DNA from: Sciscionella marina DSM 45152 | Lineage (GTDB): Bacteria > Actinomycetota > Actinomycetes > Mycobacteriales > Pseudonocardiaceae | NCBI RefSeq assembly: GCF_000379465.1 | Contig: NZ_KB905392.1 | Location: 372,001 to 436,000 of the forward strand | Direction: 5' to 3' | DNA: 64,000 nucleotides | Part shown: positions 1 to 64,000 of the stretch, in pieces | Layout: the number at the start of each line of letters is the position of its first letter | Numbering within the stretch: position 1 is the stretch's first letter | Notes under the pieces: generated by a model | Told to the model about the DNA's origin: nothing | Database searches by the model: none | Seen by the model: only the letters and a program-made list of their open reading frames with translations | Program-made: the position numbers and the translations under genes

Positions 1-507
1 GATGTCCCAGGCGACCTTGCGGTTGAACGCGCGCAGCCCGTTGTGCGCGTCGGAGAGCCCGAGCCTGCGGGTGCGTGGGGACAGCAGCACCACGGTGCGC
101 AGCACGAACCGCTTGAGCCAGGGAATGTGGCTGGTGTCGGCCGATTTGCCGAAGCGGGTGCCCACCACGATGTCGATGTCCTCGGTGCGCAGCCGGTGCA
201 GCATCCGGAGCACATCCTCGACCTGGTGTTGGCCGTCCGCGTCGAAGGTGACGAAGTATTCGGCGCCCGGCTGGGCCCGGGCGTATTCGATGCCGGTCTG
301 CAGCGCGGCGCCCTGGCCGAGGTTCACCGGATGACGCACCAGGTGTGCCCCGGCCTCGTGGATCTCGCTCGCCGAGTTGTCTCTGCTGCCATCGTCCACG
401 CAGATGATGTTCGGGAAGGTGCGCCTGGCCTCGCGGACCACCTCGGCGATGACCTGACTCTCATTGAACACCGGGATGACCATCCAGACATCCGCCCGTT
501 CGCTCAC
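1..507 (-). CDS. GT2 family glycosyltransferase, 3' end cut by window edge
   Basis: The visible 169 residues are the N-terminal part of a family 2 glycosyltransferase of the dolichyl/polyprenyl-phosphate hexosyltransferase type. They start with the GT-A strand MVIPVFNES, followed by the nucleotide-sugar motif VDDGSRDNS, the HPVNLGQGAALQTGI segment and the metal-binding FDADGQHQ (DxD-like). The start is a GTG at 507-505, preceded by GGAGG about ten bases upstream; a nearby ATG is out of frame. The protein probably transfers a nucleotide-activated sugar to a polyprenyl phosphate at the cytoplasmic membrane face. The C-terminus, where membrane segments would lie, is outside the window, so the exact sugar and acceptor cannot be called. 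Confidence 0.85.
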   Translation of the reverse strand, partial: MSERADVWMVIPVFNESQVIAEVVREARRTFPNIICVDDGSRDNSASEIHEAGAHLVRHPVNLGQGAALQTGIEYARAQPGAEYFVTFDADGQHQVEDVLRMLHRLRTEDIDIVVGTRFGKSADTSHIPWLKRFVLRTVVLLSPRTRRLGLSDAHNGLRAFNRKVAWDI

Positions 508-613
508 CCGTCTGTCCTCCGGTCATCTCAAGGCTGGGCTGTCACGGAACGCACCCCGCGAGCCGATGACACAGTGTAGGGGCCGTGAAGTACCGGGCCG
601 GATTCGCCCCAAT

Positions 614-832
614 AGAGTGCGTCTGATGACTCTCGTCCGTCGCGAGCGGGTGTCCAGCGTGGATGCGGTGTCCTGCGGGACACCCGCGCCCGAGGCAGCG
701 GCAGGATTGAGCCGCAGTGGGTTTCCGCGGTGATCGAGGACAACGCTGGCTGTACTAGCGCCGCGCTGGCCTGCGAAGGTACTTCGCCGACGCTGCAGCG
801 CAGCAGGACACGGAGTCGTCAGATGCGCTCTT
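614..832 (-). repeat. Imperfect inverted-repeat intergenic element, copy A
   Basis: Most of the 328-base gap 508-835 is this element; I see no gene in the rest of the gap. The ends are related in inverted orientation: AGAGTGCGTCTGATGACTCT at 614 and GAGTCGTCAGATGCGCTCT at about 813-831. Read on the minus strand, the body from about 748 down to 614 matches 8984-9119 closely, including CAGCGTTGTC and GAAACCCACTGCGGCTC. The right end matches 8934-8965. The element begins just downstream of the FadR stop codon. It carries no plausible coding frame. It could be a MITE-like repeat, a structured terminator or a small RNA. Confidence 0.75.
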
Positions 833-835
833 ATC

Positions 836-1564
836 TCAGGCACCGGAGAGGAAGCCGCGCAGCAGGGCCGCGGTGCCCGCGAGATGCTCGGCCATCGCCA
901 CGCGCGCGGTCTCCGGATCGCCGTCCAGGATCGCTCCGACGACCCGCTCGTGCTGCTCGTCGGAGTGCGCCAGGTTCGGCTCGAGTAACGGAATCCGGTC
1001 GAGCAGGCCGTTGACCCGGGACCGTACATCGGCGACCGCGGCGGTCAGCGAGGCCGAACCCGTAACCTCGGCGATCGCCAGGTGCAGCCGCGAGTCCTTG
1101 CGGCGGTACTCCTCGAGGGCGCTTCCCGAGCTCGCGGCCAGCTGTGCCCGCAGGTGCTCCCGGGCCTGCTCGGTGAGTTCCGCCTCCGCGGCTGCCGCTG
1201 CCGCTCCCGGTTCCAGCACCCCGCGCAGCACCAGCACGTCCTCCACCGAGTCTTCGGCGGCGTGCCGCTCCGCTCCCCTCGCCTCCGGTTCGGTCCCGGT
1301 GACGAAGGTGCCGCCATAACGGCCGCGGCGCGATTCCACGTATCCCGCCTCGGCGAGCGCGTGCAGCGCCTCCCGCAGGGTCGCCCGGGACACCGCGAGG
1401 CGCGCGGCCAGTTCCCGTTCCGCGGGCAGCCGGTCCCCCGGGCCGAGCACACCGAGCCGGATCGCTTGGAGCACCCGTTCCACGGTCTCCTCGAAGGCGT
1501 TGCCCGCGCGGACCGGGCGCAGCAGCGCCGCCCCGGCGATGGGAACCTCGAGGTGCTCGGTCAC
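836..1564 (-). CDS. GntR-family (FadR subfamily, FCD domain) transcriptional regulator
   Basis: A 242-residue one-component regulator. Residues ~23-90 form the GntR winged helix (GDRLPAERELAARLAVSR, then ATLREALHALAEAGYVESRR and the GGTFV wing). Residues ~105-235 form the all-helical FCD effector domain. The usual FCD metal/ligand residues are visible as Asp157, His161, His205 and His227. The gene is on the same strand as sdaA, with 27 bases between them, so it may be co-transcribed with the serine/glycine genes. It is also the only specific regulator in the ethanolamine/glycine block, which makes the 10502-10527 inverted repeat a candidate target. The ligand is unknown; a small carboxylate or amino acid would be usual for FCD proteins. 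Confidence 0.9.
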   Translation of the reverse strand: MTEHLEVPIAGAALLRPVRAGNAFEETVERVLQAIRLGVLGPGDRLPAERELAARLAVSRATLREALHALAEAGYVESRRGRYGGTFVTGTEPEARGAERHAAEDSVEDVLVLRGVLEPGAAAAAAEAELTEQAREHLRAQLAASSGSALEEYRRKDSRLHLAIAEVTGSASLTAAVADVRSRVNGLLDRIPLLEPNLAHSDEQHERVVGAILDGDPETARVAMAEHLAGTAALLRGFLSGA

Positions 1565-1591
1565 GCCACCACACTAGTTGCTACGGGCTGC

Positions 1592-2965
1592 TCAGCATTC
1601 GATGACGTTCACCGCGAGCCCGCCACGCGCGGTCTCCTTGTACTTGCGCTTCATGTCCGCACCGGTCTCGCGCATCGTCTTGATCGCCTTGTCCAGCGAG
1701 ACGTAGTGTTCCCCGCCGCCCCGGATGGCCATGCGCGCCGCGGTGATCGCCTTGACCGAGGCGACCGCATTGCGTTCGATGCACGGGATCTGAACCAGTC
1801 CGCCGACCGGATCACAGGTGAGTCCCAGGTTGTGTTCCACGGCGATCTCGGCGGCATTCTCCACCTGTTTCGGGGTGCCGCCGAGCACCTCGCACAGTGC
1901 CCCGGCCGCCATCGAACACGCCGAGCCCACCTCGCCCTGGCAACCGACCTCGGCACCGGAGATGGAGGCGTTCTCCTTGTACAGCACGCCGATCGCGCCC
2001 GCGGTGAGCAGGAACCGCACCACGCCGTCCTCGTTCGCCCCCGGTACGAACCGCCAGTAGTAGTGCAGTACGGCCGGCACGATCCCGGCGGCGCCATTGG
2101 TCGGCGCGGTCACGATCCGCCCGCCCGCGGCGTTCTCCTCGTTCACCGCGAGGGCGAACAGGGTCACCCAGTCCATGACGCGCAGCGGGTCGGTGGAGAA
2201 CGGCTCACCGGAGAGCTTGTGGTAGAGCTCCGGGGCGCGCCGTTTGACCTTGAGCCCGCCGGGCAGGGTGCCCTCGGTGGCACAGCCGCTGTCCACGCAT
2301 TCGCGCATGACCCGCCAGATGCGCAGCAGGCCGGAACGGATGTCCTCGGCGGCCCGCCAGGACTGCTCGTTCTCCAGCATCACCCCGGAAATGGGCAGCC
2401 GGGCCTCGTTCGCTGCCTCGATCAGCTCCCGCCCGGAATGGAACGGGTGGGCGACCGGGGTGGTGTCCGGGGTGATCCGGTCGGCGCCCGCGGCCCGCTC
2501 GTCCACCACGAAGCCGCCGCCGACCGAGTAATAGGTCCGTTCACGCAGCGGATTCCCCGCCGCGTCGAAGGCCCGGAAGATCATCCCGTTCGGGTGCTGT
2601 GGCAGGGATTTCCTGCGGTGCAGCACCAGATCGGTGTCCTCGACGAAATCGACCTCCCACTTGCCGTCCAGCCACAGCTGGTTGGCCGCGCGAATCCGCT
2701 CGACCCGCTCGGCCACGGTGGCCGTGTCCACGGTCTCCGGGTCCTCGCCCTCGAGTCCGAGCAGCACGGCCTTGTCGCTGCCGTGCCCGAAACCGGTGGC
2801 GCCCAGCGATCCGTAGAGCTCGGCCGCGACGCGTTTCGTCGCGGGAAGCTCGCCATCCGAGGCGAGTCCCGCGACGAACATGCGTGCCGCGCGCATGGGG
2901 CCGACGGTGTGGGAGCTGGACGGTCCGATACCGATGGAGAACAGGTCGAACACGCTGATGGCCAT
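1592..2965 (-). CDS. sdaA: L-serine dehydratase, single-chain, [4Fe-4S]
   Basis: 457 residues, the length of single-chain bacterial L-serine dehydratase, which deaminates L-serine to pyruvate and ammonia in the cytosol. GPSSSHT near residue 14 is the conserved beta-domain motif. The iron-sulfur ligands are Cys342 ([11 protein letters not shown]), Cys384 (LTCDPVGG) and Cys395 (IPCIER). The C-terminus ends in Cys457, matching the tail-in-mouth cysteine of the Legionella-type enzyme. I chose ATG 2965 over an upstream frame extension because AAGGAG lies seven bases before it and homologues begin with the [16 protein letters not shown] region. It lies downstream of glyA in the same direction and would drain serine made by the glycine cleavage and SHMT reactions. 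Confidence 0.95.
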
Positions 2966-2990
2966 GCGCGCGCTCCTTCGACGAGGCCGG

Positions 2991-4250
2991 CTACAGCGCC
3001 GGGTACAACGGATGTTTGGCGACCAGTGCGGCCACCCGCTCACGCAGAGCCGCCTCATCGCACTCGGGTTTCAGCGCGGCCGCGATGATCTCGGCCACCT
3101 CGGTGAAGTCCTCGGTGCCGAAGCCACGGGTGGCCAGTGCCGGGGTGCCGATCCGCAGCCCGGAGGTCACCATCGGCGGACGCGGATCGTTCGGCACCGC
3201 GTTGCGGTTGACCGTGATCCCGATCTGGTGCAGGCGGTCCTCCGCCTGCTGACCGTCCAAAGTGGACTCTACGAGGTCGACGAGCACCAGGTGCACATCC
3301 GTGCCCCCGGTGAGCAGTTTGACCCCGGCCCCGGCGCAGTCCTTGGCGCCGAGGCGCTCGGCGAGGATCCGCGCACCTTCCACGGTACGCCGCTGCCGGT
3401 CGGCGAACTCCTCGGAAGCGGCGATCTTGAACGCCACCGCCTTGGCCGCGATCACGTGTTCCAGCGGACCGCCCTGCTGCCCGGGGAAGACCGCGGAATT
3501 GATCTTCTTGGACAGCTCGGGATCATTGGTGAGGATCACCCCGCCGCGCGGCCCGCCGAGTGTCTTGTGGGTCGTGGTGGTCACGATGTGCGCGTGCTCC
3601 ACCGGGTTCGGGTGCAGCCCGGCGGCGACCAGTCCGGCGAAGTGCGCCATGTCCACCAGCAGCAGGGCACCGACCTCGTCGGCGATCCTGCGGAACTCGG
3701 CGAAGTCGAGCTGGCGCGGATACGCCGACCAGCCGGCCACGATCAGCTTCGGCTGGTTCTGCCGGGCGAGCTTTTCCACCTCACCCATGTCGATCCGGCC
3801 GGTGTCGTCCACGTGGTAGGGCACGACGTTGTAGAGCTTGCCGGAGAAGTTGATCTTCATCCCATGGGTCAGGTGCCCGCCGTGCGCGAGATCGAGACCG
3901 AGGATGGTGTCACCGGGCTTGAGCATCGCGAACATCGCGGCGGCGTTCGCCTGTGCCCCGGAGTGCGGCTGCACGTTCGCGTACTTGGCGCCGAACAGCG
4001 ACTTCACCCGGTCCCGGGCGAGGTTCTCCACCTCGTCCACGAATTCGCAGCCGCCGTAGTAGCGCCGCCCGGGCAGGCCCTCGGCGTACTTGTTGGTCAG
4101 CACCGAACCCTGCGCCTCGAGCACACCGACCGGCGCGAAGTTCTCCGAGGCGATCATCTCCAGGGTCTGCTGCTGACGGTGCAGCTCCGCGTTCACCGAT
4201 TTGGCGACCTCGGGGTCGACCTCGGCGAGTGCCTGTTCGAAGGTGCTCAT
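2991..4250 (-). CDS. glyA: Serine hydroxymethyltransferase
   Basis: A 419-residue fold-type I PLP enzyme that interconverts glycine plus 5,10-methylene-THF with serine plus THF. The Schiff-base lysine is Lys229 in [15 protein letters not shown]; the N-terminal [11 protein letters not shown] and [13 protein letters not shown] segments are typical of SHMT. Two starts compete. ATG 4259 overlaps the gcvH stop (ATGA), but its AGGAGG is one base away. ATG 4250 has the same AGGAGG at about ten bases and gives the usual MSTF N-terminus, so I use 4250. Within a gcvT-gcvH-glyA unit its likely role is to use the methylene-THF released by glycine cleavage to make serine. Confidence 0.95.
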
Positions 4251-4255
4251 GGAAA

Positions 4256-4639
4256 TCATGCCTCCTTGATCAGTTCCGCGTACGCGCCCGCGTCGAGCAG
4301 CGCATCGAGCTCACCGGTGTCGGAGAGCCGCAGTTTGAACAGCCAGCCGGACTCGTAGGGGGCTTCGTTGACCGTCTCGGGATTGGTCTCGGTCGCCCCG
4401 TTGACCTCGGTGATCTCCCCGGACAGCGGCGAGTAGACATCGCTGACCGACTTGGTGGACTCCACCTCACCGATCGCATCGCCCTTGCCGACGTTCTCCC
4501 CGACCGCCGGCAGCTGCACGAAGACCACGTCGCCGAGTGCCTCGGCGGCGAAGGCGGTGATCCCGACCGTGGCGACATCCCCGTCCACGGCGATCCATTC
4601 GTGCTCTTTGCTGTAGCGAAGCTCGTTCGGGATGGTCAT
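4256..4639 (-). CDS. gcvH: Glycine cleavage system H protein
   Basis: 127 residues, full length for the lipoyl carrier of the glycine cleavage complex. The lipoyl-lysine is Lys63 in [15 protein letters not shown], flanked by the hallmark GDAIGEVES strand and the downstream [11 protein letters not shown]. It shuttles the aminomethyl group from the P-protein to GcvT and electrons to the L-protein. It starts three bases after the gcvT stop region and overlaps the start region of glyA, indicating one polycistron under the riboswitch. No gcvP (glycine dehydrogenase) is present in this window, so P-protein must be encoded elsewhere. Confidence 0.96.
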
Positions 4640-4642
4640 GTC

Positions 4643-5719
4643 TTACTCTCCTCGACGGTAGAAAGGCAGTGCGACGACGGTCACCGGCTCGGTCGAGCGG
4701 CCACGGATGTCGACCGCGAGCTCGGTGCCCTCCTCGGCATTTCCGGGCTCAACATAGGCGAGCGCGATGGGGTAACCAAGCGTGGGTGACAGCGCGCCGG
4801 ACGTGATCTCACCGATCGGTGCTCCGTTCGCGAGCACCGGGTAGCCGGTACGCGGGGCGCGGCGCCCGGTACCGCGCAGCGCCACGAGCTTGCGGGTCTG
4901 TTCGGCATCGGCGAGCGCCTGCCTGCCGACGAAGTCCCCTTCCTTGTCGAACCGCACCACGCGCCCGAGCCCGGCGTCCGCGGGTGTGGTCCCGGTACCG
5001 AGTTCGTTGCCGTACAACGGCATTCCCGCCTCCAGGCGCAGCGTGTCCCGGCTGGCGAGCCCGCAGGGCAGGACCTCTTCGTGCGCGGCGAGCACCCGCC
5101 AGAGCTCGGGGGCCTGCGCGTTCGGCAGGTAGAGCTCGAACCCGTCCTCCCCGGTGTATCCGGTGCGGGCGAGCAGCACCTCGAGCCCGGCGACGATGGC
5201 CGGGCGGGCCGCGTAGTACTTGAGCGTGTCGAGTTCGGTATCGCTGTGCTCGGCGATGATCGCGGTCGATTCCGGGCCCTGCAGCGCGATGAGCGCGGTC
5301 TCATAGGTCCGGTCGGTCACCTCGGCCTCGAAGCCGCCCGCGCGTTCGGTCAGCTCGGCGAGCACCACATCGTGGTTGGCCGCGTTCGCCACGACCAGGT
5401 ACTCGTTTTCCCCGGTGTGGTACACGACCAGGTCGTCGAGCACCCCGCCGTTCGCGTCGCAGAGCATCGTGTACCTGGCGCGGCCCGGTTTCACGGTGCC
5501 GATGTTGCCGACGAAGGCGTAGTTCAGCGCGGCGAGCGCGCCCGGGCCGGTCACCGCGATCTCGGCCATGTGCGAGAGGTCGAACAGGCCTGCCGACTCG
5601 CGCACGGCCTTGTGCTCGGCGAGCTCACTGCCATAGCGCAGCGGCATCTGCCAGCCCGCGAAATCGGTGAAGTTGGCGCCGAGTTCGGCGTGTACGTCCT
5701 GTAAGGGGCTTGTGCTCAT
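4643..5719 (-). CDS. gcvT: Glycine cleavage system aminomethyltransferase (T protein)
   Basis: 358 residues from ATG 5719. The first gene of the gcvT-gcvH-glyA unit encodes the THF-dependent aminomethyltransferase that releases ammonia from lipoyl-bound aminomethyl and yields methylene-THF. Typical segments are FTDFAGWQMPLRYG, SAGLFDLSHMAEI, ANGGVLDDLVVYH (substrate/folate-binding Asp) and RTGYTGEDGFELYLP. A GTG at 5728 is an alternative start. Neither has a convincing Shine-Dalgarno. ATG 5719 follows a 13-codon leader ORF stop by only two bases (TGACCATG), so translation is probably coupled to that leader. Confidence 0.93.
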   Translation of the reverse strand: MSTSPLQDVHAELGANFTDFAGWQMPLRYGSELAEHKAVRESAGLFDLSHMAEIAVTGPGALAALNYAFVGNIGTVKPGRARYTMLCDANGGVLDDLVVYHTGENEYLVVANAANHDVVLAELTERAGGFEAEVTDRTYETALIALQGPESTAIIAEHSDTELDTLKYYAARPAIVAGLEVLLARTGYTGEDGFELYLPNAQAPELWRVLAAHEEVLPCGLASRDTLRLEAGMPLYGNELGTGTTPADAGLGRVVRFDKEGDFVGRQALADAEQTRKLVALRGTGRRAPRTGYPVLANGAPIGEITSGALSPTLGYPIALAYVEPGNAEEGTELAVDIRGRSTEPVTVVALPFYRRGE

Positions 5720-5721
5720 GG

Positions 5722-5763
5722 TCACCACACGAGCCTACGGGCGCGGCCTGGTTCTCGGTCCAT
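5722..5763 (-). CDS. Putative 13-residue leader peptide ORF between riboswitch and gcvT
   Basis: ATG at 5763-5761 is preceded by GAGGAG six bases upstream, the strongest ribosome-binding site in this leader. It reads 13 codons (MDREPGRARRLVW) to a TGA whose last base is two bases before gcvT ATG. The spacing TGACCATG favours re-initiation at gcvT, which lacks its own strong site. Too short to recognise as a family. It may serve purely to couple gcvT translation to riboswitch state. There are no glycine codons beyond one, so classical attenuation by glycine-tRNA is unlikely. Real expression is not proven by sequence. Confidence 0.45.
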   Translation of the reverse strand: MDREPGRARRLVW

Positions 5764-5787
5764 CGGGAGCTCCTCTCGGTCCTGCGT

Positions 5788-5807
5788 CACGGGTGACTTC
5801 ACCCGTG
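5788..5807 (-). promoter_or_regulatory. Hairpin in gcv leader, possible expression platform
   Basis: A perfect 8-bp stem (CACGGGTG / CACCCGTG) with a 4-base loop lies directly after the second glycine aptamer and 24 bases before the leader ORF start. There is no U-tract, so it is not a classical intrinsic terminator. It may be part of the switch that exposes or hides the GAGGAG site. Confidence 0.45.
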
Positions 5808-5811
5808 GGAA

Positions 5812-5986
5812 CTCCCCCTCTGTCATGGGACCTGAGAGCTTCGCCGCCGCACTGGCGACTTGCACCGTTGGTGGGGCATCCGGGATGCCCGCTTTCCAGA
5901 GTGGCCTGGCGATGGACGGTATCTGGACCTGAGAGTTTGCCGGGGTGGTTGCTCCTTCGGTGCCCGCGTCCGCGAGCTCTCCCGTC
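5812..5986 (-). ncRNA. Tandem glycine riboswitch
   Basis: Reading the minus strand from 5986, a first aptamer (about 5986-5892) shows GGGAGAGC, GCACCGAAGGAGCAA, CAAACTCTCAGGT, the linker with CCGT, and CACTCTGGAAAG. A second aptamer (about 5891-5812) shows CCACCAACGGTGCAAG, GCGAAGCTCTCAGGTCCCA and TGACAGAGGGGGAG. These are the conserved glycine riboswitch core strings in tandem order. It precedes gcvT-gcvH-glyA, so glycine binding should switch on the cleavage genes. A TACACT hexamer near 6030 on the minus strand could be the -10 box. Confidence 0.95.
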
Positions 5987-6072
5987 CGCGCCGTAGCGGC
6001 CCGTATGTTGTTGTCGCCCGGCAGTGTAGCGGCTGCGCCGGGCGCCGGAAACCCGTCACCAAGGAGTGGAAC

Positions 6073-6109
6073 CCTGGTCACACTCAGTGATCGACCCGGT
6101 GTGACCAGG
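6073..6109 (-). terminator. Strong hairpin after the SDR gene
   Basis: A perfect 11-bp inverted repeat, CCTGGTCACAC at 6073-6083 and GTGTGACCAGG at 6099-6109, with a 15-base loop, begins 7 bases past the SDR stop codon at 6116. It has no U-tract, as is common for actinobacterial terminators. It separates the ethanolamine set from the riboswitch-controlled unit. Confidence 0.7.
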
Positions 6110-6115
6110 ACGGTC

Positions 6116-6880
6116 TCAGAGCGCGGTGACGTAGGCCCCGGAGATGCCGCCGTCCACGAGGAATTCCGAGGCGGTGATGAACGACGCGTCGTCGCTGGCG
6201 AGGAACGCGGTGGCCGCCGCGATCTCCTCCGGCTCGGCGAACCGCCCGACCGGCACGTGTACCAGCCGCCGCTCGGCGCGCTCCGGGTCCTTGGCGAACA
6301 GTTCCTTGAGCAGCGGGGTGTTCACCGGTCCGGGGCACAGCGCGTTCACCCGGATCCCCTCGCGGGCGAACTGCACACCGAGCTCGCGGGTCATGGCCAG
6401 CACCCCGCCCTTGGAAGCGGTGTAGGAGATCTGGCTGGTCGCCGCGCCCATGACCGCGACGAAGGAGGCGGTGTTCACGATCGAGCCCTTGCCCTGCTCG
6501 CGCATGTACGGGATGGCCGCCTTGCAGCAGTGGTAGACGCTGGTCAGATTGATCCGCTGGACCCGGTCCCAGGCCTCGATCCCGGTCTCCAGAATGGAAC
6601 CGTCGTCGTTCGGGGAGATCCCCGCGTTGTTGAAGGCGACATCCACGCTGCCGCAGCGCCGTTTCGTCTCGGCGAACAGGTTCTCCACCTGATCCCGCTC
6701 GGCCACGTCGACCCGGACGAAGTGCCCGCCGAGTTCGGCCGCGTACCGGGTGCCGTTCTCCTCGTCCAGGTCCCCGATCACCACGGTGGCCCCCTCTTCG
6801 GCGAAGCGGCGCGCCGCGGCCAGCCCGATCCCGCTCGCTGCACCGGTGATGACCACGCTCTTGCCTTCGAATCGCTGCAT
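6116..6880 (-). CDS. SDR family oxidoreductase, ethanolamine-cluster dehydrogenase candidate
   Basis: 254 residues. A classical short-chain dehydrogenase: TGAASGIG NAD(P)-binding motif near residue 12, FNNAGIS, catalytic Ser in NTASFVA, the YTASK Tyr-Lys pair, and the C-terminal SEFLVDGGISGAYVTAL. An acidic GDLDEEN after strand 2 suggests NAD preference. The start is ATG 6880 with GGAGG nine bases upstream; longer frames lack this. It lies four bases after the aldehyde dehydrogenase stop. By context I infer oxidation of the hydroxyl of gamma-glutamyl-ethanolamide to an aldehyde, but FabG-like SDRs are promiscuous and the substrate is not readable from sequence. Confidence 0.85.
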   Translation of the reverse strand: MQRFEGKSVVITGAASGIGLAAARRFAEEGATVVIGDLDEENGTRYAAELGGHFVRVDVAERDQVENLFAETKRRCGSVDVAFNNAGISPNDDGSILETGIEAWDRVQRINLTSVYHCCKAAIPYMREQGKGSIVNTASFVAVMGAATSQISYTASKGGVLAMTRELGVQFAREGIRVNALCPGPVNTPLLKELFAKDPERAERRLVHVPVGRFAEPEEIAAATAFLASDDASFITASEFLVDGGISGAYVTAL

Positions 6881-6884
6881 ATCC

Positions 6885-8243
6885 CTATTCCTCCGTGCTG
6901 ATGAATACGTTCTTGGTTTCGGTGAACTCCTCGGCCGCGTCCGGCCCGAGCTCCCTGCCGATCCCGGACTGCCCGAAACCGCCGAACGGGGTGTGATAGC
7001 GCACCGCGGAATGCGAATTGACCGAGAGATTCCCGGCCCGCACTCCACGGGAGACCCGGATCCCCTTGCCCAGATCGCGGGTCCAGAGCGAACCGGAGAG
7101 CCCGTACTCGGTGTTGTTGGCCAGCGTGATCGCCTCGGCCTCGGTGTCGAACGGCAGCACCGAGACCACCGGACCGAACACCTCCTCGGTCACCGCGGGA
7201 TGGTCCGCGGCGATCGGGGCGAGCACGGTCGGCGGGAACCAGAAACCGGGCCCCTGCGGCGCGGAACCGGTGTAGGCGACCGGGGCGCCGTCGACGTAGC
7301 CGCGCACCTTGTCCCGGTGCGCCGCCGAGATCAGTGGCCCCATCTCGGTGCTCTCCCGCGCCGGGTCCCCGACGGCGAACCCGCGCACCACCGGTTCCAT
7401 GAGTTCCAGGAACCGTTCGTAGGCCGAGCGCTCGACGAGGATGTTGGAGCGGGCGCAGCAATCCTGGCCCGCGTTGTCGAACACGCCGTAGGGTGCCGCG
7501 GCCGCGGCACGTTCCAGATCCGCGTCCGCGAACACGATGTTCGAGTTCTTGCCGCCGAGTTCGAGGGTGACCCGTTTGATCGAGTTCGCCGCGCCGGCCA
7601 TCACCCGTTTCCCGGTGCGCGTGGACCCGGTGAACACCACCTTGCGCACGACCGGATTGTCCACGAACCGTTGCCCCACTACGTCTCCGAGCCCTGGCAG
7701 CACCGTGAAGACCCCGCTGGGGATCCCGGCGCGTGCGGCGAGCTCGGCCAGCCGCAAGGCGGTGAGCGGGGTGTTCTCCGCGGGCTTGAGCACCACGGTG
7801 TTGCCCGCGGCGAGCGCGGGCGCGAAACCCCAGCCGGCCACCGGCATCGGGAAGTTCCACGGCACGATCACCCCGACCACGCCGAGCGGCTCGTGGAAGG
7901 TCACATCCAGTCCGCCCGCGACCGGGATCTGCTTGCCGCACAACCGTTCCGGGGCCGCCGCGTAGTACCGCAGCACGTCCCGGACATTGCCCGCCTCGCC
8001 GCGCGCGTTCCCGATCGTGTGCCCGGAATTGGCGACCTCGAGCCCGGCGAGATTCTCCAGGTCCGCGTCGACCTCGTCGGCGAAGGCACGCAACAACTCC
8101 GCACGCCGCCCCGGGGCGAGCTCGCGCCAGGCGGGCCAGGCCTCGTGTGCCTTCGCGATGGCGGCATCTGCCTCTTCCGCGCTCGCCAGCTCGATCGAGC
8201 GGATCACCTGTTCGGTCGACGGATTGAGAACGGCGAAACTCAT
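6885..8243 (-). CDS. NAD(P)-dependent aldehyde dehydrogenase (PuuC/betaine-aldehyde type)
   Basis: 452 residues, full ALDH superfamily length. Catalytic residues are Asn130 (VIVPWNFP), Glu228 (TLELGGKN) and nucleophile Cys262 (NAGQDCCARS). The FTGSTRTGK cofactor motif is near residue 205 and EEVFGPVVSVLPF is near the C-terminal third. ATG 8243 overlaps the stop of the upstream amidotransferase (ATGA), implying translational coupling. In the ethanolamine context it would oxidise the gamma-glutamylated aldehyde to gamma-glutamyl-glycine; in a polyamine context it would make gamma-glutamyl-GABA. The ethanolamine permease nearby favours the former, by inference. Confidence 0.92.
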   Translation of the reverse strand: MSFAVLNPSTEQVIRSIELASAEEADAAIAKAHEAWPAWRELAPGRRAELLRAFADEVDADLENLAGLEVANSGHTIGNARGEAGNVRDVLRYYAAAPERLCGKQIPVAGGLDVTFHEPLGVVGVIVPWNFPMPVAGWGFAPALAAGNTVVLKPAENTPLTALRLAELAARAGIPSGVFTVLPGLGDVVGQRFVDNPVVRKVVFTGSTRTGKRVMAGAANSIKRVTLELGGKNSNIVFADADLERAAAAAPYGVFDNAGQDCCARSNILVERSAYERFLELMEPVVRGFAVGDPARESTEMGPLISAAHRDKVRGYVDGAPVAYTGSAPQGPGFWFPPTVLAPIAADHPAVTEEVFGPVVSVLPFDTEAEAITLANNTEYGLSGSLWTRDLGKGIRVSRGVRAGNLSVNSHSAVRYHTPFGGFGQSGIGRELGPDAAEEFTETKNVFISTEE

Positions 8244-8938
8244 ACGCACTCCCGTACCAGTGCTTCGAACAATCTGTCGTCTCCCCGCGCGGCCTCGGGA
8301 TGCCATTGCACCGCGAGCACGAACGATTCCCCGGGCAGTTCCACGCCCTCGATCGTGCCGTCCCCGGCGTGCGCCACCGCGCGCAGTCCTTCGGCGAGCC
8401 GCCCGACCGCCTGATGGTGATGACAGCACGCTCCGGCTCGCCCACCGAGCACTTCGGAAAGCCGCGAGCCCTCGGTGACGGTCACCTCGTGCGCGCCGAA
8501 CTCCCCGGGAGCCGGCTGATGGGTCGGCGCCCTCGGTTCGTCGATGTGCTGTTCGAGGGTGCCGCCGAGCCCGGTGTTGAGGATCTGCAATCCCCGGCAC
8601 ACGCCCAGGATCGGCAGCCCGCGATCCAGTGCCGCACGCGCGAGTTCCAGTTCGAAGCCGTCGCGATCCTCGGCGGGCGGTCCGGTCTCGGCGGCACGCG
8701 CGGCGCCGTAGCGGGCGGGTTCCACATCCGGTCCGCCGGAGAGCACGATCCCGTCCACCGCGCGCAGCACGGCATCCGCCGCCCCGGGCACCGGGGGAAG
8801 CAGCACGGCGACCCCGCCCGCCCGGCTCACCGCGTCCACATAGTTCCGGTGCAGCACAACGCTTTCGGTGTCCCACACGCCGAACCGCGCGCGCTGGGCG
8901 TACGCGGTGAGCCCGATGACCGGTGCCTGAGAGCACAT
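8240..8938 (-). CDS. Class I glutamine amidotransferase-like gamma-glutamyl hydrolase (PuuD-like)
   Basis: 232 residues of the peptidase C26 / gamma-glutamyl-GABA hydrolase family. The nucleophile is Cys114 in ILGVCRGLQILN, and the His213-x-Glu215 pair lies in QWHPEA. It hydrolyses a gamma-glutamyl amide to release glutamate and the amine product. The ATG at 8938 lies within the right-hand repeat element, with GGAG nine bases before it. The stop overlaps the ALDH start. Neighbouring GlnA4-like synthetase and ALDH indicate the last step of a gamma-glutamylated amine pathway, releasing glycine if the substrate is gamma-glutamyl-glycine. Confidence 0.9.
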   Translation of the reverse strand: MCSQAPVIGLTAYAQRARFGVWDTESVVLHRNYVDAVSRAGGVAVLLPPVPGAADAVLRAVDGIVLSGGPDVEPARYGAARAAETGPPAEDRDGFELELARAALDRGLPILGVCRGLQILNTGLGGTLEQHIDEPRAPTHQPAPGEFGAHEVTVTEGSRLSEVLGGRAGACCHHHQAVGRLAEGLRAVAHAGDGTIEGVELPGESFVLAVQWHPEAARGDDRLFEALVRECV

Positions 8939-9119
8939 CCGAGAACTCCGTATCCTGCTGCGCGGGGCCGGATCGGCGCCTCGCAGCGTTGTCGTCGATC
9001 ACCGCAGAAACCCACTGCGGCTCGATCCTCCGCCTTGCCGACCTCGGTTGCGGGTGCCCCGCAGGCCAGCGCCGATCTGCCTCCCGCCCGCAACGGAGGA
9101 GAGCTCTCGGACGCACTCT
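8934..9119 (+). repeat. Imperfect inverted-repeat intergenic element, copy B
   Basis: The second copy of the element at 614-832, in the opposite orientation. End strings GAGCACATCCGAGAACTCC (8934) and, inverted, GAGTGCGTCCGAGAGCTCT (9118) form the terminal inverted repeat. The interior shares CAGCGTTGTC, GAAACCCACTGCGGCTC and CCCGCAGG with copy A. It fills the entire gap between the glutamine-synthetase-like stop (9119) and the hydrolase start (8938) and touches both codons, so the hydrolase start ATG is supplied by the element end. Confidence 0.75.
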
Positions 9120-10477
9120 TAGAACCGTTCGAAACCACGAGTCCGCTCCCAATCGGTGACCGCCGAGCCGAACGCGGCCAGTTCGACCCGTGCGGCGTTG
9201 AGATAGTGCGCCACGACATCCGCACCGAAGGCGGTGCGCGCGATCTCGCTGTGCGCCAAGGCGTCCGCGGCTTCCTGCAGGGTGGCGGGCACCGAAGGCT
9301 TGTCCGCGGTGTAGGCGTTCCCGGCGAGTTCGGGCTCGAGAGGCAGCTCGTTCTCGATGCCGTGCAACCCGGCCGCGATCAGGGCGGCGACCGCGAGGTA
9401 GGGGTTCGCGTCCCCGCCCGGCACCCGGTTCTCCACACGCAGCGAAGGCCCGTGCCCGACGACGCGCAACGCGCAGGTGCGGTTGTCGGTCCCCCAGGCC
9501 ACCGCGGTCGGCGCGAAACTTCCCGGGGCGTAGCGCTTGTAGGAATTGATGTTGGGCGCGAAGAAATAGGTGAGGTCTCGCAGACCCGCCAGCTGCCCGG
9601 CGAGGAAATGCTCCATCAGCGGCGACATCCCGTCCCCGCTCGCGAACACCGGGCCACCCGAACGCTCCCGGAGGCTGATGTGGATATGACAGGAATTCCC
9701 CTCGCGCTCATCGTATTTCGCCATGAACGTGAGGCTGTTCCCGTGCGCGGCCGCGATGTCCTTCGCACCCGTCTTGTATATCGTGTGGTCGTCACAGCTG
9801 GAAAGCGCAGGCCCGTAGCGGAACGCGATCTCGTGCTGACCGGGAAAACACTCCCCTTTCGCGGATTCCACGTACATTCCCGCGCCGTCCATCGCGGTGC
9901 GGATGTCGCGCAGCAGTGGTTCCACCCGGGTGCCGCCGAGAATCGAGTAGTCCACGTTGTACCGGTTCGCCGGGGTGAGCCCGCGATATCCGTTGTCCCA
10001 CGCGGATTCGAAGCTGTCCTCGAACACCATGAACTCCAGCTCGGTGCCGACGAAGGCCTCGAGCCCCCGCTCCGCGAGCCGGTCCAGCTGGGCGCGCAGC
10101 ACCTGCCGCGGGGAGACCGGAACCGGGGCGCCGTCCAGCCATTCCACATCGGCGAGCACCAGGGCGGTCCCCGGCTGCCAGGGAAGCAGGCGCAGCGTGG
10201 CGAAATCCGGGCGCAGTACGAAATCCCCGTATCCGCGTTCCCAGGAGGTGATCTCGTAACCGCCGACCGTGGCCATCTCGACGTCCACACCGAGCAGATA
10301 GTTGCACGCCTCGGTCGCATGCTCGGCCACCTCGTCCAGGAAGAACCGCGCCGAGCACCGCTTGCCCACCAGCCTGCCCTGCATATCGGTCATCGCGACG
10401 ACGACGGTGTCCACCGTGCCCGCGTCCACGAGTGCGCGCAGCCCGACGAGATCGAGCATCCCGCTGCGTTCGGCCAT
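9119..10477 (-). CDS. Glutamine synthetase family gamma-glutamylamide synthetase (GlnA4-like)
   Basis: 452 residues of the GS-I-related gamma-glutamyl-amine ligase group. The N-terminal beta-grasp includes VAMTDMQGRLVGKR; the metal-binding GTELEFMVF lies near residue 140. ATP/Glu-site elements are GQHEIAFRYG, NSCHIHISL, YKRYAPGSFAP and VENRVPGGDANPYLAVA. It lacks the C-terminal adenylylation loop context of GlnA1. Streptomyces coelicolor GlnA4 makes gamma-glutamyl-ethanolamide and GlnA3 makes gamma-glutamyl-polyamines. The divergent ethanolamine permease supports a GlnA4-type role. ATG 10477 has GGAAGGA nine bases upstream. Substrate assignment is inference. Confidence 0.9.
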   Translation of the reverse strand: MAERSGMLDLVGLRALVDAGTVDTVVVAMTDMQGRLVGKRCSARFFLDEVAEHATEACNYLLGVDVEMATVGGYEITSWERGYGDFVLRPDFATLRLLPWQPGTALVLADVEWLDGAPVPVSPRQVLRAQLDRLAERGLEAFVGTELEFMVFEDSFESAWDNGYRGLTPANRYNVDYSILGGTRVEPLLRDIRTAMDGAGMYVESAKGECFPGQHEIAFRYGPALSSCDDHTIYKTGAKDIAAAHGNSLTFMAKYDEREGNSCHIHISLRERSGGPVFASGDGMSPLMEHFLAGQLAGLRDLTYFFAPNINSYKRYAPGSFAPTAVAWGTDNRTCALRVVGHGPSLRVENRVPGGDANPYLAVAALIAAGLHGIENELPLEPELAGNAYTADKPSVPATLQEAADALAHSEIARTAFGADVVAHYLNAARVELAAFGSAVTDWERTRGFERF

Positions 10478-10501
10478 CCGTTCGGTCCTTCCACTGAAGA
10501 G

Positions 10502-10527
10502 TCAATGGATCTACAGTGACCCATTGA
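10502..10527. promoter_or_regulatory. Candidate operator in the glnA4-like / permease divergent promoter
   Basis: TCAATGG at 10502-10508 and CCATTGA at 10521-10527 form a perfect 7-bp inverted repeat with a 12-base spacer. It sits in the 111-base region between divergent starts at 10477 and 10589. The position suits coordinate control of synthetase and permease, possibly by the FadR-type regulator at 836-1564. No binding evidence. Confidence 0.5.
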
Positions 10528-10588
10528 GCACATCGAACCGAACCGGGTGAGTTCGTGTCAACCATCCCGATGGCGTGAGGAGGTTCGC

Positions 10589-12031
10589 ATGGACGGACCA
10601 CAGCACCGCTCCGGCGCCGATTTCCAGGTGGCCGGCCAGGACTATCTGCGGGCGCGGAGTTTGCGCACCGGTCAGGCAGGCTGGGTGCTGCTCGCCGGCC
10701 TCGGCATCGCCTACGTGATCAGCGGCAACTACTCCGGCTGGCAGTTCGGCCTCGCCCTCGGCGGCTGGGGCGGACTGCTGATCGCCACCGCGCTGATGGC
10801 GGTCATGTACACCACCATGACCCTCGGCCTCGCCGAACTGTCCTCCGCGCTCCCGGTCGCGGGCGCCGGCTACGGGTTCGCCCGTCGCGCGCTGGGCCCG
10901 CTCGGCGGGTTCGCCACCGGCGCGGCGATCCTGATCGAGTACGCGATCGTGCCCGCGGCGATCTCGGTGTTCATCGGCGGCTATGTGGAATCCCTGCACC
11001 TGTTCGGCATCACCAACGGCTGGCCGGTGTACCTGGTCTGTTACGCGATCTTCGTCGGCGTGCACCTGCGCGGGGTCGGCGAGGCACTGCGGCTGCTGCT
11101 GGCGATCACCGTGCTCGCCATCCTCGGACTCGTGATCTTCGCGGCGGGCATGATCCCGCATTTTTCCCCGGCGAGACTGTTCGACATCCCGCCGAACGGA
11201 TCCTTCGGTTCGAGCTGGTTCCTCCCGTTCGGGGTCGCCGGAATCCTGGCCGCGCTGGTCTATGGCATCTGGTTCTTCCTCGCCGTCGAAGGACTGCCGT
11301 TGGCCGCCGAGGAGGCGCGCGATCCGCGCAGGGACATGCCGCGCGGCATCAAGCTCGCCATGGGCGTGCTGCTCGTGCTCGGCTTCGCCGTGCTGTTCAC
11401 CACCGCGGGCGGTGGCGGGGCAAGCGTCGTCGGGCACGGCGACAATCCGCTCCCCGCGGCCGCGCGCGCCGCCGCCGGGAACGGCTGGCTGGCCACCACG
11501 GTCAACTACGTGGGCCTCGCCGGGCTCGTCGCCAGCTTCTTCTCCGCGATCTACGCCTACTCGCGCCAGCTGTTCGCGCTCTCCCGCGCCGGGTATCTGC
11601 CGCGGTGGCTCTCGGTCACCGGGAAGCGCAAGACCCCGTATCTGGCGCTGATCGTGCCGGGAACGGCAGGTTTCCTGCTCGCCGCGCTCACTCAGGACGG
11701 CGCCAAGCTGATCAACATCGCAGTGTTCGGCGCCACCGTGTCCTATGTGCTGCTCAACCTCTCGCACATCGTGCTGCGCCGCAAGGAACCCGGGCTCGTC
11801 CGCCCGTACCGCACTCCGGGAGGCGCGGTGACCACCTCGGTGTCCATGGTCCTCGCCATCGCCGCGGTCGTGGCGACCTTCCTGGTGGACATCCTCGCCG
11901 CGCTCATCACCGCGGGCATACTGCTCGTGCTGATCGCCTACTTCTGGTTCTACAGCCGTCATCACCTGGTGGCCAACGCCCCCGAGGAGGAGTTCGCCAC
12001 CCTCGCCGCCGCGGAGGCCGAACTGTCCTGA
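10589..12031 (+). CDS. eat: Ethanolamine permease (APC superfamily)
   Basis: 480 residues with about twelve hydrophobic segments and the APC fold. The N-terminal GLGIAYVISGNYSGWQFGL motif is distinctive for bacterial ethanolamine permeases, followed by an AELSSALPVAGAGYGFARRALGP APC signature and VEGLPLAAEEARDPRRDMPRG in the central loop. It imports ethanolamine by proton symport across the cytoplasmic membrane. Start ATG 10589 has GAGGAGG six bases upstream; the longer frame from 10547 lacks a site. It is divergent from the GlnA4-like synthetase and shares the 111-base control region with it. The genome segment shows no EutBC ammonia-lyase, so the imported amine is probably used by gamma-glutamylation. 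Confidence 0.92.
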   Translation: MDGPQHRSGADFQVAGQDYLRARSLRTGQAGWVLLAGLGIAYVISGNYSGWQFGLALGGWGGLLIATALMAVMYTTMTLGLAELSSALPVAGAGYGFARRALGPLGGFATGAAILIEYAIVPAAISVFIGGYVESLHLFGITNGWPVYLVCYAIFVGVHLRGVGEALRLLLAITVLAILGLVIFAAGMIPHFSPARLFDIPPNGSFGSSWFLPFGVAGILAALVYGIWFFLAVEGLPLAAEEARDPRRDMPRGIKLAMGVLLVLGFAVLFTTAGGGGASVVGHGDNPLPAAARAAAGNGWLATTVNYVGLAGLVASFFSAIYAYSRQLFALSRAGYLPRWLSVTGKRKTPYLALIVPGTAGFLLAALTQDGAKLINIAVFGATVSYVLLNLSHIVLRRKEPGLVRPYRTPGGAVTTSVSMVLAIAAVVATFLVDILAALITAGILLVLIAYFWFYSRHHLVANAPEEEFATLAAAEAELS

Positions 12032-12125
12032 CCGGAAGCGCCGGGCCCGGGGCTGCCCTGCCGAGTCGCACCCGTTTTGGGTACCGTGCACCTACCATCC
12101 AGTAACCGAAGCGAATGGGGCAAGG

Positions 12126-12887
12126 GTGACCGACCCGCAGACGACGCTGCACCTGGCCGGGGAACGCACGGTACCCGGCGTCGCCGAGGAGAACTACTGG
12201 TTCCGCCGCCACGAGATCGCCTACCAGGAGCTGTTGCCGCACTGCGTGGGCCGGGCGGTACTCGAGGCGGGCTGCGGTGAGGGCTACGGCGCGGCGATGA
12301 TCGCCGATCGCGCCGCCTCGGTGCTCGCACTGGACTACGACCTGGACGCGGTGCGGCATGTGCACGCCGCGTACGGCGTCCCCGCGGTGCAGGCGGACCT
12401 GGGCAGGATCCCGGTCCGCACCGGCGCGGTCGAGGTGATCATGCATTCCCAGGTACTCGAACACCTCCCCGATCAGGAGGGTTTTCTCGCGGACTGCCAT
12501 CGGGTGCTCCGCCCGGGCGGAATCCTGCTGGTGACCACACCCAATCGGCTGACCTTCTCACCGGGCCGGGACACCCCGCTGAACCCGTACCATACGAGGG
12601 AACTCGCACCTGCCGAGCTCGCCGGGCTGCTGGGCGCGGCCGGTTTCGAGGTGCGCGAACTGCTCGGCGTCCATCACGGGCCCGGCCTGTGTGAACTCGA
12701 CACCCGTTACGGAGGTTCGATCATCGACGCGCAGCTCGAGGTCGTGCTGCATTCCCTCCCCGGACAGGCGAGCTGGCCGTCCGGGCTGCTCGCCGATGTG
12801 ACCGCGATCCGCGCGGAGGACTTCGTGCTGCATGCCGAGGCGCTCGACGAGAGCCTGGACCTGGTCGCGGTGGCGGTGCGCCCATGA
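12126..12887 (+). CDS. Class I SAM-dependent methyltransferase, Rv3030-like
   Basis: 253 residues from GTG 12126. The Rossmann methyltransferase core has motif I VLEAGCGEGYGAAMIA (~residue 45), acidic loop ALDYD, motif post-I ADLGRIPV, motif IV MHSQVLEHLPD and RVLRPGGILLVTTPN. It is the first gene of a methyltransferase-GH57-GT4 run that matches Rv3030-Rv3031-Rv3032 of M. tuberculosis, a cluster tied to methylglucose lipopolysaccharide and alpha-glucan assembly. A sugar O-methyltransferase role is plausible but unproven. The stop overlaps the ATG of a 25-codon ORF that leads into the GH57 gene. Confidence 0.85.
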   Translation: MTDPQTTLHLAGERTVPGVAEENYWFRRHEIAYQELLPHCVGRAVLEAGCGEGYGAAMIADRAASVLALDYDLDAVRHVHAAYGVPAVQADLGRIPVRTGAVEVIMHSQVLEHLPDQEGFLADCHRVLRPGGILLVTTPNRLTFSPGRDTPLNPYHTRELAPAELAGLLGAAGFEVRELLGVHHGPGLCELDTRYGGSIIDAQLEVVLHSLPGQASWPSGLLADVTAIRAEDFVLHAEALDESLDLVAVAVRP

Positions 12888-12961
12888 GCGAGCTCGCGAG
12901 GCAATCGTTGATACAGCGCCGCCGCGAAACGCGGAGCTCCCGCAGGGAGGGAGCGCGATGA
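12884..12961 (+). CDS. Possible 25-residue linker ORF overlapping both neighbours by ATGA
   Basis: ATG 12884 overlaps the methyltransferase TGA, and its own TGA at 12959-12961 overlaps the GH57 ATG. The predicted product, MSELARQSLIQRRRETRSSR plus five residues, is very basic and not a known family. The double ATGA overlap is what a coupled gene would show. However, the stretch is also GC-rich with GAGCTC repeats and could be a repeat-derived spacer that only conducts ribosomes to GH57. Confidence 0.25.
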   Translation: MSELARQSLIQRRRETRSSRREGAR

Positions 12962-14439
12962 GCGAGGAGAAGCTGGGCACCTTCTGCATGGTGCTGCACA
13001 GTCACCTGCCCTGGCTGGCCGGGCACGGTACCTGGCCGGTCGGCGAGGAATGGCTCTACCAGGCATGGGCGCACTCCTATCTGCCGCTGGTCCGGATGCT
13101 CGAACGGTTCGCCGCCGAAGGGCGCGAGGACGTGCTCACCCTCGGCGTGACCCCGGTGCTCGCGGCGCAGCTGGACGATCCGTACAGCCTGCGCGGGGCG
13201 CACGACTGGCTGGGCAATTGGTCGGTGCGCGCGCAGTACGCGGGGAACCGCTGGCGTTCGGCCGATCCGCTGCTGCGCGAGGTCGCCGCGGCGGAGTATC
13301 GGGATGCCGAGTTCGCGCTGGAGGACTTCGAGACGCGCTGGCGGCACGGGTTCTCCCCGCTGCTGCGCCGCCTGGTGGACGCGCGCGCGGTGGAACTGCT
13401 CGGCGGTCCGGTCACCCACCCCTTCCAGCCGCTGCTCGATCCGCGGCTGCGGGAGTTCGCGCTGCGCAGCGGGCTGGCGGACACGGCGCTGCGGCTCGGC
13501 TCCACACCGGAGGGGATCTGGGCGCCGGAGTGCGGCTATTCCCCCGGTATGGAGGCGGGATACGCGGCCTCCGGGGTACGCCGCTTCCTGGTGGACGGTC
13601 CCGCGCTGCACGGGGACACCGCGGCCGCACGCCCCGTCGGTGACTCGGATGTGCTCTGCTTCGGCCGGGACCTCGAGGTCGCCTACCGGGTGTGGTCACC
13701 GAAATCGGGCTATCCGGGTGATCCGGCCTACCGGGATTTCCACACCTTCGATCATCCTTCCGGACTCAAACCCTCACGGGTGACCGGGAAGACGGTGCCG
13801 CCCGGGGAGAAGAAGCCCTACGAGCCACAGCGGGCCGCGCAGGCCGTGGACAAGCACGTGGCCGATTTCGTGGACCTGGTCCGCTCCCGGCTCACCGAAC
13901 TGCGTGAACGGCACGGCAAGCCCTCACTGGTGGTCGCCGCCTACGACACCGAGCTCTACGGGCACTGGTGGCATGAGGGCCCCGCCTGGCTGGAGGGGGT
14001 GCTGCGGGCGCTGCCCGAGGCGGGCATCGAGGTGACCACGCTGCGCGGAGCGATCGAATCCGGGCACGTCGGCGCCCCGGTCGAGCTGCCCGCCTCCTCC
14101 TGGGGATCCGGGAAGGACTGGCGGGTCTGGGAGGGCGGCAAGGTCGCGGACATCGTCGAGGCTAACGAAAAACTGCAACATGTTCTACTATCGGCGGTAG
14201 ATGATCAATCGGGCGAGTTCCGCGATCCGCGGCTGGACCGGCTCGCCTCGGAGGCGATGCTCGCGCTCGCGAGCGATTGGGCGTTCATGGTCAGCAAGGA
14301 CTCGGCCGTCGACTACGCACAGCGACGCGCCGCGGTGCACACCGAACGGTGCTACGCGCTCGCGGCCGGTGCCGATCCTCATACCGATACGGTCTTCGGC
14401 CATCTCGATGCCCGAGAACTCGCCCGGACGGGAGGTTGA
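12958..14439 (+). CDS. GH57 family alpha-glucan branching-type enzyme, Rv3031-like
   Basis: 493 residues starting at ATG 12958 behind GGGAGGGAG. A GH57 (DUF1957) (beta/alpha)7 barrel: the N-terminal MVLHSHLPWLAGHG metal/active-site motif, the nucleophile Glu191 in GIWAPECGYSPG, the acid/base Asp330 in AAYDTELYGHWWHEGP, and a C-terminal helical domain with WEGGKVADIVEAN. Family members cleave and re-form alpha-1,4/1,6-glucosidic bonds. Next to an Rv3032-type alpha-1,4-glucosyltransferase it probably branches or trims intracellular methylated or lipidated alpha-glucan. The longer frame from 12832 runs into the upstream gene and is not used. Confidence 0.9.
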   Translation: MSEEKLGTFCMVLHSHLPWLAGHGTWPVGEEWLYQAWAHSYLPLVRMLERFAAEGREDVLTLGVTPVLAAQLDDPYSLRGAHDWLGNWSVRAQYAGNRWRSADPLLREVAAAEYRDAEFALEDFETRWRHGFSPLLRRLVDARAVELLGGPVTHPFQPLLDPRLREFALRSGLADTALRLGSTPEGIWAPECGYSPGMEAGYAASGVRRFLVDGPALHGDTAAARPVGDSDVLCFGRDLEVAYRVWSPKSGYPGDPAYRDFHTFDHPSGLKPSRVTGKTVPPGEKKPYEPQRAAQAVDKHVADFVDLVRSRLTELRERHGKPSLVVAAYDTELYGHWWHEGPAWLEGVLRALPEAGIEVTTLRGAIESGHVGAPVELPASSWGSGKDWRVWEGGKVADIVEANEKLQHVLLSAVDDQSGEFRDPRLDRLASEAMLALASDWAFMVSKDSAVDYAQRRAAVHTERCYALAAGADPHTDTVFGHLDARELARTGG

Positions 14440-14447
14440 GGAACACG

Positions 14448-15701
14448 ATGCGCGTGCTGATGCTGTCCTGGGAATATCCACCCGTCGTCGTCGGCGGGCT
14501 GGGCAGGCATGTGCACGCGCTGGCCACGCGCCTCGTCGAGCAGGGGCACGAGGTGGTCGTGCTCTGCCGTCGCGAGGCGGGCACGGACGCCACCACGCAT
14601 CCGAGCACCGATGAGGTGATCCACGGGGTGCGAGTCGTCAGCGTCGCCGAGGATCCGCCGCACCTGGCCTTCGAGGACGACCTGGTCGCGTGGACCCTGG
14701 CGATGGGGCACGCGATGGTGCGTGCGGGCAACCGGCTGCTGCGCGACTGGCGCCCGGACGTGGTGCACGCCCATGACTGGCTGGTAACCCATCCGGCCAT
14801 CGCGCTCGCCGAGCAGTGCGGGATCCCGCTGGTGGGCACCATCCACGCCACCGAGGCAGGGCGGCACGCGGGCTGGCTCTCGCATCCGCTCAACCAGCAG
14901 GTGCATTCGGTCGAGTGGTGGCTCGCCAACCGCGCGGACGCGCTGATCGCCTGTTCCACGGCCATGCGCACGGAGATCGCGCACCTCTTCGAACGTGAGG
15001 AGGACGAGATCACCGTGATCCACAACGGGATCGAGCCGCGCGGCTGGCGCACCAGCCCCCGCAGGACCGCCGCCGCGCGGGAGCACTACGCCCCGGACGG
15101 CGCCCCGCTGCTGCTGTTCTTCGGCAGGCTGGAGTACGAGAAGGGCGCGCAGGATCTGCTCGCCGCGCTGCCCAAGATCCGCCGCGAGCACCCGGGTACC
15201 CGGCTGGTGATCGCCGGAGAGGGACGGCATCTGCCCATCCTGATCGAGCAGGCCCGCAAACTCCGGGTGCGCAGGGCCGTGGATTTCGTCGGGCACCTCG
15301 CCGACCGCGCGCTCGTCGCCGCGATCGGGGCAGCCTCGGTCGTGGTGCTGCCCTCGCGCTACGAACCGTTCGGCATCGCCGCCCTGGAATCGGCCGCGGC
15401 CGGTGCCCCACTGGTGGCCTCCAGGGCCGGCGGGCTCGGCGAGGTCGTCGTGGACGGGGTGACCGGCTGTTCCTTCACCCCGGGCGATGTGTCCGAGCTG
15501 GCCGGGGCCGTCTCCACGGTCCTGCACGCCCCGGCCGCCGCGGCCAAACGAGCCCGCGCGGCCCGGGCCAGGCTCGGCTCCCAGTTCGACTGGTCCAGGA
15601 TCGCCGAGCAGACCGCCGGGGTGTACGCGAATGCGCGGATCCTCGCGCACGGCGAGCTCGGCCGCCCGAAGATCGCCAGCGGGAACGCCTTCCTACGCTG
15701 A
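14448..15701 (+). CDS. GT4 alpha-(1->4)-glucosyltransferase, Rv3032-like
   Basis: 417 residues with the GT-B fold. The N-terminal MLSWEYPPVVVGGLGRHVHAL matches glycogen-synthase-like GT4 enzymes (glucan-synthase GGLG loop). AHDWLVTHPAIALA follows, then the C-terminal domain FGRLEYEKGAQDLLAALP and the nucleotide-sugar site LPSRYEPFGIAALESAAAGA with E-x7-E. It elongates alpha-1,4-glucan from UDP- or ADP-glucose in the cytosol. ATG 14448 lies eight bases after the GH57 stop, in one operon. The last 9 bases overlap the convergent acyltransferase gene. The Rv3032 equivalence is based on gene order and remembered sequence traits. Confidence 0.88.
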   Translation: MRVLMLSWEYPPVVVGGLGRHVHALATRLVEQGHEVVVLCRREAGTDATTHPSTDEVIHGVRVVSVAEDPPHLAFEDDLVAWTLAMGHAMVRAGNRLLRDWRPDVVHAHDWLVTHPAIALAEQCGIPLVGTIHATEAGRHAGWLSHPLNQQVHSVEWWLANRADALIACSTAMRTEIAHLFEREEDEITVIHNGIEPRGWRTSPRRTAAAREHYAPDGAPLLLFFGRLEYEKGAQDLLAALPKIRREHPGTRLVIAGEGRHLPILIEQARKLRVRRAVDFVGHLADRALVAAIGAASVVVLPSRYEPFGIAALESAAAGAPLVASRAGGLGEVVVDGVTGCSFTPGDVSELAGAVSTVLHAPAAAAKRARAARARLGSQFDWSRIAEQTAGVYANARILAHGELGRPKIASGNAFLR

Positions 15702-16481
15702 ATCCCCGTTCCCGGCCTTGCCGCTTCCCGAGTGCCGCAGTGTCTCGGTCAGCGCCTCGGCGGCCTTACGGGACATGTCCGCGACCGCGGCCCGCCGCTC
15801 GGCGTCCGCCTCGTAGTCCTCCACCCGGTTGCGCACCACCCGCGCCGGAGTACCGACGGCGATGGAGTACTCCGGGATGTCCCCGCGCACGACGGCGTGC
15901 GAGCCGAGCACGCTCCCCTTGCCGATCCGGCTGCCGCGCAGTACCGAGACCTTCACCCCGACCCAGGTGTCCTCGCCGATCCGGACCGGGGACTTCACGA
16001 TGCCCTGATCCTTGATCGGCACGTGCACATCCGAGGTCACGTGGTCGAAATCGCAGAGGTACACCCAGTCCGCGACGATCGAGGCCGCCCCGATCTCCAC
16101 ATCCAGGTAGCAGTTGACCGTATTGTCCTTGCCGAACACGACCTTGTCACCGATCCGCAGCGAGCCCTCATGGCACCGGATCGAGTTGCCGTCCCCGATG
16201 TGCACCCAGCGGCCGACCTCCAGCCTGCCGAAACCGGGGCGGCAGTGCAGGTCCACGTGCTTGCCGAGGAACACCATGCCGCGCAGCACCACGTGCGGGT
16301 TGGCGAGCCGGAAGCGCAGCAGCCGCCAGTAGCGCACCAGGTACCAGGGTGTGTAGGCGCGGTTGCGCCGGATCCAGCGCAGCGTGTCCAGGGTCAGGAA
16401 CCTGGCCTGGTCCGGATCCCGCCCGGACCTGCGTACCGCGGCCAGCCGCGAAGCGACCGAGGCGCCCCACATCGAAGTCAT
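15693..16481 (-). CDS. Left-handed beta-helix acyltransferase, Rv3034c-like
   Basis: 262 residues. Residues ~65-215 carry imperfect hexapeptide repeats ([LIV]GxxxxI type), for example IGDKVVFGKDNTV, IGEDTWVGVKVSVLRGSRI and IGKGSVLGSHAVVRGDI. The cofactor-site FDHVTSDVHVPIKDQGIVKSP loop resembles maltose/galactoside O-acetyltransferases. The C-terminus AVGTPARVVRNRVED is typical. Gene order next to the Rv3030-3032 unit mirrors Rv3034c, so it likely acylates a polymethylated or alpha-glucan saccharide. Acyl chain and acceptor are not readable. It is convergent with, and slightly overlaps, the GT4 gene. Confidence 0.85.
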   Translation of the reverse strand: MTSMWGASVASRLAAVRRSGRDPDQARFLTLDTLRWIRRNRAYTPWYLVRYWRLLRFRLANPHVVLRGMVFLGKHVDLHCRPGFGRLEVGRWVHIGDGNSIRCHEGSLRIGDKVVFGKDNTVNCYLDVEIGAASIVADWVYLCDFDHVTSDVHVPIKDQGIVKSPVRIGEDTWVGVKVSVLRGSRIGKGSVLGSHAVVRGDIPEYSIAVGTPARVVRNRVEDYEADAERRAAVADMSRKAAEALTETLRHSGSGKAGNGDSA

Positions 16482-16524
16482 GGTCGGACATTAACGCGTC
16501 GAAGGGTTCCGCGAGGATAGGGGC

Positions 16525-17463
16525 ATGGGCAAACTCATCATCGACACGGACCCGGGCGTGGACGACGCCTTCGCCATCGCGCTCGCCGCACGCGATCCCG
16601 AGGTCGAGCTGCTCGGGGTGACCACGGTATTCGGCAATGTCCCGCTCGAGCACACCACACGTAACGCGCTGCGGTTGCTGAGCCTGTGCGAGCGCACCGA
16701 GGTCCCGGTGGCGGCGGGAGCGGGACGCCCGCTGGTGCACCCCGGTATGCCGCCGGAAGAGACCGTGCACGGCGCCGATGGGCTCTCCGGCCGGTCGCAC
16801 ACCCTGCCCGGGCACCCGCACGGACTGGACGAGCGGCACGCGGTCACCCTGCTCGCCGATCTGCTGCACACGGCGACGGAACCGGTCACCCTCGCCCCGA
16901 TCGGACCGCTGACCAACATCGCCACGCTGCTCGCCGCGCATCCGTGGGCGAAGGCGAAGATCGACCGGATCGTGCTGATGGGCGGTGGGACCGAGGGTGG
17001 CAACGTCACCCCGTCCGCGGAGTTCAACATCTCCTGCGATCCCGAGGCCGCGGCGCGCGTGTTCGGCGAGGACGGGCTGCGCCGGGTGCTCGTCGGGCTC
17101 AATGTCACCAGTCGTACCACCGTGGACGGCGCCTGGCTGCGCTCGCTCGGTGAATCGGGCGCGCTCGGCGCCGCGCTTTGCGGGCTGGTCGACGACTATC
17201 TCGCGCACTACAGCAGCACGCTCGGCGAGGACGCCATCCTGATGCACGATTCCCTCGCCGTCGCCGAGGCGATCCGGCCGGGCATCGTGCACACCGAGGA
17301 GCTGCCCGTCCAGGTCGACACCACGTTCGGCCCGGGACGCGGGGCGACGATCGCCGACCGCCGTCCCGGCGCTTCCGGCGCGCACCTGACCGAGGTCGCC
17401 ACCGGCGCGGATGTCCCGGCGCTGCGCGAACTGTTGCGCAGCACCCTGACTCAGGGCAGGTAG
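16525..17463 (+). CDS. Inosine/uridine-preferring nucleoside hydrolase
   Basis: 312 residues of the IUNH family. The N-terminal calcium-binding signature IIDTDPGVDDAF gives Asp7, Asp9, Asp13 and Asp14. GPLTNIA and VLMGGG-GNVTPSAEFN are the ribose-binding segments, and a catalytic-loop Asp/His region follows at HDSLAVAEAI. It cleaves the N-glycosidic bond of ribonucleosides for base salvage. The start is ATG 16525, 43 bases from the divergent acyltransferase start. The last 13 bases overlap the convergent phosphatase gene. Confidence 0.93.
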   Translation: MGKLIIDTDPGVDDAFAIALAARDPEVELLGVTTVFGNVPLEHTTRNALRLLSLCERTEVPVAAGAGRPLVHPGMPPEETVHGADGLSGRSHTLPGHPHGLDERHAVTLLADLLHTATEPVTLAPIGPLTNIATLLAAHPWAKAKIDRIVLMGGGTEGGNVTPSAEFNISCDPEAAARVFGEDGLRRVLVGLNVTSRTTVDGAWLRSLGESGALGAALCGLVDDYLAHYSSTLGEDAILMHDSLAVAEAIRPGIVHTEELPVQVDTTFGPGRGATIADRRPGASGAHLTEVATGADVPALRELLRSTLTQGR

Positions 17464-18227
17464 TACATCGGGTTCGGCAGCTTCACCCCGAGGTCCGCGT
17501 GCCCGCCCTGCAGGTCGGAGTTCTGGTCACCGATGTTCAGCACGATGGTGTTGCCCAGTTTCTCGATGTGCTCGCGGGTTCCCGACTTGTACTGCACGGT
17601 GTTGCAGTCGAGCCCGCACGGCAGCCACGGCGACGGAGCCTTCTCCTGCTTGAGGAAAACCCCGGACGGTTTCGGGTAACCCTTGGCGGCGAGATTGCGC
17701 TCGGTCGCCGCGCGCTGGTGTTCCGGGCGGCCGGTGAGGAAGTACAGCTTCACCCCGCGGGCGGTGGCCCATTGGGTGAGTTCGAGGGTCGGCTTGATCG
17801 GGGTGAAGTTCCCCTTGTCGATCTGTTCCTCGGCTTTTTCGGCGTCATAGGCGAAATTCACGTCCGCCTCCCAGCCGTAGGTCAGCATCGAGGTGTCGTC
17901 GATGTCCAGCACCATCGCCGGATTCCGCACCCCGTTCACCAGCTGTTCGGTGAGGAATTTCTTCGCCTTCGCGAGCTGTGTCCCGGTGTCCTTGGCCCAG
18001 CGGCTGTCCGGTGAGGCGTGGTGGTGGCCCGAAGCGTCCAGATAGTCCCCGTAGTAGTTCTTCACATCCGTCTTGACCTGGTCGATGTTCGCGGGTTCGG
18101 ATGCCGCGCCCGCCGAGACACGTGGCGCGTCCGCGGTCGCCGTCGTCGCGGTGATCACCCCGGCGGTTCCGATCACCACCACCGCCGCCATCAGCGCACC
18201 GACGGTCCCGTTCCCCAGTCTTCCCAT
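17451..18227 (-). CDS. Secreted HAD-superfamily acid phosphatase (class B-like)
   Basis: 258 residues. A signal peptide spans about residues 1-33 (basic MGRLGNG, hydrophobic ALMAAVVVIGTAGVI, AxA-type site near TADA). The HAD nucleophile motif is DIDDT (Asp108, Asp110, Thr112); motif II is YFLTGRPE; motif III/IV is NIGDQNSDLQGG. It matches the HAD IIIB acid phosphatase family, exported non-specific phosphomonoesterases. Immediate neighbour of a nucleoside hydrolase, so nucleotide scavenging (external dephosphorylation, then hydrolysis) is a reasonable inference, although the two genes are convergent. Confidence 0.88.
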   Translation of the reverse strand: MGRLGNGTVGALMAAVVVIGTAGVITATTATADAPRVSAGAASEPANIDQVKTDVKNYYGDYLDASGHHHASPDSRWAKDTGTQLAKAKKFLTEQLVNGVRNPAMVLDIDDTSMLTYGWEADVNFAYDAEKAEEQIDKGNFTPIKPTLELTQWATARGVKLYFLTGRPEHQRAATERNLAAKGYPKPSGVFLKQEKAPSPWLPCGLDCNTVQYKSGTREHIEKLGNTIVLNIGDQNSDLQGGHADLGVKLPNPMYYLP

Positions 18228-18253
18228 GTCTGCCCCTTCGGCTCCGGATCACG

Positions 18254-19141
18254 TCACACTGCACGATAGGGCATCGGCCCGGAAAAATCGCCGGGTTCCG
18301 CACCGATCCGCGCATACGCCCCGCCCGCCCAAGCCGAGTCGTCCACCGCCAGCCCCGGAGACCGTGCCAGGCCGGCGGGAGTCAGTCCGGTGAACGCCAC
18401 GACGTCCCGATGCAAGTGCGACTGGTCCGCGTAGCCGAAATCCGCCGCGATCCGGGCCGCCGTGTCCCCCGCGACGAGGCGGCACACGGCGTGGTCGAAG
18501 CGAACGAGTTTCGCGGCGCGCTTGGGCGACAAGCCGATCTGTGCCCGAAATCGTGCCCACAGCCGCCTGCGGCTCCAGCCGACCGCCTCGGCCAGGCCCT
18601 CGACCCGGACCAGGCCATGACTGCCGAGGACCCGTTTCCAGGTCTGGGACACCTCGGGGTCCACAGGGCGTCCCGCCACGCACCGGGCGGCGAGCAGGGC
18701 ATCGGTCAGGGCGAACCGGTCGGCCCAGGACCGGGCCTCGCCGAGCTGCTCCTGGATCCGCGAACTTTCCCGGCCCCACAGATCCTCGAGCGAGACCACC
18801 GAGCCGTCCAGCTCCGCCGGGCACACACCCAGCACCCGGTGCGCATCCACTGGAGAAACGCGCACCTCGACGCACCCGAGCCGGGCAGCCCGCATCCGGA
18901 CCGCCCCGGGCACGGGCCAGGCGGCCAGGCTTCCGCACCGGAGCTGCCGTGTGGCGTCCTCGATGAGGAGCGAACCGGCACCGAATTGGAGCACCAGCGT
19001 GACGCACGGCCGCGGAATCAGTCGCTGATCCACCGGATCCGGGCCCAGACAACGAAACCCGGCCATGTCCGCCCGAGCGGCCGGGCCGGGGCGCGCCACT
19101 TCCCATCCGGCCACCGTGGCGGACTCGGAAACCGATTTCAT
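18254..19141 (-). CDS. AraC family transcriptional regulator
   Basis: 295 residues. The C-terminal ~100 residues hold two helix-turn-helix units: VEGLAEAVGWSRRRLWARFR and AARIAADFGYADQSHLHRD with the family end VAFTGLTPAGLAR. The N-terminal ~170 residues are a variable sensor region with no recognised cofactor motif. The gene is divergent from the SnoaL-like gene (starts 76 bases apart), the standard arrangement for a local activator or repressor. The effector is unknown. Confidence 0.88.
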   Translation of the reverse strand: MKSVSESATVAGWEVARPGPAARADMAGFRCLGPDPVDQRLIPRPCVTLVLQFGAGSLLIEDATRQLRCGSLAAWPVPGAVRMRAARLGCVEVRVSPVDAHRVLGVCPAELDGSVVSLEDLWGRESSRIQEQLGEARSWADRFALTDALLAARCVAGRPVDPEVSQTWKRVLGSHGLVRVEGLAEAVGWSRRRLWARFRAQIGLSPKRAAKLVRFDHAVCRLVAGDTAARIAADFGYADQSHLHRDVVAFTGLTPAGLARSPGLAVDDSAWAGGAYARIGAEPGDFSGPMPYRAV

Positions 19142-19216
19142 CGTCTCATGCTACGGGGAAACGGCGGGCATCATTTGTCCAAGACAGCGGCGCCCGCCAT
19201 CGGGGACGGTGCCCCT

Positions 19217-19663
19217 ATGACACACGATTTCGTCCAGCAGGCCTTTCACGCGTTCGCCGGTGGCGACCCCGACCGGATCTCCGCCGTCCTCACCGAGGAC
19301 GCCGAGTGGTTGTCGCCGCCCGGCAACGCCACCGCTGTCGCCCTCGACCGCACCAACCACATGGTGGGCAAAGCCGCGATCAGCCGGTTCTTCACCGAGG
19401 ACTTCCCCCGCCTGTTCGCGCGAGACCTCACCGTCACCGTGCACCGGCTGCACGCCGACGATCGGTCCGCGACCGTGGAAGCCACGATCACGGCGAACCT
19501 GGTCAATGGCAACCACTATGCCAACGACTACTGCTTCGTCATCGAGCTCCGGGACGGGCTGGTCCACCGGGTTCGCGAGTACGTCGACACCGCCAGGGGA
19601 AACCGCATGGTCTTCGCCGAGAGCCACGCGGAAAACCAGGAGGACGCCGCCGATACCGGTTAG
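19217..19663 (+). CDS. SnoaL-like / NTF2-fold ketosteroid-isomerase-related protein
   Basis: 148 residues with the NTF2-like cone: the N-terminal helix FVQQAFHAFAGGDPDRISAVLTEDAEW, then GKAAISRFFTED, and curved-sheet strands ending in HRVREYVDTARGN. Proteins of this fold act as isomerases, cyclases, hydrolases or small-molecule binders; the sequence does not settle which. ATG 19217 is chosen because homologues start just before the DFVQQAF helix. The long upstream frame lies antisense to the AraC gene and is a shadow. Probably controlled by the divergent AraC regulator. Confidence 0.82.
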   Translation: MTHDFVQQAFHAFAGGDPDRISAVLTEDAEWLSPPGNATAVALDRTNHMVGKAAISRFFTEDFPRLFARDLTVTVHRLHADDRSATVEATITANLVNGNHYANDYCFVIELRDGLVHRVREYVDTARGNRMVFAESHAENQEDAADTG

Positions 19664-19704
19664 ATCCCGGCGGCGAGGCGTCGGCCACGCCGCGCCGAGC
19701 CGGT

Positions 19705-20547
19705 TCACCCGCGGAATGCCTTGGGCAGCACCTCCGAGGCGCGCAGCTCCGCGACGAGCGGTTCGAGCAGCCCGCGCAGCCGCCGCCCGGCCTCGGCACC
19801 GAAACTTTCCCAGCCCTCGGTGGCGAGCTCATCGGTGCGCTGTTCGAGGGAGTCGCGCAGTGCGGTCCCGCGCTCGGTGAGTTCGGATTCCGCGGCGAGC
19901 AGACCGTTGTCGATCAGCCCGTGGATCCCCGCCTGCCATTCCTCGTCGGGCCAGCCGTGCAGTTTCTGGTGGAAGTGCAGCGACTGTTCCTTGTGCACGG
20001 CCGCGGTGATGCACGCGTCCACCGGAGACATCCGGTTCGCGAGCAGCGCCGCGATGTGCCCGTCGCCGCGGTGTTCGCGCACCAGGGTCGCGCCGTGCCA
20101 GAGAGCGAGCACCGGATCCTCGGGCCAGTCGAGCCCGGCGTGTGCGCCGAACAGCGCCCGGCCACGGGGATTCAGCCCGGCGGCGAGTTCGCGCACCAGT
20201 CCGGCCGCCTCGCGCACCTGTTCATCGGTGAACACCCGGCGCAGGCTGGCGCCGACCCCTCGATAACGGGCGGCGAGCACCTGTTCCGGGCTCGCGACGC
20301 GCCAGGCGGCGGGAATGGCCGCCTCGATCACCTCGGTCGAGAAGGTGTAGAAGGTCGCGGCGATCACCGGCGCTCCGACCGCGCCGAAACCGCCCGCCCG
20401 GGAGGCGAAATAACCGGCCCGCGGTTCGAGTCCCAGTTTCCCGAACTCCTCGGCTGCCTCCTTTGCGAAGTACACCGGGATGTGCAGCAGGTCCAGGAGT
20501 TGCCAGCAGTCGCGCGCTACGCTCGCGAGTTCCTCGTTCGAGTCCAC
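19705..20547 (-). CDS. SCO6745-family protein
   Basis: 280 residues, helix-rich, resembling the actinobacterial SCO6745 family by the PVYFAKEAAEEFGKLGLEP start, YFASRAGGFGAVG, and ALWHGATLVREHRGDGHIAAL segments. Function of the family is not established; it has been compared with SalK-like proteins. GTG 20547 starts 10 bases after the upstream methyltransferase stop, so it ends the 24355-19705 run of colinear genes. An ATG at 20583 inside the upstream gene is an alternative start. Confidence 0.75.
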   Translation of the reverse strand: MDSNEELASVARDCWQLLDLLHIPVYFAKEAAEEFGKLGLEPRAGYFASRAGGFGAVGAPVIAATFYTFSTEVIEAAIPAAWRVASPEQVLAARYRGVGASLRRVFTDEQVREAAGLVRELAAGLNPRGRALFGAHAGLDWPEDPVLALWHGATLVREHRGDGHIAALLANRMSPVDACITAAVHKEQSLHFHQKLHGWPDEEWQAGIHGLIDNGLLAAESELTERGTALRDSLEQRTDELATEGWESFGAEAGRRLRGLLEPLVAELRASEVLPKAFRG

Positions 20548-20557
20548 CCCCGTGACG

Positions 20558-21706
20558 CTATTGCGCCTGGCACAGATAGACAATGGGCTTCGCCCCGATC
20601 CGGGTGACGATCACCGAACAGCCCTGCGTTCCGGACAGCTTCAGCCTGCCACGCAGCACATCCGGATCGACCCGCACACCGCGCGCGAGGATCTCCACCC
20701 GGCCGATCCGGCGCGCGGCCAGCGCCGAACGCAGTCGTTTCTCGTTGTAGGGCAGTTGTTCGAGCACCCGGAAGGCGCGCGCATCCCCCGGCGGGCGGTC
20801 CCCGGTGAGGTAGGCGATCCGCTCGTCCAGCTGAGCGAGCCCGTTGCGGCAGGCGTACTGGCGCACCAGTCCGGCGCGCACCACGGCCGGATCGGGATCG
20901 ACCAGCCAGTCGCGCGCCGGTCCCACCGGGCAGTCCCCGGGATCGGCATCGGTGAAGCGGTCCACTCCCCCGGCGGATCCGAGCACCGTCGCCCGGCGCC
21001 GGATCCCGGGTGCGGCAAGCGAACCGCCCCACACGCAGGCTTCGCGAGCCTGCCGGTCCAGCGAGACGATCTCGATCTCACGGTCCGGCCCGATCGCGTC
21101 GAAATCCAGTCCCGGGGCGCATTTCACCACCAGATCCCGGTCCGGATAGGCGGTGAAGAGCTCATGGAGCGGGGGGCGCAGATCCTCGGGCTGCCAGGTC
21201 CGCTTACCGGCCCCGTCCCGGCGCGCCGGATCCGCGAACACCGCGAGGCCACGGCTGACCGGGTTGAGCGCATCGGCGCGCAGCAGCGGCACATCCGGGC
21301 AGTTGGCGCGCGCCATGGCCAGGCGCACCTCGTCCAGGTCCGAGCCGAGCGAACCGGGCGCGAACGAGGCGAGATCGGCGCCGATCGAACAGGTGACATC
21401 GTGCACCGGCCGCTCGCCGAGTCGTGCGGCCCGGTGTGCGGCCACCGGGGCGGCGGTCGCCTGCTGCAGCGCGTCCCCGGTGTAGAGCCACTGTCGCGGC
21501 TCGGCGAACTTTGCCGCCGCTTTCCGTTGCAGCAGCACGGTTTCCAGAGCCGCAGCGGCGCGCTCACCGGCGATCCGCCGTGCCCTGGCCGCGTCCTCGA
21601 TCCGGCTCGCCGCACTCAGTTCCAGCTCGCGCAGCGTCGCGACCGCGTCCCGCCCGGCGGCCGAACGCAGGTACGCGACATCCGCGAGGGTGAACGCGTA
21701 GGCCAA
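20558..21706 (-). CDS. THUMP-like class I SAM methyltransferase, Rv3037c-like
   Basis: 382 residues. The middle region has a Rossmann core (VHDVTCSIGADLASFA, LDEVRLAMARAN, LLRADALNP, VFADPARRDGAGKR with an NPPY-like DPAR motif). The C-terminal ~100 residues (PYNEKRLRSALAARRIGRVEI, then LKLSGTQGCSVIVTRIG) are the THUMP-like RNA-binding tail. This architecture suggests an RNA methyltransferase-related protein. The start is a TTG directly after the upstream TAG (TAGTTG); no better start is visible. Gene order 22684 to 20558 parallels Rv3038c-Rv3037c. Confidence 0.82.
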   Translation of the reverse strand: MAYAFTLADVAYLRSAAGRDAVATLRELELSAASRIEDAARARRIAGERAAAALETVLLQRKAAAKFAEPRQWLYTGDALQQATAAPVAAHRAARLGERPVHDVTCSIGADLASFAPGSLGSDLDEVRLAMARANCPDVPLLRADALNPVSRGLAVFADPARRDGAGKRTWQPEDLRPPLHELFTAYPDRDLVVKCAPGLDFDAIGPDREIEIVSLDRQAREACVWGGSLAAPGIRRRATVLGSAGGVDRFTDADPGDCPVGPARDWLVDPDPAVVRAGLVRQYACRNGLAQLDERIAYLTGDRPPGDARAFRVLEQLPYNEKRLRSALAARRIGRVEILARGVRVDPDVLRGRLKLSGTQGCSVIVTRIGAKPIVYLCQAQ

Positions 21707-22684
21707 CTAGATCCGCACGGGCGGCTGGGGTTTGCGCCCGGTCACCAGCGCGTTGTAGAACAGCTCCCGCGGCACCACCCGGCGCAGCACGTTCTCGTCC
21801 AGCCAGGACAGCCGCTGCCATGCCTTGTAGGCGAAGAACTTCCACCGGACGCCGAGCTTCGACTCGGGAACCGCGGCCTCGAAAGTGCGCACCGGCCAGC
21901 CGAGGAACGCCGCCGAGAACTCCTCGGTCTTCGCCTCGACATCCACCGCGCCCGCGGCGAGCGCGATCCGTTCCAGCCCGGAGGGATCGAAGGTGTGGAT
22001 GTCCACCACGGCCTCGAGCGCCGCGGCCCGGGAGGACTCGTCGAGCTCGGTCTGCGGGCGCCGCCACTCGCGCAGCGGGCCGAGCTTGGTCACGTTCGTG
22101 GTCAGCCACCAGGTGAACTGGCCGAGCCGGCGCGCGTAGGCATCGCCGATCTTGGTCGGCTCCCCCGCGAACACGAATTTCCCGCCCGGCTTGAGCACCC
22201 GCATGATCTCGGCCATCGCGGTGTCCAGGTCCGGGATGTGGTGCAGCACGGCGTGCCCGACCACGAGATCGAAGGTGTCGTCCTCGTACGGAATCCGCTC
22301 CGCGTCGGCGACCCTGCCGTCCACGTCCAGGCCCAGCTGTTCGGCGTTGCGCAGCGCGACCTGCACCATGCCCGGGGACAGATCGGTGACCGAGCCCCTG
22401 CTGATCACCCCGCCCTGCATGAGGTTGAGCAGGAAGAAACCGGTGCCACTGCCGAGCTCCAGGGCGCGGCCGTAGGGCCAGCCGTGTTCCCCGCCGATGA
22501 GCTTGAACCGCCCGATGGCGTACTCGATGCAGCGCTCGTCGTAGGAGATCGACCACTTCTCGTCGTAGGTGCCCGCCTCCCAGTCGTGGTAGAGCACATT
22601 GGCGAGCTTGGGATCCTGGTACGCCGCCTTGACCTCTTCGGCGCTGGCGTTGGGATTCGGATCGGGATCGAGAACCTCGGTCAT
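21707..22684 (-). CDS. SAM-dependent methyltransferase, Rv3038c-like
   Basis: 325 residues. An N-terminal extension (KAAYQDPKLANVLYHDWEA, YDERCIEYAIGRF) precedes motif I ALELGSGTGFFLLNLMQGG (~residue 70), DLSPGMVQVALRNA, ADAERIPYEDDTFDLVVGHAVLHHIPD and MRVLKPGGKFVF. A long C-terminal region of about 130 residues is typical of this actinobacterial group. The substrate is unknown; location beside the Rv3037c and EchA homologues is conserved with mycobacteria. The stop abuts the next gene's TTG start. ATG 22684 is eight bases past the enoyl-CoA hydratase stop. Confidence 0.85.
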   Translation of the reverse strand: MTEVLDPDPNPNASAEEVKAAYQDPKLANVLYHDWEAGTYDEKWSISYDERCIEYAIGRFKLIGGEHGWPYGRALELGSGTGFFLLNLMQGGVISRGSVTDLSPGMVQVALRNAEQLGLDVDGRVADAERIPYEDDTFDLVVGHAVLHHIPDLDTAMAEIMRVLKPGGKFVFAGEPTKIGDAYARRLGQFTWWLTTNVTKLGPLREWRRPQTELDESSRAAALEAVVDIHTFDPSGLERIALAAGAVDVEAKTEEFSAAFLGWPVRTFEAAVPESKLGVRWKFFAYKAWQRLSWLDENVLRRVVPRELFYNALVTGRKPQPPVRI

Positions 22685-22692
22685 CTCGCGCC

Positions 22693-23472
22693 TCACTTCC
22701 CTGTGAAGGTGGCTTTGCCCGGACCGTTCTCGATGAACGATTCCATGCCGATCGTGCGGTCTTCGGTGGCGAACAGCCCGGCGAACAGGTGGCTCTCCAG
22801 GCGCAACCCGTTGCCGAGGTCGGTGTCCAGTCCGCCGTCGATGGCCGCCTTTGCCGCGCCGAGTGCCAGCGCGGGACCGTTCTCGAACTGGCTCACCCAG
22901 CGATTGGCGGCCTCGTACACGTCATCCGGTGCGACGATCTCGTCGATCATGCCCAGTTCGCGCCCCTCGTCGGCGAGCACGAACCGCCCGGTGTAGACGA
23001 GGTCCTTGGCCTTGCTCGGGCCGACCAGCCGGGCCAGCCGCTGGGTACCGCCCGCGCCCGGGATGATGCCGAGCAGGATCTCCGGCTGACCGAGCTTGAC
23101 GTTGTCCGCGGCGATGCGCCGGTCGCAGGCGAGCGCGAGCTCGAACCCGCCGCCGAGGGCCGGTCCGGTCAGCGCGGCCACGGTGGGTTTCGCGATCGCG
23201 GCGACGGAGCCGATCGAACTGGACAGCCCTTCGGCGCGGGCGACCATCTCGGCATGCGACATCCGGGCGAACTCCTTGATGTCCGCACCGGCCGCGAAGG
23301 CTTTCGGACCGCCGTAGACGATCACCGCGCGCACATCGGAGCGCTCGTTCGCCTCCTGCGCGGCCGCCCGGATCTCCTCCTGGATCTGCCGGTTCAACGC
23401 ATTGACCGGCGGCCGGTCCAACCGAATGGTGCCGATGGCTCCCTCAACCTCAAGCCGTACGAACTCCGCCAC
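22693..23472 (-). CDS. Enoyl-CoA hydratase/isomerase, EchA17-like (Rv3039c)
   Basis: 259 residues from GTG 23472 (GGAGG four to five bases upstream). Crotonase fold: VNALNRQIQEEI near the N-terminus, the oxyanion-hole AAGADIKEFARM (~residue 66) and GPALGGGFELALACDRRIA (~110). Glu residues in GGGFEL and GQPEILLGIIPGAGGTQRL occupy the positions of the two catalytic glutamates of true hydratases. It should hydrate trans-2-enoyl-CoA in beta-oxidation. Colinear with Rv3038c/Rv3039c order. The longer open frame upstream is out of register with the family start. Confidence 0.9.
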   Translation of the reverse strand: MAEFVRLEVEGAIGTIRLDRPPVNALNRQIQEEIRAAAQEANERSDVRAVIVYGGPKAFAAGADIKEFARMSHAEMVARAEGLSSSIGSVAAIAKPTVAALTGPALGGGFELALACDRRIAADNVKLGQPEILLGIIPGAGGTQRLARLVGPSKAKDLVYTGRFVLADEGRELGMIDEIVAPDDVYEAANRWVSQFENGPALALGAAKAAIDGGLDTDLGNGLRLESHLFAGLFATEDRTIGMESFIENGPGKATFTGK

Positions 23473-23527
23473 AGCGCCTCCGCTCCTGCACCCTTCGGTG
23501 ATTGCCGTTACTCGAGTCCCCTGGAGG

Positions 23528-24355
23528 CTACCCGGTAGTACGTCGGCGCGCGAAGTAGCGTTCCCCGTCCCGCCAGAGCGCGAGCGGCTGACCGAACGTC
23601 GCGGACAGGTTGTCCTCGGTGAGCACCTGTTCGACCGGACCCGCGGCCACCGCCTTGCCCTCGCGCAGCAGCAGCGCGTGGGTGAACCCTGGCGGGACCT
23701 CCTCGACGTGATGGGTGACCAGCACCATCGCCGGCGCGTCCGGATCACCGGCGAGGTCCGCGAGCCGCGCGACAAGGTCCTCCCGGCCACCGAGATCGAG
23801 CCCGGCGGCGGGTTCGTCGAGCAACAGCAGTTCCGGATCGGTCATCAGCGCGCGGGCGATCAGCGTGCGTTTGCGTTCGCCTTCGGACAAGGTGCCGTAG
23901 GTGCGCTCGGCCAGGTGCGCGATACCCAGCGAATCGAGCAGTTCCCGGGCCCGCGCGGTGTCCATGCCCTCGTACTGCTCGCGCCAGCGGCCCAGTACCG
24001 CGTACCCGGCGCTGACCACCAGATCGGCGACCGTCTCCGCGGCGGGCACCCGCGCGGCCAGCGCGGCCGAGCAGAACCCGATCCGTGGTTTGAGCTCGAA
24101 CACATCGGTCTCGCCGATCCGCTCCCCGAGCAGGTCCACGGTCCCGGTCGTGGGGTGCAGCTCGGCGCTGGCGATGCGCAGCAGGGTGGTCTTCCCCGCG
24201 CCGTTGGGCCCGAGGATCACCCAGCGCTCGTCCGGCTCGACCACCCAGTCGAGGCCCTCGAGCAGTGCCGATTCCCCCCTTCGCACACCGACACCGGAAA
24301 GGGACAGCACGAGGTCATCTGGTTGCGGGCTCATCTGCGCGGTCACGGCCGCCAT
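23528..24355 (-). CDS. ABC transporter ATP-binding protein, Rv3041c-like
   Basis: 275 residues: Walker A LGPNGAGKTTLLR (~residue 48), Q-loop region IGFCSAALA where the usual Gln is not obvious, signature LSEGERKRTLIARAL, Walker B ELLLLDEPAAGLD, H-loop VLVTHHVEEVPPG. The signature reads LSEGE rather than LSGGQ, as in several soluble MolF/YfeD-like and stand-alone ATPases. No permease gene is adjacent in this window, so it may work with an unlinked membrane partner or in another process. Rv3040c (Nudix-like) is absent from the colinear block here. Confidence 0.88.
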   Translation of the reverse strand: MAAVTAQMSPQPDDLVLSLSGVGVRRGESALLEGLDWVVEPDERWVILGPNGAGKTTLLRIASAELHPTTGTVDLLGERIGETDVFELKPRIGFCSAALAARVPAAETVADLVVSAGYAVLGRWREQYEGMDTARARELLDSLGIAHLAERTYGTLSEGERKRTLIARALMTDPELLLLDEPAAGLDLGGREDLVARLADLAGDPDAPAMVLVTHHVEEVPPGFTHALLLREGKAVAAGPVEQVLTEDNLSATFGQPLALWRDGERYFARRRTTG

Positions 24356-24403
24356 TCTGGTAGGTGCGCGACATCCGATACCGGCCGGGTGCCCGGCTCA
24401 CGG

Positions 24404-24832
24404 TCAGCGCGCCGCGCCGCGCAGCGACCCGGCGATCGCCCGCATCGCACCGGCCAGGCTCGCCCCGGCCACATTCGCCCAGTCGAAATAGTCCCGCCAG
24501 AGCTGGATACGGCCCTCGCGCACCTCGAAGGTCCCGCACACCCAGAACCGGGACTCCCAGCGGCCCACGATCAGGGTGTCCATCCGCTCGGTGAGCACGA
24601 CGGGCCCGTTGCCCGCGATGTTCACCAGCTCCGCGCGGAAGCCGGTGCCGTAGCGTGTCATGGCGCGCAGGGTCTTCTCCACCGCGCCGATTCCGCGCGC
24701 GGCGGGCAGCGACACGTTGTGGTAGACCATGTCCTCGTCCCCGAGGCCGATCGCGGTGTCCAGGTCGAATTCCTCAAGCGCGGTGAGGAAGGCCCGCACG
24801 GTCGCGATCTCCGGGGTGTCCACATCAGCCAT
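24404..24832 (-). CDS. Limonene-1,2-epoxide hydrolase family enzyme (EphG-like)
   Basis: 142 residues with the NTF2-like LEH fold. All catalytic positions of limonene epoxide hydrolase are visible: Tyr37 and Asn39 (MVYHNV), Arg83-x-Asp85 (ERMDTL) and Asp114 (WRDYFD). It should add water to an epoxide by the one-step Asp-Arg-Asp mechanism. The natural substrate could be a terpene, fatty acid or sterol epoxide; mycobacterial EphG acts on cholesterol oxide in vitro. ATG 24832 is the first start matching the family N-terminus. Confidence 0.88.
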   Translation of the reverse strand: MADVDTPEIATVRAFLTALEEFDLDTAIGLGDEDMVYHNVSLPAARGIGAVEKTLRAMTRYGTGFRAELVNIAGNGPVVLTERMDTLIVGRWESRFWVCGTFEVREGRIQLWRDYFDWANVAGASLAGAMRAIAGSLRGAAR

Positions 24833-24867
24833 GTCGCGACGGTAGACCCGCGCGGACGGCGCGCCAA

Positions 24868-25716
24868 TCACCCGGCGAGGTAGGCGAGCAGTTCGGCGGC
24901 GCGGGCCGGGCGGATCAGGAAGCCGACGTGGCTGCTCTCCAACGTCCGCACTTCGAAGGGGTTCTCCGGCAGGTGCGCATCGGCCTCGGCGATGAACCGG
25001 TCCTGCAGCGCGAGCGGTAGCGACCGGTCCCCGGCAAGCCGGATGTAGCTGCGCGGTATCCGGCCCCAGTTCGCCAGGTCGGCCTTGCCGAGTTCACCAC
25101 CACCGTCGAGACTCTCATCGGGTTCGAGGGTGTTGAGGTAGGCGAGCAGTTCGCTCATCGAGCCGTCCGCGAGCATCGCGGCCCGCAGTGCGGCGAGCAG
25201 TCCGGGATCGGCGGTGCGCCAGTTCATCCGCAGCACGCCCAGCGTGGCGGGATCCCCGAGGAGCACTCCCGCGGTGTCGTTCAGCGCACTGTTCGCGTGT
25301 TCGGGACCGCTCTGGTAATCCTCGACGGTGCCGTCCACACAGCACCAGGCACCGATGTAGACGATCCGGCTCAGCAGCTCGGGCACCGCGTTACCGACTC
25401 CGGTGAGCGCGAGGCCGCCCCTGCTGTGCCCGGCGAGGATGACCGGACCGTGCTCGACGGCACGGCGCACCACCCCGGTCACGTGCTCGATGGTGTCCGC
25501 GAAGGTGTATCGGCTCAGCACCGGTTCCGCTCCGGCGAACCCCTCGAGATCCTGGGGCGCCTGATAGGCCGCGGAGAAGGCCGCGCCCGGACCGTGCCCG
25601 GGCAGATCCACGGCGAGCCCGCGATGGCCACGCAGCGCGAGCTCACGCAGCAACGGAGCCCAGGTGTACGAGTTGCTGTTCGAGCCGTGGACGAAAACGA
25701 ACGTCGGGCCGCTCAC
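24868..25716 (-). CDS. Alpha/beta hydrolase
   Basis: 282 residues from GTG 25716, whose GTGA overlaps the stop of the upstream sialidase-like gene. The fold markers are FVHGSNSNSYTW (oxyanion HG), VDLPGHG, the nucleophile elbow LAGHSRGG with Ser98, an acid in the SLDGGGE/DRSLP region, and catalytic His in ESSHVGFL near the C-terminus. It resembles EstC/methylesterase-like hydrolases acting on small esters or amides. The frame continuing upstream to 25755 would overlap the neighbour and is not preferred. Confidence 0.85.
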   Translation of the reverse strand: MSGPTFVFVHGSNSNSYTWAPLLRELALRGHRGLAVDLPGHGPGAAFSAAYQAPQDLEGFAGAEPVLSRYTFADTIEHVTGVVRRAVEHGPVILAGHSRGGLALTGVGNAVPELLSRIVYIGAWCCVDGTVEDYQSGPEHANSALNDTAGVLLGDPATLGVLRMNWRTADPGLLAALRAAMLADGSMSELLAYLNTLEPDESLDGGGELGKADLANWGRIPRSYIRLAGDRSLPLALQDRFIAEADAHLPENPFEVRTLESSHVGFLIRPARAAELLAYLAG

Positions 25717-26894
25717 CGCGGTTTCAGCTCCCCGGTCCCGTAGTAGGTCTTGCACACCTTGCCGTCGAGATCGGTGGTGACCTCAGTGGCACTGCGCCCG
25801 TCCTGGGAGGCCACGATCGAGGGGCTGAAGTTCTTGCACTGCTTGTTGTCCGGCTTGTCCACGGGCACCGGGGCGGGCATCTCGTACCAGTTCCCCGCGC
25901 CAAGGTGGTCGTTGCCGAGCACCGTGTTCCCGTTGCCCGGGGCGTAGCTGCCATCCTTTTTCACCAGGATCTCGCTCATCAGCAGCACGGTGCCGTGCTG
26001 CCCCGGACCGGGACTCCAGCTGATCGTCGGGGTATGTCGCGCGTACTTGCCGTCCGGGGTGCGCACGAGGGTGCCGAGATCGTGCGGGTCACCGTAGTTC
26101 CAGCCGTCCGCCGAGGTACGCGTGTACACGCTGCACAGGTGCGCGGGATCGTTGTTGCACACCTCGTAGGCGAGCAGATACGTGCCGTTGGGTAACCGGA
26201 GCGCGCTGGCCATGCCCGGGCGCACCGACCATTGTTCGTTCACCACGGTTTCCCGGTAACCGCCCCAGTGCACCCCGTCCGTGGACCGCACCTGCACCAG
26301 TTTCTGGTCGTGATGGCTCTTGTCGCTCTCGTCGGAGTAGAACACGACGAGGCTGCCGTCCTTGGCCACCTCGAGCTCGGGCTCCCAGATCGGATCACTG
26401 GTCGGGGAGGTCGCGATGGTGGAGACGAAGGACCAGGACCGGCCGCGGTCCTCGGATTTCCACAGCCGCAGCTGAGTCCGGCGCTGCGCGTCCGGTGCGT
26501 TGAAGCCCACGGTATCGGCCCACAGCAGGGTGCCCTCCTCCAGCGAACCGACGTCCTGGGGCAGCTCGTAGAACGCCCCACAGCAGATCCCCCGGCCGTT
26601 CGCGGCCTCGGGATCCTTGATCGTCGAGAGCCGCTGGAAGGTCCGGCCCCCATCGAAGCTCTGGTGGATGATCCCGATGCCGTCTTTGCCCGACCAGCCC
26701 TCGATGCTGGTCAGAATGCGGCCGTTGGCGAAGCCGTTGTGCGCGAGCCGCAGGATCCGCGGATAGGTGCTCGCCTTGTCGTAGAGCACGTTCCGCTGTG
26801 CCGCGCCCGCCTGCGCGGACACCAGTGTGGTGCCGAGCAGCAGGAGAACGGCGGTCAGGATCAGGCGTCTGCTGCTTCTCGACCTCTTGCGCAC
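25713..26894 (-). CDS. Secreted sialidase/BNR-repeat beta-propeller protein
   Basis: 393 residues from GTG 26894, which gives a textbook signal peptide: MRKRSRSSRR, hydrophobic LILTAVLLLLGTTLV, then SAQAGAAQ. The mature part is a predicted six-bladed propeller with Asp-box repeats (SFDGGRTFQR, SEDRGRSWSF, STDGVHWGG) found in GH33 and related exo-sialidases. Conserved acidic and arginine sites of true GH33 sialidases cannot be confirmed by eye, so it may be a non-enzymatic or differently specific propeller. Two Cys pairs (ICCG; CNNDPAHLC) fit an exported protein. Confidence 0.78.
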   Translation of the reverse strand: MRKRSRSSRRLILTAVLLLLGTTLVSAQAGAAQRNVLYDKASTYPRILRLAHNGFANGRILTSIEGWSGKDGIGIIHQSFDGGRTFQRLSTIKDPEAANGRGICCGAFYELPQDVGSLEEGTLLWADTVGFNAPDAQRRTQLRLWKSEDRGRSWSFVSTIATSPTSDPIWEPELEVAKDGSLVVFYSDESDKSHHDQKLVQVRSTDGVHWGGYRETVVNEQWSVRPGMASALRLPNGTYLLAYEVCNNDPAHLCSVYTRTSADGWNYGDPHDLGTLVRTPDGKYARHTPTISWSPGPGQHGTVLLMSEILVKKDGSYAPGNGNTVLGNDHLGAGNWYEMPAPVPVDKPDNKQCKNFSPSIVASQDGRSATEVTTDLDGKVCKTYYGTGELKPR

Positions 26895-26919
26895 GAGTAC
26901 GCACGTTAGCACTATTCGT

Positions 26920-27246
26920 TCAGGATTCGATACGTTCCACACCATCCCGGAGCGCGCTCTGTCCGATCGTGCGCAACGTCGCGTAGTGTCCCTCGAACGC
27001 CGCCTTCCCCTGCTCGGTGATCGCCAGCCAGGTGCGCGGGCGTTTGCCGACATACCCCTTGTCCACGGTGAGATAACCGGCTTCCTCGAGCACCCCGATG
27101 TGTTTGGACAGCAGGGAATCGCTGACCTCGAGGGTGTCCCGGAGCAGCCGGAACTCCACCTTCTCGGCGGCCGCGAGAGCAGCCATCAGGGAGAACCGCA
27201 CCGGGGTGTGGATCAGCTCGTCGAGCCGGTGCCGCGGATGAGTCAC
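26920..27246 (-). CDS. Winged-helix transcriptional regulator (HTH_34/MarR-like)
   Basis: 108 residues, a single winged helix: LDELIHTPVRFSLMAALAAAEKVEFRLLRD, recognition helix SDSLLSKHIGVLEEAGYL and wing VDKGYVGKRPRTWLAIT. This small regulator type often pairs with a membrane protein gene. GTG 27246 overlaps the stop of the upstream membrane gene (GTGA). It probably represses its own operon; the signal is unknown. Confidence 0.85.
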   Translation of the reverse strand: MTHPRHRLDELIHTPVRFSLMAALAAAEKVEFRLLRDTLEVSDSLLSKHIGVLEEAGYLTVDKGYVGKRPRTWLAITEQGKAAFEGHYATLRTIGQSALRDGVERIES

Positions 27247-27638
27247 CGCAGCCGTCGCAGCACGAGCACGGCCTCGATGAGCACCGGTACCGCCGTCACC
27301 ACCCCGCAGGCCAGCCACACCAGCGGCCGGTCGCCGAACAGGCGCGGGCCGAGGAACCCGCACAGCACCACGGTGAGCCCGGCCCACGGCCACATCCACC
27401 AGTTGCTGGTGTGTGGGCGCACGGCCTGGTTTCGCTGCCATCGCCCGGCCACGTAGATCAGCACCATGGTCGACAGCGCGATGACGATCGCGTAGGCCGT
27501 CCCCGTCGCCAGTGGCACCAGCGTGTCCCAGGCGACCGTGAACGCGGCGAACCCGAACAGGAACCACCCGTACCACCGCGCGGCCCTGCGGACCCGGGCG
27601 GCGGCGTCCTCGGCACCGCGGATCAGATCCTCACTCAT
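27243..27638 (-). CDS. Small integral membrane protein linked to winged-helix regulator
   Basis: 131 residues from ATG 27638 (AGGTG about six bases upstream; GTG 27644 is an alternative). About four hydrophobic segments: YGWFLFGFAAFTVAWDTLVPL, AIVIALSTMVLIYVAG, WAGLTVVLCGFLGP and VWLACGVVTAVPVLIEAVLVL. No family recognised. Co-translated with the downstream winged-helix regulator, so it may be the regulated partner. Confidence 0.75.
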   Translation of the reverse strand: MSEDLIRGAEDAAARVRRAARWYGWFLFGFAAFTVAWDTLVPLATGTAYAIVIALSTMVLIYVAGRWQRNQAVRPHTSNWWMWPWAGLTVVLCGFLGPRLFGDRPLVWLACGVVTAVPVLIEAVLVLRRLR

Positions 27639-27667
27639 GTTCACCTACTTTACCGCCATTCAAGTAG

Positions 27668-28174
27668 ATGAGCAACGGTACAGTCGCGGCCATGGCAACC
27701 GAACGCGACCGCGATGACGGGGGCCGCGCGCGCAACTCCCGCCCCCGCGACGGGCTCGGCAGGCCGCTGCCGCACGGGGCGGAGGGCGTCGAACGCCTGG
27801 AGGAGGGCACGGTGCGCAGCCCGGCGGAATCGCTCGAGCTGGCGCAGCGCCTGCTCGACGAGGGCAAGCCGTTCCACGCCCACGAGGTCCTCGAGGACGC
27901 GTGGAAAAGCTGCCCGCCATCCGAACGGGAGCTCTGGCGCGGTCTGGCCCAGCTCGCGGTCGGACTCACCCATCTGGCCCGCGGCAATCAGACCGGAGGC
28001 CGCTCGCTGCTCGAACGGGGCGCGGAGAACATCGCCGAGTTCGCCACCGCCGCGCCGCACGGCATCGCGGTCAGCTCGCTGATCGACTGGTCCCGGCTGA
28101 CGATCGGGCAGCTGTCCCCGGACCGTCCCGCCCCGGATCCGGCGGCGATCGCCCCTCAGCTCAGCGCGAAGTAG
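27668..28174 (+). CDS. DUF309 family protein
   Basis: 168 residues. The DUF309 core is clear: FHAHEVLEDAWKSCPPSERELWRGLAQLAVGLTHLARGN, with HEVLE and WRGL(I/A)Q as the hallmark strings, followed by a TPR-like helix GGRSLLERGAENI. Function of the family is unknown, although the conserved His/Glu suggest a binding or catalytic pocket. Start could be ATG 27668 or ATG 27692; neither has a strong ribosome site. The 3' end overlaps the convergent methyltransferase by 19 bases. Confidence 0.8.
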   Translation: MSNGTVAAMATERDRDDGGRARNSRPRDGLGRPLPHGAEGVERLEEGTVRSPAESLELAQRLLDEGKPFHAHEVLEDAWKSCPPSERELWRGLAQLAVGLTHLARGNQTGGRSLLERGAENIAEFATAAPHGIAVSSLIDWSRLTIGQLSPDRPAPDPAAIAPQLSAK

Positions 28175-28851
28175 AGCATCGGATTCGTCTTGCTCGCCTT
28201 GATGTCCTCGGTGAACCCGAGCTCGGCGCGCAGGGCACACAGCGCATCGAACTCATCCCGCGCCCTGGCCCGTGCCGCGGTGAACCAGGGCTCGCGCCGG
28301 GTGTCCAGCCAGTCCAGCACGACCCGGCCCTCGGAGAGCGGTTTGGCGAAGCGCCAGTGGAACACATCGTGCACGCTGACGTTCATCGGCCAGGAACACG
28401 GATCGAGCAGTGCCCGCACGTACCAGCGGGCGAACCGCGCCCCGTGATCGGCGTCGATGAACAGGTACTCGGTCCGCTCCGGGAGTGCGGGCATCGTCTC
28501 GCGCGCGTCCCCCGGCCGGAACTCCCAGCTGCCGCGCAGCTCGGCGGGTACCGTCTCGCGCACCCGTTCGGCGATGTCGTGTGAACGCAGCATCCCGGTC
28601 CCGTTGTCCCGCAGCGCGCGCAGGATCCAGGTGGTGGACCAGCCGTGCAGCGTGCCCAGCTCCACCACCAGCTGCGGGCGCCGCGCCCGCAGCAACAGGT
28701 AGGTGATCTCGGCCTCGATGTCGTCGAGCTGCGCGGTGAACCCCTTCCCGCTCGCGGCGAGAAATTCCCGCTGCTCGGCACGCACCCGGTGCAGGTCTTC
28801 GGCGTATTCGGGGTAGAGCCTGCGGATCTCGGCTCCGGTCACGGCTACCAC
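28156..28851 (-). CDS. Class I SAM methyltransferase (Methyltransf_24 / cephalosporin-hydroxylase-like)
   Basis: 231 residues. AEITYLLLRARRPQLVVELGTLHGWSTTWILRAL is motif I with the ELG-x2-G-x-S pattern of the O-methyltransferase/CmcI group. EYLFIDADHGARFARWYVRALL carries the metal-binding or motif IV Asp. The C-terminal half (SVHDVFHW, EGRVVLDWLDTRREPWF) is less conserved. The substrate is unknown. GTG 28851 is 14 bases from the divergent P450 start, so the two share a very short promoter region. Confidence 0.75.
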   Translation of the reverse strand: MVAVTGAEIRRLYPEYAEDLHRVRAEQREFLAASGKGFTAQLDDIEAEITYLLLRARRPQLVVELGTLHGWSTTWILRALRDNGTGMLRSHDIAERVRETVPAELRGSWEFRPGDARETMPALPERTEYLFIDADHGARFARWYVRALLDPCSWPMNVSVHDVFHWRFAKPLSEGRVVLDWLDTRREPWFTAARARARDEFDALCALRAELGFTEDIKASKTNPMLYFALS

Positions 28852-28865
28852 GGGGGAAGGATATC

Positions 28866-30116
28866 GTGTCGGTCATGACCACCCTGCGATCCCGCGTCAC
28901 CGCGTGGGCCGTGCGCAAGTACCTGCCACGCAAGCTGATGCCGCTGCACCGCGATGAGCTCGACCCGGTCGCCGCGCTCGGCGCGACCCGGGAACGCGAG
29001 CCGGTGAGCAAGGTGTCACTGCCCTTCGTCGGGGTGAACGTGTGGCTGGTCACCGGGTACGAGGAAGCCAAGACCGTGCTCGGCAAGGCGAAGCAGTTCA
29101 GCAACGACTTCACCCGGCTGTCCAGTATCGGGCTGGATTTCGACGATCCCGGCGGGCTCGGGTTCACCGATCCGCCCGCGCACACCCGGATGCGCAAGAT
29201 GCTCACCCCCGAGTTCACCATGCGCAGGCTCTCCCGGCTGACCCCGCGCATCACCGAGATCGTGAACGGCCAGCTGGACGAGATCGCCGCGAGTGCCCAG
29301 CCGGTCGACCTGATGGAGCACTTCGCGCTGCCGATCCCGTCCAAGACGATCTGCGAACTGCTCGGCATGCCCTACGACCAGCGCGAGGAGTTCCAGCGGC
29401 TGTCCACCGAGCGGTTCGACCTGTTCAACGGGGCCACCGAATCGATCGGCGCGATGTCCGAGGCAATGGAGTACCTGCGTGAGACCGTGCGCGCGGAGCG
29501 CAAGAACCCCGGCGAGGGGCTGCTCGGCATGCTGGTGCGCGAACACGGCGACAACATGGACGACGAGGAACTCACCGGCCTGGCCGACGGGCTGCTCACC
29601 GGCGGGCTCGAGACCACCACGAGCATGCTCGCGCTCGGGGCCATCGTGCTGCTGCGCGACCGGGACACCTTCGAGCTCGTTCGCACCGATGACGAGGTGG
29701 TCCCCGGATTCGTCGAGGAACTGCTGCGCTACCTCACCGTGGTGCAGGCCGCGTTCCTGCGCTTCGCCCTCGAGGACATGGAGATCGGCGGAAAGCGGAT
29801 CGCCAAGGACGACATCGTGATCGTCTCGCTTTCCGGGGCGGACCGGGATCCCGCGATCCTGCCCGAGGGCCGCACCGACGAGTCCGGGCTGGACACCTTC
29901 GACCCGCGCCGGCCGAGCACCTCGCACCTGGCCTTCGGCTACGGCATCCACCGCTGCGTGGGCGCGGAACTGGCGAAGATGGAACTGCGCGCGGCTTATC
30001 CGGCACTGGTGCGCCGGTTCCCGAACATGCGCCTGGCGAAGGACAGCGAGCAGCTGTCCTACCGCAAGGCATCCATCGTCTACGGCGTGGAATCGCTTCC
30101 CGTGGTGCTCGACTGA
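28866..30116 (+). CDS. Cytochrome P450
   Basis: 416 residues, soluble class I bacterial P450. I-helix GGLETTTSM (the usual A/G-G-x-E/D-T), K-helix ExxR in EELLR, and heme-binding FGYGIHRCVG with axial Cys364. The C-helix region includes FTDPPAHTRMRKMLTPEF. It needs ferredoxin and reductase partners, none of which are adjacent. GTG 28866 has GGAAGGA four bases upstream; ATG 28875 is the alternative. The final 37 bases overlap the convergent membrane glycosyltransferase gene. Confidence 0.92.
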   Translation: MSVMTTLRSRVTAWAVRKYLPRKLMPLHRDELDPVAALGATREREPVSKVSLPFVGVNVWLVTGYEEAKTVLGKAKQFSNDFTRLSSIGLDFDDPGGLGFTDPPAHTRMRKMLTPEFTMRRLSRLTPRITEIVNGQLDEIAASAQPVDLMEHFALPIPSKTICELLGMPYDQREEFQRLSTERFDLFNGATESIGAMSEAMEYLRETVRAERKNPGEGLLGMLVREHGDNMDDEELTGLADGLLTGGLETTTSMLALGAIVLLRDRDTFELVRTDDEVVPGFVEELLRYLTVVQAAFLRFALEDMEIGGKRIAKDDIVIVSLSGADRDPAILPEGRTDESGLDTFDPRRPSTSHLAFGYGIHRCVGAELAKMELRAAYPALVRRFPNMRLAKDSEQLSYRKASIVYGVESLPVVLD

Positions 30117-31537
30117 CGGTTGCTCGACCGACGGCCGCGCAGCAGGGCGGTCAGCCCGATCGCCCCGGCCACCGGGAACAGCACCAGGCCGGGTAACTGG
30201 TAGCGCCAGGAGAACTCGAAGGCGTCCGTGCCGACGAGCAGCAGCACCGCGGATCCGGTCGCCAGCAGCGCGGCCGAACGCAGCCGCCCGCTCCTGCGGA
30301 ACACGCCGGCCACACCGAGCAGCCCGGCGATCGCGAGCGCCGGGCCCGGCGTGTAGCCGCCGTGGAACTGGTAGGCGCGCAGGAACCAGGCAAGCTGCGG
30401 CTGCACCGTCGGCCGCATCCCGTCGTACCGTTCGGTGTAGTCGTCGGGCGTCGGGTATTCCGCTCCATAGGTCGGGTAGTCGTACTGGAACTGCCAGCGC
30501 TCGATCGCCACATCCTTGTCGAAGGTCTTGCGTATCGGGGAGAAGCTCTTCCCGATGTCGATCAGGATCTTGCCGAGTACATCGAAGGGCTGCTGGAAGA
30601 GGACCTGCTTGCCGAACTGCCCGGCGAGCGCGAGCCGATCGGATCCGGGCGGCAGCGGGCCCGGCCAGTTCGGGTCCGTGTCGGCGTGCGTGTACCAGTC
30701 CACACCGAGCCGCTCGTCGAGCGGTTCTTTCGGGCAGAACACCCGCAGTTCCGGTTTCAGGTCGAGGGTCCGGCAATCCGCGACGGTGGCCGCCCTCCCG
30801 TAGAGCACGTTGCCCGAGGAGATCGTCAGCCCCCAGCGCCCGGTTGCCGAGTGGAAATAGGTCACGTACGGCACGAGCACCACGGCCAGCCCGACCGCGA
30901 CGCCCAGCACCCGGGTCCCGATCAGCCGCCACTGCCGTGCCGGGATCGCCCCGCCCGCGAGGATCAGGTAACCGAGCACCGGGACCACGAGCACGATCCC
31001 GATCAGCCGCAGCAGCACCCCGAATCCGATCAGCACGCCGACCGCGGCCGCCGCGCGCCAGCTGGGCCCGCTGCCCCGCGCCAGCTGACCGCGGCGCCCG
31101 GCGAGCAGCCACAGGAGCCCGATCAGCACGCCCTGGAACCAGATCTCGGACATGATGTTCTGCTCGATCTGCAACTGGTACGCATCCAGCAGCAGCGCCG
31201 CCGAGGCGAGCGCGGCCACCCAGCGATACGCGCCGAGGCGCAGCGCCAGCGCGTAGATCCCGAGGGCGATCGCGAGTCCGGCGAGATGCTGCACGGCGGC
31301 CACGAGCGCGGTGCCGCCGATCCAGACGAACACGTTCAGCACGAGGTCGTAGCCGATCGGATTGAGCTGGACCGGGCTGAGCGCGGTGAGATTGTCCAGG
31401 TACCGGAACGAATCGATGTAGAGGATCGACGGCCGGTAGGCGATCCAGGTGAGCACCCGCAACACGAGGCCGATGCCGAGCAATGCGGCGAAGATCCAAT
31501 GTTGCCGCGCAAGAACGGCAGCCCGCCGGATGATCAT
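30080..31537 (-). CDS. GT-C type polytopic membrane glycosyltransferase-like protein
   Basis: 485 residues with about ten hydrophobic segments. An early luminal loop YIDSFRYLDNLTALSP carries the acidic residue expected for GT-C enzymes, and a large soluble loop lies near residues 245-370 (RTLDLKPELRVFCPKEPLDERL onward). This is the layout of polyprenyl-phosphate-sugar-dependent transferases. Donor and acceptor cannot be named. It lies next to the arabinogalactan locus, which supports a cell-envelope role. The C-terminus is polar and ends inside the convergent P450 gene. Confidence 0.72.
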   Translation of the reverse strand: MIIRRAAVLARQHWIFAALLGIGLVLRVLTWIAYRPSILYIDSFRYLDNLTALSPVQLNPIGYDLVLNVFVWIGGTALVAAVQHLAGLAIALGIYALALRLGAYRWVAALASAALLLDAYQLQIEQNIMSEIWFQGVLIGLLWLLAGRRGQLARGSGPSWRAAAAVGVLIGFGVLLRLIGIVLVVPVLGYLILAGGAIPARQWRLIGTRVLGVAVGLAVVLVPYVTYFHSATGRWGLTISSGNVLYGRAATVADCRTLDLKPELRVFCPKEPLDERLGVDWYTHADTDPNWPGPLPPGSDRLALAGQFGKQVLFQQPFDVLGKILIDIGKSFSPIRKTFDKDVAIERWQFQYDYPTYGAEYPTPDDYTERYDGMRPTVQPQLAWFLRAYQFHGGYTPGPALAIAGLLGVAGVFRRSGRLRSAALLATGSAVLLLVGTDAFEFSWRYQLPGLVLFPVAGAIGLTALLRGRRSSNRQSSTTGSDSTP

Positions 31538-31688
31538 GTCGCGACGGTACAGGGAGCCGTGCCGCCGCCCGCCCGCCCATCACCGGGAGCACATCCGCAC
31601 CCGGCTACGCTGTCCGGTGATGCGATCCGGCATCGAGTGGCGGTGACCCGCCGCTCGGTTTCGGCGAGGTATTCACCACCGATATGGC

Positions 31689-32459
31689 ATGAAGGCTGGA
31701 ACTGTGATCGACGCCGTTGGAAACCCGCAAACCGTCCTGCTGCTCGGCGGCACCTCCGATATCGGTCTCGCCGTGCTCGAGCAATACGCCGAGCGCAAGC
31801 CGATCACCGCGATCCTCGCCGCACGGGCATCCAAACGCAGGGACGAGGCCACCAAACGGCTCGAGAGCGCCGGTGCCACCGTGCGCACCCTGGACTTCGA
31901 CGCGCGCGCCCCCAAGACACACGCCGAGGTGATCGGCGAGGCCTTCGCGCACGGTGACGTGGACATCGCGGTCGTCGCCTTCTCCGTGCTCGGCGACCAG
32001 GAGCAGGCCTGGACCGACGCGGACAAGGCCATCGAACTCGCCGAGGTCAACTACGTCGGCGCGGTCTCCACCGGGGTCGCGCTCGCCGAGCGGTTCCGCG
32101 CCCAGGGCCACGGCCACATCGTCGCCTTCTCCAGCGTCGCCGGGGAACGCGCGCGGCGGTCCAACTTCGCCTACGGCTCGAGCAAAGCCGGGTTCGACGC
32201 CTTCTACCTCGGGCTCACCGAGGCGCTGCGCCCCTCCGGCGTGCACGTCACCGTGGTGCGCCCCGGATTCGTGCACACCAAGATGACCGAGGGCGCCAAG
32301 CCGACCCCGCTGGCCACCACGCCCGAGAAGGTCGCCGACATCGTGGTCGACTCCGTGGCCAAGCACCGCGAGCTGGTCTGGGCCCCGGCCCAGTGGCGCT
32401 GGGTGATGAGCGCACTGCGGCACGTCCCGCGCCCGATCTTCCGCAAGCTCCCGATCTGA
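31689..32459 (+). CDS. dprE2: Decaprenylphosphoryl-2-keto-erythro-pentose reductase
   Basis: 256 residues, SDR fold, closely resembling mycobacterial DprE2 (Rv3791): MKAGTVIDAVGNPQTVLLLGGTSDIGLAVLE, AARASKRRDEATKRLESAGA, VVAFSVLGDQEQAW, FSSVAGERARRSNFAYGSSKAGFD (catalytic Ser, Tyr, Lys) and a C-terminal RWVMSALRHVPRPIFRKLPI. It reduces decaprenyl-phospho-2-keto-arabinose to decaprenyl-phospho-arabinose, the donor for arabinan synthesis. In mycobacteria dprE1 precedes it; here dprE1 is absent immediately upstream. ATG 31689 fits the family N-terminus. Confidence 0.93.
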   Translation: MKAGTVIDAVGNPQTVLLLGGTSDIGLAVLEQYAERKPITAILAARASKRRDEATKRLESAGATVRTLDFDARAPKTHAEVIGEAFAHGDVDIAVVAFSVLGDQEQAWTDADKAIELAEVNYVGAVSTGVALAERFRAQGHGHIVAFSSVAGERARRSNFAYGSSKAGFDAFYLGLTEALRPSGVHVTVVRPGFVHTKMTEGAKPTPLATTPEKVADIVVDSVAKHRELVWAPAQWRWVMSALRHVPRPIFRKLPI

Positions 32460-32467
32460 GCACAGAC

Positions 32468-32483
32468 GTATCCCATCGGATAC
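32468..32483. promoter_or_regulatory. Candidate autoregulatory operator of the toxin-antitoxin pair
   Basis: GTATCC-CATC-GGATAC is a perfect 6-bp inverted repeat 21 bases before the antitoxin start, in the 44-base gap after dprE2. Position and symmetry fit autorepression by the XRE antitoxin. Confidence 0.55.
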
Positions 32484-32503
32484 ATTTGTGGCGGAGGTAC
32501 CCG

Positions 32504-33010
32504 ATGGAACTGCTTGGCAGAATTCGCCGGGCGACCGGGGCGAGCCAGCAATGGCTGGCCGAACGCGCCGGCACCTCGCGAACCACTTTGTCCGCCTACG
32601 AGCACGGCGCGAAGTCGCCGACCGTGGAAACAGCGGGCCGCATCCTCGCTGTACTCGGCTACGAAGTCACAGCCGCTCCGATCGTCACCTTCGCCTCAAT
32701 TCCGGTCGGCAACCGGACGGTTCCGGTTCCCGATCGGCTGCCCCGGCTCGACCTCGATCGGGCCTTCGCAACCGTGTCCTTACCGCTCCACCTGAACTGG
32801 TCTAACCCGGATCGCATCTACCACCTCGATCAGCGCAGGGACCGAGCGCTCGTATACGAAACGGTGCTCATCGAAGGGACGGCCGAGGACGTTCTCGGCT
32901 ACGTCGACGGCGCCCTGCTCATCGATCTCTGGCCGACTCTGGTGATCCCTTCCGAGGTGCGCACGGCATGGGCACCATTGGTCGAGAATGGCCTCCGGCA
33001 GGCGGCATGA
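32504..33010 (+). CDS. XRE-family antitoxin-like regulator of AbiE-type pair
   Basis: 168 residues from ATG 32504 with GGAGG six bases upstream. Residues 1-65 are an XRE helix-turn-helix (ELLGRIRRATGASQQWLAERAGTSRTTLSAYEHGAKSPTVETAGRIL). The remaining ~100 residues are a domain seen next to AbiEii-type toxins. Its stop overlaps the toxin ATG (ATGA). It should neutralise the toxin and repress the operon. Base composition is visibly less GC-rich than the flanking cell-wall genes, consistent with acquisition. Confidence 0.8.
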   Translation: MELLGRIRRATGASQQWLAERAGTSRTTLSAYEHGAKSPTVETAGRILAVLGYEVTAAPIVTFASIPVGNRTVPVPDRLPRLDLDRAFATVSLPLHLNWSNPDRIYHLDQRRDRALVYETVLIEGTAEDVLGYVDGALLIDLWPTLVIPSEVRTAWAPLVENGLRQAA

Positions 33011-33657
33011 CCCCGCCGTACTCCGGCCGCGATACGACATTGAGCGAGTTCCAGCCCGAAGTGACCACACTGTTCTTCGAGCTGCCGTCGAGTCATGGAT
33101 TTGTCCTCGCCGGTGGCGGCGCACTCATCGCACAGCGGCTCAGCGACCGTCCGACCCGGGATCTCGACTTCTTCGCTTCCGAAACAGCCGCCGTTTCCCG
33201 CGCCCGTACTGCTTTCGAACACGCGGCGGCCGTGCGCGGATGGCATGTCGAATGTGTGCATGATGGCACGACGTTCTGCCGCCTGCTGGTGCAGGGAGCG
33301 GAGCCCCTGATCGTCGACATCGCACTGGATTCAAAACCGGAGTATCCGCACGTTCCCAGTCCCGCCGGGCCGACGTAGGCTCCTCGCGAACTGGCCGGCC
33401 GCAAAACACTGGCTCTGTTCGTTCGCGCCACGGCACGTGATTTCGTCGACGTCTACGAACTCGCCGAGAAATTCGGTAGGCGGACACTGCTCGCGGAGGC
33501 GGCGAAAATCGACGCCGGATTCGACACGCATGTCTTCGCGGAAATGCTCGGGACACTCGATCGATTCGACGATCAAGACCTGGCGACGCGCGATGTTGCC
33601 ACGGTGCGGACATTTTTCGCACAGTGGCGAGGCGAACTGAGCGCTCAGCCCACGTAG
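33007..33657 (+). pseudogene. AbiEii-like nucleotidyltransferase toxin interrupted by an in-frame TAG
   Basis: From ATG 33007 the frame encodes MTPPYSGRDTTLSEFQPEVT, then FVLAGGGALIAQRLSDRPTRDLDFFA, the GG-A and D-x-D motif of the AbiEii/AbiGii MNT-like fold. A TAG at 33376-33378 ends the open frame after 123 codons. The same frame continues without shift through APRELAGRKTLALFVRATAR, DFVDVYELAEKFGRRTLLAE and ends at TAG 33655. That tail is the conserved C-terminal half of the family (ARDFxDVYxL). A single base change (for example TTG to TAG) explains it. The antitoxin is intact, so this looks like a recently silenced toxin or a sequencing error. Confidence 0.82.
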
Positions 33658-34559
33658 ACGGCCATGGTGACGGTGGCCGCCCAGAGCACACCGAGGATCG
33701 GCAGCACCGGGTCGCCGAGCACGATGTCCTCCGGAGCACCGGCCGCATGGTTGTCCACGTCGACGGCGTAGCGCAGGATCGCAATCACGAACGGGACCAC
33801 CGAGATCCAGGACCACACGGAGCTGGAGATCGGGTGCACGGTGAGAGTCCACAGGGTGTACATGACCACGGTGACGGTGGCGGCCAGAGCCCAGACGAAC
33901 CGCAGGTAGGACGGCGAGTAGGAGTGCAGCACCTTGCGGGTGAGCTTCTGGTCCTTCTTGTCGATCAGGGCCCGTTCGGCGGCGCGCTTCCCGGCCACCA
34001 TGTACAGGGCCCCGAAGGCGCAGAACATCACGAACCACGGCGAGATCTTCACCTCGGTGGCCACCCCGCCGGTGACCGCGCGCAGCACGAAGCCGGAGGC
34101 CACGGCGAACATCTCGAGCACCGGCTGGTGTTTGAGCCCGAAGCAGTAGGCGAGCTGGATGACCTCGTAGGCGGCGATGACCAGCAGCAGCTGCCAGGAG
34201 ACGAGCAAGCACAGCGCGAGCGCGGCGAGCATGAGCACGACGCCGACGCCATAGGCGACCGAGAGCGGCACCGCGCCGGAGGCGATCGGGCGGAATCGTT
34301 TCTTCGGGTGCCTGCGATCCGCCTCGACATCCCGGGCGTCGTTGATCAGGTAGGTGCCCGCCGCGGCGACGGTGAACACCACGAAGGCCAGGATGGTGGC
34401 CAGCAGCACGTGCTCGGTGAACAGCTGGCCCGCGACGAACGGCGCCGTCGCCACGAGCACGTTCTTGATCCACTGCTTGGGCCGGATCGCCGCGATCAGG
34501 CCGAGTATCAGCCGGACCGGTTTCACCGCGGTGGTCTGTGCCTGGGTGGTTTCACTCAT
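33645..34559 (-). CDS. ubiA: Decaprenyl-phosphate phosphoribosyltransferase (UbiA family, Rv3806c-like)
   Basis: 304 residues, polytopic UbiA prenyltransferase superfamily. The first Asp-rich motif is NDARDVEADRRHPKKR; the second is DIVLGDP-type near the C-terminus, with ALIDKKDQK and FCAFGALYMVAGKRAAERA between. It matches DPPR synthase, which moves phosphoribose from PRPP to decaprenyl phosphate as the first committed step of decaprenyl-phospho-arabinose formation. ATG 34559 overlaps the PAP2 stop by 8 bases, the same pairing as Rv3806c-Rv3807c. The 3' end overlaps the dead toxin gene by 13 bases. Confidence 0.93.
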   Translation of the reverse strand: MSETTQAQTTAVKPVRLILGLIAAIRPKQWIKNVLVATAPFVAGQLFTEHVLLATILAFVVFTVAAAGTYLINDARDVEADRRHPKKRFRPIASGAVPLSVAYGVGVVLMLAALALCLLVSWQLLLVIAAYEVIQLAYCFGLKHQPVLEMFAVASGFVLRAVTGGVATEVKISPWFVMFCAFGALYMVAGKRAAERALIDKKDQKLTRKVLHSYSPSYLRFVWALAATVTVVMYTLWTLTVHPISSSVWSWISVVPFVIAILRYAVDVDNHAAGAPEDIVLGDPVLPILGVLWAATVTMAVYVG

Positions 34560-35124
34560 GACTCTCGCCGTTTCGCTGGTTCGCCGCTTTCCCGATGGCC
34601 GCGCCGAGCACCGCGCCGGTGAGCACGTCGCTCGGGTAGTGCACGCCGAGCAGGAGTCTGCTCAACGCCATCACCGGGAGCGCGACCCGGCCGAACCGCA
34701 GGCCGAGCAGCGGGCCGAACACGACCGCGGCGCTCGCGGTGGACATGGCGTGCGCGGAGGGCATGGAAAGCGAGCTCGGGGTCTTCGCGAGCACCTGCAC
34801 CCGCTCGTCGTGCGGGCGCGGACGGCGCACCACGCGCTTGATCAGGATCGCCCCGGCGTGTGAGGCGGCGACCGCGCCGGTCGCGGTGATCCACCGCGTG
34901 CGGCGCTCGCCGTCCACCGCGGCGCCGAGCAGGCCGATGACCAGCCAGCCGATGGCGTGTTCCCCCGCCGCGGACAGCGCCCGCGCGCCACTGACAAGGG
35001 GGGCCTTGTCGAGTGCGGACTGCACGCTGCGCAGGACCGCGGTGTCGGCACGGTGGAAACGGTCCAGCACCGTCCCCGCTCCGTTGTCTGTGTTCTGCCG
35101 TCGCGCCGTTTCGCTCGTGGCCAT
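34552..35124 (-). CDS. PAP2-family phosphatase, Rv3807c-like
   Basis: 190 residues, membrane PAP2. The three phosphatase motifs are KRVVRRPRP, PSAH (in SLSMPSAHAMSTASAA) and SRLLLGVHYPSD, so the active site is complete. It is thought to dephosphorylate decaprenyl-phospho-5-phosphoribose before the DprE1/DprE2 epimerisation. It overlaps ubiA and is co-transcribed with it. ATG 35124 gives the usual short cytoplasmic N-terminus; no strong ribosome site is seen. The following 247 bases to the next gene hold only promoter-like sequence. Confidence 0.9.
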   Translation of the reverse strand: MATSETARRQNTDNGAGTVLDRFHRADTAVLRSVQSALDKAPLVSGARALSAAGEHAIGWLVIGLLGAAVDGERRTRWITATGAVAASHAGAILIKRVVRRPRPHDERVQVLAKTPSSLSMPSAHAMSTASAAVVFGPLLGLRFGRVALPVMALSRLLLGVHYPSDVLTGAVLGAAIGKAANQRNGESHE

Positions 35125-35371
35125 CTCGCTCGCTTCTGGCTCGTGCCGGATCCGGGTACCCGGGACATGAGCATGCCCCGATAAACAGGCTATCGGGGAG
35201 GTTCGGCGCCCCACGCGCCGGGAACCCGAAACTCGTCAACGTGGCGCCGACCACAGCATCCGGCCGATTCCGGAGGGTCAGCTGACCATGCCACACCAGG
35301 ATCGGGCACACTGGACGGGCGTGTGCCCGAGCTTCGGCACCCGGAAACCAGGACAAGTGCGGAGAGGCGTG

Positions 35372-36997
35372 ATGCGTGTGTCGCCGACAGTTGGGCAGCA
35401 GGTCGAACCTGCAGACCCGGCACTCGACGACAAGTCGGTCGCGGCGAAGCCGGAAACCACCCAGCGAAGCGGCGGCCCACCAGCCCGTCGCGGGGATCGC
35501 CGCCTGTACCGGTTACTCATCCACCCCGCTACCCAGATCGCCGCGGCACTGCTCGGCCTGCTCGGCACCATCGCCACCGCGATCGTGGGTCTCGAGGCCG
35601 GGCGTCTTCCCGAGGACCCGAGCCGGATGTGGTGGTTCACCCTCCCGCAGAGCTGGTTCGACAACCCGAGCACGCTGCGCCTGGTCTTCTACCTCGGCCT
35701 CGCCGCGCTCACTATCGGCTGGTTCACACTCGGCCTCGGGGTGCGTGCGGGACGTTGGCGCATCCGCCAGCTCTGGGCCGTCGGCGGCACCTGGGCGCTG
35801 CCCTGGCTGGTCGCCCCGGTCGCACTGAGCACCGACGTCTACACCTACCTCGGCCAGGGCCTCGTGCTGCGCGCGGGCAACAACCCGTACACCAACGGTC
35901 CCGCGACGGCCGGGCTCACCGATCTGCTCCAGCACCGCATTCCCGGCATCTGGATGGACGTACCGTCCCCGTACGGCCCGGGGTTCATGGGCATCGACTC
36001 GCTGATCGCCCCGCTGGCCCGCGACCATCCGACGACGGCGGTCGTGGTGATGCGGCTGCTGATGCTCGCCGGTCTCGCGCTGGCCGCGATCTGTGTTCCC
36101 CGGGTGGCCCGGTTCGCCGGTACGAACCCGGTGGTGGCCACCTGGATCGGGGTGACCAGCCCGCTCGCGCTCGGTGCCGTGGTGCTGTCCGGGCACAACG
36201 ACGGGCTGATGATCGGGCTCGTGATGGCCGCGCTGGCGCTGTTCACCCGGCGCGACATCCGGTACTCGGCGCCCCTGGCCATCGGTGTGGCCACCTGCGC
36301 GATGATGATCAAGATCCCGGCCGCCGCCGTGGTCGCGATCCTCGGCTTCGCCTGGGCCTACCGCAGCAGGGCGGTCGGCAAACGGGTCACCAGGGTCGGG
36401 ATCGCCTTCGGCATCTGCGTCGTGGTCACCGGCGTCGTCTCGCTGATCACCACGCTCGGGCTGCGCTGGATCAACCTCGACGCCATCAACTCCCCGAGCC
36501 GCGCCGCGCCGACGTTCACCCCGCTGAACGCGATCCAGCGGGCGATCTGTGACCTCGCCATGGACTGGTTCGGCATCGGCGAGGAGACGCTGCCCCGGGC
36601 CAATGTGCTCACCGGGATCCAGATCGTCACCTACCTGTGCGTGCTCGCCCTCGTGATCGCCGTGCTCGCCCGGCTGCCGAAGGTCGGCACCGCGCGGGCG
36701 AGCGCGATCCTGCTGACCGCGGTCATCATCGCCACCCCCGTGTTGTGGCCGTGGTATCTCGTCTGGCCGGTGCTCCTGCTCGGCGCGAGCATGCGCAGCA
36801 GGTGGCGGATCATCCCGATCCTTTTTGCGGGCGGTGCGCTGTTCCTGACCATGGCCGACGGCTCGCCGTACGACATCGGCACGACCGGTTCCGTCATCGA
36901 GGCCCTGCTGGTCATCGCCCTCGCCGTCGCGACCGGCCGCTGGGTGGTACGCAATGTCATCCGTACATCGCGGTCGGAAGTGACCGCTCACGTCTGA
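35372..36997 (+). CDS. GT-C alpha-(1->6)-mannosyltransferase-like membrane protein (MptB/GT87-like)
   Basis: 541 residues, about 12-13 hydrophobic segments. Landmark loops are STDVYTYLGQGLVLRAGNNPYTNGP (first luminal loop with the acidic GT-C residue), VPSPYGPGFMGIDSLIA, and SGHNDGLMIGLVMAALAL, all characteristic of the polyprenol-phosphomannose-dependent alpha-1,6-mannosyltransferase family (MptA/MptB). It would extend lipomannan on the outer face of the membrane using polyprenyl-phospho-mannose. ATG 35372 with GGAGAG five bases upstream is preferred to ATG 35288. It is followed 16 bases later by a second GT-C gene. Confidence 0.83.
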   Translation: MRVSPTVGQQVEPADPALDDKSVAAKPETTQRSGGPPARRGDRRLYRLLIHPATQIAAALLGLLGTIATAIVGLEAGRLPEDPSRMWWFTLPQSWFDNPSTLRLVFYLGLAALTIGWFTLGLGVRAGRWRIRQLWAVGGTWALPWLVAPVALSTDVYTYLGQGLVLRAGNNPYTNGPATAGLTDLLQHRIPGIWMDVPSPYGPGFMGIDSLIAPLARDHPTTAVVVMRLLMLAGLALAAICVPRVARFAGTNPVVATWIGVTSPLALGAVVLSGHNDGLMIGLVMAALALFTRRDIRYSAPLAIGVATCAMMIKIPAAAVVAILGFAWAYRSRAVGKRVTRVGIAFGICVVVTGVVSLITTLGLRWINLDAINSPSRAAPTFTPLNAIQRAICDLAMDWFGIGEETLPRANVLTGIQIVTYLCVLALVIAVLARLPKVGTARASAILLTAVIIATPVLWPWYLVWPVLLLGASMRSRWRIIPILFAGGALFLTMADGSPYDIGTTGSVIEALLVIALAVATGRWVVRNVIRTSRSEVTAHV

Positions 36998-37013
36998 AAC
37001 AGGCCCGCACTCC

Positions 37014-38609
37014 ATGGGAAGCAGCACCATCACCCGTCCGAAACGGGAGGTTCCGGCCAACACCGGGAACACCATGCGCCAGTTCGGCTCGAGAACGCAG
37101 TGGTTCGCGCTGATCGCGCTGGTCGTCGGGCTGTTCGCCTACTGGCTGACGCACGCCGGGCTCACCGACGACGGGTACATCACCCTCGACTACGCTCGCG
37201 CGTTCGCCACCGACGGCACCTGGGGCATGACACCGGGGCTCGAATCGAACAGCGCGACCTCCCCGTTCAACGTGCTGCTGCTCGCCGGGCTGATGTTCCT
37301 GGCGAAGCTGATCACCGGAGAGACCTCGCCGATCATCGTGCTCGGCATCGTGACGGTCGCCGCGATGGTGGCCACCGCCGCGTGGTGGTCGGTGATCAGC
37401 AAGCGGCTCGGAATCTCCTGGAGCTCCGCGCTGACCGGGCTGGTGCTCGTCCTGCTCTCCCCGTTCGCGCTCTCCGTGGTCGGCCTGGAGACCCAGCTGC
37501 TGCTCGCCCTGCTCGTCGGGCTGTTCGCCGAGGGACTGCGCGGGCGCCCGGTGCTGTTCGGGGTGCTGGCCGGGCTGACCATCCTCACCAGGCTGGACAG
37601 CGTCATCGTGGTGTTCGCGCTGAGCCTCGCGCTCGCCGGCGTCCGCAGGAAGTGGTGGCGCGCCCTGGTCCCGACCCTGATCGTCGGCCTGCCCTGGTTC
37701 GTGACCAGCTGGCTGACCCTCGGCTCGGCCATACCGGACACGCTCGCCATCAAGCAGCAGACCGAGCTTCCCGGTGGCTGGACCTTCAAGACCGGACTGT
37801 GGCTGTTCGTCTCGAGTGCGAACTCGGCGGTGCCCGCGATCCTCTCGCTCATTCCCGCGGTGCTCGGCCTGATCGCGTTGATCTACTGGGTGGCGAAGGT
37901 GCGCGGCGGACGATTGGCGCCGCTGGCCATCCTCGGTGGCGCGGGAGTGCTGTACTTCCTGGTCTATCTGGCCATCGATCCCGCGGCGTTCCTGTGGTAC
38001 TACGTGCCCACCGTCGCCCTGCTCACCTTCTTCTTCGCCGGCGCGCTCGACCCGCTCTCCATGCGGATCCGCGCCGTCCGCGCCTCGGCCCTGCGCGCGG
38101 TCGTCGGGCTCGTGCTCGCGGTCGGCACCCTGATTCCCGAGCTGCTGCACGGCCTGCCGTGGCAGACCCCGCCGATCTTCGGCAACTGGGCACTGCCGAC
38201 CGAGTACATGCGGATCGGCAATGACCTCGCCACCCGGCTGAACGGCGAGGGCATGCTGGCGCCCGGCGAGGTGGGCACCCTGATGTTCGGCTGTCAGTGC
38301 GACATCATCGACCAGTTCTCCGACCGCGGCGCGGCGATCCCCTATCTGCGCAGGCAGGTGAACAAGGCCGGACCGTTGACCAAGTGGGCCTACGAGCTCA
38401 ACTACGCGAACCTGGATTGGACCAAGCAGCGCACCCCGCTGCGCTGGCGGATGGAGTGGCATCCGGGCTGGATCAGTCCGCGACCGGATGTCTGGAACGT
38501 GCACTCCCCCGGCATCGGACCGGGGCACTTCATCATGCTGCCGATCGACGCGCCCAAGAGCCCGGTCATCTTCCCGCCGGAGAAGCCGTACTACCCGCCC
38601 GAGAGCTGA
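37014..38609 (+). CDS. GT-C membrane transferase, AftB-like arabinofuranosyltransferase candidate
   Basis: 531 residues. About nine to ten membrane segments are followed by a ~150-residue C-terminal extracytoplasmic domain (GFGC-type FGCQCDIIDQFSDRG, WHPGWISPRPDVWNV). The first periplasmic loop has GLTDDGYITLDYARAFA with the Asp-Asp pair typical of GT-C and similar to AftB-type (Rv3805c, GT89) enzymes; LESNSATSPFNVLLLAG follows. Together with ubiA and dprE2 this suggests a decaprenyl-phospho-arabinose-dependent step. It is shorter than AftB of mycobacteria, so the exact linkage made is uncertain. Confidence 0.7.
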   Translation: MGSSTITRPKREVPANTGNTMRQFGSRTQWFALIALVVGLFAYWLTHAGLTDDGYITLDYARAFATDGTWGMTPGLESNSATSPFNVLLLAGLMFLAKLITGETSPIIVLGIVTVAAMVATAAWWSVISKRLGISWSSALTGLVLVLLSPFALSVVGLETQLLLALLVGLFAEGLRGRPVLFGVLAGLTILTRLDSVIVVFALSLALAGVRRKWWRALVPTLIVGLPWFVTSWLTLGSAIPDTLAIKQQTELPGGWTFKTGLWLFVSSANSAVPAILSLIPAVLGLIALIYWVAKVRGGRLAPLAILGGAGVLYFLVYLAIDPAAFLWYYVPTVALLTFFFAGALDPLSMRIRAVRASALRAVVGLVLAVGTLIPELLHGLPWQTPPIFGNWALPTEYMRIGNDLATRLNGEGMLAPGEVGTLMFGCQCDIIDQFSDRGAAIPYLRRQVNKAGPLTKWAYELNYANLDWTKQRTPLRWRMEWHPGWISPRPDVWNVHSPGIGPGHFIMLPIDAPKSPVIFPPEKPYYPPES

Positions 38610-38646
38610 GAACCCGCCAACACCGGCTGATCGGGCAGCTGCCCGG

Positions 38647-41600
38647 TCAGCCCTCGGCTTCCTGAACCCGTGGCTCCACGATCGTGGGTTCGATCTCCCG
38701 GAAGAAGATCCGCGTCGAGGTCAGTCCCGCCGTCTCGTCCGCTTCGGGCAACGCGTCCAGTTCGGCCTTGATGGTCTCTTCCACGGCCAGGTACTTGCGC
38801 CCCGCCCGCAGATCGGCGTCGTTGCGCAGCCGCACGATCATCGGGAACTCGGCGAGCGCGTTCGCGTCGAACAGCCCCGTGGTGTAGATCAGCTGCACCC
38901 CGAGTGCGCGGGCCACGGCACGCTGCAGTTCGAGCAGGTACCCCGCGGAGGCGCGGCCGATCGGGTTGTCCAGGAACAGCACCCCGGAGTGCCGATGCTT
39001 GGCACGTCCGCGATTGTTCGCGCGCAGTGCGGCCATGGTGCAGTAGAGGATGATCGCCGCGGTCAGCTGTTGCCCGCCGGAGAACACGTCACGGATCTCG
39101 GAGACCCGCTGCCGCTCGGTGCGCAGGACCGCGTCGGGCTTGAGCATCTCGATCCGGAACCCCTTGGGCGCGGCGGCGAGCACCCCGCGCAGCAACAGCG
39201 ACATACCCTGTGGGGTCCCGTTCTTCCCGGTTGCCGCCTCGTCCACGACCTCACCGAGGCGCTCCACCAGTTCGGTGTCCTCGAGCGAGCCGAACGCGAT
39301 ACGCAGGAACTCCTGCCCGGACCAGTCGCCGAGCCCATCGGGCAGCCGGGAGACCCGCTGCGCCGAGCGCAGGGTGCGCAGCGCGTCCTCGACCATACCG
39401 TGCAGCCGGGTGATGATCCCGCTGCGGTGCCGGTCGATCGCGGCGAGGTCGTCGGTGAGGGTGCGCAGCCGTGGCCGCAGCGCCTCCGCCCACTCCCCCG
39501 AGTAGGTCGGCAGCTCGGCGCGGCGCACCGCGAGCATCTGCCTGCGCACCGGCACCTGCAGCTGTTCGAACCGGCTCTCGGTGGCGAACTGGGCGAGCGA
39601 GTCAGAGGCCTGGCGCACCCGTTCCTCGGCGCGGTTCGCCGTCTCCTGCGCGTGCGTCCACTCCCCGCGCAGCGTGGCGTACCGGGATCGGGCGGCCTCG
39701 ATATCGCCCTCGAACGGCTCCTGTTCCCCGTCCGGGCGCGCGTCCGTCGAGTCCAGCAACACCCCGAAGCCCTCGGTGCTCGCGCGCGCCGAGGCCAGCG
39801 CCCGTTCCGCGGTTTCGTGTTCGCGAACCCGGCGCTCGTGTTCACGCGCAGCTTCGGACTCCTCGGCGATCGCGGCGTCCACCAGCTGCTGGCCGTGCGC
39901 GATGTCCCGCGGCTGGGGTACTTCGGCCTCGCGTGCCTCAGGCAGCCCGGCCAGCTCGGCCTTGCGGGTCGCGACCAGCGCGATCGCGTTCGACCGCCGA
40001 TTCTCCGCCGCCTCGACCGCGCGGGCCGCGCGTTCCCGCGCCGCCGTGCGCGCCGAGGCGTCCGAACCCTCCGGGGTTTCCAGGAGTTCGCTGGCCAGCT
40101 CGCGCACCTCGGGATCGAGCGCCTCGAACGCGGCCAGGCTCACCGCCTCGGCCCGCTCGGCCTGGTCGAGTTCGGCGCGCAGATCACTGCCGACCTCCAC
40201 CCTGGCGTAGGAGTCCTCGGCCGACCGATAAGTCCTGCGCAGCACCTCGATCGGTTCCTCGGGCGCCGGATCGGCCGCACTGACCTCACCGGCGCCGGGA
40301 ACCTCGGCGAGCTCGGCGCGGGCCCGGTCGGCCGTTCCGGTGTGCCCGTCCGCCGCGCGCTGGTGTTCGGCGGCCTCGGCGCGGGCGAGCTCGGCGACGT
40401 CGCCGGCCTCGGTGGCCCGTTCCGCGGCGCGGGCCACGTTCTCCCGCTCGCGTTGCTCGGCCTCGGTCCACTCGCGCAGGTGTTCGCTCAGCTCGGCGAG
40501 TTCACTGAGCCGCCGCGCGTTCTCCTCCGTCGCGCGCAGTTTTTCGCGCGCGGCGGGCACGCTTTCCCGTAAACCGGCCCGTTCGGTGGCGAGGCGGTCC
40601 AGCTCCTGCTCGCAACGCCGCACCCGCTGCTCGGCCTCGGCCACCGCGGTCTCGGTGAACTCCACCGCCGCGGCGAGCTCGGTGGCGCTGCCCTCCGGGT
40701 ATTCCTCGCGCCAGCGTTCGAGGCGGGCGGCCAGTTCGTCATCGGCACGCTGGCGCTCGGTGAGTTCGGTGAGCCGGTCCTGGCGTTCGGTGTGCCTGCG
40801 GGCGATCGCCTCCTGTTCCCGCGCCGCGGCGTGCGGATCGTAGAGCGCGGGATTCGAGGGCACCACGAAATCCGCGCCCGGTGCGACCCCGCCGGCGCGC
40901 AGGGAATCCGTGGTACCGATGGCGATGAAGGTGTTCGGGTAGAGCTCGCGCTCGGTGAGGATCTGCTTGGCGAACTCCAGCTGGCTCGCCTTGTTCAGCA
41001 GCACCCCGCTCGCCAGCTGCGGCGCGTGCTCGGCGATGCGGGCCCGCTCGGCCACATCCCCGACCGCGGCGAGGAAGGTCCAGCCGGGCCAGGCGGTGAT
41101 GCCCTCCTCCTCGAGTACCGCGCACACCTCGCCGATCTCCGGTGGCGGCGGCAGCAGGTCCCCGCCGGCGAGCGCGAGCCGGGCCTGCTTGTCACTGGCC
41201 TCGGCGACCTCGAGTTCGAGCCGTACCCTTCCGGCCTCGGCACTGGATTCGGCGAGCAGTCTGCGCAGCGCCGAGTAGTCCGAGTCGAGGCGGATGTCCT
41301 CCACATCGAGCAGCGCGGCCAGCCGTGGTTCCGCCTCGAGGACGGCGATCCGTTCCTCCGCCTCGGCCTTGGCCTCGCCGGCGCGCTGATTACGTTCGGC
41401 CGCGGTCGCCGCGCCCTGCCGGGCCTCCTGCAGGGTGAGCTGGGCTGCGGAGTGCGCCTCGCCGATCCGCTCGGCTTCCGCCTCGTGTTCGGCGAGCCGT
41501 TCGCGCGCGGTCTCCAGTGCCTCACCGGCGCGGGCCGCAGCCGAGGTCACGTCCTCGCCCGCCGAATCGAGCAGCCCCTCACCCGCCGCGGTGCGCAGCC

Positions 41601-43077
41601 GGGCGCGCACTTCCTCGACCCGTTCGGCCAGCGCGTCGGCGCGCGCGGTCGCGGTCGCGGCTTCGGAGGTCGCCTCGTTCTGCCGGGCCTGCGCCTGGGC
41701 CGCCCGTTCGGTCTGTTCCGCGGCACTGGCCTGTTCCCGTTCCGCGGCCTGACCCGCGTCCTTGGCAAGGGCGAGCAGTCCGCGCGCGAGTGCCTGCGCC
41801 GCCGCGTTCTTCGCGGCGAGGGCGGGCCGTGCCTTCTCCTCGAGACTGTGCGCCAGTTCGCGCAGCCGCCGCGCGGATTCGGCGGCCCCGCGCTGCTCGA
41901 GCACCGTCGAGGTCTCCCGCCACGCGTCCGCGGTACGCCGGGTCTCGGCGAGTACCTCATCGGCTTCCACGCGTTCGGCTTCGGCTTCGGAGAGCCGCAG
42001 TCCGGCGACCGCGCGCCGCAGCGCGGCCACCTCGGCCGCGGCCCGGCGTCTCGTCGATTCGGCGAGCCCGAGGCTTTCCTGTGCCTCGGTCAGCCCGGCC
42101 TCGTACTCTTCGAGCCGGGCCTGCTCCACATCCACGCGCGCGTCGACCGCGCCCGCGAATCCGGCGAGCTGGGCGTAGACCCGTTCCGCCTCCGCACGGC
42201 AGGCGAGGGTGAGCGCCTCCTCCTTGGCCAGCGGGCCGCACAGTTCGAGCGCCCCGGCCACGAAGTCCCGCTCCACGTTCAGTTCCCCGCGCTGGGCAAG
42301 GCTTTCCGAGTAGTTGGTGAGCACCTCGGCGAGCTCGACCGGTCCGTCCTCGGGGAGCACCGCGCGCAGCAGGAACTCCACGAAGGCCTCGTCGGTGGCG
42401 AAGGAGAACGCGTCCGCAGCCTCGCCCTCGCCTGCGTTCATCGCCCGCTGATAACGGAACAGTTCGGTGTCCAGGCCGAGCATGTCCAGCCGCTCGGTCC
42501 ATTCCCCGCGCCGCCGGGTCCAGAACAGGTCGATCCCCGGGTCCTCGGACTGTGCCTCGCCGAGCCGGTCCCGGAACGCCGAGACGGTGAGCAGCCTGTT
42601 GTCCTTGGTGAGCGGGAGGGTTTCCAGCTCGAGCGCTTCGGAGGGGCGGAAACAGTACCAGGTGTCGATGAGGTTGGCCGGGTCCGCCGAACTGACGTGC
42701 CCGCGCCACTCCGAGACCTTGCCGGTGACCAGCCGCTCCCCCGAGCCGGTGTGCATCCACTCCAGCGCCACGTGCGCCACATCGTTGGGCAGCACGAACT
42801 TCTCCAGCACCCGGGTGCTCGTGGTACCCACCACCTGGCGCCTGCCAGGCAGCATCACCGAGAAGATCAGCTTGATCAGTACCGACTTCCCGCCGCCGTT
42901 CTCCAGGAACAGCACACTCGCCGGGGAGGGACGCCTCGGCGGTTCCGTGACCTCGAGCAGATCTCCTTGCTGGCTCTGCACTTTCGCGCCCGCGCCGGAG
43001 AAATCGAGCAGCACATCCTGGTAGCGCGCGCCAGGCGGACCCACGGAGTGCAGCCGCACCCTCGAAAGCTCGTACAT
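38647..43077 (-). CDS. SMC-like condensin ATPase (MksB/JetC-like)
   Basis: 1476 residues. Head-N holds a degenerate Walker A FLENGGGKSVLIKLIF (residues ~57-72; Leu58 replaces the first P-loop Gly). Coiled-coil arms rich in Ala/Glu/Arg run ~290-640 and ~750-1220, enclosing a globular hinge-like segment ~641-750 (PPPPEIGEVCAVLEEEGITA to FIAIGTTDSLRAGG). Head-C has the signature DVFSGGQQLTAA (1330-1341) and Walker B GVLFLDNPIGRAS, where Asp1370 is followed by Asn1371 instead of Glu. It is the last gene of a response-regulator, kleisin-like, KITE-like, SMC-like operon. AGGAGA precedes ATG 43077. No nuclease partner gene follows. Role inferred: DNA loop extrusion, chromosome handling or plasmid restriction. 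Confidence 0.82.
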   Translation of the reverse strand: MYELSRVRLHSVGPPGARYQDVLLDFSGAGAKVQSQQGDLLEVTEPPRRPSPASVLFLENGGGKSVLIKLIFSVMLPGRRQVVGTTSTRVLEKFVLPNDVAHVALEWMHTGSGERLVTGKVSEWRGHVSSADPANLIDTWYCFRPSEALELETLPLTKDNRLLTVSAFRDRLGEAQSEDPGIDLFWTRRRGEWTERLDMLGLDTELFRYQRAMNAGEGEAADAFSFATDEAFVEFLLRAVLPEDGPVELAEVLTNYSESLAQRGELNVERDFVAGALELCGPLAKEEALTLACRAEAERVYAQLAGFAGAVDARVDVEQARLEEYEAGLTEAQESLGLAESTRRRAAAEVAALRRAVAGLRLSEAEAERVEADEVLAETRRTADAWRETSTVLEQRGAAESARRLRELAHSLEEKARPALAAKNAAAQALARGLLALAKDAGQAAEREQASAAEQTERAAQAQARQNEATSEAATATARADALAERVEEVRARLRTAAGEGLLDSAGEDVTSAAARAGEALETARERLAEHEAEAERIGEAHSAAQLTLQEARQGAATAAERNQRAGEAKAEAEERIAVLEAEPRLAALLDVEDIRLDSDYSALRRLLAESSAEAGRVRLELEVAEASDKQARLALAGGDLLPPPPEIGEVCAVLEEEGITAWPGWTFLAAVGDVAERARIAEHAPQLASGVLLNKASQLEFAKQILTERELYPNTFIAIGTTDSLRAGGVAPGADFVVPSNPALYDPHAAAREQEAIARRHTERQDRLTELTERQRADDELAARLERWREEYPEGSATELAAAVEFTETAVAEAEQRVRRCEQELDRLATERAGLRESVPAAREKLRATEENARRLSELAELSEHLREWTEAEQRERENVARAAERATEAGDVAELARAEAAEHQRAADGHTGTADRARAELAEVPGAGEVSAADPAPEEPIEVLRRTYRSAEDSYARVEVGSDLRAELDQAERAEAVSLAAFEALDPEVRELASELLETPEGSDASARTAARERAARAVEAAENRRSNAIALVATRKAELAGLPEAREAEVPQPRDIAHGQQLVDAAIAEESEAAREHERRVREHETAERALASARASTEGFGVLLDSTDARPDGEQEPFEGDIEAARSRYATLRGEWTHAQETANRAEERVRQASDSLAQFATESRFEQLQVPVRRQMLAVRRAELPTYSGEWAEALRPRLRTLTDDLAAIDRHRSGIITRLHGMVEDALRTLRSAQRVSRLPDGLGDWSGQEFLRIAFGSLEDTELVERLGEVVDEAATGKNGTPQGMSLLLRGVLAAAPKGFRIEMLKPDAVLRTERQRVSEIRDVFSGGQQLTAAIILYCTMAALRANNRGRAKHRHSGVLFLDNPIGRASAGYLLELQRAVARALGVQLIYTTGLFDANALAEFPMIVRLRNDADLRAGRKYLAVEETIKAELDALPEADETAGLTSTRIFFREIEPTIVEPRVQEAEG

Positions 43078-43085
43078 GTTCTCCT

Positions 43086-43877
43086 CTACAGAGTGTCCAC
43101 AGTGGACGTTCGAAGCGATCCGCCGGACTCGGGCACGGTGACCACGCCGAGCTCGAGCAGTTCGGCGAAGGCGTTGTCCGCGGCCAGCTCGCGCACCTGG
43201 ACCTGATAGCGGTGGGTGGTGCGGTACACGCCTTCGGCGTCGGCGTTCACCGCGACCAGAAATCCTTGCTCGGCAAGGAAACGCAGGGCCCGGGACACCA
43301 TTCCCCGCGTACTGTCCGCGGCGAGCCGCCCGTCCTTGGTCGCCGCGGCCTCGGGCCGGCGCATATAGGCCTGCCAGGCGTGCTCGAGTTCCGGGGCGTC
43401 CACCAGCGGATCGCCCTTACCCGCCGCGCGTTCGTCGAGCACCCGGCAGGCCTCGCGTACCACGCCGTCCACCTGCTCCACGCTCACCCTACCGACGTAG
43501 GTGTCGTTGGCCAGATCGTCCGGTCGCGGGAAACCGAGCGCGGCAACGGCGAGATGGATGATCCCGTGCAGCACTTTCTCGGTCTCCCTGCGGTCCCGGA
43601 TCTTGGCCGCACGCGCGTAGGAATCCATCTTGGTCTCGAAGGCGGACTCCTCGTTCGCGGCGAGCACGATTCCGGATCCGGCGCTCACATCCAGCACCAT
43701 GAGCCCCATGCCCGCGGCCACCCCGTTGGTGAGCTGTTTGAAGACGCTGTCCTCGCCGTAGCGGCGCACCAGGTCGGCGTACACCACATCCCGCGAGGGC
43801 ACCTGTTTGGGACGCAGGCCGAACGCGACGAGCCGCGCGGCCGACTCCGCGTCGCTCAGCGTGACATTCGCACTCAT
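43086..43877 (-). CDS. KITE-like accessory subunit of condensin-like complex (MksE/JetB-like)
   Basis: 263 residues from ATG 43877, four bases after the kleisin-like stop and eight before the SMC-like start. The sequence is mostly helical with tandem winged-helix character: AAKIRDRRETEKVLHGIIHLAVAALGFPR, then TRGMVSRALRFLAEQGFLVAVNADAEGVYRTTHRYQVQVREL, a helix-turn-helix-wing with basic residues. Size and position between a kleisin-like and an SMC-like gene match MksE/JetB. I did not recognise a named family from sequence alone; the assignment rests on architecture. Confidence 0.68.
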   Translation of the reverse strand: MSANVTLSDAESAARLVAFGLRPKQVPSRDVVYADLVRRYGEDSVFKQLTNGVAAGMGLMVLDVSAGSGIVLAANEESAFETKMDSYARAAKIRDRRETEKVLHGIIHLAVAALGFPRPDDLANDTYVGRVSVEQVDGVVREACRVLDERAAGKGDPLVDAPELEHAWQAYMRRPEAAATKDGRLAADSTRGMVSRALRFLAEQGFLVAVNADAEGVYRTTHRYQVQVRELAADNAFAELLELGVVTVPESGGSLRTSTVDTL

Positions 43878-43881
43878 CGCT

Positions 43882-45390
43882 CTATGACTCCTGATCCGTA
43901 CCGTCTTCGGCCGTGCCGGTCTCCGCGCTGATCTCCGCCGAGGTGAGCAGCAGCTCGTCGCCGCCGTAGACCTCGGTCTCGATGGTCCGGCCCGTGGCGA
44001 CGGCGACCAACATCCTGCCCTGTCCCGAACGCACCGCCGCACCCACCTCGGGGCTGTAGGCGTGCACCGCGCGCAGCGCGACCAGCCTGGCGAGTTCGGG
44101 ATCGCGTTCGGCCGCCTCGGCGAGCAGCCCGGACAGTTCCCTGCCCACCTCGGGCAGGTCGAGCAGCTCGTCGGCCATCCGCCACTGCTCCTCGCTGAAC
44201 CGTTCGCTGTCCTCGCTCGGGGCCAGCTGGGGGTCGGGCACCTCGCCGACGACCTTCGCGCGTTCCGGGGCCGGCCGCAACAGCAGCGAGACGAGCGAGG
44301 GCAGGGAGGTCGCGGTCGGCGGGCGGATTCCCGCGGCAGCACGGAAATATGCCTCGAGCGGGCGGGCCGCGGTGCCGACCGGCTGATCGAGGATCGGGGT
44401 GAGCAGCTGGCCGTACAGGTCGATCGCGGCGCGCTTGGCTGGGCCGGAGAACTGCTGCCGGTCCTGTTCGGCGCGGAACACCGCACCCGCGGACTGCAAC
44501 CGCGCCTGCAACTGGGTGTGCCTGCGGATGCAGTCGCCGACGATGTCCACCAGTTCCGCGGCCCTGCGCTTCTGCTCGATGTCCTCGGTGTCATCGCGCG
44601 CGGCGGTGATGTCCCGCAGGATCGCGCTCTCCGCGCGGAACCGGGCCTCCACGTGACGCAGTGCGGAATCGAGCAGTTCGGGGATCTCCCGCTCCCAGTC
44701 CACGGCGCGCACATCCCTGCGGGTGGCGTCCAGGCGACCGCGCAGCGTCTCGCCGAACTGCACGGTGCGGTACCGCGCCTGCTCGGCGGCCAGCTTCGCC
44801 TCGGCGAGGCGCCCGGAACTGATCAGGTGCTCCAGCTTGAGTTCCGCGGCGACCTGGGCGGACTCGACATCCGTGTCCAGCGCGCCGACGAGTACGTTGA
44901 TCGCCTCGTCGGTGGCCCGCAGGTAGACTTGACCGTCGGTGCCCGCCCGCTCGACGAGCAGCTTGAAATCGAAGGCACGGCGGCGGTAAGTGCCGCCCTC
45001 GTCGAGTTCCCCGTACACCCGGCGGAATCCGCGGTCCACGGTGCCCACGTTGAGCAGGTTGTCGAGCACCCAGCCGGCCACCCGCGCGTGCTCGGTGTTC
45101 GGCCTGTCGGGAGCCTGCGCGGCCACGAACGGCGTGACCTTGTTGATCATCCGTTCGTGATCGGCCCCGGAGTCGAAGTCCATCGCGATGGTGACCTTGT
45201 CGATCATGTGCAGTGCGATCTCGGCCATCTGGTAGATGCCCGCGTCCACCCAGTCGAGCATGCCCTTGCGCGCGTCCAGATCGTGCAGCGGCGCGGTGCA
45301 CGCGAGCGCCTTCATCCGGCGCGTCATGGCGTCGTCGAGCTCGTAGGTCGGTTCATGCTCGGGCACGGAGACCAACCGTAGTCGGGTCAC
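43882..45390 (-). CDS. Kleisin-like subunit of condensin-like complex (MksF/JetA-like)
   Basis: 502 residues from GTG 45390, whose GTGA overlaps the stop of the response-regulator gene. An N-terminal winged-helix-like region (MLDWVDAGIYQMAEIALHMIDKVTIAMDF) is followed by LDNLLNVGTVDRGFRRVYGELDEGGTYRRRAFDFKLL. Next comes a long helical middle (~170-330) with AAELKLEHLISSGRLAEAKLAAEQARYRT, and an acidic C-terminus. Size and order fit MksF/JetA kleisins that bridge SMC heads. A later GTG (VPEHEPTYE) could start the protein, but the GTGA overlap favours the longer form. Confidence 0.68.
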   Translation of the reverse strand: MTRLRLVSVPEHEPTYELDDAMTRRMKALACTAPLHDLDARKGMLDWVDAGIYQMAEIALHMIDKVTIAMDFDSGADHERMINKVTPFVAAQAPDRPNTEHARVAGWVLDNLLNVGTVDRGFRRVYGELDEGGTYRRRAFDFKLLVERAGTDGQVYLRATDEAINVLVGALDTDVESAQVAAELKLEHLISSGRLAEAKLAAEQARYRTVQFGETLRGRLDATRRDVRAVDWEREIPELLDSALRHVEARFRAESAILRDITAARDDTEDIEQKRRAAELVDIVGDCIRRHTQLQARLQSAGAVFRAEQDRQQFSGPAKRAAIDLYGQLLTPILDQPVGTAARPLEAYFRAAAGIRPPTATSLPSLVSLLLRPAPERAKVVGEVPDPQLAPSEDSERFSEEQWRMADELLDLPEVGRELSGLLAEAAERDPELARLVALRAVHAYSPEVGAAVRSGQGRMLVAVATGRTIETEVYGGDELLLTSAEISAETGTAEDGTDQES

Positions 45391-46067
45391 TCGGGCAGCG
45401 GTTCCACCGGGAGCAGCCCCAGCTCGAACGCGCGGCTCACCGCGTGCGCCCTGCTGGTGGCCTTCAGTGCGTGCCGGATCCCCTTCACGTGCGTGCGCAC
45501 CGTCTCCGGGGCCACGAACAGCTCCTCGGCGATCACCTCGTTGCGCTTGCCGTCCGCCATCAGGCACAGCACCTCGAACTGGCGCTGGGTGATCGCCCAG
45601 TGCACCGCAGGGCGGTTTCCGGGGCGCCCGATGCGCTGCTGGCCGCCCAGCGCCGGATGCACGACCGGGGAACGGCGGCGCACCCGGTCGATCCCGCCGA
45701 GCAGTTCGGTCCCCGCAACGGTGCGCGGCAGCAGCAGGTCGGCCCCCGCGGCGAGCACCCGGTCGGCATAGCTGCCGTGCACCAGCGGTTCGGGGACCAG
45801 CACCGCAACGATCGGCGGATGCTGTGCCCCTTTGAGGGTCGCGGTGAGGTAGCAGGACTCGTCCATCATGGCGTCCAGCAGCACCAGATCGGGGGCCAGC
45901 CGCGCGCAGGTGGGCAGCACCTCGCGGACCCGGCCGATCCGGCCCTGGTACCGCAGCTGTCTGCTGGCCGTGAACTGTTCGCGGATGCCCTCGGCGAACA
46001 ACGGCTCCGCATCTACCACGAGTGCCGTGATGATGGCGCTGTCCACAGTTTCTGCTGCCAAGCCCAT
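45387..46067 (-). CDS. Orphan response regulator, receiver plus LuxR/NarL HTH
   Basis: 226 residues from ATG 46067 (GAGGA four bases upstream). The N-terminal receiver shows ALVVDAEPLFAEGIREQF with the first acidic pocket residue, then the phospho-acceptor Asp in LVLLDAMMDES and a conserved GADLLLPRTVAG. The C-terminal HTH is ITQRQFEVLCLMADGKRNEVIAEELFVAPETVRTHVKGIRHAL, a NarL/LuxR fold. No histidine kinase is nearby. Its last codons overlap the kleisin-like start, so it is translated with the condensin-like genes and probably controls them. The frame upstream of 46067 is non-coding. Confidence 0.88.
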   Translation of the reverse strand: MGLAAETVDSAIITALVVDAEPLFAEGIREQFTASRQLRYQGRIGRVREVLPTCARLAPDLVLLDAMMDESCYLTATLKGAQHPPIVAVLVPEPLVHGSYADRVLAAGADLLLPRTVAGTELLGGIDRVRRRSPVVHPALGGQQRIGRPGNRPAVHWAITQRQFEVLCLMADGKRNEVIAEELFVAPETVRTHVKGIRHALKATSRAHAVSRAFELGLLPVEPLPE

Positions 46068-46147
46068 GCGTTCCTCAACCGTCTGTGCCCGTATTGTCCG
46101 GCCGCATCGACGTGTCCGCGATACCCGCAGTAGAACGCACCCCGTTG

Positions 46148-46171
46148 CGCACCGGGTCAACACCCGATGCG
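46148..46171. promoter_or_regulatory. Inverted repeat upstream of response-regulator/condensin operon
   Basis: CGCACCGGGT and ACCCGATGCG (9 of 10 complementary) with a 4-base spacer lie 80 bases before the regulator ATG. On the minus strand TTGACC sits inside the repeat as a possible -35 box. It may be the binding site of the encoded regulator, or a terminator for the ESX trio ending at 46229. Confidence 0.4.
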
Positions 46172-46228
46172 GTGAAGATATCGGATGTGCGCCGCGCGTC
46201 ACACCCGAAACGCCGCGTATCGGCTCAC

Positions 46229-47023
46229 TTACCTACGGTCCGCCGGATGCTCCGGGCTGCCCGCCTGCCCGGGAATCGGCGCACCGGTGACCAGATCCTC
46301 CCGGGTGCGCAGCAGCTGTTCGGCGATCGCCTCGGCGCTGCCCGGTTTCGCGGTGATGTACTCGCCGCCGCCGTTGTCGGTGGTGTAGAACAACACCCGC
46401 CCGGGATCCGGATCGATGTGGTTCACCGGGCTCGGCGCGATGTGCCTGCGGCCGTTGGGCGAGCGCACCGCGACGTAGTACTGCCCCTTGCCGATCGGCC
46501 GGGTGGCGAACACCTCGCGCAACAGGGCGACATCCCCGGTCAGTTCCTCCGGGGCGGTCTCGAACAGTTCCGCACTGGGCACGCTGACCGGGCGGAACCG
46601 CGCGGGCGGAAACGCGGGCAGGGCCGTGACCAGGGCCCCGGGGTCCGGATTCGCCTGCGAGATCCGGACCGTGTTCCCGTCGAGCACCGCGAGCATGGCG
46701 TGGCCGCCGTGACAGGCGAGCAGCGCGCTCACCCCGAACCCGTTCGTGCCGATGATCCAGGCGAAGTACTCCTCCTGGGCACCGGCCAGCATCTGGTAGA
46801 CGCCCTCCAGATCGGCGGTGAACCCGCGCCGGTCCTCCCCGGCCAGCTCGCGCAGCTCGGCGAACGCGGCCAGTTCGGCGTGCGCGCTCGCGTAGGGATC
46901 GTCCTGTTCCCCGCCCGGCATCGGCACGTAGAGCGCATCGGGCAGTTCGCCGACCTTCGCGTACCGCCAGGTGACCGCGAAGGTCTCCGCCGAGAGCCGT
47001 ACCGGGAGGCGAAGCATGGTCAC
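46229..47023 (-). CDS. ESX secretion-associated protein EspG-like
   Basis: 264 residues of the EspG family: an N-terminal LSAETFAVTWRYAKVGELPDALYVP strand-helix, the central LVTALPAFPPARFRPVSVP, and the C-terminal YYVAVRSPNGRRHIAPSPVNHIDPDPGRVLFYTT, a typical EspG ending. EspG proteins chaperone PE/PPE heterodimers in the cytosol before type VII export. GTG 47023 overlaps the stop of the PPE-like gene (GTGA). No ESX ATPase or membrane core is present here, so the trio must use an unlinked ESX system. Confidence 0.85.
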   Translation of the reverse strand: MTMLRLPVRLSAETFAVTWRYAKVGELPDALYVPMPGGEQDDPYASAHAELAAFAELRELAGEDRRGFTADLEGVYQMLAGAQEEYFAWIIGTNGFGVSALLACHGGHAMLAVLDGNTVRISQANPDPGALVTALPAFPPARFRPVSVPSAELFETAPEELTGDVALLREVFATRPIGKGQYYVAVRSPNGRRHIAPSPVNHIDPDPGRVLFYTTDNGGGEYITAKPGSAEAIAEQLLRTREDLVTGAPIPGQAGSPEHPADRR

Positions 47024-47643
47024 TCGCCGCCAATGCCTGGGAATTCCCCCGTTTGCTTCCCCGTCTCGGCGGCGTACTCCGCATACGCGTCCTGGTTCGT
47101 CCGCGCACCGCCGTGGTACGCCCCCGCGTTCACGGCCGCCGACCCTCCCCGCGCCATGAGCACCGGATTGTGCACCGCGCCGAGCCCGCCGCAGTCCGGT
47201 GGCTGCTCGGTGACCGGGACGACCCTTCTCCTCGTCTCCACGAAGGCGTCGACCTGTTCGGCGAGCATGCTCGCCCCGGCCCGGGCGCGTTTGGCGATCT
47301 CGTCCAGCCGGTCACGCAGCGGGGCGAGCGCGGCCAGTGCCGCTTCCGCCGCCGTGCCCTGCCAGCTGCCCGCGAGCGTCGAGCGCACCGCGTGCACCCC
47401 GTCGGCGCCCGCGGCCAGCGAGGCCGAGATCGTGTCCGCGGACTCCCGGGCCCGCTGGTATCCCTCGGGGCCCGCCCCGGAATGGAAGTACTCGTAGATG
47501 CGTGCCGGATCGGCGAAATCGGGCCGGCAACCGCCCGGATGGCGCTGCGCCCACTGCCGCACGAGTGCCTGCGCCGCGGCCGCCCGGTTCGGGGCGGCGT
47601 CGACCATCGAGGCCCGTTCGGCCATCCAGTCCCACAAGGCCAT
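47020..47643 (-). CDS. PPE/WXG-like ESX substrate-type protein
   Basis: 207 residues, helical: ASAGYQRARESADTISASLA-like helices (GPEGYQRARESADTISASLA) and SWQGTAAEAALAALAPLRDRLDEIAKRARAG, where the SWQG turn corresponds to the WxG helix-turn-helix. The C-terminal ~60 residues (VHNPVLMARGGSAAVNAGAYH onward) are Gly/Ala-rich and flexible. In Pseudonocardiales such PPE-like proteins sit between EspG and a PE-like gene. Its ATG shares a base with the PE-like stop (TGATG). Secretion is inferred from family context. Confidence 0.75.
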   Translation of the reverse strand: MALWDWMAERASMVDAAPNRAAAAQALVRQWAQRHPGGCRPDFADPARIYEYFHSGAGPEGYQRARESADTISASLAAGADGVHAVRSTLAGSWQGTAAEAALAALAPLRDRLDEIAKRARAGASMLAEQVDAFVETRRRVVPVTEQPPDCGGLGAVHNPVLMARGGSAAVNAGAYHGGARTNQDAYAEYAAETGKQTGEFPGIGGE

Positions 47644-47981
47644 CAGCGGTCCCCGCTCCCCGGCGCGTCGGCATGCAGATGCGTGCGCAGACCGAGTTCG
47701 TTGGCCAGCTCACCCGCGTTGTACTCGAGATCGATCGCGATGAGGGCGTCCACCGCGCGCTGGGCCTGTTCCCGGGTGGCGGCGTGTTCCTCGGATACCT
47801 CGCCGACCCAGTCGAGGTAGCGCTCGTGGAATCGCTCGGTCGCCGGTGCCGTGCCAGGCGCCCGAACCGTGTCCAGGCCGCCGAGATCCCCGCGCTCCTC
47901 GTCGAGTCGCGCGATCAGATCGCGAAGCATCGTCAACGCGGACCGCATACCCGCCGCGTCGTACTGCAGATCGCCAGCCAC
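47643..47981 (-). CDS. PE-like small helical ESX partner protein
   Basis: 112 residues from GTG 47981 (GGGAG five bases upstream). Two long helices: DAAGMRSALTMLRDLIARLDEERGDL and ATERFHERYLDWVGEVSEEHAATREQAQRAVDALI, joined by a short loop, followed by a tail with YNAGELANELGLRTH. It resembles PE/EsxB-sized partners that pair with the PPE-like protein encoded next. A YxxxE/D-type export signal could be YNAGE near the C-terminus. Probable first gene of the PE-PPE-EspG operon. Confidence 0.68.
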   Translation of the reverse strand: MAGDLQYDAAGMRSALTMLRDLIARLDEERGDLGGLDTVRAPGTAPATERFHERYLDWVGEVSEEHAATREQAQRAVDALIAIDLEYNAGELANELGLRTHLHADAPGSGDR

Positions 47982-48061
47982 CGGCACTCCCTGACCATTC
48001 CGTGCGCGGCGCGCCACGCCCGACGCGTTCCAGGATAACGGTCCCCTCGGGGCGGGAAACG

Positions 48062-48096
48062 GGGGTTGTCACGCACCCCCAGCGCGTGACAACCCC
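48062..48096. promoter_or_regulatory. Perfect 13-bp hairpin between ESX trio and XRE regulator
   Basis: GGGGTTGTCACGC (48062-48074) and GCGTGACAACCCC (48084-48096) with a 9-base loop, in the 292-base divergent gap 47982-48273. It could be an operator for the XRE regulator, a leader hairpin on the PE-like transcript, or a bidirectional terminator. The rest of the gap holds TTTGCATACGTTTGC near 48160, a second symmetric motif, and no gene. Confidence 0.55.
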
Positions 48097-48273
48097 ACGA
48101 CACTCCATGACCGCGGTCGCCCCTCCGCCCCTGCAGGGCAGCATAGCGACAGCGTCAACATTTGCATACGTTTGCGGCCGTCCGTACGATCATTCGCATT
48201 CGCCGGTCCGCCGGCCCGGAGCACCTGGCCCGGGACGGATCTCGGGAAACCGCAACCATGGGGGTCGCAGGTC

Positions 48274-48666
48274 ATGGCACACGGAGGTACCACCTGGTGC
48301 GCCGACTCGTTCGCCGCACGACTCGGCGGGCTCATCGAACAACTCCGCGAACGGCGCGGGCCGCTCTCCTACCGCAGGATCGCTCAGGGCATCAGTGCGC
48401 TCGGCGGGCCGACCATCTCGGCCGCGTACCTGCAGCAACTGGTCACCGGCAAGCGCGGGGACCCCAAGATCAGCTACGTGCAGGCCTTCGCCCGCTACTT
48501 CGACGTCCCGGTGACCTATTTCTTCGACGAGCAGACCTGCGAACAGACCGATTCCCCCGGGCGGATCATCGCCATGCGCGCGGAAAGCCTCTCCACCGAA
48601 GGGCGCAGGCAGATCATGGGACTGCTCGACTACGTCTGGCGCGCCGAACGGGGCCGCCGTCGCTAG
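48274..48666 (+). CDS. XRE family regulator, EspR-like
   Basis: 130 residues. The HTH segment is GLIEQLRERRGPLSYRRIAQGISALGGPTISAAYLQQLVTGKRGDPKISYVQAFARYFDVPVTYFF, the layout of actinobacterial XRE/EspR-type proteins (long first helix, AYLQQLxTGxR recognition helix, C-terminal dimerisation helix). Divergent from the PE-PPE-EspG operon, so it probably regulates that operon or ESX export. ATG 48274 is preferred; upstream starts would run through the promoter region. Confidence 0.85.
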   Translation: MAHGGTTWCADSFAARLGGLIEQLRERRGPLSYRRIAQGISALGGPTISAAYLQQLVTGKRGDPKISYVQAFARYFDVPVTYFFDEQTCEQTDSPGRIIAMRAESLSTEGRRQIMGLLDYVWRAERGRRR

Positions 48667-48679
48667 CCTCCAGCGCTTG

Positions 48680-48706
48680 TTGACACCCTGCCAATATTGC
48701 TATCGT
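48680..48706 (+). promoter_or_regulatory. Candidate promoter of the crotonase-monooxygenase-thiolase operon
   Basis: TTGACA at 48680-48685 is a consensus -35 hexamer. TATCGT at 48701 would be a weak -10 with a short 15-base spacer. The 8-bp palindrome CAATATTG (48692-48699) lies between them and could bind a repressor. Confidence 0.35.
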
Positions 48707-48732
48707 TCCGCTACGGCAACGAGGAGGCCCGG

Positions 48733-49572
48733 GTGCCCGAGTACAGCGAGATCGACTACGCGGTGGACGGGGCGATCGCCACCATCACGCTCGACCGCCC
48801 CGAGGCCCGCAACGGCTACACCGTCACCATGGCCGATGAACTCGCCGCGGCCTTCGACCGCGCGGACAACGACGATTCGGTGCGTTGCGTGGTGTTCACC
48901 GGCTCGGGCAAGGACTTCTGCGTCGGCGGCGACCTGTCCAGCGGATCCCTGGACCTCGGCGAGATCGATGAGCGCGACGGATTCTGGAAGGAACCGGCCG
49001 GCCGTTGCTCGATGCGGATCTTCGCGATGCGCAAACCGGTGCTCGCGGCCATCCGCGGCGCCGCGGTCGGCGCGGGCTCGACGATCTGCCTGCCCTGCGA
49101 CTACCGGCTGGCGAGCACCGACGCGCGGTTCGGTTTCGTGTTCTCCCGGCGCGGCATCGTCCCCGAGGGCGCCTCCACCTGGTTCCTTCCCCGGCTCGTC
49201 GGGATGGGAACCGCGCTCGACTGGATGGTCAGCGGCCGGGTGTTCGACGCCGAGGAGGCCAGGAACGCCGGTCTGGTGCAGCGGCTGCACGAGCCGGACG
49301 AACTGCTCGACGCGGCCTACACGCTCGCACGGGAGATCGCCACGAAGGTCGCGCCGGTCTCCGCCGCGGTGATCCGGCAGATGCTCTATCGGATGAGCGC
49401 GCTGGATTCCCCGTTCGCGACGCAGCGGCTCGATTCCCGGCTGATCGAGAACATGCCGGACAACGCCGACGCGATCGAGGGAGTCATGGCCTTCCTCCAG
49501 AAACGGGAACCGCAGTTCACCGGAACCGTTTCCCGTGATCTTCCCGATTATCTGCCGTGGTCACCGGAATGA
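48733..49572 (+). CDS. Enoyl-CoA hydratase/isomerase family (crotonase) protein
   Basis: 279 residues from GTG 48733, seven bases after GAGGAGG. Crotonase core: ITLDRPEARNGYTVTMADEL, oxyanion-hole DFCVGGDLSSG (~residue 65) and AAVGAGSTICLPCDYRLAS (~115). FSRRGIVPEGASTWFLPRLVG follows, where Glu in VPEG/ASTW is the second acid typical of 2-(1,2-epoxy)-acyl-CoA isomerase/hydratase groups. The first catalytic Glu of true hydratases is replaced (GAGSTI), so isomerase or hydrolase activity is possible. First gene of a three-gene operon with ATGA overlaps. Confidence 0.85.
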   Translation: MPEYSEIDYAVDGAIATITLDRPEARNGYTVTMADELAAAFDRADNDDSVRCVVFTGSGKDFCVGGDLSSGSLDLGEIDERDGFWKEPAGRCSMRIFAMRKPVLAAIRGAAVGAGSTICLPCDYRLASTDARFGFVFSRRGIVPEGASTWFLPRLVGMGTALDWMVSGRVFDAEEARNAGLVQRLHEPDELLDAAYTLAREIATKVAPVSAAVIRQMLYRMSALDSPFATQRLDSRLIENMPDNADAIEGVMAFLQKREPQFTGTVSRDLPDYLPWSPE

Positions 49573-51023
49573 ACGTCGTCATCATCGGTTCCGGATTCGC
49601 GGGAATAGCGGCCGCGATCGAACTGCGCGCGCACGGGATCCGGGACATCACCATTCTGGAACGCGCGGACACACTCGGCGGGGTATGGCGGGAGAACACC
49701 TATCCGGGCTCGGGGTGCGATGTGCCGGCGCCCTACTATTCACTTTCCTACGCCATGAATCCGTATTCCTCGAATCGCTATACGGTGCAGTCCGAGATCC
49801 TCGCCTATCTGAACCGGATCGCGGACCGGTTCGGAATACGCGAACTCATCGAATTCGGCACCGAGGTCACCACGGCCCGATTCGACGAACCATGCGGGGA
49901 ATGGGTGATCGGCACCGCGGCCGGGAGCGAATACCGGGCCAGGGTGCTGGTGCCCGCGGTCGGCCAGCTGTCCCGGCCCGCCATGCCACGCATTCCCGGT
50001 ATGGCCGAGTTCACCGGGCACGCGTTCCACTCGGCGCGCTGGGATCACGACTTCCCCTTGCGTGGCGCACGGATCGCGGTCATCGGAACCGGGGCGAGCG
50101 CCATCCAGTTCGTCCCGCGCCTGCAGCCGCTCGCCCAGCGGCTGACCGTGTTCCAGCGCTCGGCGCCCTACATCCTGCCCAAACCCGACACCGGCTACGG
50201 TCCGGTCCGGCGCGCACTTTTCCGGTTCCTGCCCCAGACTCTCGGCCTCGAACGGCTGCTCTTCTGGTCCGCGGGCGAACTGAGCACCCGCGCGCTCACC
50301 GGTGACGAACGGGTCGCCTCGGTTTTTCGCGGGATCACCGAACGGTTCCGCGCCAAGCACATCACCGATCCGGTCCTGCGCGCGAAACTCACCCCCGACT
50401 ATCCGATCGGCTGCAAGCGGGTGCTGTTCTCGAACGACTACTACCCCGCGATGACCAAACCCAATGTGGCACTCGAGACCACGCCCATCGACTCGATCAC
50501 GCCCTCCGGGGTGCGCACCGAGGACGGCGCGGTACACGAGGCGGACGTGCTCGTCTACGGGACCGGTTTCTCCGCGACGGACTTCCTGGCCCCCATCGCG
50601 ATCAGCGGCCGCGGCGGACATCCGCTCTGCGAGGAGTGGCGTTCCGGGGCGCACGCCTACCTCGGCATGACCGTTCCCGGATTTCCCAACATGTTCTGTA
50701 TGTACGGCCCGAACACGAACCTCGGCAGCGGCTCCGTCCTCTACATGGTGGAGCGCCAGGCCCGCTACCTCGCCAAGGCGGCCACGTTCCTCGCCCGCCA
50801 CCCCGGCGCGGACCTCGAGGTCGATCCGGCCGTGGAACGCCGCTATGACGAGGAGATCCAGTCCCGGCTCGCCGGCAGCGCTTGGTCCGGCTGTACCAGC
50901 TGGTATCGGCAGGCCGATGGCCGGGTGCCGACGAACTGGCCGGGCAACGTCTCCGAATACCACCGCCGAACCAAACGGTTCGACCTGAACGATTACCGGA
51001 TTGGAGCACTGGCCCGAGCATGA
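49569..51023 (+). CDS. Flavin-dependent monooxygenase, Baeyer-Villiger type
   Basis: 484 residues from ATG 49569, overlapping the crotonase stop (ATGA). FAD Rossmann motif IIGSGFAG (residues 5-12), the BVMO fingerprint FTGHAFHSARWD (148-159, F-x-G-x3-H-x3-W-D), NADPH motif VIGTGASA (171-178), and GTGFSATDFLAPI near the C-terminal third. It should insert oxygen next to a ketone to give an ester or lactone. The operon partners (crotonase, thiolase-like) suggest degradation of a cyclic ketone-containing substrate such as a terpenoid or steroid fragment. Confidence 0.88.
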   Translation: MNVVIIGSGFAGIAAAIELRAHGIRDITILERADTLGGVWRENTYPGSGCDVPAPYYSLSYAMNPYSSNRYTVQSEILAYLNRIADRFGIRELIEFGTEVTTARFDEPCGEWVIGTAAGSEYRARVLVPAVGQLSRPAMPRIPGMAEFTGHAFHSARWDHDFPLRGARIAVIGTGASAIQFVPRLQPLAQRLTVFQRSAPYILPKPDTGYGPVRRALFRFLPQTLGLERLLFWSAGELSTRALTGDERVASVFRGITERFRAKHITDPVLRAKLTPDYPIGCKRVLFSNDYYPAMTKPNVALETTPIDSITPSGVRTEDGAVHEADVLVYGTGFSATDFLAPIAISGRGGHPLCEEWRSGAHAYLGMTVPGFPNMFCMYGPNTNLGSGSVLYMVERQARYLAKAATFLARHPGADLEVDPAVERRYDEEIQSRLAGSAWSGCTSWYRQADGRVPTNWPGNVSEYHRRTKRFDLNDYRIGALARA

Positions 51024-52489
51024 TCGACCCCAGAACCCCGGTCCTCGTCGGCGTCGGGCAACTCAGCTCGACCGATCGCGAGGCCCGGTTCAGCCCGACC
51101 GGACTGCTCGGCGAAGCGGCGCGGACCGCACTCGCCGAAGCGGGCGGCGGCATCACCGAACGCATCCGCTATGTCGGCGCGGTGGACAGTTTCGCCTCCC
51201 AGTTAGCGGATCTCGCGGGCGCTCTCGCCGGTTCGCTCGGCATCGAGGCCAAGGAAACCGTGGCCACCAGGATCAGTGGCACCAGCCCGGTCGAACTGCT
51301 CGCCGACGCCTGCGGGCTGATCGCCTCCGGCTCTCTGGACGCGGCATTGCTCGGTGGCGTCGAGGTGGTGCGCGCCTGGAAGGATGGGCGGCTGATCGAG
51401 GACCCGTCCCAGCCGGACGGGACCGCGCCGAGCCGGGTTCTGGGCACCGACCGCACCCCACAGCACGAGGGAGAGCTCGCCGCCGGGCTCGATCAGCCCG
51501 CCCAGTACTACCCGCTTTTCGAGCAGGCGATCCGGTCCGCGGACGGCAGCTCTATCGAGGAACACGACCGCGCGCTCGGCACGCTGTGGTCCCGGTTCGC
51601 GTCCGTCGCCGCGGAGAACCCGCACGCCTGGGACACCTCGGCCCCGAGCGCGGCGGACATCCTGCGGATCGGCCCGGACAACCGGATGATCGCCGCGCCG
51701 TACCGCAAACTGCTCACCGCGAACATCTTCGTCGACCAGGCGGCCGCGCTCGTGCTGTGCTCGGCCGAAACCGCTACCGCGGCCGGGATTCCGCGGGAGC
51801 GCTGGGTTTTCGTGGACGCGACCGCCTCGGCGAACGAGCACTGGTTCGTCGGCGAACGCGAACACCTGCACCGCAGCGAGGCCATCGCCGCGATCGGCAC
51901 GGCGCTGCGCGAGCACACCGGCGTCACCCCCGCCGGACACGAGCACCTCGACTTGTACTCGTGTTTCCCGTGCGCGGTACGCGTCGGCGCCGATGCGCTC
52001 GGGATCGACGCCTATGACCCGGCCAGGGTGCCCACCGTGACCGGCGGGCTCACCTTCGCCGGAGGCCCGGGAAGCAACTACGTGATGCACTCGCTCGCCG
52101 CCATGGCCGAGCGGCTGCGCGCCCATCCCGGGGAACGCGGACTGTGCACCGCACTCGGCTGGTTCCTCACCAAACACGCCGCCGTGTCCTTGAGCACCGA
52201 GGCACCCGCCACGCCGTACCGGCACTTCGACGCACAGGCCGCCGTGGACGCGCGGCCACGCCGTTCCGTGGCACTCGGCTACACCGGGCCCGCCGAGATC
52301 GAAACCTACACCTGCGCCTACGGCCGCGACGGCGAACCCGAAACCGGCTACCTCGCCTGCCTGCTCCCAGACGGTCGCCGTGCCTTCGCGGCGAGCTCCG
52401 ATCCCGCGCAGGCAACCGAACTCGTCGCCGGAGATCCGCTCGGCAAACCGGTCACCCTGACGGACGGGGCGCGGTTCCGGCTCGGCTAG
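51020..52489 (+). CDS. Thiolase-like acetyl-CoA acetyltransferase family protein
   Basis: 489 residues, longer than a standard ~390-residue thiolase because of the C-terminal domain (PYRHFDAQAAVDARPRRSVA onward, an OB-like DUF found on actinobacterial thiolase-like proteins). The N-terminal half starts DPRTPVLVGVGQLSS and has the thiolase VLVG and ALLGGVEVV strings. The usual nucleophile Cys of the N-domain is not evident at RISGTSPVELLADACG. FPCAVRVGADALG carries a Cys and the GGLTFAGGPGSNYVMHSLA motif is conserved. ATGA overlap with the monooxygenase indicates one operon. Function could be a non-decarboxylating C-C lyase or SCP2-thiolase-type step. Confidence 0.8.
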   Translation: MIDPRTPVLVGVGQLSSTDREARFSPTGLLGEAARTALAEAGGGITERIRYVGAVDSFASQLADLAGALAGSLGIEAKETVATRISGTSPVELLADACGLIASGSLDAALLGGVEVVRAWKDGRLIEDPSQPDGTAPSRVLGTDRTPQHEGELAAGLDQPAQYYPLFEQAIRSADGSSIEEHDRALGTLWSRFASVAAENPHAWDTSAPSAADILRIGPDNRMIAAPYRKLLTANIFVDQAAALVLCSAETATAAGIPRERWVFVDATASANEHWFVGEREHLHRSEAIAAIGTALREHTGVTPAGHEHLDLYSCFPCAVRVGADALGIDAYDPARVPTVTGGLTFAGGPGSNYVMHSLAAMAERLRAHPGERGLCTALGWFLTKHAAVSLSTEAPATPYRHFDAQAAVDARPRRSVALGYTGPAEIETYTCAYGRDGEPETGYLACLLPDGRRAFAASSDPAQATELVAGDPLGKPVTLTDGARFRLG

Positions 52490-52793
52490 GACGGCGCGAT
52501 GCTGCTCAAAACGCGGTGGCGTAAGGGATCGCGGACGGATCGAACACGCTGGTGTTCCGCCGGCATCCCGGAGTGCCCGCCGCCGAACTGGCCGGATCCC
52601 TCCGCGCGGCGTCGCCTTCCTCGACGGGGAATGCCCGTTTCGGTTCCGCGCTCGCTGAGCCGAACAGCCGCCGGGCCACGGCTTTCCGCACGGGTGCCCG
52701 CGTCGACCTCGATGCGGTGCTGCCCGCACGGGCCAGGCCCCGTCCAGGGTCCCGGGCGTGACCAGGGCGATAGGCACGCCGGGCAGTACGGGC
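52490..52793. other. Non-coding or decayed stretch
   Basis: No frame in this interval looks like a maintained gene. Reading frames on both strands are short, Arg/Pro-rich and unlike known families. It could be gene debris from the same loss event as the neighbouring P-loop remnant, but nothing recognisable remains. Confidence 0.4.
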
Positions 52794-53200
52794 GATGGGG
52801 CGAGTACGCGATTTTCGTCAACGGGTCATACGGCACGGGCACATCCTCGGCGTTGGAACACATCGGGGATCTGCCGGACACCGCCGGGCAGCCGTTCAGC
52901 CTCATGGACATCGACTGGTACCACCGGTCGTGGCGACCGGCCGCGTTCAGCCCGGACGATACGGTCATCGAAGCCCGGAACATGGCCCTCGTGTGAGCCG
53001 ACTACCGGTCCGCCGGACCGCGACAGCTCGTGGTCAGCGGTGTCGTCAGGGGCCGGGAGAAGCTCGATCGCTACAGCCGATCCCTGAACCTCGCCATCCG
53101 GCCCGTTCAGCTGTGGCCGGCCCACAGGTGACCGAGACCAGACTGCGCCGCCGCTGCATCCGAGCTGCGGACGATCGCGGTGCTGTGGTGCCCCGGCTTT
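52794..53200 (+). pseudogene. Remnant of a P-loop kinase-like gene
   Basis: The frame near 52800 encodes AIFVNGSYGTGTSSALEHIG, a near Walker A (GTGTSS in place of G-x-GKSS), then DIDWYHRSWRPAAFSPDDTV and EARNMALV before TGA at about 52994. The same frame goes on as ADYRSAGPRQLVVSGVVRGR and ends at a second stop near 53127. A shifted frame continues with VTETRLRRRC. This order (P-loop, DxDW, RQLVVSGVV, VTExRLRRR) is that of adenylate-kinase-like AAA proteins common in actinobacteria. Nonsense codon, frameshift and missing C-terminus show decay. Confidence 0.65.
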
Positions 53201-53206
53201 GACGTG

Positions 53207-54433
53207 CTATTTCAGCTCAGCGCTCGATTTGTTGAGCAGCCGCCGGGCCACGATGAGCTGCTGGATCTGTTGTGTCCCTTCGAAAATGTCCAGGATCTTG
53301 GCGTCCCGGGCCCATTTCTCGAACAGCTGCTCCTCGCCGTAGCCGACCGAGGAACACAGCTCGACGCAGCGCAGCGTGACCTCGGTCGCGGTACGCCCGG
53401 CCTTCGCCTTGGACATCGAGGCCTGCAAGGAGTTCGGCTGCTTGTTGTCGGCCATCCAGGCGGCCTGCAGGGTGAGCAGGTAGGCGCTCTCCCAGTCGGC
53501 TTCCATGCGCAGGAATTCGGCGGCCGCGGCGTGCCTGCCGAAAACCGGGGCGTCGTAGTCGAGCGCGACCCCGGCCTCGGTGAGCACGGCGCGGGTCGCC
53601 TCGAGCGCGGCCTTGGCGACGCCGACGGCCATCGCGGCGACCATCGGCCGGGTGTTGTCGAAGGTCTGCATGACCCCGCCGAAGCCCTTGCTGGTGTCGA
53701 CCTCCGGGCTGCCGAGCAGGTTCTCTTTGGGCACCCGGACGTTGTCCAGCCGGAAATGCGCGGTGTCCGAGGCACGGATACCGAGCTTGTGTTCCAGGCG
53801 GACGAGTTCGAAGCCCGGGCGATCGCGCTCCACGAGGAAGGACTTGATGGCGGCCTTGCCGAGAGAACGGTCCAGGGTCGCCCACACGACGACGACCTCG
53901 GCGCGCTCCCCCGCGGTCACGAAGATCTTCTCGCCGTTGAGCACGTATTCGTCCCCGTCGGCGACCGCGGTGGTGCGAATCGCGCCGGAGTCGGAACCGG
54001 TTTCCGGTTCGGTGATGGCCATGGCGGCCCATTTCCCGCCGAACCGGCCCATCTGCTCGTCGTTGGCCACTGCGGCGATCGCGGCGTTGCCCAGCCCCTG
54101 CCCCGGCATGGACAACATCAACCCGGCGTCGCCCCAGCACAGTTCGAGCACGCCGAGCACGGTGGCAAGATTGGCACCGTTGCGCGGTCCCTTGGACTCC
54201 TGCTCGGTCTCCTTCTCGTTCTTGTCGCCGCGCCCACCGGCCGCACCGGCGCCACCCGCCGCACCCGAGCCCTGCACCCCGTTGATGAGCTGAGCGAGCA
54301 TGTCCATCTCGGTCGGATAGCTGTGCTCGGCCGCGTCGTAGCGGCGGGAGTTCGGGCGCAGTACCTCGGTGGCGGCATAGCGCGCCTGATCGATGAGGGT
54401 CTTGAGCTTGCGCGGGGTTTCCAGGTTGATCAT
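53207..54433 (-). CDS. fadE24: Acyl-CoA dehydrogenase, FadE24-like (Rv3139)
   Basis: 408 residues. ACAD landmarks: AMAITEPETGSDSGAIRTTA (FAD/substrate loop), YVLNGEKIFVTAGERAEVVVVWA, FDNTRPMVAAMAVGVAKAALE, and the C-terminal FEGTQQIQQLIVARRLL. An Ala/Gly- and Glu/Lys-rich insertion (residues ~50-85, GSGAAGGAGAAGGRGDKNEK) marks the FadE24 type. Adjacent fadE23 overlaps it by ATGA, and such pairs can form heteromeric dehydrogenases. It introduces the alpha-beta double bond in an acyl-CoA; the chain preferred is unknown. Confidence 0.88.
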   Translation of the reverse strand: MINLETPRKLKTLIDQARYAATEVLRPNSRRYDAAEHSYPTEMDMLAQLINGVQGSGAAGGAGAAGGRGDKNEKETEQESKGPRNGANLATVLGVLELCWGDAGLMLSMPGQGLGNAAIAAVANDEQMGRFGGKWAAMAITEPETGSDSGAIRTTAVADGDEYVLNGEKIFVTAGERAEVVVVWATLDRSLGKAAIKSFLVERDRPGFELVRLEHKLGIRASDTAHFRLDNVRVPKENLLGSPEVDTSKGFGGVMQTFDNTRPMVAAMAVGVAKAALEATRAVLTEAGVALDYDAPVFGRHAAAAEFLRMEADWESAYLLTLQAAWMADNKQPNSLQASMSKAKAGRTATEVTLRCVELCSSVGYGEEQLFEKWARDAKILDIFEGTQQIQQLIVARRLLNKSSAELK

Positions 54434-55770
54434 ACGAGCACGCCACCTTCCATCACCGAGACCGCGCGCAGGTCGCGGTACCACCGCTCGACAGGATGCT
54501 CCTTGACGAATCCGTGCCCGCCGAGCAGCTGCACCCCGTCGCTGCCGATCGCCATCGCCTTGTCCGAACAGAGTTTTCGCGCCAAGGCCACCTCGCGCGC
54601 ATACGGCAGGCCCTGCTCGGCCCGCGCGGCCGCACGGTAGGTGACCAGCTTCAGCCCCTCGAGTTCGATGCCGATGTCCGCGACCTTGAACGCGACCCCC
54701 TGGCGGTTGCTGATCGGCTCGCCGAACGCCTCCCGCTCGTTGACGTAGGGCACCACGTAGTCGAGTACCGCGCGCGCCGTACCGAGCGCGAGCGCCGACC
54801 AGCCGAGCCTGGACAGCCGCACGCAGTCGGCGTACACCTCGCTCGCCGCGCTACCGAGCAGCGCCGCTGCGGGCACCGAGACCTTGTCCAGCCGCACCCG
54901 CCCGGCCCCCGCGGCACGGATGCCCATGCCCGGTTCGGGGCGCACCGAGAGGCCGCTCGCGGAGGATTCCACGAGGAAAAGCGCCGGGCCGCGCCCTTCG
55001 ATGTCGGCGGCGATCAGGAACAGTTCCGCGCTCGCCGCCAGCGGGACGAAGGACTTCTCCCCGCTGAGCACGAACTCGCCGCCCCTGCGGTATGCCTTGG
55101 TCTGCAAGGAGAACGGGTCGAACAGCGGGCGCGGTTCGGCGACCGCGAGCGCCGCCGCCGGGCTGTTGTCCCCGACGAACGCCGGCAGATAGGTCGCCTG
55201 CTGGTCCCCATCGCCCCACAGCGCCAGCGCGGTGCTCACCGCGGACGGGGCAAGCGCTGCCACGGCGAGCCCCATGTCGCCGTGCGCCATCGCCTCCGCG
55301 ACGAGTACTCCGGTCACCGCCGAGCGCTCGGCACTGATGCCGCCGAGCGCTTCCGGGACACCGAACGCGGACACGCCGAGCTCGGCGACCTTCGTCAGCA
55401 CCTCGCGTGGCGCGGCGGTGACGGTGTCCGCCTCGGCCGCGGCCGGCCGGAGCACCTCGGCCGCGAGCTCGCCGACGGTCTCGGCGATCATGCGCTGTTC
55501 ATCGCTCGGGGTCAGGTCGAACAGCCCGCCCTCGGCCGGTTTCTCCTGGCGCACCGGGCCTCCCGGACTCTTCGCCGCGCTGAAGGTCCGGCCGGCGGCG
55601 GCCGCGGCGGCGAACCCGCTACGCGTCGCGGTACCGACGACCCGCTCGACCTGTTTGCGCAGGCCGAGCCGGTCGAGCGCACCGTTTCCGGCGAGTTTGT
55701 TCAGCGCAAGAAGCCCAAACTGCATCGCATCCCTGCGGACGCCACGACCTGGAGCGTTCGTGTCACTCAT
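54430..55770 (-). CDS. fadE23: Acyl-CoA dehydrogenase, FadE23-like (Rv3140)
   Basis: 446 residues. An N-terminal ~80-residue extension (MQFGLLALNKLAGNGALDRL, then Ala-rich) precedes the ACAD core, from LTPSDEQRMIAETVGELAAEVLRP through ALAVAEPRPLFDPFSLQTKA to LLGGHGFVKEHPVERWYRDLRAVSVMEGG. The middle domain shows AYRRGGEFVLSGEKSFVPLA; the usual catalytic Glu region is not typical, which fits a non-identical subunit of a heteromeric dehydrogenase with FadE24. ATG 55770 has GAGGTG upstream. The promoter region contains the palindrome at 55819. Confidence 0.86.
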   Translation of the reverse strand: MSDTNAPGRGVRRDAMQFGLLALNKLAGNGALDRLGLRKQVERVVGTATRSGFAAAAAAGRTFSAAKSPGGPVRQEKPAEGGLFDLTPSDEQRMIAETVGELAAEVLRPAAAEADTVTAAPREVLTKVAELGVSAFGVPEALGGISAERSAVTGVLVAEAMAHGDMGLAVAALAPSAVSTALALWGDGDQQATYLPAFVGDNSPAAALAVAEPRPLFDPFSLQTKAYRRGGEFVLSGEKSFVPLAASAELFLIAADIEGRGPALFLVESSASGLSVRPEPGMGIRAAGAGRVRLDKVSVPAAALLGSAASEVYADCVRLSRLGWSALALGTARAVLDYVVPYVNEREAFGEPISNRQGVAFKVADIGIELEGLKLVTYRAAARAEQGLPYAREVALARKLCSDKAMAIGSDGVQLLGGHGFVKEHPVERWYRDLRAVSVMEGGVLV

Positions 55771-55818
55771 CGGCACCTCATTCTTCTCACCAACTCGAGA
55801 AGCAATGTACTGCAAACC

Positions 55819-55830
55819 TACTCGCGAGTA
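55819..55830. promoter_or_regulatory. Candidate TetR-type operator upstream of fadE23
   Basis: TACTCGCGAGTA is a perfect 12-bp palindrome 49 bases before the fadE23 ATG; TAAACTTACC follows immediately. The size suits a TetR fatty-acid regulator encoded elsewhere. The rest of the 255-base gap 55771-56025 holds the divergent promoter of pit and no gene. Confidence 0.5.
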
Positions 55831-56025
55831 AACTTACCTCGAGTCACCTGTGTCGGCGATAACTTCCCGTAATCGGTCTTCACCCGGACAGGTGGTGAAG
55901 TATCCCACTCCGCACTCGGACGTCTCCCAGCGTTCACCCTTCGTTCACCAAGCGCGGCTAACTTTCGTGTGCGGCGGCAACGCAGCCGGCCCACCCCAAT
56001 AGCTTCGGCATGGATAGGGAATAGC

Positions 56026-57159
56026 GTGGAAAGCTCCCTGCTGGTGGTCGTGGTCATCGTGACCGCACTGGCATTCGACTTCACGAACGGTTTTCACGAC
56101 ACGGCCAACGCGATGGCCACCTCGATCGCGACGAGAGCGCTCAAACCCAAGGTCGCCGTAGCGATCTCCGCGGTACTGAACCTGGCGGGCGCATTTCTTT
56201 CGGTGGAAGTGGCGAAAACCATCTCCTCGGGAATCGTGAGCGAATCCGGAATCACCCCAGCCGTGATCTTCGGTGGATTGATCGGCGCGATCGTGTGGAA
56301 TCTGCTCACCTGGTTCCTCGGATTACCGTCCAGCTCCTCACATGCCCTGTTCGGCGGGCTGATCGGCGCCACATGGATCGCCGCGGGATCGGGTGCCGTG
56401 CATTTCGGCGTGGTGTTCGAGAAGGTGATCATTCCCGCGCTCGCCTCCCCGGTGATCGCCGGGCTGGCCGCGATGGTCGCCACCTATCTCGCCTACGTGA
56501 TGACCCGGCGCGCCAAACAAGCCAGTACCACCAAGGGTTTCCGGGCCGGTCAGATCGTCACCGCCTCGCTCGTCTCGCTCGCGCACGGCACCAACGACGC
56601 GCAGAAGACCATGGGGGTCATCACCCTCGTGCTGATCACCGGCAACATGCTCGGTACCGGCTCCGGCCCGCCGATCTGGGTGGTCGCCGCGTGCGGAATC
56701 GCCATGGCGGCAGGCACCTACATCGGCGGCTGGCGGGTGATCCGCACTCTCGGCAAGGGCCTCACCGACATCCAGAGCCCGCAGGGATTCGCCGCCGAAG
56801 TCAGCTCCACCGCGGTGATCCTGGCTTCCTCGCACCTCGGGTTCGCCTTGTCCACCACGCACGTGTGCTCGGGAAGCGTGCTCGGCGCCGGACTCGGCAG
56901 GCGGCTCGCCGAGGTTCGCTGGGGTGTCGCGGGGAAGATGGCGGTCGCCTGGCTGCTCACCCTGCCCGCGGCCGCCGTGGTCGGAGCGATCGCCGGAGAG
57001 ACCGCCTCCCAGGGTTCACTCGGCACGATCCTCGTCGCGGCCGCCGGACTCGTGATCGCCGTCGGGTTCTATCTCGCTTCCCGGCGCAACCCGGTCGATG
57101 CCAAAAACGTCAACGAGACCGAGCAGATGCCTGCCGAGGCGCCCGCTCCGGTCGGCTAG
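56026..57159 (+). CDS. pit: Low-affinity inorganic phosphate transporter, PiT family
   Basis: 377 residues, ten or so hydrophobic segments. The duplicated Pit signature is clear: FDFTNGFHDTANAMATSIATRAL near the N-terminus and SLAHGTNDAQKTMGVITLVL in the second half, with GLPSSSSHALFGGLIGA and ALSTTHVCSGSVLGAGLG as the matching loops. It co-transports metal-phosphate with protons at the cytoplasmic membrane. GTG 56026 is the likely start; the nearby ATG 56010 reads only four codons. It is followed 15 bases later by a small membrane gene. Confidence 0.95.
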   Translation: MESSLLVVVVIVTALAFDFTNGFHDTANAMATSIATRALKPKVAVAISAVLNLAGAFLSVEVAKTISSGIVSESGITPAVIFGGLIGAIVWNLLTWFLGLPSSSSHALFGGLIGATWIAAGSGAVHFGVVFEKVIIPALASPVIAGLAAMVATYLAYVMTRRAKQASTTKGFRAGQIVTASLVSLAHGTNDAQKTMGVITLVLITGNMLGTGSGPPIWVVAACGIAMAAGTYIGGWRVIRTLGKGLTDIQSPQGFAAEVSSTAVILASSHLGFALSTTHVCSGSVLGAGLGRRLAEVRWGVAGKMAVAWLLTLPAAAVVGAIAGETASQGSLGTILVAAAGLVIAVGFYLASRRNPVDAKNVNETEQMPAEAPAPVG

Positions 57160-57174
57160 GAAGGACCTCGCGCG

Positions 57175-57399
57175 ATGCACATCGACTGGTCGTCGCTCGG
57201 TCTGGTCGCGGTCGTCGCCCTCGTGGCGACCACCGTGCTCGTCGCCCTGTTCGCGACGGGGATCCAGGCCCTCTCCCGGCGGGAACGCGCCGCCGAGGCC
57301 GGCCGCTCCGACGCGGTGGCCACGGTCACCGCGGGCACCTCGTTCCTGCTCTGCGCCGCGATCGTGCTCTACGGGATCTATCTGATCGTGCTCGGCTGA
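57175..57399 (+). CDS. Small membrane protein co-transcribed with pit
   Basis: 74 residues. Two membrane helices: LGLVAVVALVATTVLVALFATGI and AVATVTAGTSFLLCAAIVLYGIYLIV, joined by a charged loop RRERAAEAGRS. Small two-helix proteins of this kind frequently follow Pit genes in actinobacteria. The biochemical role is unknown; an accessory subunit is possible. GGAAGGA lies about ten bases before ATG 57175. Confidence 0.78.
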   Translation: MHIDWSSLGLVAVVALVATTVLVALFATGIQALSRRERAAEAGRSDAVATVTAGTSFLLCAAIVLYGIYLIVLG

Positions 57400-57424
57400 G
57401 CCGCGATTCCCGGCACCGCGGTTC

Positions 57425-57991
57425 CTAAGTGGAGCCGCCGTGGGCGGGGAGGTAGAACATTCGCAGCCGCATCTGGCGCGCGCCTTCGGGGGCGTCGTCG
57501 ACGCTGTGCGCGTGTTCGTTCAGTAGCTGGATGAAGCCCTCGAACACGGCCGCCAGCCCCTGCTCGGTGAAGTAGCCGCCGCCCCTGGCACCCTTGGCCC
57601 ACTCACCGTGTTTGCGGAACTCCGCGATGAACCGGTTGAACAGCTCGATCTCGCCGGGCAGCTGCGCGTCCCGCCATGCGTCGAGCGCGGCCCGCTCCTG
57701 ACCGGAGAGCGAGTCGTAGGGCGGCTCCCGGCGATCCACCCGGACCGCGCGCCACCACCGTTGCCTGCCCTGGGAGAGCTCCGGAATCTCCTCGATCACC
57801 CCGGCATCAGCGAGCACCCGCAGGTGATAGCTCGTGGTGCCGGTGTTCTCCCCCAGTTCCTCGGCGATCCGCGTCGAGTTCGCCCGGCCGAGCCGATCGA
57901 GCTGGCGCAGGATCTCACCGCGCAGCGGGTGCGCCATCGCCTTCCACGCCGGCTCGTCACCGATCACACGCCTCGGCGGCTTCTTCGTCAT
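57425..57991 (-). CDS. ArsR/HTH_20-type transcriptional regulator
   Basis: 188 residues. N-terminal winged helix WKAMAHPLRGEILRQLDRLGRANSTRIAEELGENTGTTSYHLRVLADAGVIEE, the ArsR-like helix_turn_helix with the TGTTSYHLRxL recognition helix, followed by a C-terminal effector region (~75-188) of unknown ligand. It is divergent from the small membrane gene at 58074, with AT-rich tandem repeats between. Probably represses that gene and itself. Confidence 0.87.
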   Translation of the reverse strand: MTKKPPRRVIGDEPAWKAMAHPLRGEILRQLDRLGRANSTRIAEELGENTGTTSYHLRVLADAGVIEEIPELSQGRQRWWRAVRVDRREPPYDSLSGQERAALDAWRDAQLPGEIELFNRFIAEFRKHGEWAKGARGGGYFTEQGLAAVFEGFIQLLNEHAHSVDDAPEGARQMRLRMFYLPAHGGST

Positions 57992-58022
57992 CCGGCAACC
58001 GTACCGCATACGCAGAAGTTTG

Positions 58023-58050
58023 TTTGCAGAACTTTCTTTGCAAAATTTTC
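58023..58050. promoter_or_regulatory. Tandem 14-bp direct repeats in an AT-rich divergent promoter
   Basis: TTTGCAGAACTTTC (58023-58036) is followed at once by TTTGCAAAATTTTC (58037-58050), identical at 12 of 14 positions; TATAAC at 58055 may be a -10 box for the membrane gene. The 82-base gap is strikingly AT-rich against its surroundings. Likely operator of the ArsR-type regulator. Confidence 0.6.
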
Positions 58051-58073
58051 TCTGTATAACTACCCTTGCAAGC

Positions 58074-58532
58074 ATGACCGCCTTGTTGCGCCGGACAGCG
58101 CTCACCGATCGGCCGCAGCCCGCGCGCCTTGCCCGTGCCCACCGCTGGGCACCCTGGGTACTCGGGGCGACCGCCGTGACCTTGGTGCCGTGGGCGGGTC
58201 TGCTCGCGGCGAGATTGCCGGATACGACGGAGGTACGGCACTGGTCGACCGCCTGGGCAGGTCTCGATCTGCTGCTGGCCGCGGGATGCGGGACGACAGC
58301 GGTACTGCGGCACCGGGCGAGCCATTGGTCGAGCCCGGCAGCGGCGGCAACGGCCACGGCCGCGGTGCTCGATGTGTGGTTCGACGTGCTCACCGCGCAG
58401 CCGGGTGCACCATTGACCACGGCCCTCGCGCTCGGCGCGGTGGAGCTGGCTTTCGCGGGCTACTGCGTCATGATCGCCGTGGACCGGGAGATCCCGGCTA
58501 GAGCTTCCTGCCCGCGCGGACCCGTCGGGTGA
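58074..58532 (+). CDS. Small integral membrane protein divergent from ArsR-type regulator
   Basis: 152 residues from ATG 58074. About four hydrophobic segments, starting WVLGATAVTLVPWAGLLAA and AGLDLLLAAGCGTTAVL, then an Ala-rich segment AATATAAVLDVWFDVLTA and ALALGAVELAFAGYCVMIAV. This is the actinobacterial small-membrane family that accompanies ArsR-type regulators; function unknown. The last 35 bases overlap the convergent DUF3817 gene. Confidence 0.7.
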   Translation: MTALLRRTALTDRPQPARLARAHRWAPWVLGATAVTLVPWAGLLAARLPDTTEVRHWSTAWAGLDLLLAAGCGTTAVLRHRASHWSSPAAAATATAAVLDVWFDVLTAQPGAPLTTALALGAVELAFAGYCVMIAVDREIPARASCPRGPVG

Positions 58533-58854
58533 CCGCGCGCTCGGCGACGAAGGACAGGAACGGGATCGTGCCGGAGAGCAGGATCCAGACGGTGCCCTTG
58601 ATGGACCAGCGCGCCTTGAGCGCGAGGTCGACCGCCATGACGATGTAGATCATGTAGAACACGCCGTGCAGCGGCCCGATGATCGCCACTCCCGCGTCGG
58701 CGTCGAAGCCGTACTTGAACACCATCGCGGCGCACAGGGCGAGCAGTCCGATTCCGGTGATGTAGGCGATGATCCGGTAACGAAGGAGCGCACCGGGAAT
58801 CTTCGCCGCCGCGGGAGAGTTCGTTTCCTGCGATTCGCTGGCGAGTTCACTCAT
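58498..58854 (-). CDS. DUF3817 integral membrane protein
   Basis: 118 residues. The DUF3817 pattern is clear: ALLRYRIIAYITGIGLLALCAAMV, GPLHGVFYMIYIVMAVDLALKARWS and GTVWILLSGTIPFLSFVAERAVTR, three membrane helices with the conserved G-x-HG motif. Function unknown. ATG 58854 overlaps the upstream membrane gene stop (ATGA). Confidence 0.87.
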   Translation of the reverse strand: MSELASESQETNSPAAAKIPGALLRYRIIAYITGIGLLALCAAMVFKYGFDADAGVAIIGPLHGVFYMIYIVMAVDLALKARWSIKGTVWILLSGTIPFLSFVAERAVTRRVRAGRKL

Positions 58855-59336
58855 GGCCGCTCCTTGGTCGGGGTGTCGGCCGCGTCCTCCGCGGCGAGTT
58901 CGGCGAGGAAGGCGTTGTAGCGGGCCAGCGCCGGATCCTCCACGGTGTCCTCGGCGACCGTCGGTGCCACGTAGGCCATCTTGGAGGAAGGCGCCTTCGG
59001 CTGCTCCGCACCGGCCAGCGTGGCGATCGCGTGCCCGTTCACCGGCTGCCCGTCGACCAGCTGTCCAGACCGTGCCGGATCCGCGGCCGAGCCGGGATCG
59101 GCGACGGTCTCCCTGGCCCGCTCGCGCCGCGCATAGCGGTAGATGCGCCACACCATGAACAGCGGGAAGAACCCGAAAAGCGGCCACTGCAGCACGTACC
59201 CCAGGTTCTGCAGCGTTCCGCTCGACGATTCGAACCTGGTCCACTGCCAGTACGCGAGCGCGATTCCCAAGGCGAGCGCCGCCAGGCAACCGAGTGCGAT
59301 CCACACTCGCCGCGCGGTCACCAGTCGGCCTGCCAT
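58851..59336 (-). CDS. Membrane protein with two helices and acidic cytoplasmic tail
   Basis: 161 residues. Two hydrophobic helices (WIALGCLAALALGIALAYW and LQWPLFGFFPLFMVWRIYR) in the first 70 residues, then a long polar tail with MAYVAPTVAEDTVEDPALARYNAFLAELAAED, a conserved-looking C-terminal helix. It is the partner of the downstream DUF3817 gene in many actinobacteria; no function known to me. Confidence 0.75.
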   Translation of the reverse strand: MAGRLVTARRVWIALGCLAALALGIALAYWQWTRFESSSGTLQNLGYVLQWPLFGFFPLFMVWRIYRYARRERARETVADPGSAADPARSGQLVDGQPVNGHAIATLAGAEQPKAPSSKMAYVAPTVAEDTVEDPALARYNAFLAELAAEDAADTPTKERP

Positions 59337-59399
59337 ACCCCGAAAGTAGCACCGTGACGGCCGTCGCTCGACGCCAGCCCTCGCTCTCGGACGGTGGCG

Positions 59400-60269
59400 T
59401 TACCGGGCGGCGCGGGCGTACTGATCGGCGAGGCCGTAGACTTTCTGGCCGTACTCGACCGAGTTGTTGTACGACATCACACCGGACCACCAGCCGGACC
59501 CGGTCGACATGTCCCGGCCGCCCGCACACAGGTAGCGCCCCGCGGTCAGGGCGGCGTCGTCGATCTGCTGTGGATCGCCCTTGCCGTCACCGTTCGCGTC
59601 CGAGGCCCATTTGCGCCAGGTCGAGGGAATGAACTGCATCGGCCCGACCGCGCGGTCCACATTGGGATCCCCGTCGATGGCCCCGCCGTCGGTGTCCCCG
59701 ACCGAGGCCACCGCGCCGCTGCCGTCCAGCGGCACCCCGACGATGGGTTTGCTCGGCTTGCCGTCCTCCTGCAGCACGGCGCCGCCGTAGCGGCCGTGGT
59801 TCGATTCCACCCTGCCGATGCCGGCGATCATGGTCCAGGAGAGGTGGCAGCTCGGCTGGATCGACCGCAGCACGAGCTCGGCATTGCCGTAGGCCCACAG
59901 CGCCCGTTCCGGAATGTCGGATTTCCCGGCGACCCGCTTGGCCCAGGCGGTCAACGGATCACCGCCGCCGGACTCGGCGGCCTGCGGACGCGGTGTGGCG
60001 CTCGGGCGCTCCGGTTCGGTGCTCGGCCGCGGAATCTCCTTGTTGAGCGAGACGGTCTTCGGCGCATCCGAACCGGGACGCACATCCGCGGGCACGACCT
60101 GCAGCGCGGGAATGTCCTGCGCGGTGGCCCCCTGTTCCGGCGTCGAGGCACCGACGAGGAACCAGGCCCCCACGCCGCCGACGGCGAGGACGACCGCGAC
60201 GATACCGAGCCTGCCGAGTAAGCCGAACCCCCTGCGCGGACGCTGTGGCCGCTGCGCCTCTTCAGTCAC
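59400..60269 (-). CDS. Membrane-anchored lytic murein transglycosylase
   Basis: 289 residues from GTG 60269 (GGGGAG nearby). A cytoplasmic stub with RPRRGFGLLGR, one membrane anchor (~19-40, LGIVAVVLAVGGVGAWFLVG), a Pro/Glu/Ser-rich linker, and a C-terminal SLT-like domain (~105-289). The catalytic Glu155 lies in AGIGRVESNHGRYGG; DRAVGPMQFIPSTWRKWASD and DINGDGK-like DANGDGKGDPQQIDDA complete the lytic transglycosylase pattern. It cleaves the MurNAc-GlcNAc bond in peptidoglycan outside the membrane. An inverted repeat lies upstream. Confidence 0.9.
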   Translation of the reverse strand: MTEEAQRPQRPRRGFGLLGRLGIVAVVLAVGGVGAWFLVGASTPEQGATAQDIPALQVVPADVRPGSDAPKTVSLNKEIPRPSTEPERPSATPRPQAAESGGGDPLTAWAKRVAGKSDIPERALWAYGNAELVLRSIQPSCHLSWTMIAGIGRVESNHGRYGGAVLQEDGKPSKPIVGVPLDGSGAVASVGDTDGGAIDGDPNVDRAVGPMQFIPSTWRKWASDANGDGKGDPQQIDDAALTAGRYLCAGGRDMSTGSGWWSGVMSYNNSVEYGQKVYGLADQYARAAR

Positions 60270-60294
60270 CTGGCTCCCCGTTGTCCTCGTATTC

Positions 60295-60328
60295 ACGTCG
60301 TGCCTACTGCACAGTAGTAGAACGACGT
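60295..60328. promoter_or_regulatory. Nested inverted repeat upstream of the transglycosylase gene
   Basis: CTACTGCACAGTAG (60304-60317) is a perfect palindrome and is bracketed by ACGTCGT / ACGACGT (60295 and 60322). It lies 26 bases before the GTG start and could be an operator or a leader hairpin. The full 140-base gap 60270-60409 holds no gene. Confidence 0.5.
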
Positions 60329-60409
60329 CTCCCACAGGAGGTTACGAGTGGGGATCCTACTGCGTCCAGCGCACCCGGCCCGCGCCCACGAGGCGGATCG
60401 GACCGGTTC

Positions 60410-60895
60410 TCAGGCCACGCCGTCGCGGCGCTGCCTGCGCAGCCGGGCCACACACCACTCCGGTGCGCTGCCCCGCCGCAGATGCTCGAGCACGGTGTAC
60501 GGCCCGAGATGCTTGCCGAGGTCCTCGGGGCTCAGGCCGGCGGCCCGGTACTCGAGGGCCCGCTGATCGAGGGGGCTGAGCCCGGCGTCCCACCACTGCT
60601 GTGCGTCCGAGATGCTACCCACCATCTGCCAGCACTTCGCCGCCGCGATCATCAGGTCCTCGGGTACCCCGGGGAGGCGCCGCCGCATCACGACGAGATA
60701 GGCGGGGTCGACCTCGTCGACGGCCACAGCGCCCGCACGCTGACCGTCGGCCGGGCCCGCCTGCGTGGGAATGCCGGGGCTGGATTCGGCGAGCCAGGCG
60801 CTCGCGAGTTCATTGGCCTCGACGAGTTCACGGTCCGCCGAACGCTCGGCCGTCCACTGCCGGACGAGCTCATCGACCCCGAGATCTTCTGCCAT
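60410..60895 (-). CDS. Hypothetical protein, helix-rich
   Basis: 161 residues, not recognised. It is soluble and strongly alpha-helical, with an acidic N-terminal half (VDELVRQWTAERSADRELVE) and a basic C-terminus (LRRGSAPEWCVARLRRQRRD). The phrase LDQRALEYRAAGLSPEDLGKHLG has a helix-turn-helix-like rhythm, so a DNA-binding role is possible. No operon partner: the gap to each neighbour exceeds 130 bases. Confidence 0.6.
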   Translation of the reverse strand: MAEDLGVDELVRQWTAERSADRELVEANELASAWLAESSPGIPTQAGPADGQRAGAVAVDEVDPAYLVVMRRRLPGVPEDLMIAAAKCWQMVGSISDAQQWWDAGLSPLDQRALEYRAAGLSPEDLGKHLGPYTVLEHLRRGSAPEWCVARLRRQRRDGVA

Positions 60896-61119
60896 CTGAT
60901 CCTCCCGCAGGAAACGGATGGTTGTGCACCAGGTGTCACCGCGTGAACCTGCCTCTGGTTCTTACGGTGAATCGAAACAACCGTCACAGCGCCCATGACG
61001 ATGTTGCTGCGAAACCTATGCCGCTGATGGGCTTTCGCGCTAGCCCCTTATTCGGTTTCGGCCGATCAAACACCTATGACCTGCGGTTACCCACGGAATT
61101 ACACACGGATGGCGCAATC

Positions 61120-61149
61120 GGGACAACATATTGTGACCGACGTTGTCCC
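61120..61149 (-). terminator. Hairpin after the small membrane protein gene
   Basis: GGGACAAC at 61120-61127 and GTTGTCCC at 61142-61149 form a perfect 8-bp stem 15 bases past the stop at 61165 on the minus strand. The loop is 14 bases and there is no U-tract. The rest of the gap 60896-61119 holds no gene. Confidence 0.5.
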
Positions 61150-61164
61150 AGCAGATGAACGCCC

Positions 61165-61326
61165 TTAGGTGAATAGCGAGCGGACGAACGAGATTACCCC
61201 TTCGGCCCCGTCCCGAAGTCCGCCGAGAATATCTTTCACGACATTCGCCGATTGGGTGGGCGAACTGATGAGGAAGAACAGCACCAGCGCGACGACGACG
61301 AGCACGATGATTTTCTTGACGTCCAT
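61165..61326 (-). CDS. 53-residue single-span membrane protein
   Basis: ATG 61326 with GGAG nine bases upstream reads 53 codons to TAA 61165. The product begins MDVKKIIVLVVVALVLFFLI, one clear N-terminal transmembrane helix with a basic start, followed by SSPTQSANVVKDILGGLRDG and an amphipathic end AEGVISFVRSLFT. Short proteins ending in this way occur in many actinobacteria, but I do not know a function. Flanking hairpin and ribosome site support it as a real gene. Confidence 0.7.
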   Translation of the reverse strand: MDVKKIIVLVVVALVLFFLISSPTQSANVVKDILGGLRDGAEGVISFVRSLFT

Positions 61327-61483
61327 GCGCTACCACTCCACCCTGCACCAAACCCGTGCGCTCGTTATCGGCTCGCGGCAGCCGATCATAAGGGGTGGAA
61401 CGGGAATCGGCTAAACCGCCGCGCGGGCCCCGGGCGTATCCGCGGGGCCGCACCACGGTCGGGCGGCGCGGTCCCGCGGACCT

Positions 61484-62623
61484 TCAGGCGATCGTGCCCG
61501 CCTCGCGCAGTCCGGCGATCCGATCCGCGGAGTAGCCATAAGCGGCGAGCACCTCGGCGGTGTCCGCGCCCTTCTCGTGCGGGGCGCTCGGCGTCCCGGC
61601 CGGGGTGCGGTCGAACTTGGGCGCGGGTGCGGGCTGTACCGCCCCGTCGACCTCGACGAAGGTCTTGCGCGCCGCGTTGTGCGGATGCTCGGCCACCTCA
61701 CCCGGGGAGAGCACCGGGGTGAGGCAGGCGTCGGTCCCTTCGGCGAGTTTGGCCCACTCGTCCCTGCTCTTGGTGCGGATCCGGGCCGAGAGGATCTCCC
61801 GCACGGCCGCCCAGTTCTGTGGGTCCAGCCGTTCCGGGAGTTCCGCGGCGTCCAGGCCGAGCACCTCGAGCAGCGCCGCCCAGAACCGCATCTCGATCGC
61901 GCCGACGGCGACATGGCGTCCGTCGGAGGTCTCGTAGGTGTCGTAGTACGGCGCGCCGCCGTCGAGCATGTTCTCCCCGCGCCGGTCACTCCAGCCGCCA
62001 CCGGCGAACAGGCCGAACATCTGGGTGGCCAGCAGCGCCGAACCGTCGACCATGGAGGCGTCCACGACCTGCCCCTTGCCCGAACGGGAGCGTTCGAAAA
62101 GGGCCGCGAGGATGCCCATGGCCAGCAGCAGACCGCCGCCGCCGTAGTCGCCGAGCAGGTTCAGCGGCGGCACCGGGCGCTGCCCCGAGCGTCCGATCTG
62201 GTGCAGGGCACCGGAAAGGCCGATGTAGTTGAGATCGTGCCCGGCGAACGGGGCGAGCGGACCGTCCTGGCCCCAGCCGGTGATCCGGCCGTACACCAGG
62301 CCCGGATTGATCGCGTGCAGATCCTCCGGGCCGAGGCCCATCCGCTCGGTCACCCCCGGCCGGAACCCCTCGATGAGCACATCGGCGGTCGCGGCGAGGG
62401 TGCGCACCACCTCGACGCCCTCCGGGGACTTGGTGTCCACCCCGATGCTGCGCCGCGAACGGGCGAGCGGGTCTCCCGCGAAACCGAGCACATCCGCGCC
62501 CGGTTTCGCGCGATCCACCTTGATCACCTCGGCGCCGAGATCGGCGAGCACCGTCGCGGCGAACGGGCCGGGGGCCAGCCCGGCCAGTTCGACGACGGTG
62601 AGCCCGGTGAGCGGTCCAGCCAC
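61484..62623 (-). CDS. mcr: Alpha-methylacyl-CoA racemase (family III CoA-transferase)
   Basis: 379 residues from GTG 62623 (GGAGGAGAAC just upstream). It follows the mycobacterial MCR pattern closely: His129 (FAGHDLNYIGLSGAL), Asp159 (NLLGDYGGGG) and Glu244 (VGAIEMRFW) are the catalytic residues, each three positions after those of M. tuberculosis MCR. ENMLDGGAPYYDTYETSDGR and FERSRSGKGQVVDASMVDGS are diagnostic strings. It interconverts 2R- and 2S-methylacyl-CoA so methyl-branched chains can enter beta-oxidation. It is paired with the adjacent acyl-CoA dehydrogenase. Confidence 0.93.
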   Translation of the reverse strand: MAGPLTGLTVVELAGLAPGPFAATVLADLGAEVIKVDRAKPGADVLGFAGDPLARSRRSIGVDTKSPEGVEVVRTLAATADVLIEGFRPGVTERMGLGPEDLHAINPGLVYGRITGWGQDGPLAPFAGHDLNYIGLSGALHQIGRSGQRPVPPLNLLGDYGGGGLLLAMGILAALFERSRSGKGQVVDASMVDGSALLATQMFGLFAGGGWSDRRGENMLDGGAPYYDTYETSDGRHVAVGAIEMRFWAALLEVLGLDAAELPERLDPQNWAAVREILSARIRTKSRDEWAKLAEGTDACLTPVLSPGEVAEHPHNAARKTFVEVDGAVQPAPAPKFDRTPAGTPSAPHEKGADTAEVLAAYGYSADRIAGLREAGTIA

Positions 62624-62653
62624 GTTCTCCTCCAAGTTCGCCTGCACCCGCGG

Positions 62654-63808
62654 TCACAGGGTCCGCGCGATGATGTCCTTCATGATCTCCGTGGTACCGC
62701 CGAAGATGCGCTGCACCCGCGCGGCCGACCAAAGCCGGGAGATCGGGTACTCCTCCATGTAGCCGTAGCCGCCGAACAACTGCAGACACTTGTCCGCGAC
62801 CTTGCTGAGCCGCTCGGTGGTCCACCACTTGACCATGGCCGCGCCCCGCACGTCGAGTTCGCCACGCAGATGCTTCTCGATCGCGCTGTCCAGATAGGTA
62901 CGGCACACCTCGACCTCGGTGGCGCACTCGGCGAGCACGAAGCGGGTGTTCTGGAACTTGATCAACGACCTGCCGAAGACCTCGCGCTCCTTGACGTACT
63001 GCAAAGTCAGCCCGACCGCGATCTCCATGGATGCCACCGCGGTCACCCCGATGACCAGCCGTTCCTGCGGCAGCTGCTGCATGAGCTGGATGAAGCCCTG
63101 CCCCTCATCGGTGCCGAGCAGATTGCTCACCGGCACCCGCACATCGTCGAAGAACAGCTCGGAGGTGTCCTGGGCGTGCATACCGTTCTTCTCCAGCACC
63201 CGTCCCCTGCGGAACCCCTCGCGCGCGGTCTCCACCGCGATCAGCGAGACGCCCTTGGCGCCCTCGTCCGGATTGGTCTTGCACGCGACCACGACCAGGT
63301 CGGCCTGCGAACCGTTCGTGATGAACGTCTTCGCGCCGTTGATCACGTACTCCTCGCCCTGGCGCACCGCCTTGGTCTTGATGCCCTGCAGGTCGGATCC
63401 GGTGCCCGGCTCGGTCATCGCAACGGCGGCGACCCACTCCCCCGAGGCCAGCTTCGGCAGCCACGCCTTCTTCTGTTCCTCGGATCCGTAGGCGTTGATG
63501 TAGTGCGCCACGATGCCGGAGTGCACGGCGTTGCCCCAGCCCTCGTCCCCGGCGTAGGCCTGCTCCTCGAGCAGCACCACCTCGCTGGCGAAGTTCGCGC
63601 CGCCACCGCCGTATTCCTCGGGAATGGAAAGGCAGAGCAGCCCGACCCCGCCCGCCTTGGTCCACAGTTCGCGGTCCACGTGCCGCTGCTTGGCCCAGCG
63701 GTCGGCGTTCGGCACGAGCTCCTTCTCGCAGAAGGTCCGCGCGAGGTCCCGGAACGCGGCCAGGTCTTCGTCCATCCAGGACGGCGTCGTCGTCGGGTGG
63801 AAACCCAT
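62654..63808 (-). CDS. Acyl-CoA dehydrogenase
   Basis: 384 residues from ATG 63808 with GGAGG five bases upstream. Complete ACAD: FRDLARTFCEKELVPNADRWA, MTEPGTGSDLQGIKTKA (FAD loop), INGAKTFITNGSQADLVVVA, QLMQQLPQERLVIGVTAVAS, and CLQLFGGYGYMEEYPISRLWSAARVQRIFGGTTEIMKDIIARTL, where Glu in GGYGYMEEYP is the position of the catalytic base in one ACAD class. Works with the neighbouring racemase on branched acyl-CoA. Divergent from a TetR regulator start at 63914. Confidence 0.93.
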   Translation of the reverse strand: MGFHPTTTPSWMDEDLAAFRDLARTFCEKELVPNADRWAKQRHVDRELWTKAGGVGLLCLSIPEEYGGGGANFASEVVLLEEQAYAGDEGWGNAVHSGIVAHYINAYGSEEQKKAWLPKLASGEWVAAVAMTEPGTGSDLQGIKTKAVRQGEEYVINGAKTFITNGSQADLVVVACKTNPDEGAKGVSLIAVETAREGFRRGRVLEKNGMHAQDTSELFFDDVRVPVSNLLGTDEGQGFIQLMQQLPQERLVIGVTAVASMEIAVGLTLQYVKEREVFGRSLIKFQNTRFVLAECATEVEVCRTYLDSAIEKHLRGELDVRGAAMVKWWTTERLSKVADKCLQLFGGYGYMEEYPISRLWSAARVQRIFGGTTEIMKDIIARTL

Positions 63809-63840
63809 CACGACCTCCTTGTCTCTCGCGATGAGGTAAA

Positions 63841-63860
63841 AACATTCCGACTGGCATGTT
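63841..63860. promoter_or_regulatory. Candidate TetR operator in the acyl-CoA dehydrogenase/TetR promoter
   Basis: AACATTCCGACTGGCATGTT is an imperfect 20-bp palindrome (AACAT..CC..GG..ATGTT) 33 bases before the dehydrogenase start and 54 before the TetR start. Position is that of a shared operator for the divergent pair. Confidence 0.6.
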
Positions 63861-63913
63861 TGTTGCCTGGCAGAAGTTACCGGCGCCCGATCGGCCTGTA
63901 AAGTCCGGGCACT

Positions 63914-64000
63914 GTGACGTCAACTGCCGAGACCACGACGCCCGGCGCGCGGGGCAACGGACGCGGGCACCGCACCCAGGCCGAGCGCACCGAACAGACC
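63914..64000 (+). CDS. TetR-family transcriptional regulator, 5' end only
   Basis: 29 codons from GTG 63914 to the window edge. The residues TTPGARGNGRGHRTQAERTE, followed by QT, match the flexible N-terminus and start of helix 1 of TetR regulators, where RTQAERTxxTR leads into the HTH. The HTH lies outside the window. Divergent placement next to an acyl-CoA dehydrogenase/racemase pair suggests a ligand derived from fatty acyl-CoA. Confidence 0.75.
   Translation, partial: MTSTAETTTPGARGNGRGHRTQAERTEQT

Follow-up and report, generated by a model that had tools for sequence, protein, structure and literature searches.

A type III Wadjet JetABC operon in Sciscionella marina

Within the 64,000-nucleotide stretch of the Sciscionella marina DSM 45152 genome analysed here (the window), four close-set genes on the minus strand encode a regulator followed by JetA-, JetB- and JetC-like proteins. 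The same-strand operon described in an initial annotation of this DNA was confirmed together with its spacings, except that one overlap depends on the choice of start codon. The jetA3-like kleisin gene begins either at GTG 45390 (43882..45390, 502 aa) or at GTG 45366 (43882-45366, 494 aa), the latter being favoured by a codon-usage gene caller; the GTGA overlap with the regulator gene (45387..46067, 226 aa) holds only with the former, and with the other start a gap of 20 bases separates the two genes. A jetB3-like gene for a KITE subunit (43086..43877, 263 aa) follows jetA after 4 bases, and the gene for a jetC3-like SMC ATPase (38647..43077, 1476 aa) follows jetB after 8 bases. The next gene downstream of jetC lies 37 bases away on the plus strand (37074-38609); it is convergent, as had been annotated, but its designation as a glycosyltransferase was not confirmed, Pfam and NCBIfam yielding no match for it at E<=0.001. 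Its own neighbour (35369-36997) matches MptB.

JetC matches the PADLOC JetC3 profile (PDLC00588) over residues 1-1463 with 1854 bits (E=0), and carries a Walker A motif (ENGGGKS), an ABC signature (FSGGQQ) and a Walker B motif (LFLDNPIG). JetA matches JetA3 with 664 bits (E=4.3e-200), and the best match of its predicted model among solved chains is MukF, with a loose resemblance only. The match of JetB to JetB3 is weak (16 bits, E=0.0012); we nevertheless accepted its membership because its predicted model adopts a KITE-like fold resembling MukE/JetB, the best match among solved chains being MukE, and because all 80 named loci have a homologue in the same place between JetA and JetC. The three proteins are thus the JetA (kleisin), JetB (KITE) and JetC (SMC) of Wadjet type III, bearing out the identities and the Wadjet relationship that had been proposed from gene size and order. 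Membership of Wadjet type II was dropped, since none of the models suggested for this check (TIGR02677-02680) matched the window's proteins in an NCBIfam scan. JetC belongs to no Pfam family and matches none of the solved chains by sequence at E<=0.01, searches of PDB sequences with the JetA profile and JetC returned nothing useful, and no ScpA or ScpB family match was found in the operon. The operon therefore combines JetA3, JetB3 and JetC3 without the JetD Toprim nuclease of Wadjet type III, and has the nuclease-free kleisin-KITE-SMC layout of MukBEF/MksBEF-type systems.

No JetD3 nuclease detected at the locus or in the assembled genome

A six-frame search of the window (open stretches of at least 50 codons) with a JetD3 profile gave nothing at E<=1, in agreement with the earlier reading. 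This absence of JetD3 extends to the assembled S. marina genome, screened with PF09983 and our JetD3 alignment profile A1, as well as to the other Sciscionella genome, and recurs in relatives. Amycolatopsis genomes were screened with A1, PF09983 and PF09664 together, and the rest of the window's family and Streptomyces with A1 only. The A1 profile recovered JetD in 5/5 JetD-bearing genomes matched to named loci (G129, G197, G272, G308 and G379), a mild control given that four of the five had supplied rows of that profile. Pfam JetD_C alone was insufficient as a test for JetD, as true JetD3 proteins score from 12.6 to 26.4 bits against a cut-off of 22.

The sole JetD found in the S. marina genome is a JetD2, and we considered whether JetABC might still act in plasmid defence, partnered with a nuclease encoded elsewhere, be it this JetD2 or a host nuclease. 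This is unlikely: JetD2 belongs to its own complete type II operon (JetA2B2C2D2), and 32 of 80 Amycolatopsis genomes carry JetA3 but lack JetD by all three profiles, which disfavours a JetD2 partnership and shows that no JetD elsewhere consistently accompanies such operons. Retention across entire genera is also unlike that of accessory defence genes. In favour of such a partnership, Amycolatopsis rifamycinica has JetD at the core locus, and by the thresholds used JetD-less JetABC keeps every residue conserved in JetD-bearing relatives. No residue conserved in JetD-bearing subunits was lost from JetD-less JetA, JetB or JetC, and shuffled labels also gave about zero, so this comparison has little power; it likewise revealed no relaxed JetD-contact residues in the JetD-less lineages. 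The cutting might also be done in trans by a nuclease of another family than JetD.

Cutter-less JetABC loci occupy conserved sites in several actinomycete genera

Two genera, of 80 and 315 genomes, were taken to be Amycolatopsis and Streptomyces, and genome-wide counts rest on JetA3 and JetD3, with JetB and JetC checked in individually read loci. JetA3 is present in 80/80 Amycolatopsis and in 309/315 Streptomyces genomes, the latter with JetD3 in 28/315. It is not universal in the window's own family, where JetA3 was found in 180 and JetD3 in 68 of 390 genomes. The region of rapZ-yvcK-whiA/gap-pgk-tpi harbours 60 of the 80 named loci, and JetD3 follows JetC in 11 of the 80, three others (L074, L102 and L112) ending within JetC. 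Among these 11, only that of A. rifamycinica sits at the whiA/gap site; a JetD at the core locus, regained or retained, occurs in one of the 80 Amycolatopsis genomes. The 14 Streptomyces core loci with readable sequence past JetC all lack JetD (L240 and L254 are cut). JetD-bearing copies also occur in Frankiaceae genomes (L236 and L237). Cutter-less operons therefore occupy conserved sites in Amycolatopsis and relatives, Streptomyces and Frankiaceae. Only 9 of 72,556 plasmid records match JetC, none with a single place covering >80% of its length, suggesting that the plasmids of this collection seldom carry close relatives. The S. coelicolor genes SCO1631-1634, tried as a core locus, proved wrong: extracts of PMC7157823 identify SCO1631 as HelY, and extracts of PMC5001237 identify SCO1632 and SCO1633 as Tat genes.

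JetD-less loci are conserved and arose more than once

In a maximum-likelihood tree rooted with a JetD-bearing outgroup, JetD is found at the root and on deep branches, and JetD-less lineages fall into three groups, one of them a Streptomyces and Frankiaceae clade of 18 tips with bootstrap 100. Several backbone nodes have support of only 75-81, and JetD-bearing and JetD-less Pseudonocardia are mixed. The tree excludes truncated or frameshifted loci and duplicates, and the dense core clade of the Pseudonocardiaceae was thinned heavily, with 17 loci kept from it and Sciscionella together; at one tip (L234) the contig ends behind JetC, leaving its JetD state unread.

The missing JetD and the repeated origin of JetD-less lineages would also fit a Wadjet remnant decaying after the loss of its effector. 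This is scarcely credible for the window, as omega is 0.01-0.12 in the Sciscionella pair, and it is disfavoured for most other lineages by the retention of JetA3 in 80/80 and 309/315 species and by the ATPase motifs, which are intact in 75/75 complete JetD-less loci (truncated or frameshifted loci and same-contig duplicates left out) and in 14/14 Streptomyces core loci. JetD-less loci are mostly under strong purifying selection: omega was 0.01-0.20 in 28 of 30 comparisons from ten JetD-less pairs and 0.04-0.26 across 15 Streptomyces comparisons, and the ranges of JetD-less and JetD-bearing pairs overlap.

Separately, candidates for decay were noted in a Pseudonocardia pair (L161/L162, omega 0.17-0.38) and in three loci with a broken-frame JetC (L232, L235 and L100), the latter of which may be assembly errors instead.

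The adjacent regulator is specific to Sciscionella

The initial annotation had proposed a signal-controlled condensin, in which jetABC is switched by the adjacent response regulator. The tight spacing, with its possible GTGA overlap, is consistent with this, as is the 100% identity of the regulator between two Sciscionella at a dS of 0.11. However, the regulator adjoins jetA only in Sciscionella, that is, in the window and in 1 of the 80 named loci, that of the other Sciscionella (4 of the 80 loci in this survey end <1 kb upstream of jetA), which lends no support to coupling as a general trait of these operons. The protein is of the NarL/LuxR type and has a LuxR/GerE DNA-binding domain (PF00196, 51.1 bits), joined to a degenerate receiver that scores 20.7 bits against the Response_reg cut-off of 30.2 (PF00072). 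Alignment with VraR, at receiver positions which we take to be the residues used in phospho-signalling, revealed that the phospho-acceptor Asp is kept, whilst three residues differ: the second acidic Asp is replaced by Ala, Thr by Glu and Lys by Arg. Judging from the low receiver score and these residues, the regulator probably escapes the usual kind of control by phosphorylation, which casts doubt on the notion of a dedicated phospho-regulator. Overall, we regard a signal-controlled condensin as very doubtful.

Discussion

We propose that the operon is a Wadjet type III JetABC that has lost JetD, has been vertically inherited and is kept as a chromosomal condensin-like DNA motor, a reading to which we assign a probability of roughly 0.6. 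An ancestral JetABCD would have lost its nuclease, leaving a JetABC that may still load onto DNA and extrude loops, the activity proposed for MukBEF and for characterised Wadjet. Without JetD, this motor would help to organise or segregate the chromosome alongside the canonical SMC, and in Sciscionella alone its transcription may also be tied to the adjacent LuxR-type regulator. We infer chromosome organisation by JetABC from its core status only. As its mostly cutter-less relatives are kept in nearly all Streptomyces and all Amycolatopsis examined, we consider a defence system less likely than a second complex for organising the chromosome, one that has gone unstudied.

Shape and size sensing by characterised Wadjet is attributed to JetABC, not to JetD, in the review PMC10586767, and the motor motifs are intact here; JetABC might thus act on small circular DNA without cutting it, silencing or excluding plasmids by extrusion or compaction. 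We find this quite improbable, as core status across genera is more simply explained by a chromosomal function. The chromosomal motor that we favour may still work with JetD in places, given the JetD at one Amycolatopsis core locus, the mixed Pseudonocardia and the JetD-bearing Frankiaceae.

It is about an even bet that type III Wadjet was made into a nuclease-free core chromosome motor several times independently, in different families of actinomycetes; a second condensin-like SMC complex would then exist in Streptomyces and in the Amycolatopsis group. If so, the kleisin gene found in almost every Streptomyces examined belongs to an SMC complex that has been labelled 'defence' through the name of a profile and, as far as the literature searched shows, left out of chromosome-biology work on these antibiotic producers; it would be missing from present accounts of how chromosomes are folded and segregated in multigenomic hyphae and spores. 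Surveys calling Wadjet from JetA or JetC alone would over-count it in actinomycetes. Because the tree contains JetD-bearing and JetD-less sister lineages whose JetABC are directly comparable, it would also offer a replicated natural experiment on the interconversion of defence SMC complexes and housekeeping condensins. A literature search of titles and abstract openings met neither a nuclease-free type III JetABC nor a JetABC core complex in Streptomyces, and for JetD loss together with Wadjet it gave only the same review.

Compared with Wadjet type III JetABCD, the operon shares order, family and sizes, with 54-67% JetA identity to JetD-bearing relatives (70% for A. rifamycinica), but differs in lacking JetD and in occupying conserved chromosomal sites in several genera. 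Wadjet type II is the same kind of machine and is present as one complete copy in this genome (L002), whereas the window's proteins do not match its models. Smc-ScpAB is also composed of an SMC, a kleisin and a KITE protein; in this genome SMC and ScpB are encoded by separate genes elsewhere, and they are distinct from the operon by family. MksB is reportedly described as a mycobacterial condensin in a paper of 2024. MksBEF of Pseudomonas aeruginosa and MukBEF of E. coli belong to a different phylum and have no sequence match to JetC at the thresholds used, yet they likewise unite a kleisin, a KITE protein and an SMC without a nuclease, a likeness seen here in the genes and predicted models.

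JetABC without its nuclease in Sciscionella

Inspection of the window confirmed the four tightly spaced minus-strand genes (38647..46067) described in the initial annotation: a regulator (45387..46067), and the JetA-like kleisin (43882..45390), JetB-like KITE (43086..43877) and JetC-like SMC ATPase (38647..43077). PADLOC assigned JetC and JetA to Wadjet type III (1854 and 664 bits, respectively) and JetB weakly (16 bits). JetA and JetC matched no family in Pfam, JetB gave only sub-cut-off Pfam matches, and none of the three had an NCBIfam match above cut-off. The predicted JetB structure (pLDDT 84) was nearest to MukE and JetB chains, with every Foldseek match short of E 0.001. The JetA model (pLDDT 70, pTM 0.37) was nearest to MukF; as E was above 0.001, the rmsd very large and unrelated helical proteins ranked close behind, this predicted likeness is supportive, not precise. 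Walker B of this JetC and of the type III JetC proteins compared reads LDNP, with asparagine at the putative position of the glutamate that is usually catalytic in SMC proteins. Since LDNP also occurs in loci with JetD and in 6/7 distant type III systems, the asparagine is probably a family trait.

The proposed absence of a nuclease from the operon was borne out: a JetD3 profile found no match in the six frames of the window, and a second profile (A1), from an alignment of ten JetD3 proteins, detected no JetD3 (E<=0.01) in either of the two Sciscionella genomes, that of S. marina included, while matching 68/390 genomes of the window's family, a few weakly and including five genomes with named loci. 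A whole-genome search with Pfam JetD_C returned a single JetD gene, JetD2, which closes a separate, complete type II Wadjet operon on another contig (locus L002, contig C5: 5161-13224; JetA2 534 aa, JetB2 443 aa, JetC2 1367 aa, JetD2 390 aa). As the assembly comprises 86 contigs and is 98.3% complete, a JetD3 hidden in a gap is possible but unlikely.

The regulator belongs to the LuxR-type DNA-binding proteins, and its receiver scores under the Pfam cut-off; relative to VraR, it keeps the phosphorylated aspartate but carries Ala in place of the second acidic residue, Glu in place of Thr and Arg in place of Lys. It is identical in the two Sciscionella (226 aa, dS 0.11), the closest named locus being that of Sciscionella sediminilitoris (JetA 98% identical), and adjoins jetA in no named locus outside this genus (80 loci, four of which stop <1 kb upstream of jetA). 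Other lineages carry other regulators near the operon: a GntR-type gene lies upstream in 9/13 Streptomyces core loci (conserved chromosomal copies) compared, and an ordinary response regulator lies downstream in Actinophytocola, where a MAG locus (L051:10354-10962) encodes a convergent LuxR-type protein with a good receiver match just behind jetC. Given these differences, response-regulator coupling is not supported as part of the system, and the regulator may instead provide Sciscionella-specific control.

JetD-less loci are widespread in actinomycetes

Across 80 named loci with a JetA relative, JetD3 lies directly behind JetC in 11, and three (L074, L102, L112) stop inside JetC. JetA3 is present in 180/390 genomes of the window's family and in 80/80 of the genus taken as Amycolatopsis. 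JetD was detected in 19/80 of the latter by A1, 24/80 by JetD_C and 28/80 by DUF2399; the union is 48/80, leaving 32/80 with JetA3 and no JetD-like gene by these three profiles. Many named loci sit within a conserved run of core genes, having rapZ, yvcK or whiA upstream (41/80) or gap, pgk or tpi downstream (50/80; either in 60/80); rapZ, yvcK (as CofD), whiA and gap were checked with Pfam at one locus, and pgk and tpi were read by eye. JetD occurs at 1/60 loci of this site, in A. rifamycinica. The Sciscionella operon with its regulator lies elsewhere, between a convergent gene and a pair of EspG-type and PPE-type genes (46229-47643) that sits immediately upstream of the regulator. In several genomes of Amycolatopsis and Streptomyces, an extra, nuclease-containing JetABCD is encoded in addition to a further JetA3 copy (L156-L159, L261, L262).

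In a class-wide sample, JetA3 was found in 60/394 genomes: 39 of genus g71, taken as Streptomyces, 19 of family f20 and two of the window's family. Within g71, JetA3 is present in 309/315 genomes (306/308 good assemblies) and JetD3 in 28/315; because none of the six JetA3-less genomes is among those 28, JetA3 occurs without JetD3, by A1, in 281/309. Three named Streptomyces genomes each hold two JetA3 copies, one with JetD (L107, L113, L114); the second lacks JetD in S. filipinensis (L252) and S. avicenniae (L253), and the stretch with that of the third genome (L254) ends inside JetC. None of the 14 Streptomyces core loci read beyond JetC carries JetD. Downstream, 12/13 core loci compared encode a large sensor kinase bearing a nitrate-sensing (NIT) domain, followed by a Roadblock protein in four of those 12, a conservon-like arrangement; S. 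filipinensis provides an example (L252:6403-18623), with JetA scoring 626 bits against JetA3 and JetC 1412 bits against JetC3 (PADLOC), and no PADLOC model matching JetB at E<=0.001. Frankiaceae have six loci of this kind, of which the five readable beyond JetC (L231, L232, L233, L235, L238) lack JetD, and the sixth (L234) stops just behind JetC; the reading frame of JetC is broken in L232 and L235. JetD is present in two further Frankiaceae copies (L236, L237).

JetD state has changed repeatedly under maintained JetABC

JetA, JetB and both ends of JetC were used for a maximum-likelihood tree, with distant JetD-containing type III systems as the root. JetD is present in this outgroup and on the ingroup branches that split off first. 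One JetD-less group unites Sciscionella with Amycolatopsis-Prauserella (bootstrap 99), with two JetD-containing exceptions nested within (L145, L077); Pseudonocardia forms a second, mixed group; and Streptomyces with Frankiaceae form a third, JetD-less group (bootstrap 100; 18 tips, including L234, whose contig ends behind JetC). Support is only 75-81 at several nodes of the backbone. Parsimony requires eight changes of JetD state, or 15 losses without any regain.

The JetD of A. rifamycinica (L077:16704-17750), absent behind the core JetC of four sister species, looks like a regain: the JetC DNA is ~80-100% identical to the sisters at 15600-16600 (100-base bins), similarity falls over the last hundred or so bases of JetC, whose final codons differ, and resumes at ~73-92% downstream of JetD. 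This JetD is <=44% identical to other JetDs among the matches listed.

Walker A, signature and Walker B are intact in 75/75 JetD-less and 24/24 JetD-containing loci, excluding truncated, frameshifted and duplicate loci, and in 14/14 Streptomyces core loci. Simple Nei-Gojobori estimates gave omega of 0.01-0.20 in 28/30 comparisons across ten JetD-less pairs, 0.08-0.27 in six JetD-containing pairs (overlapping ranges) and 0.04-0.26 in five Streptomyces core pairs. Both exceptions belong to one JetD-less pair of the Pseudonocardia group (genus g31; L161/L162: JetA 0.28, JetC 0.38; JetB 0.17), in which constraint is perhaps relaxed.

Relation to known SMC systems

Characterised JetABCD complexes are thought to gauge DNA by loop extrusion and to switch on JetD at circular DNA, as set out in a review (PMC10586767), which lists type II and III complexes as still to be characterised; Wadjet-III is described as being without a hinge channel in a 2025 paper (PMC12647877). 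A JetABC motor without JetD would leave loops and make no cuts, which amounts to condensin action, and core status, selection and effector loss together suggest that JetABC may act in this way here. In our literature search, thin on subscription journals, we found no published account of a nuclease-free type III form, of its retention in whole actinomycete genera or of repeated JetD-state change in one tree. The nuclease-free, JetABC-derived condensin as a kind has its precedent in MksBEF, for which the same route, loss of JetD yielding a condensin, has already been proposed in the review (PMC10586767).
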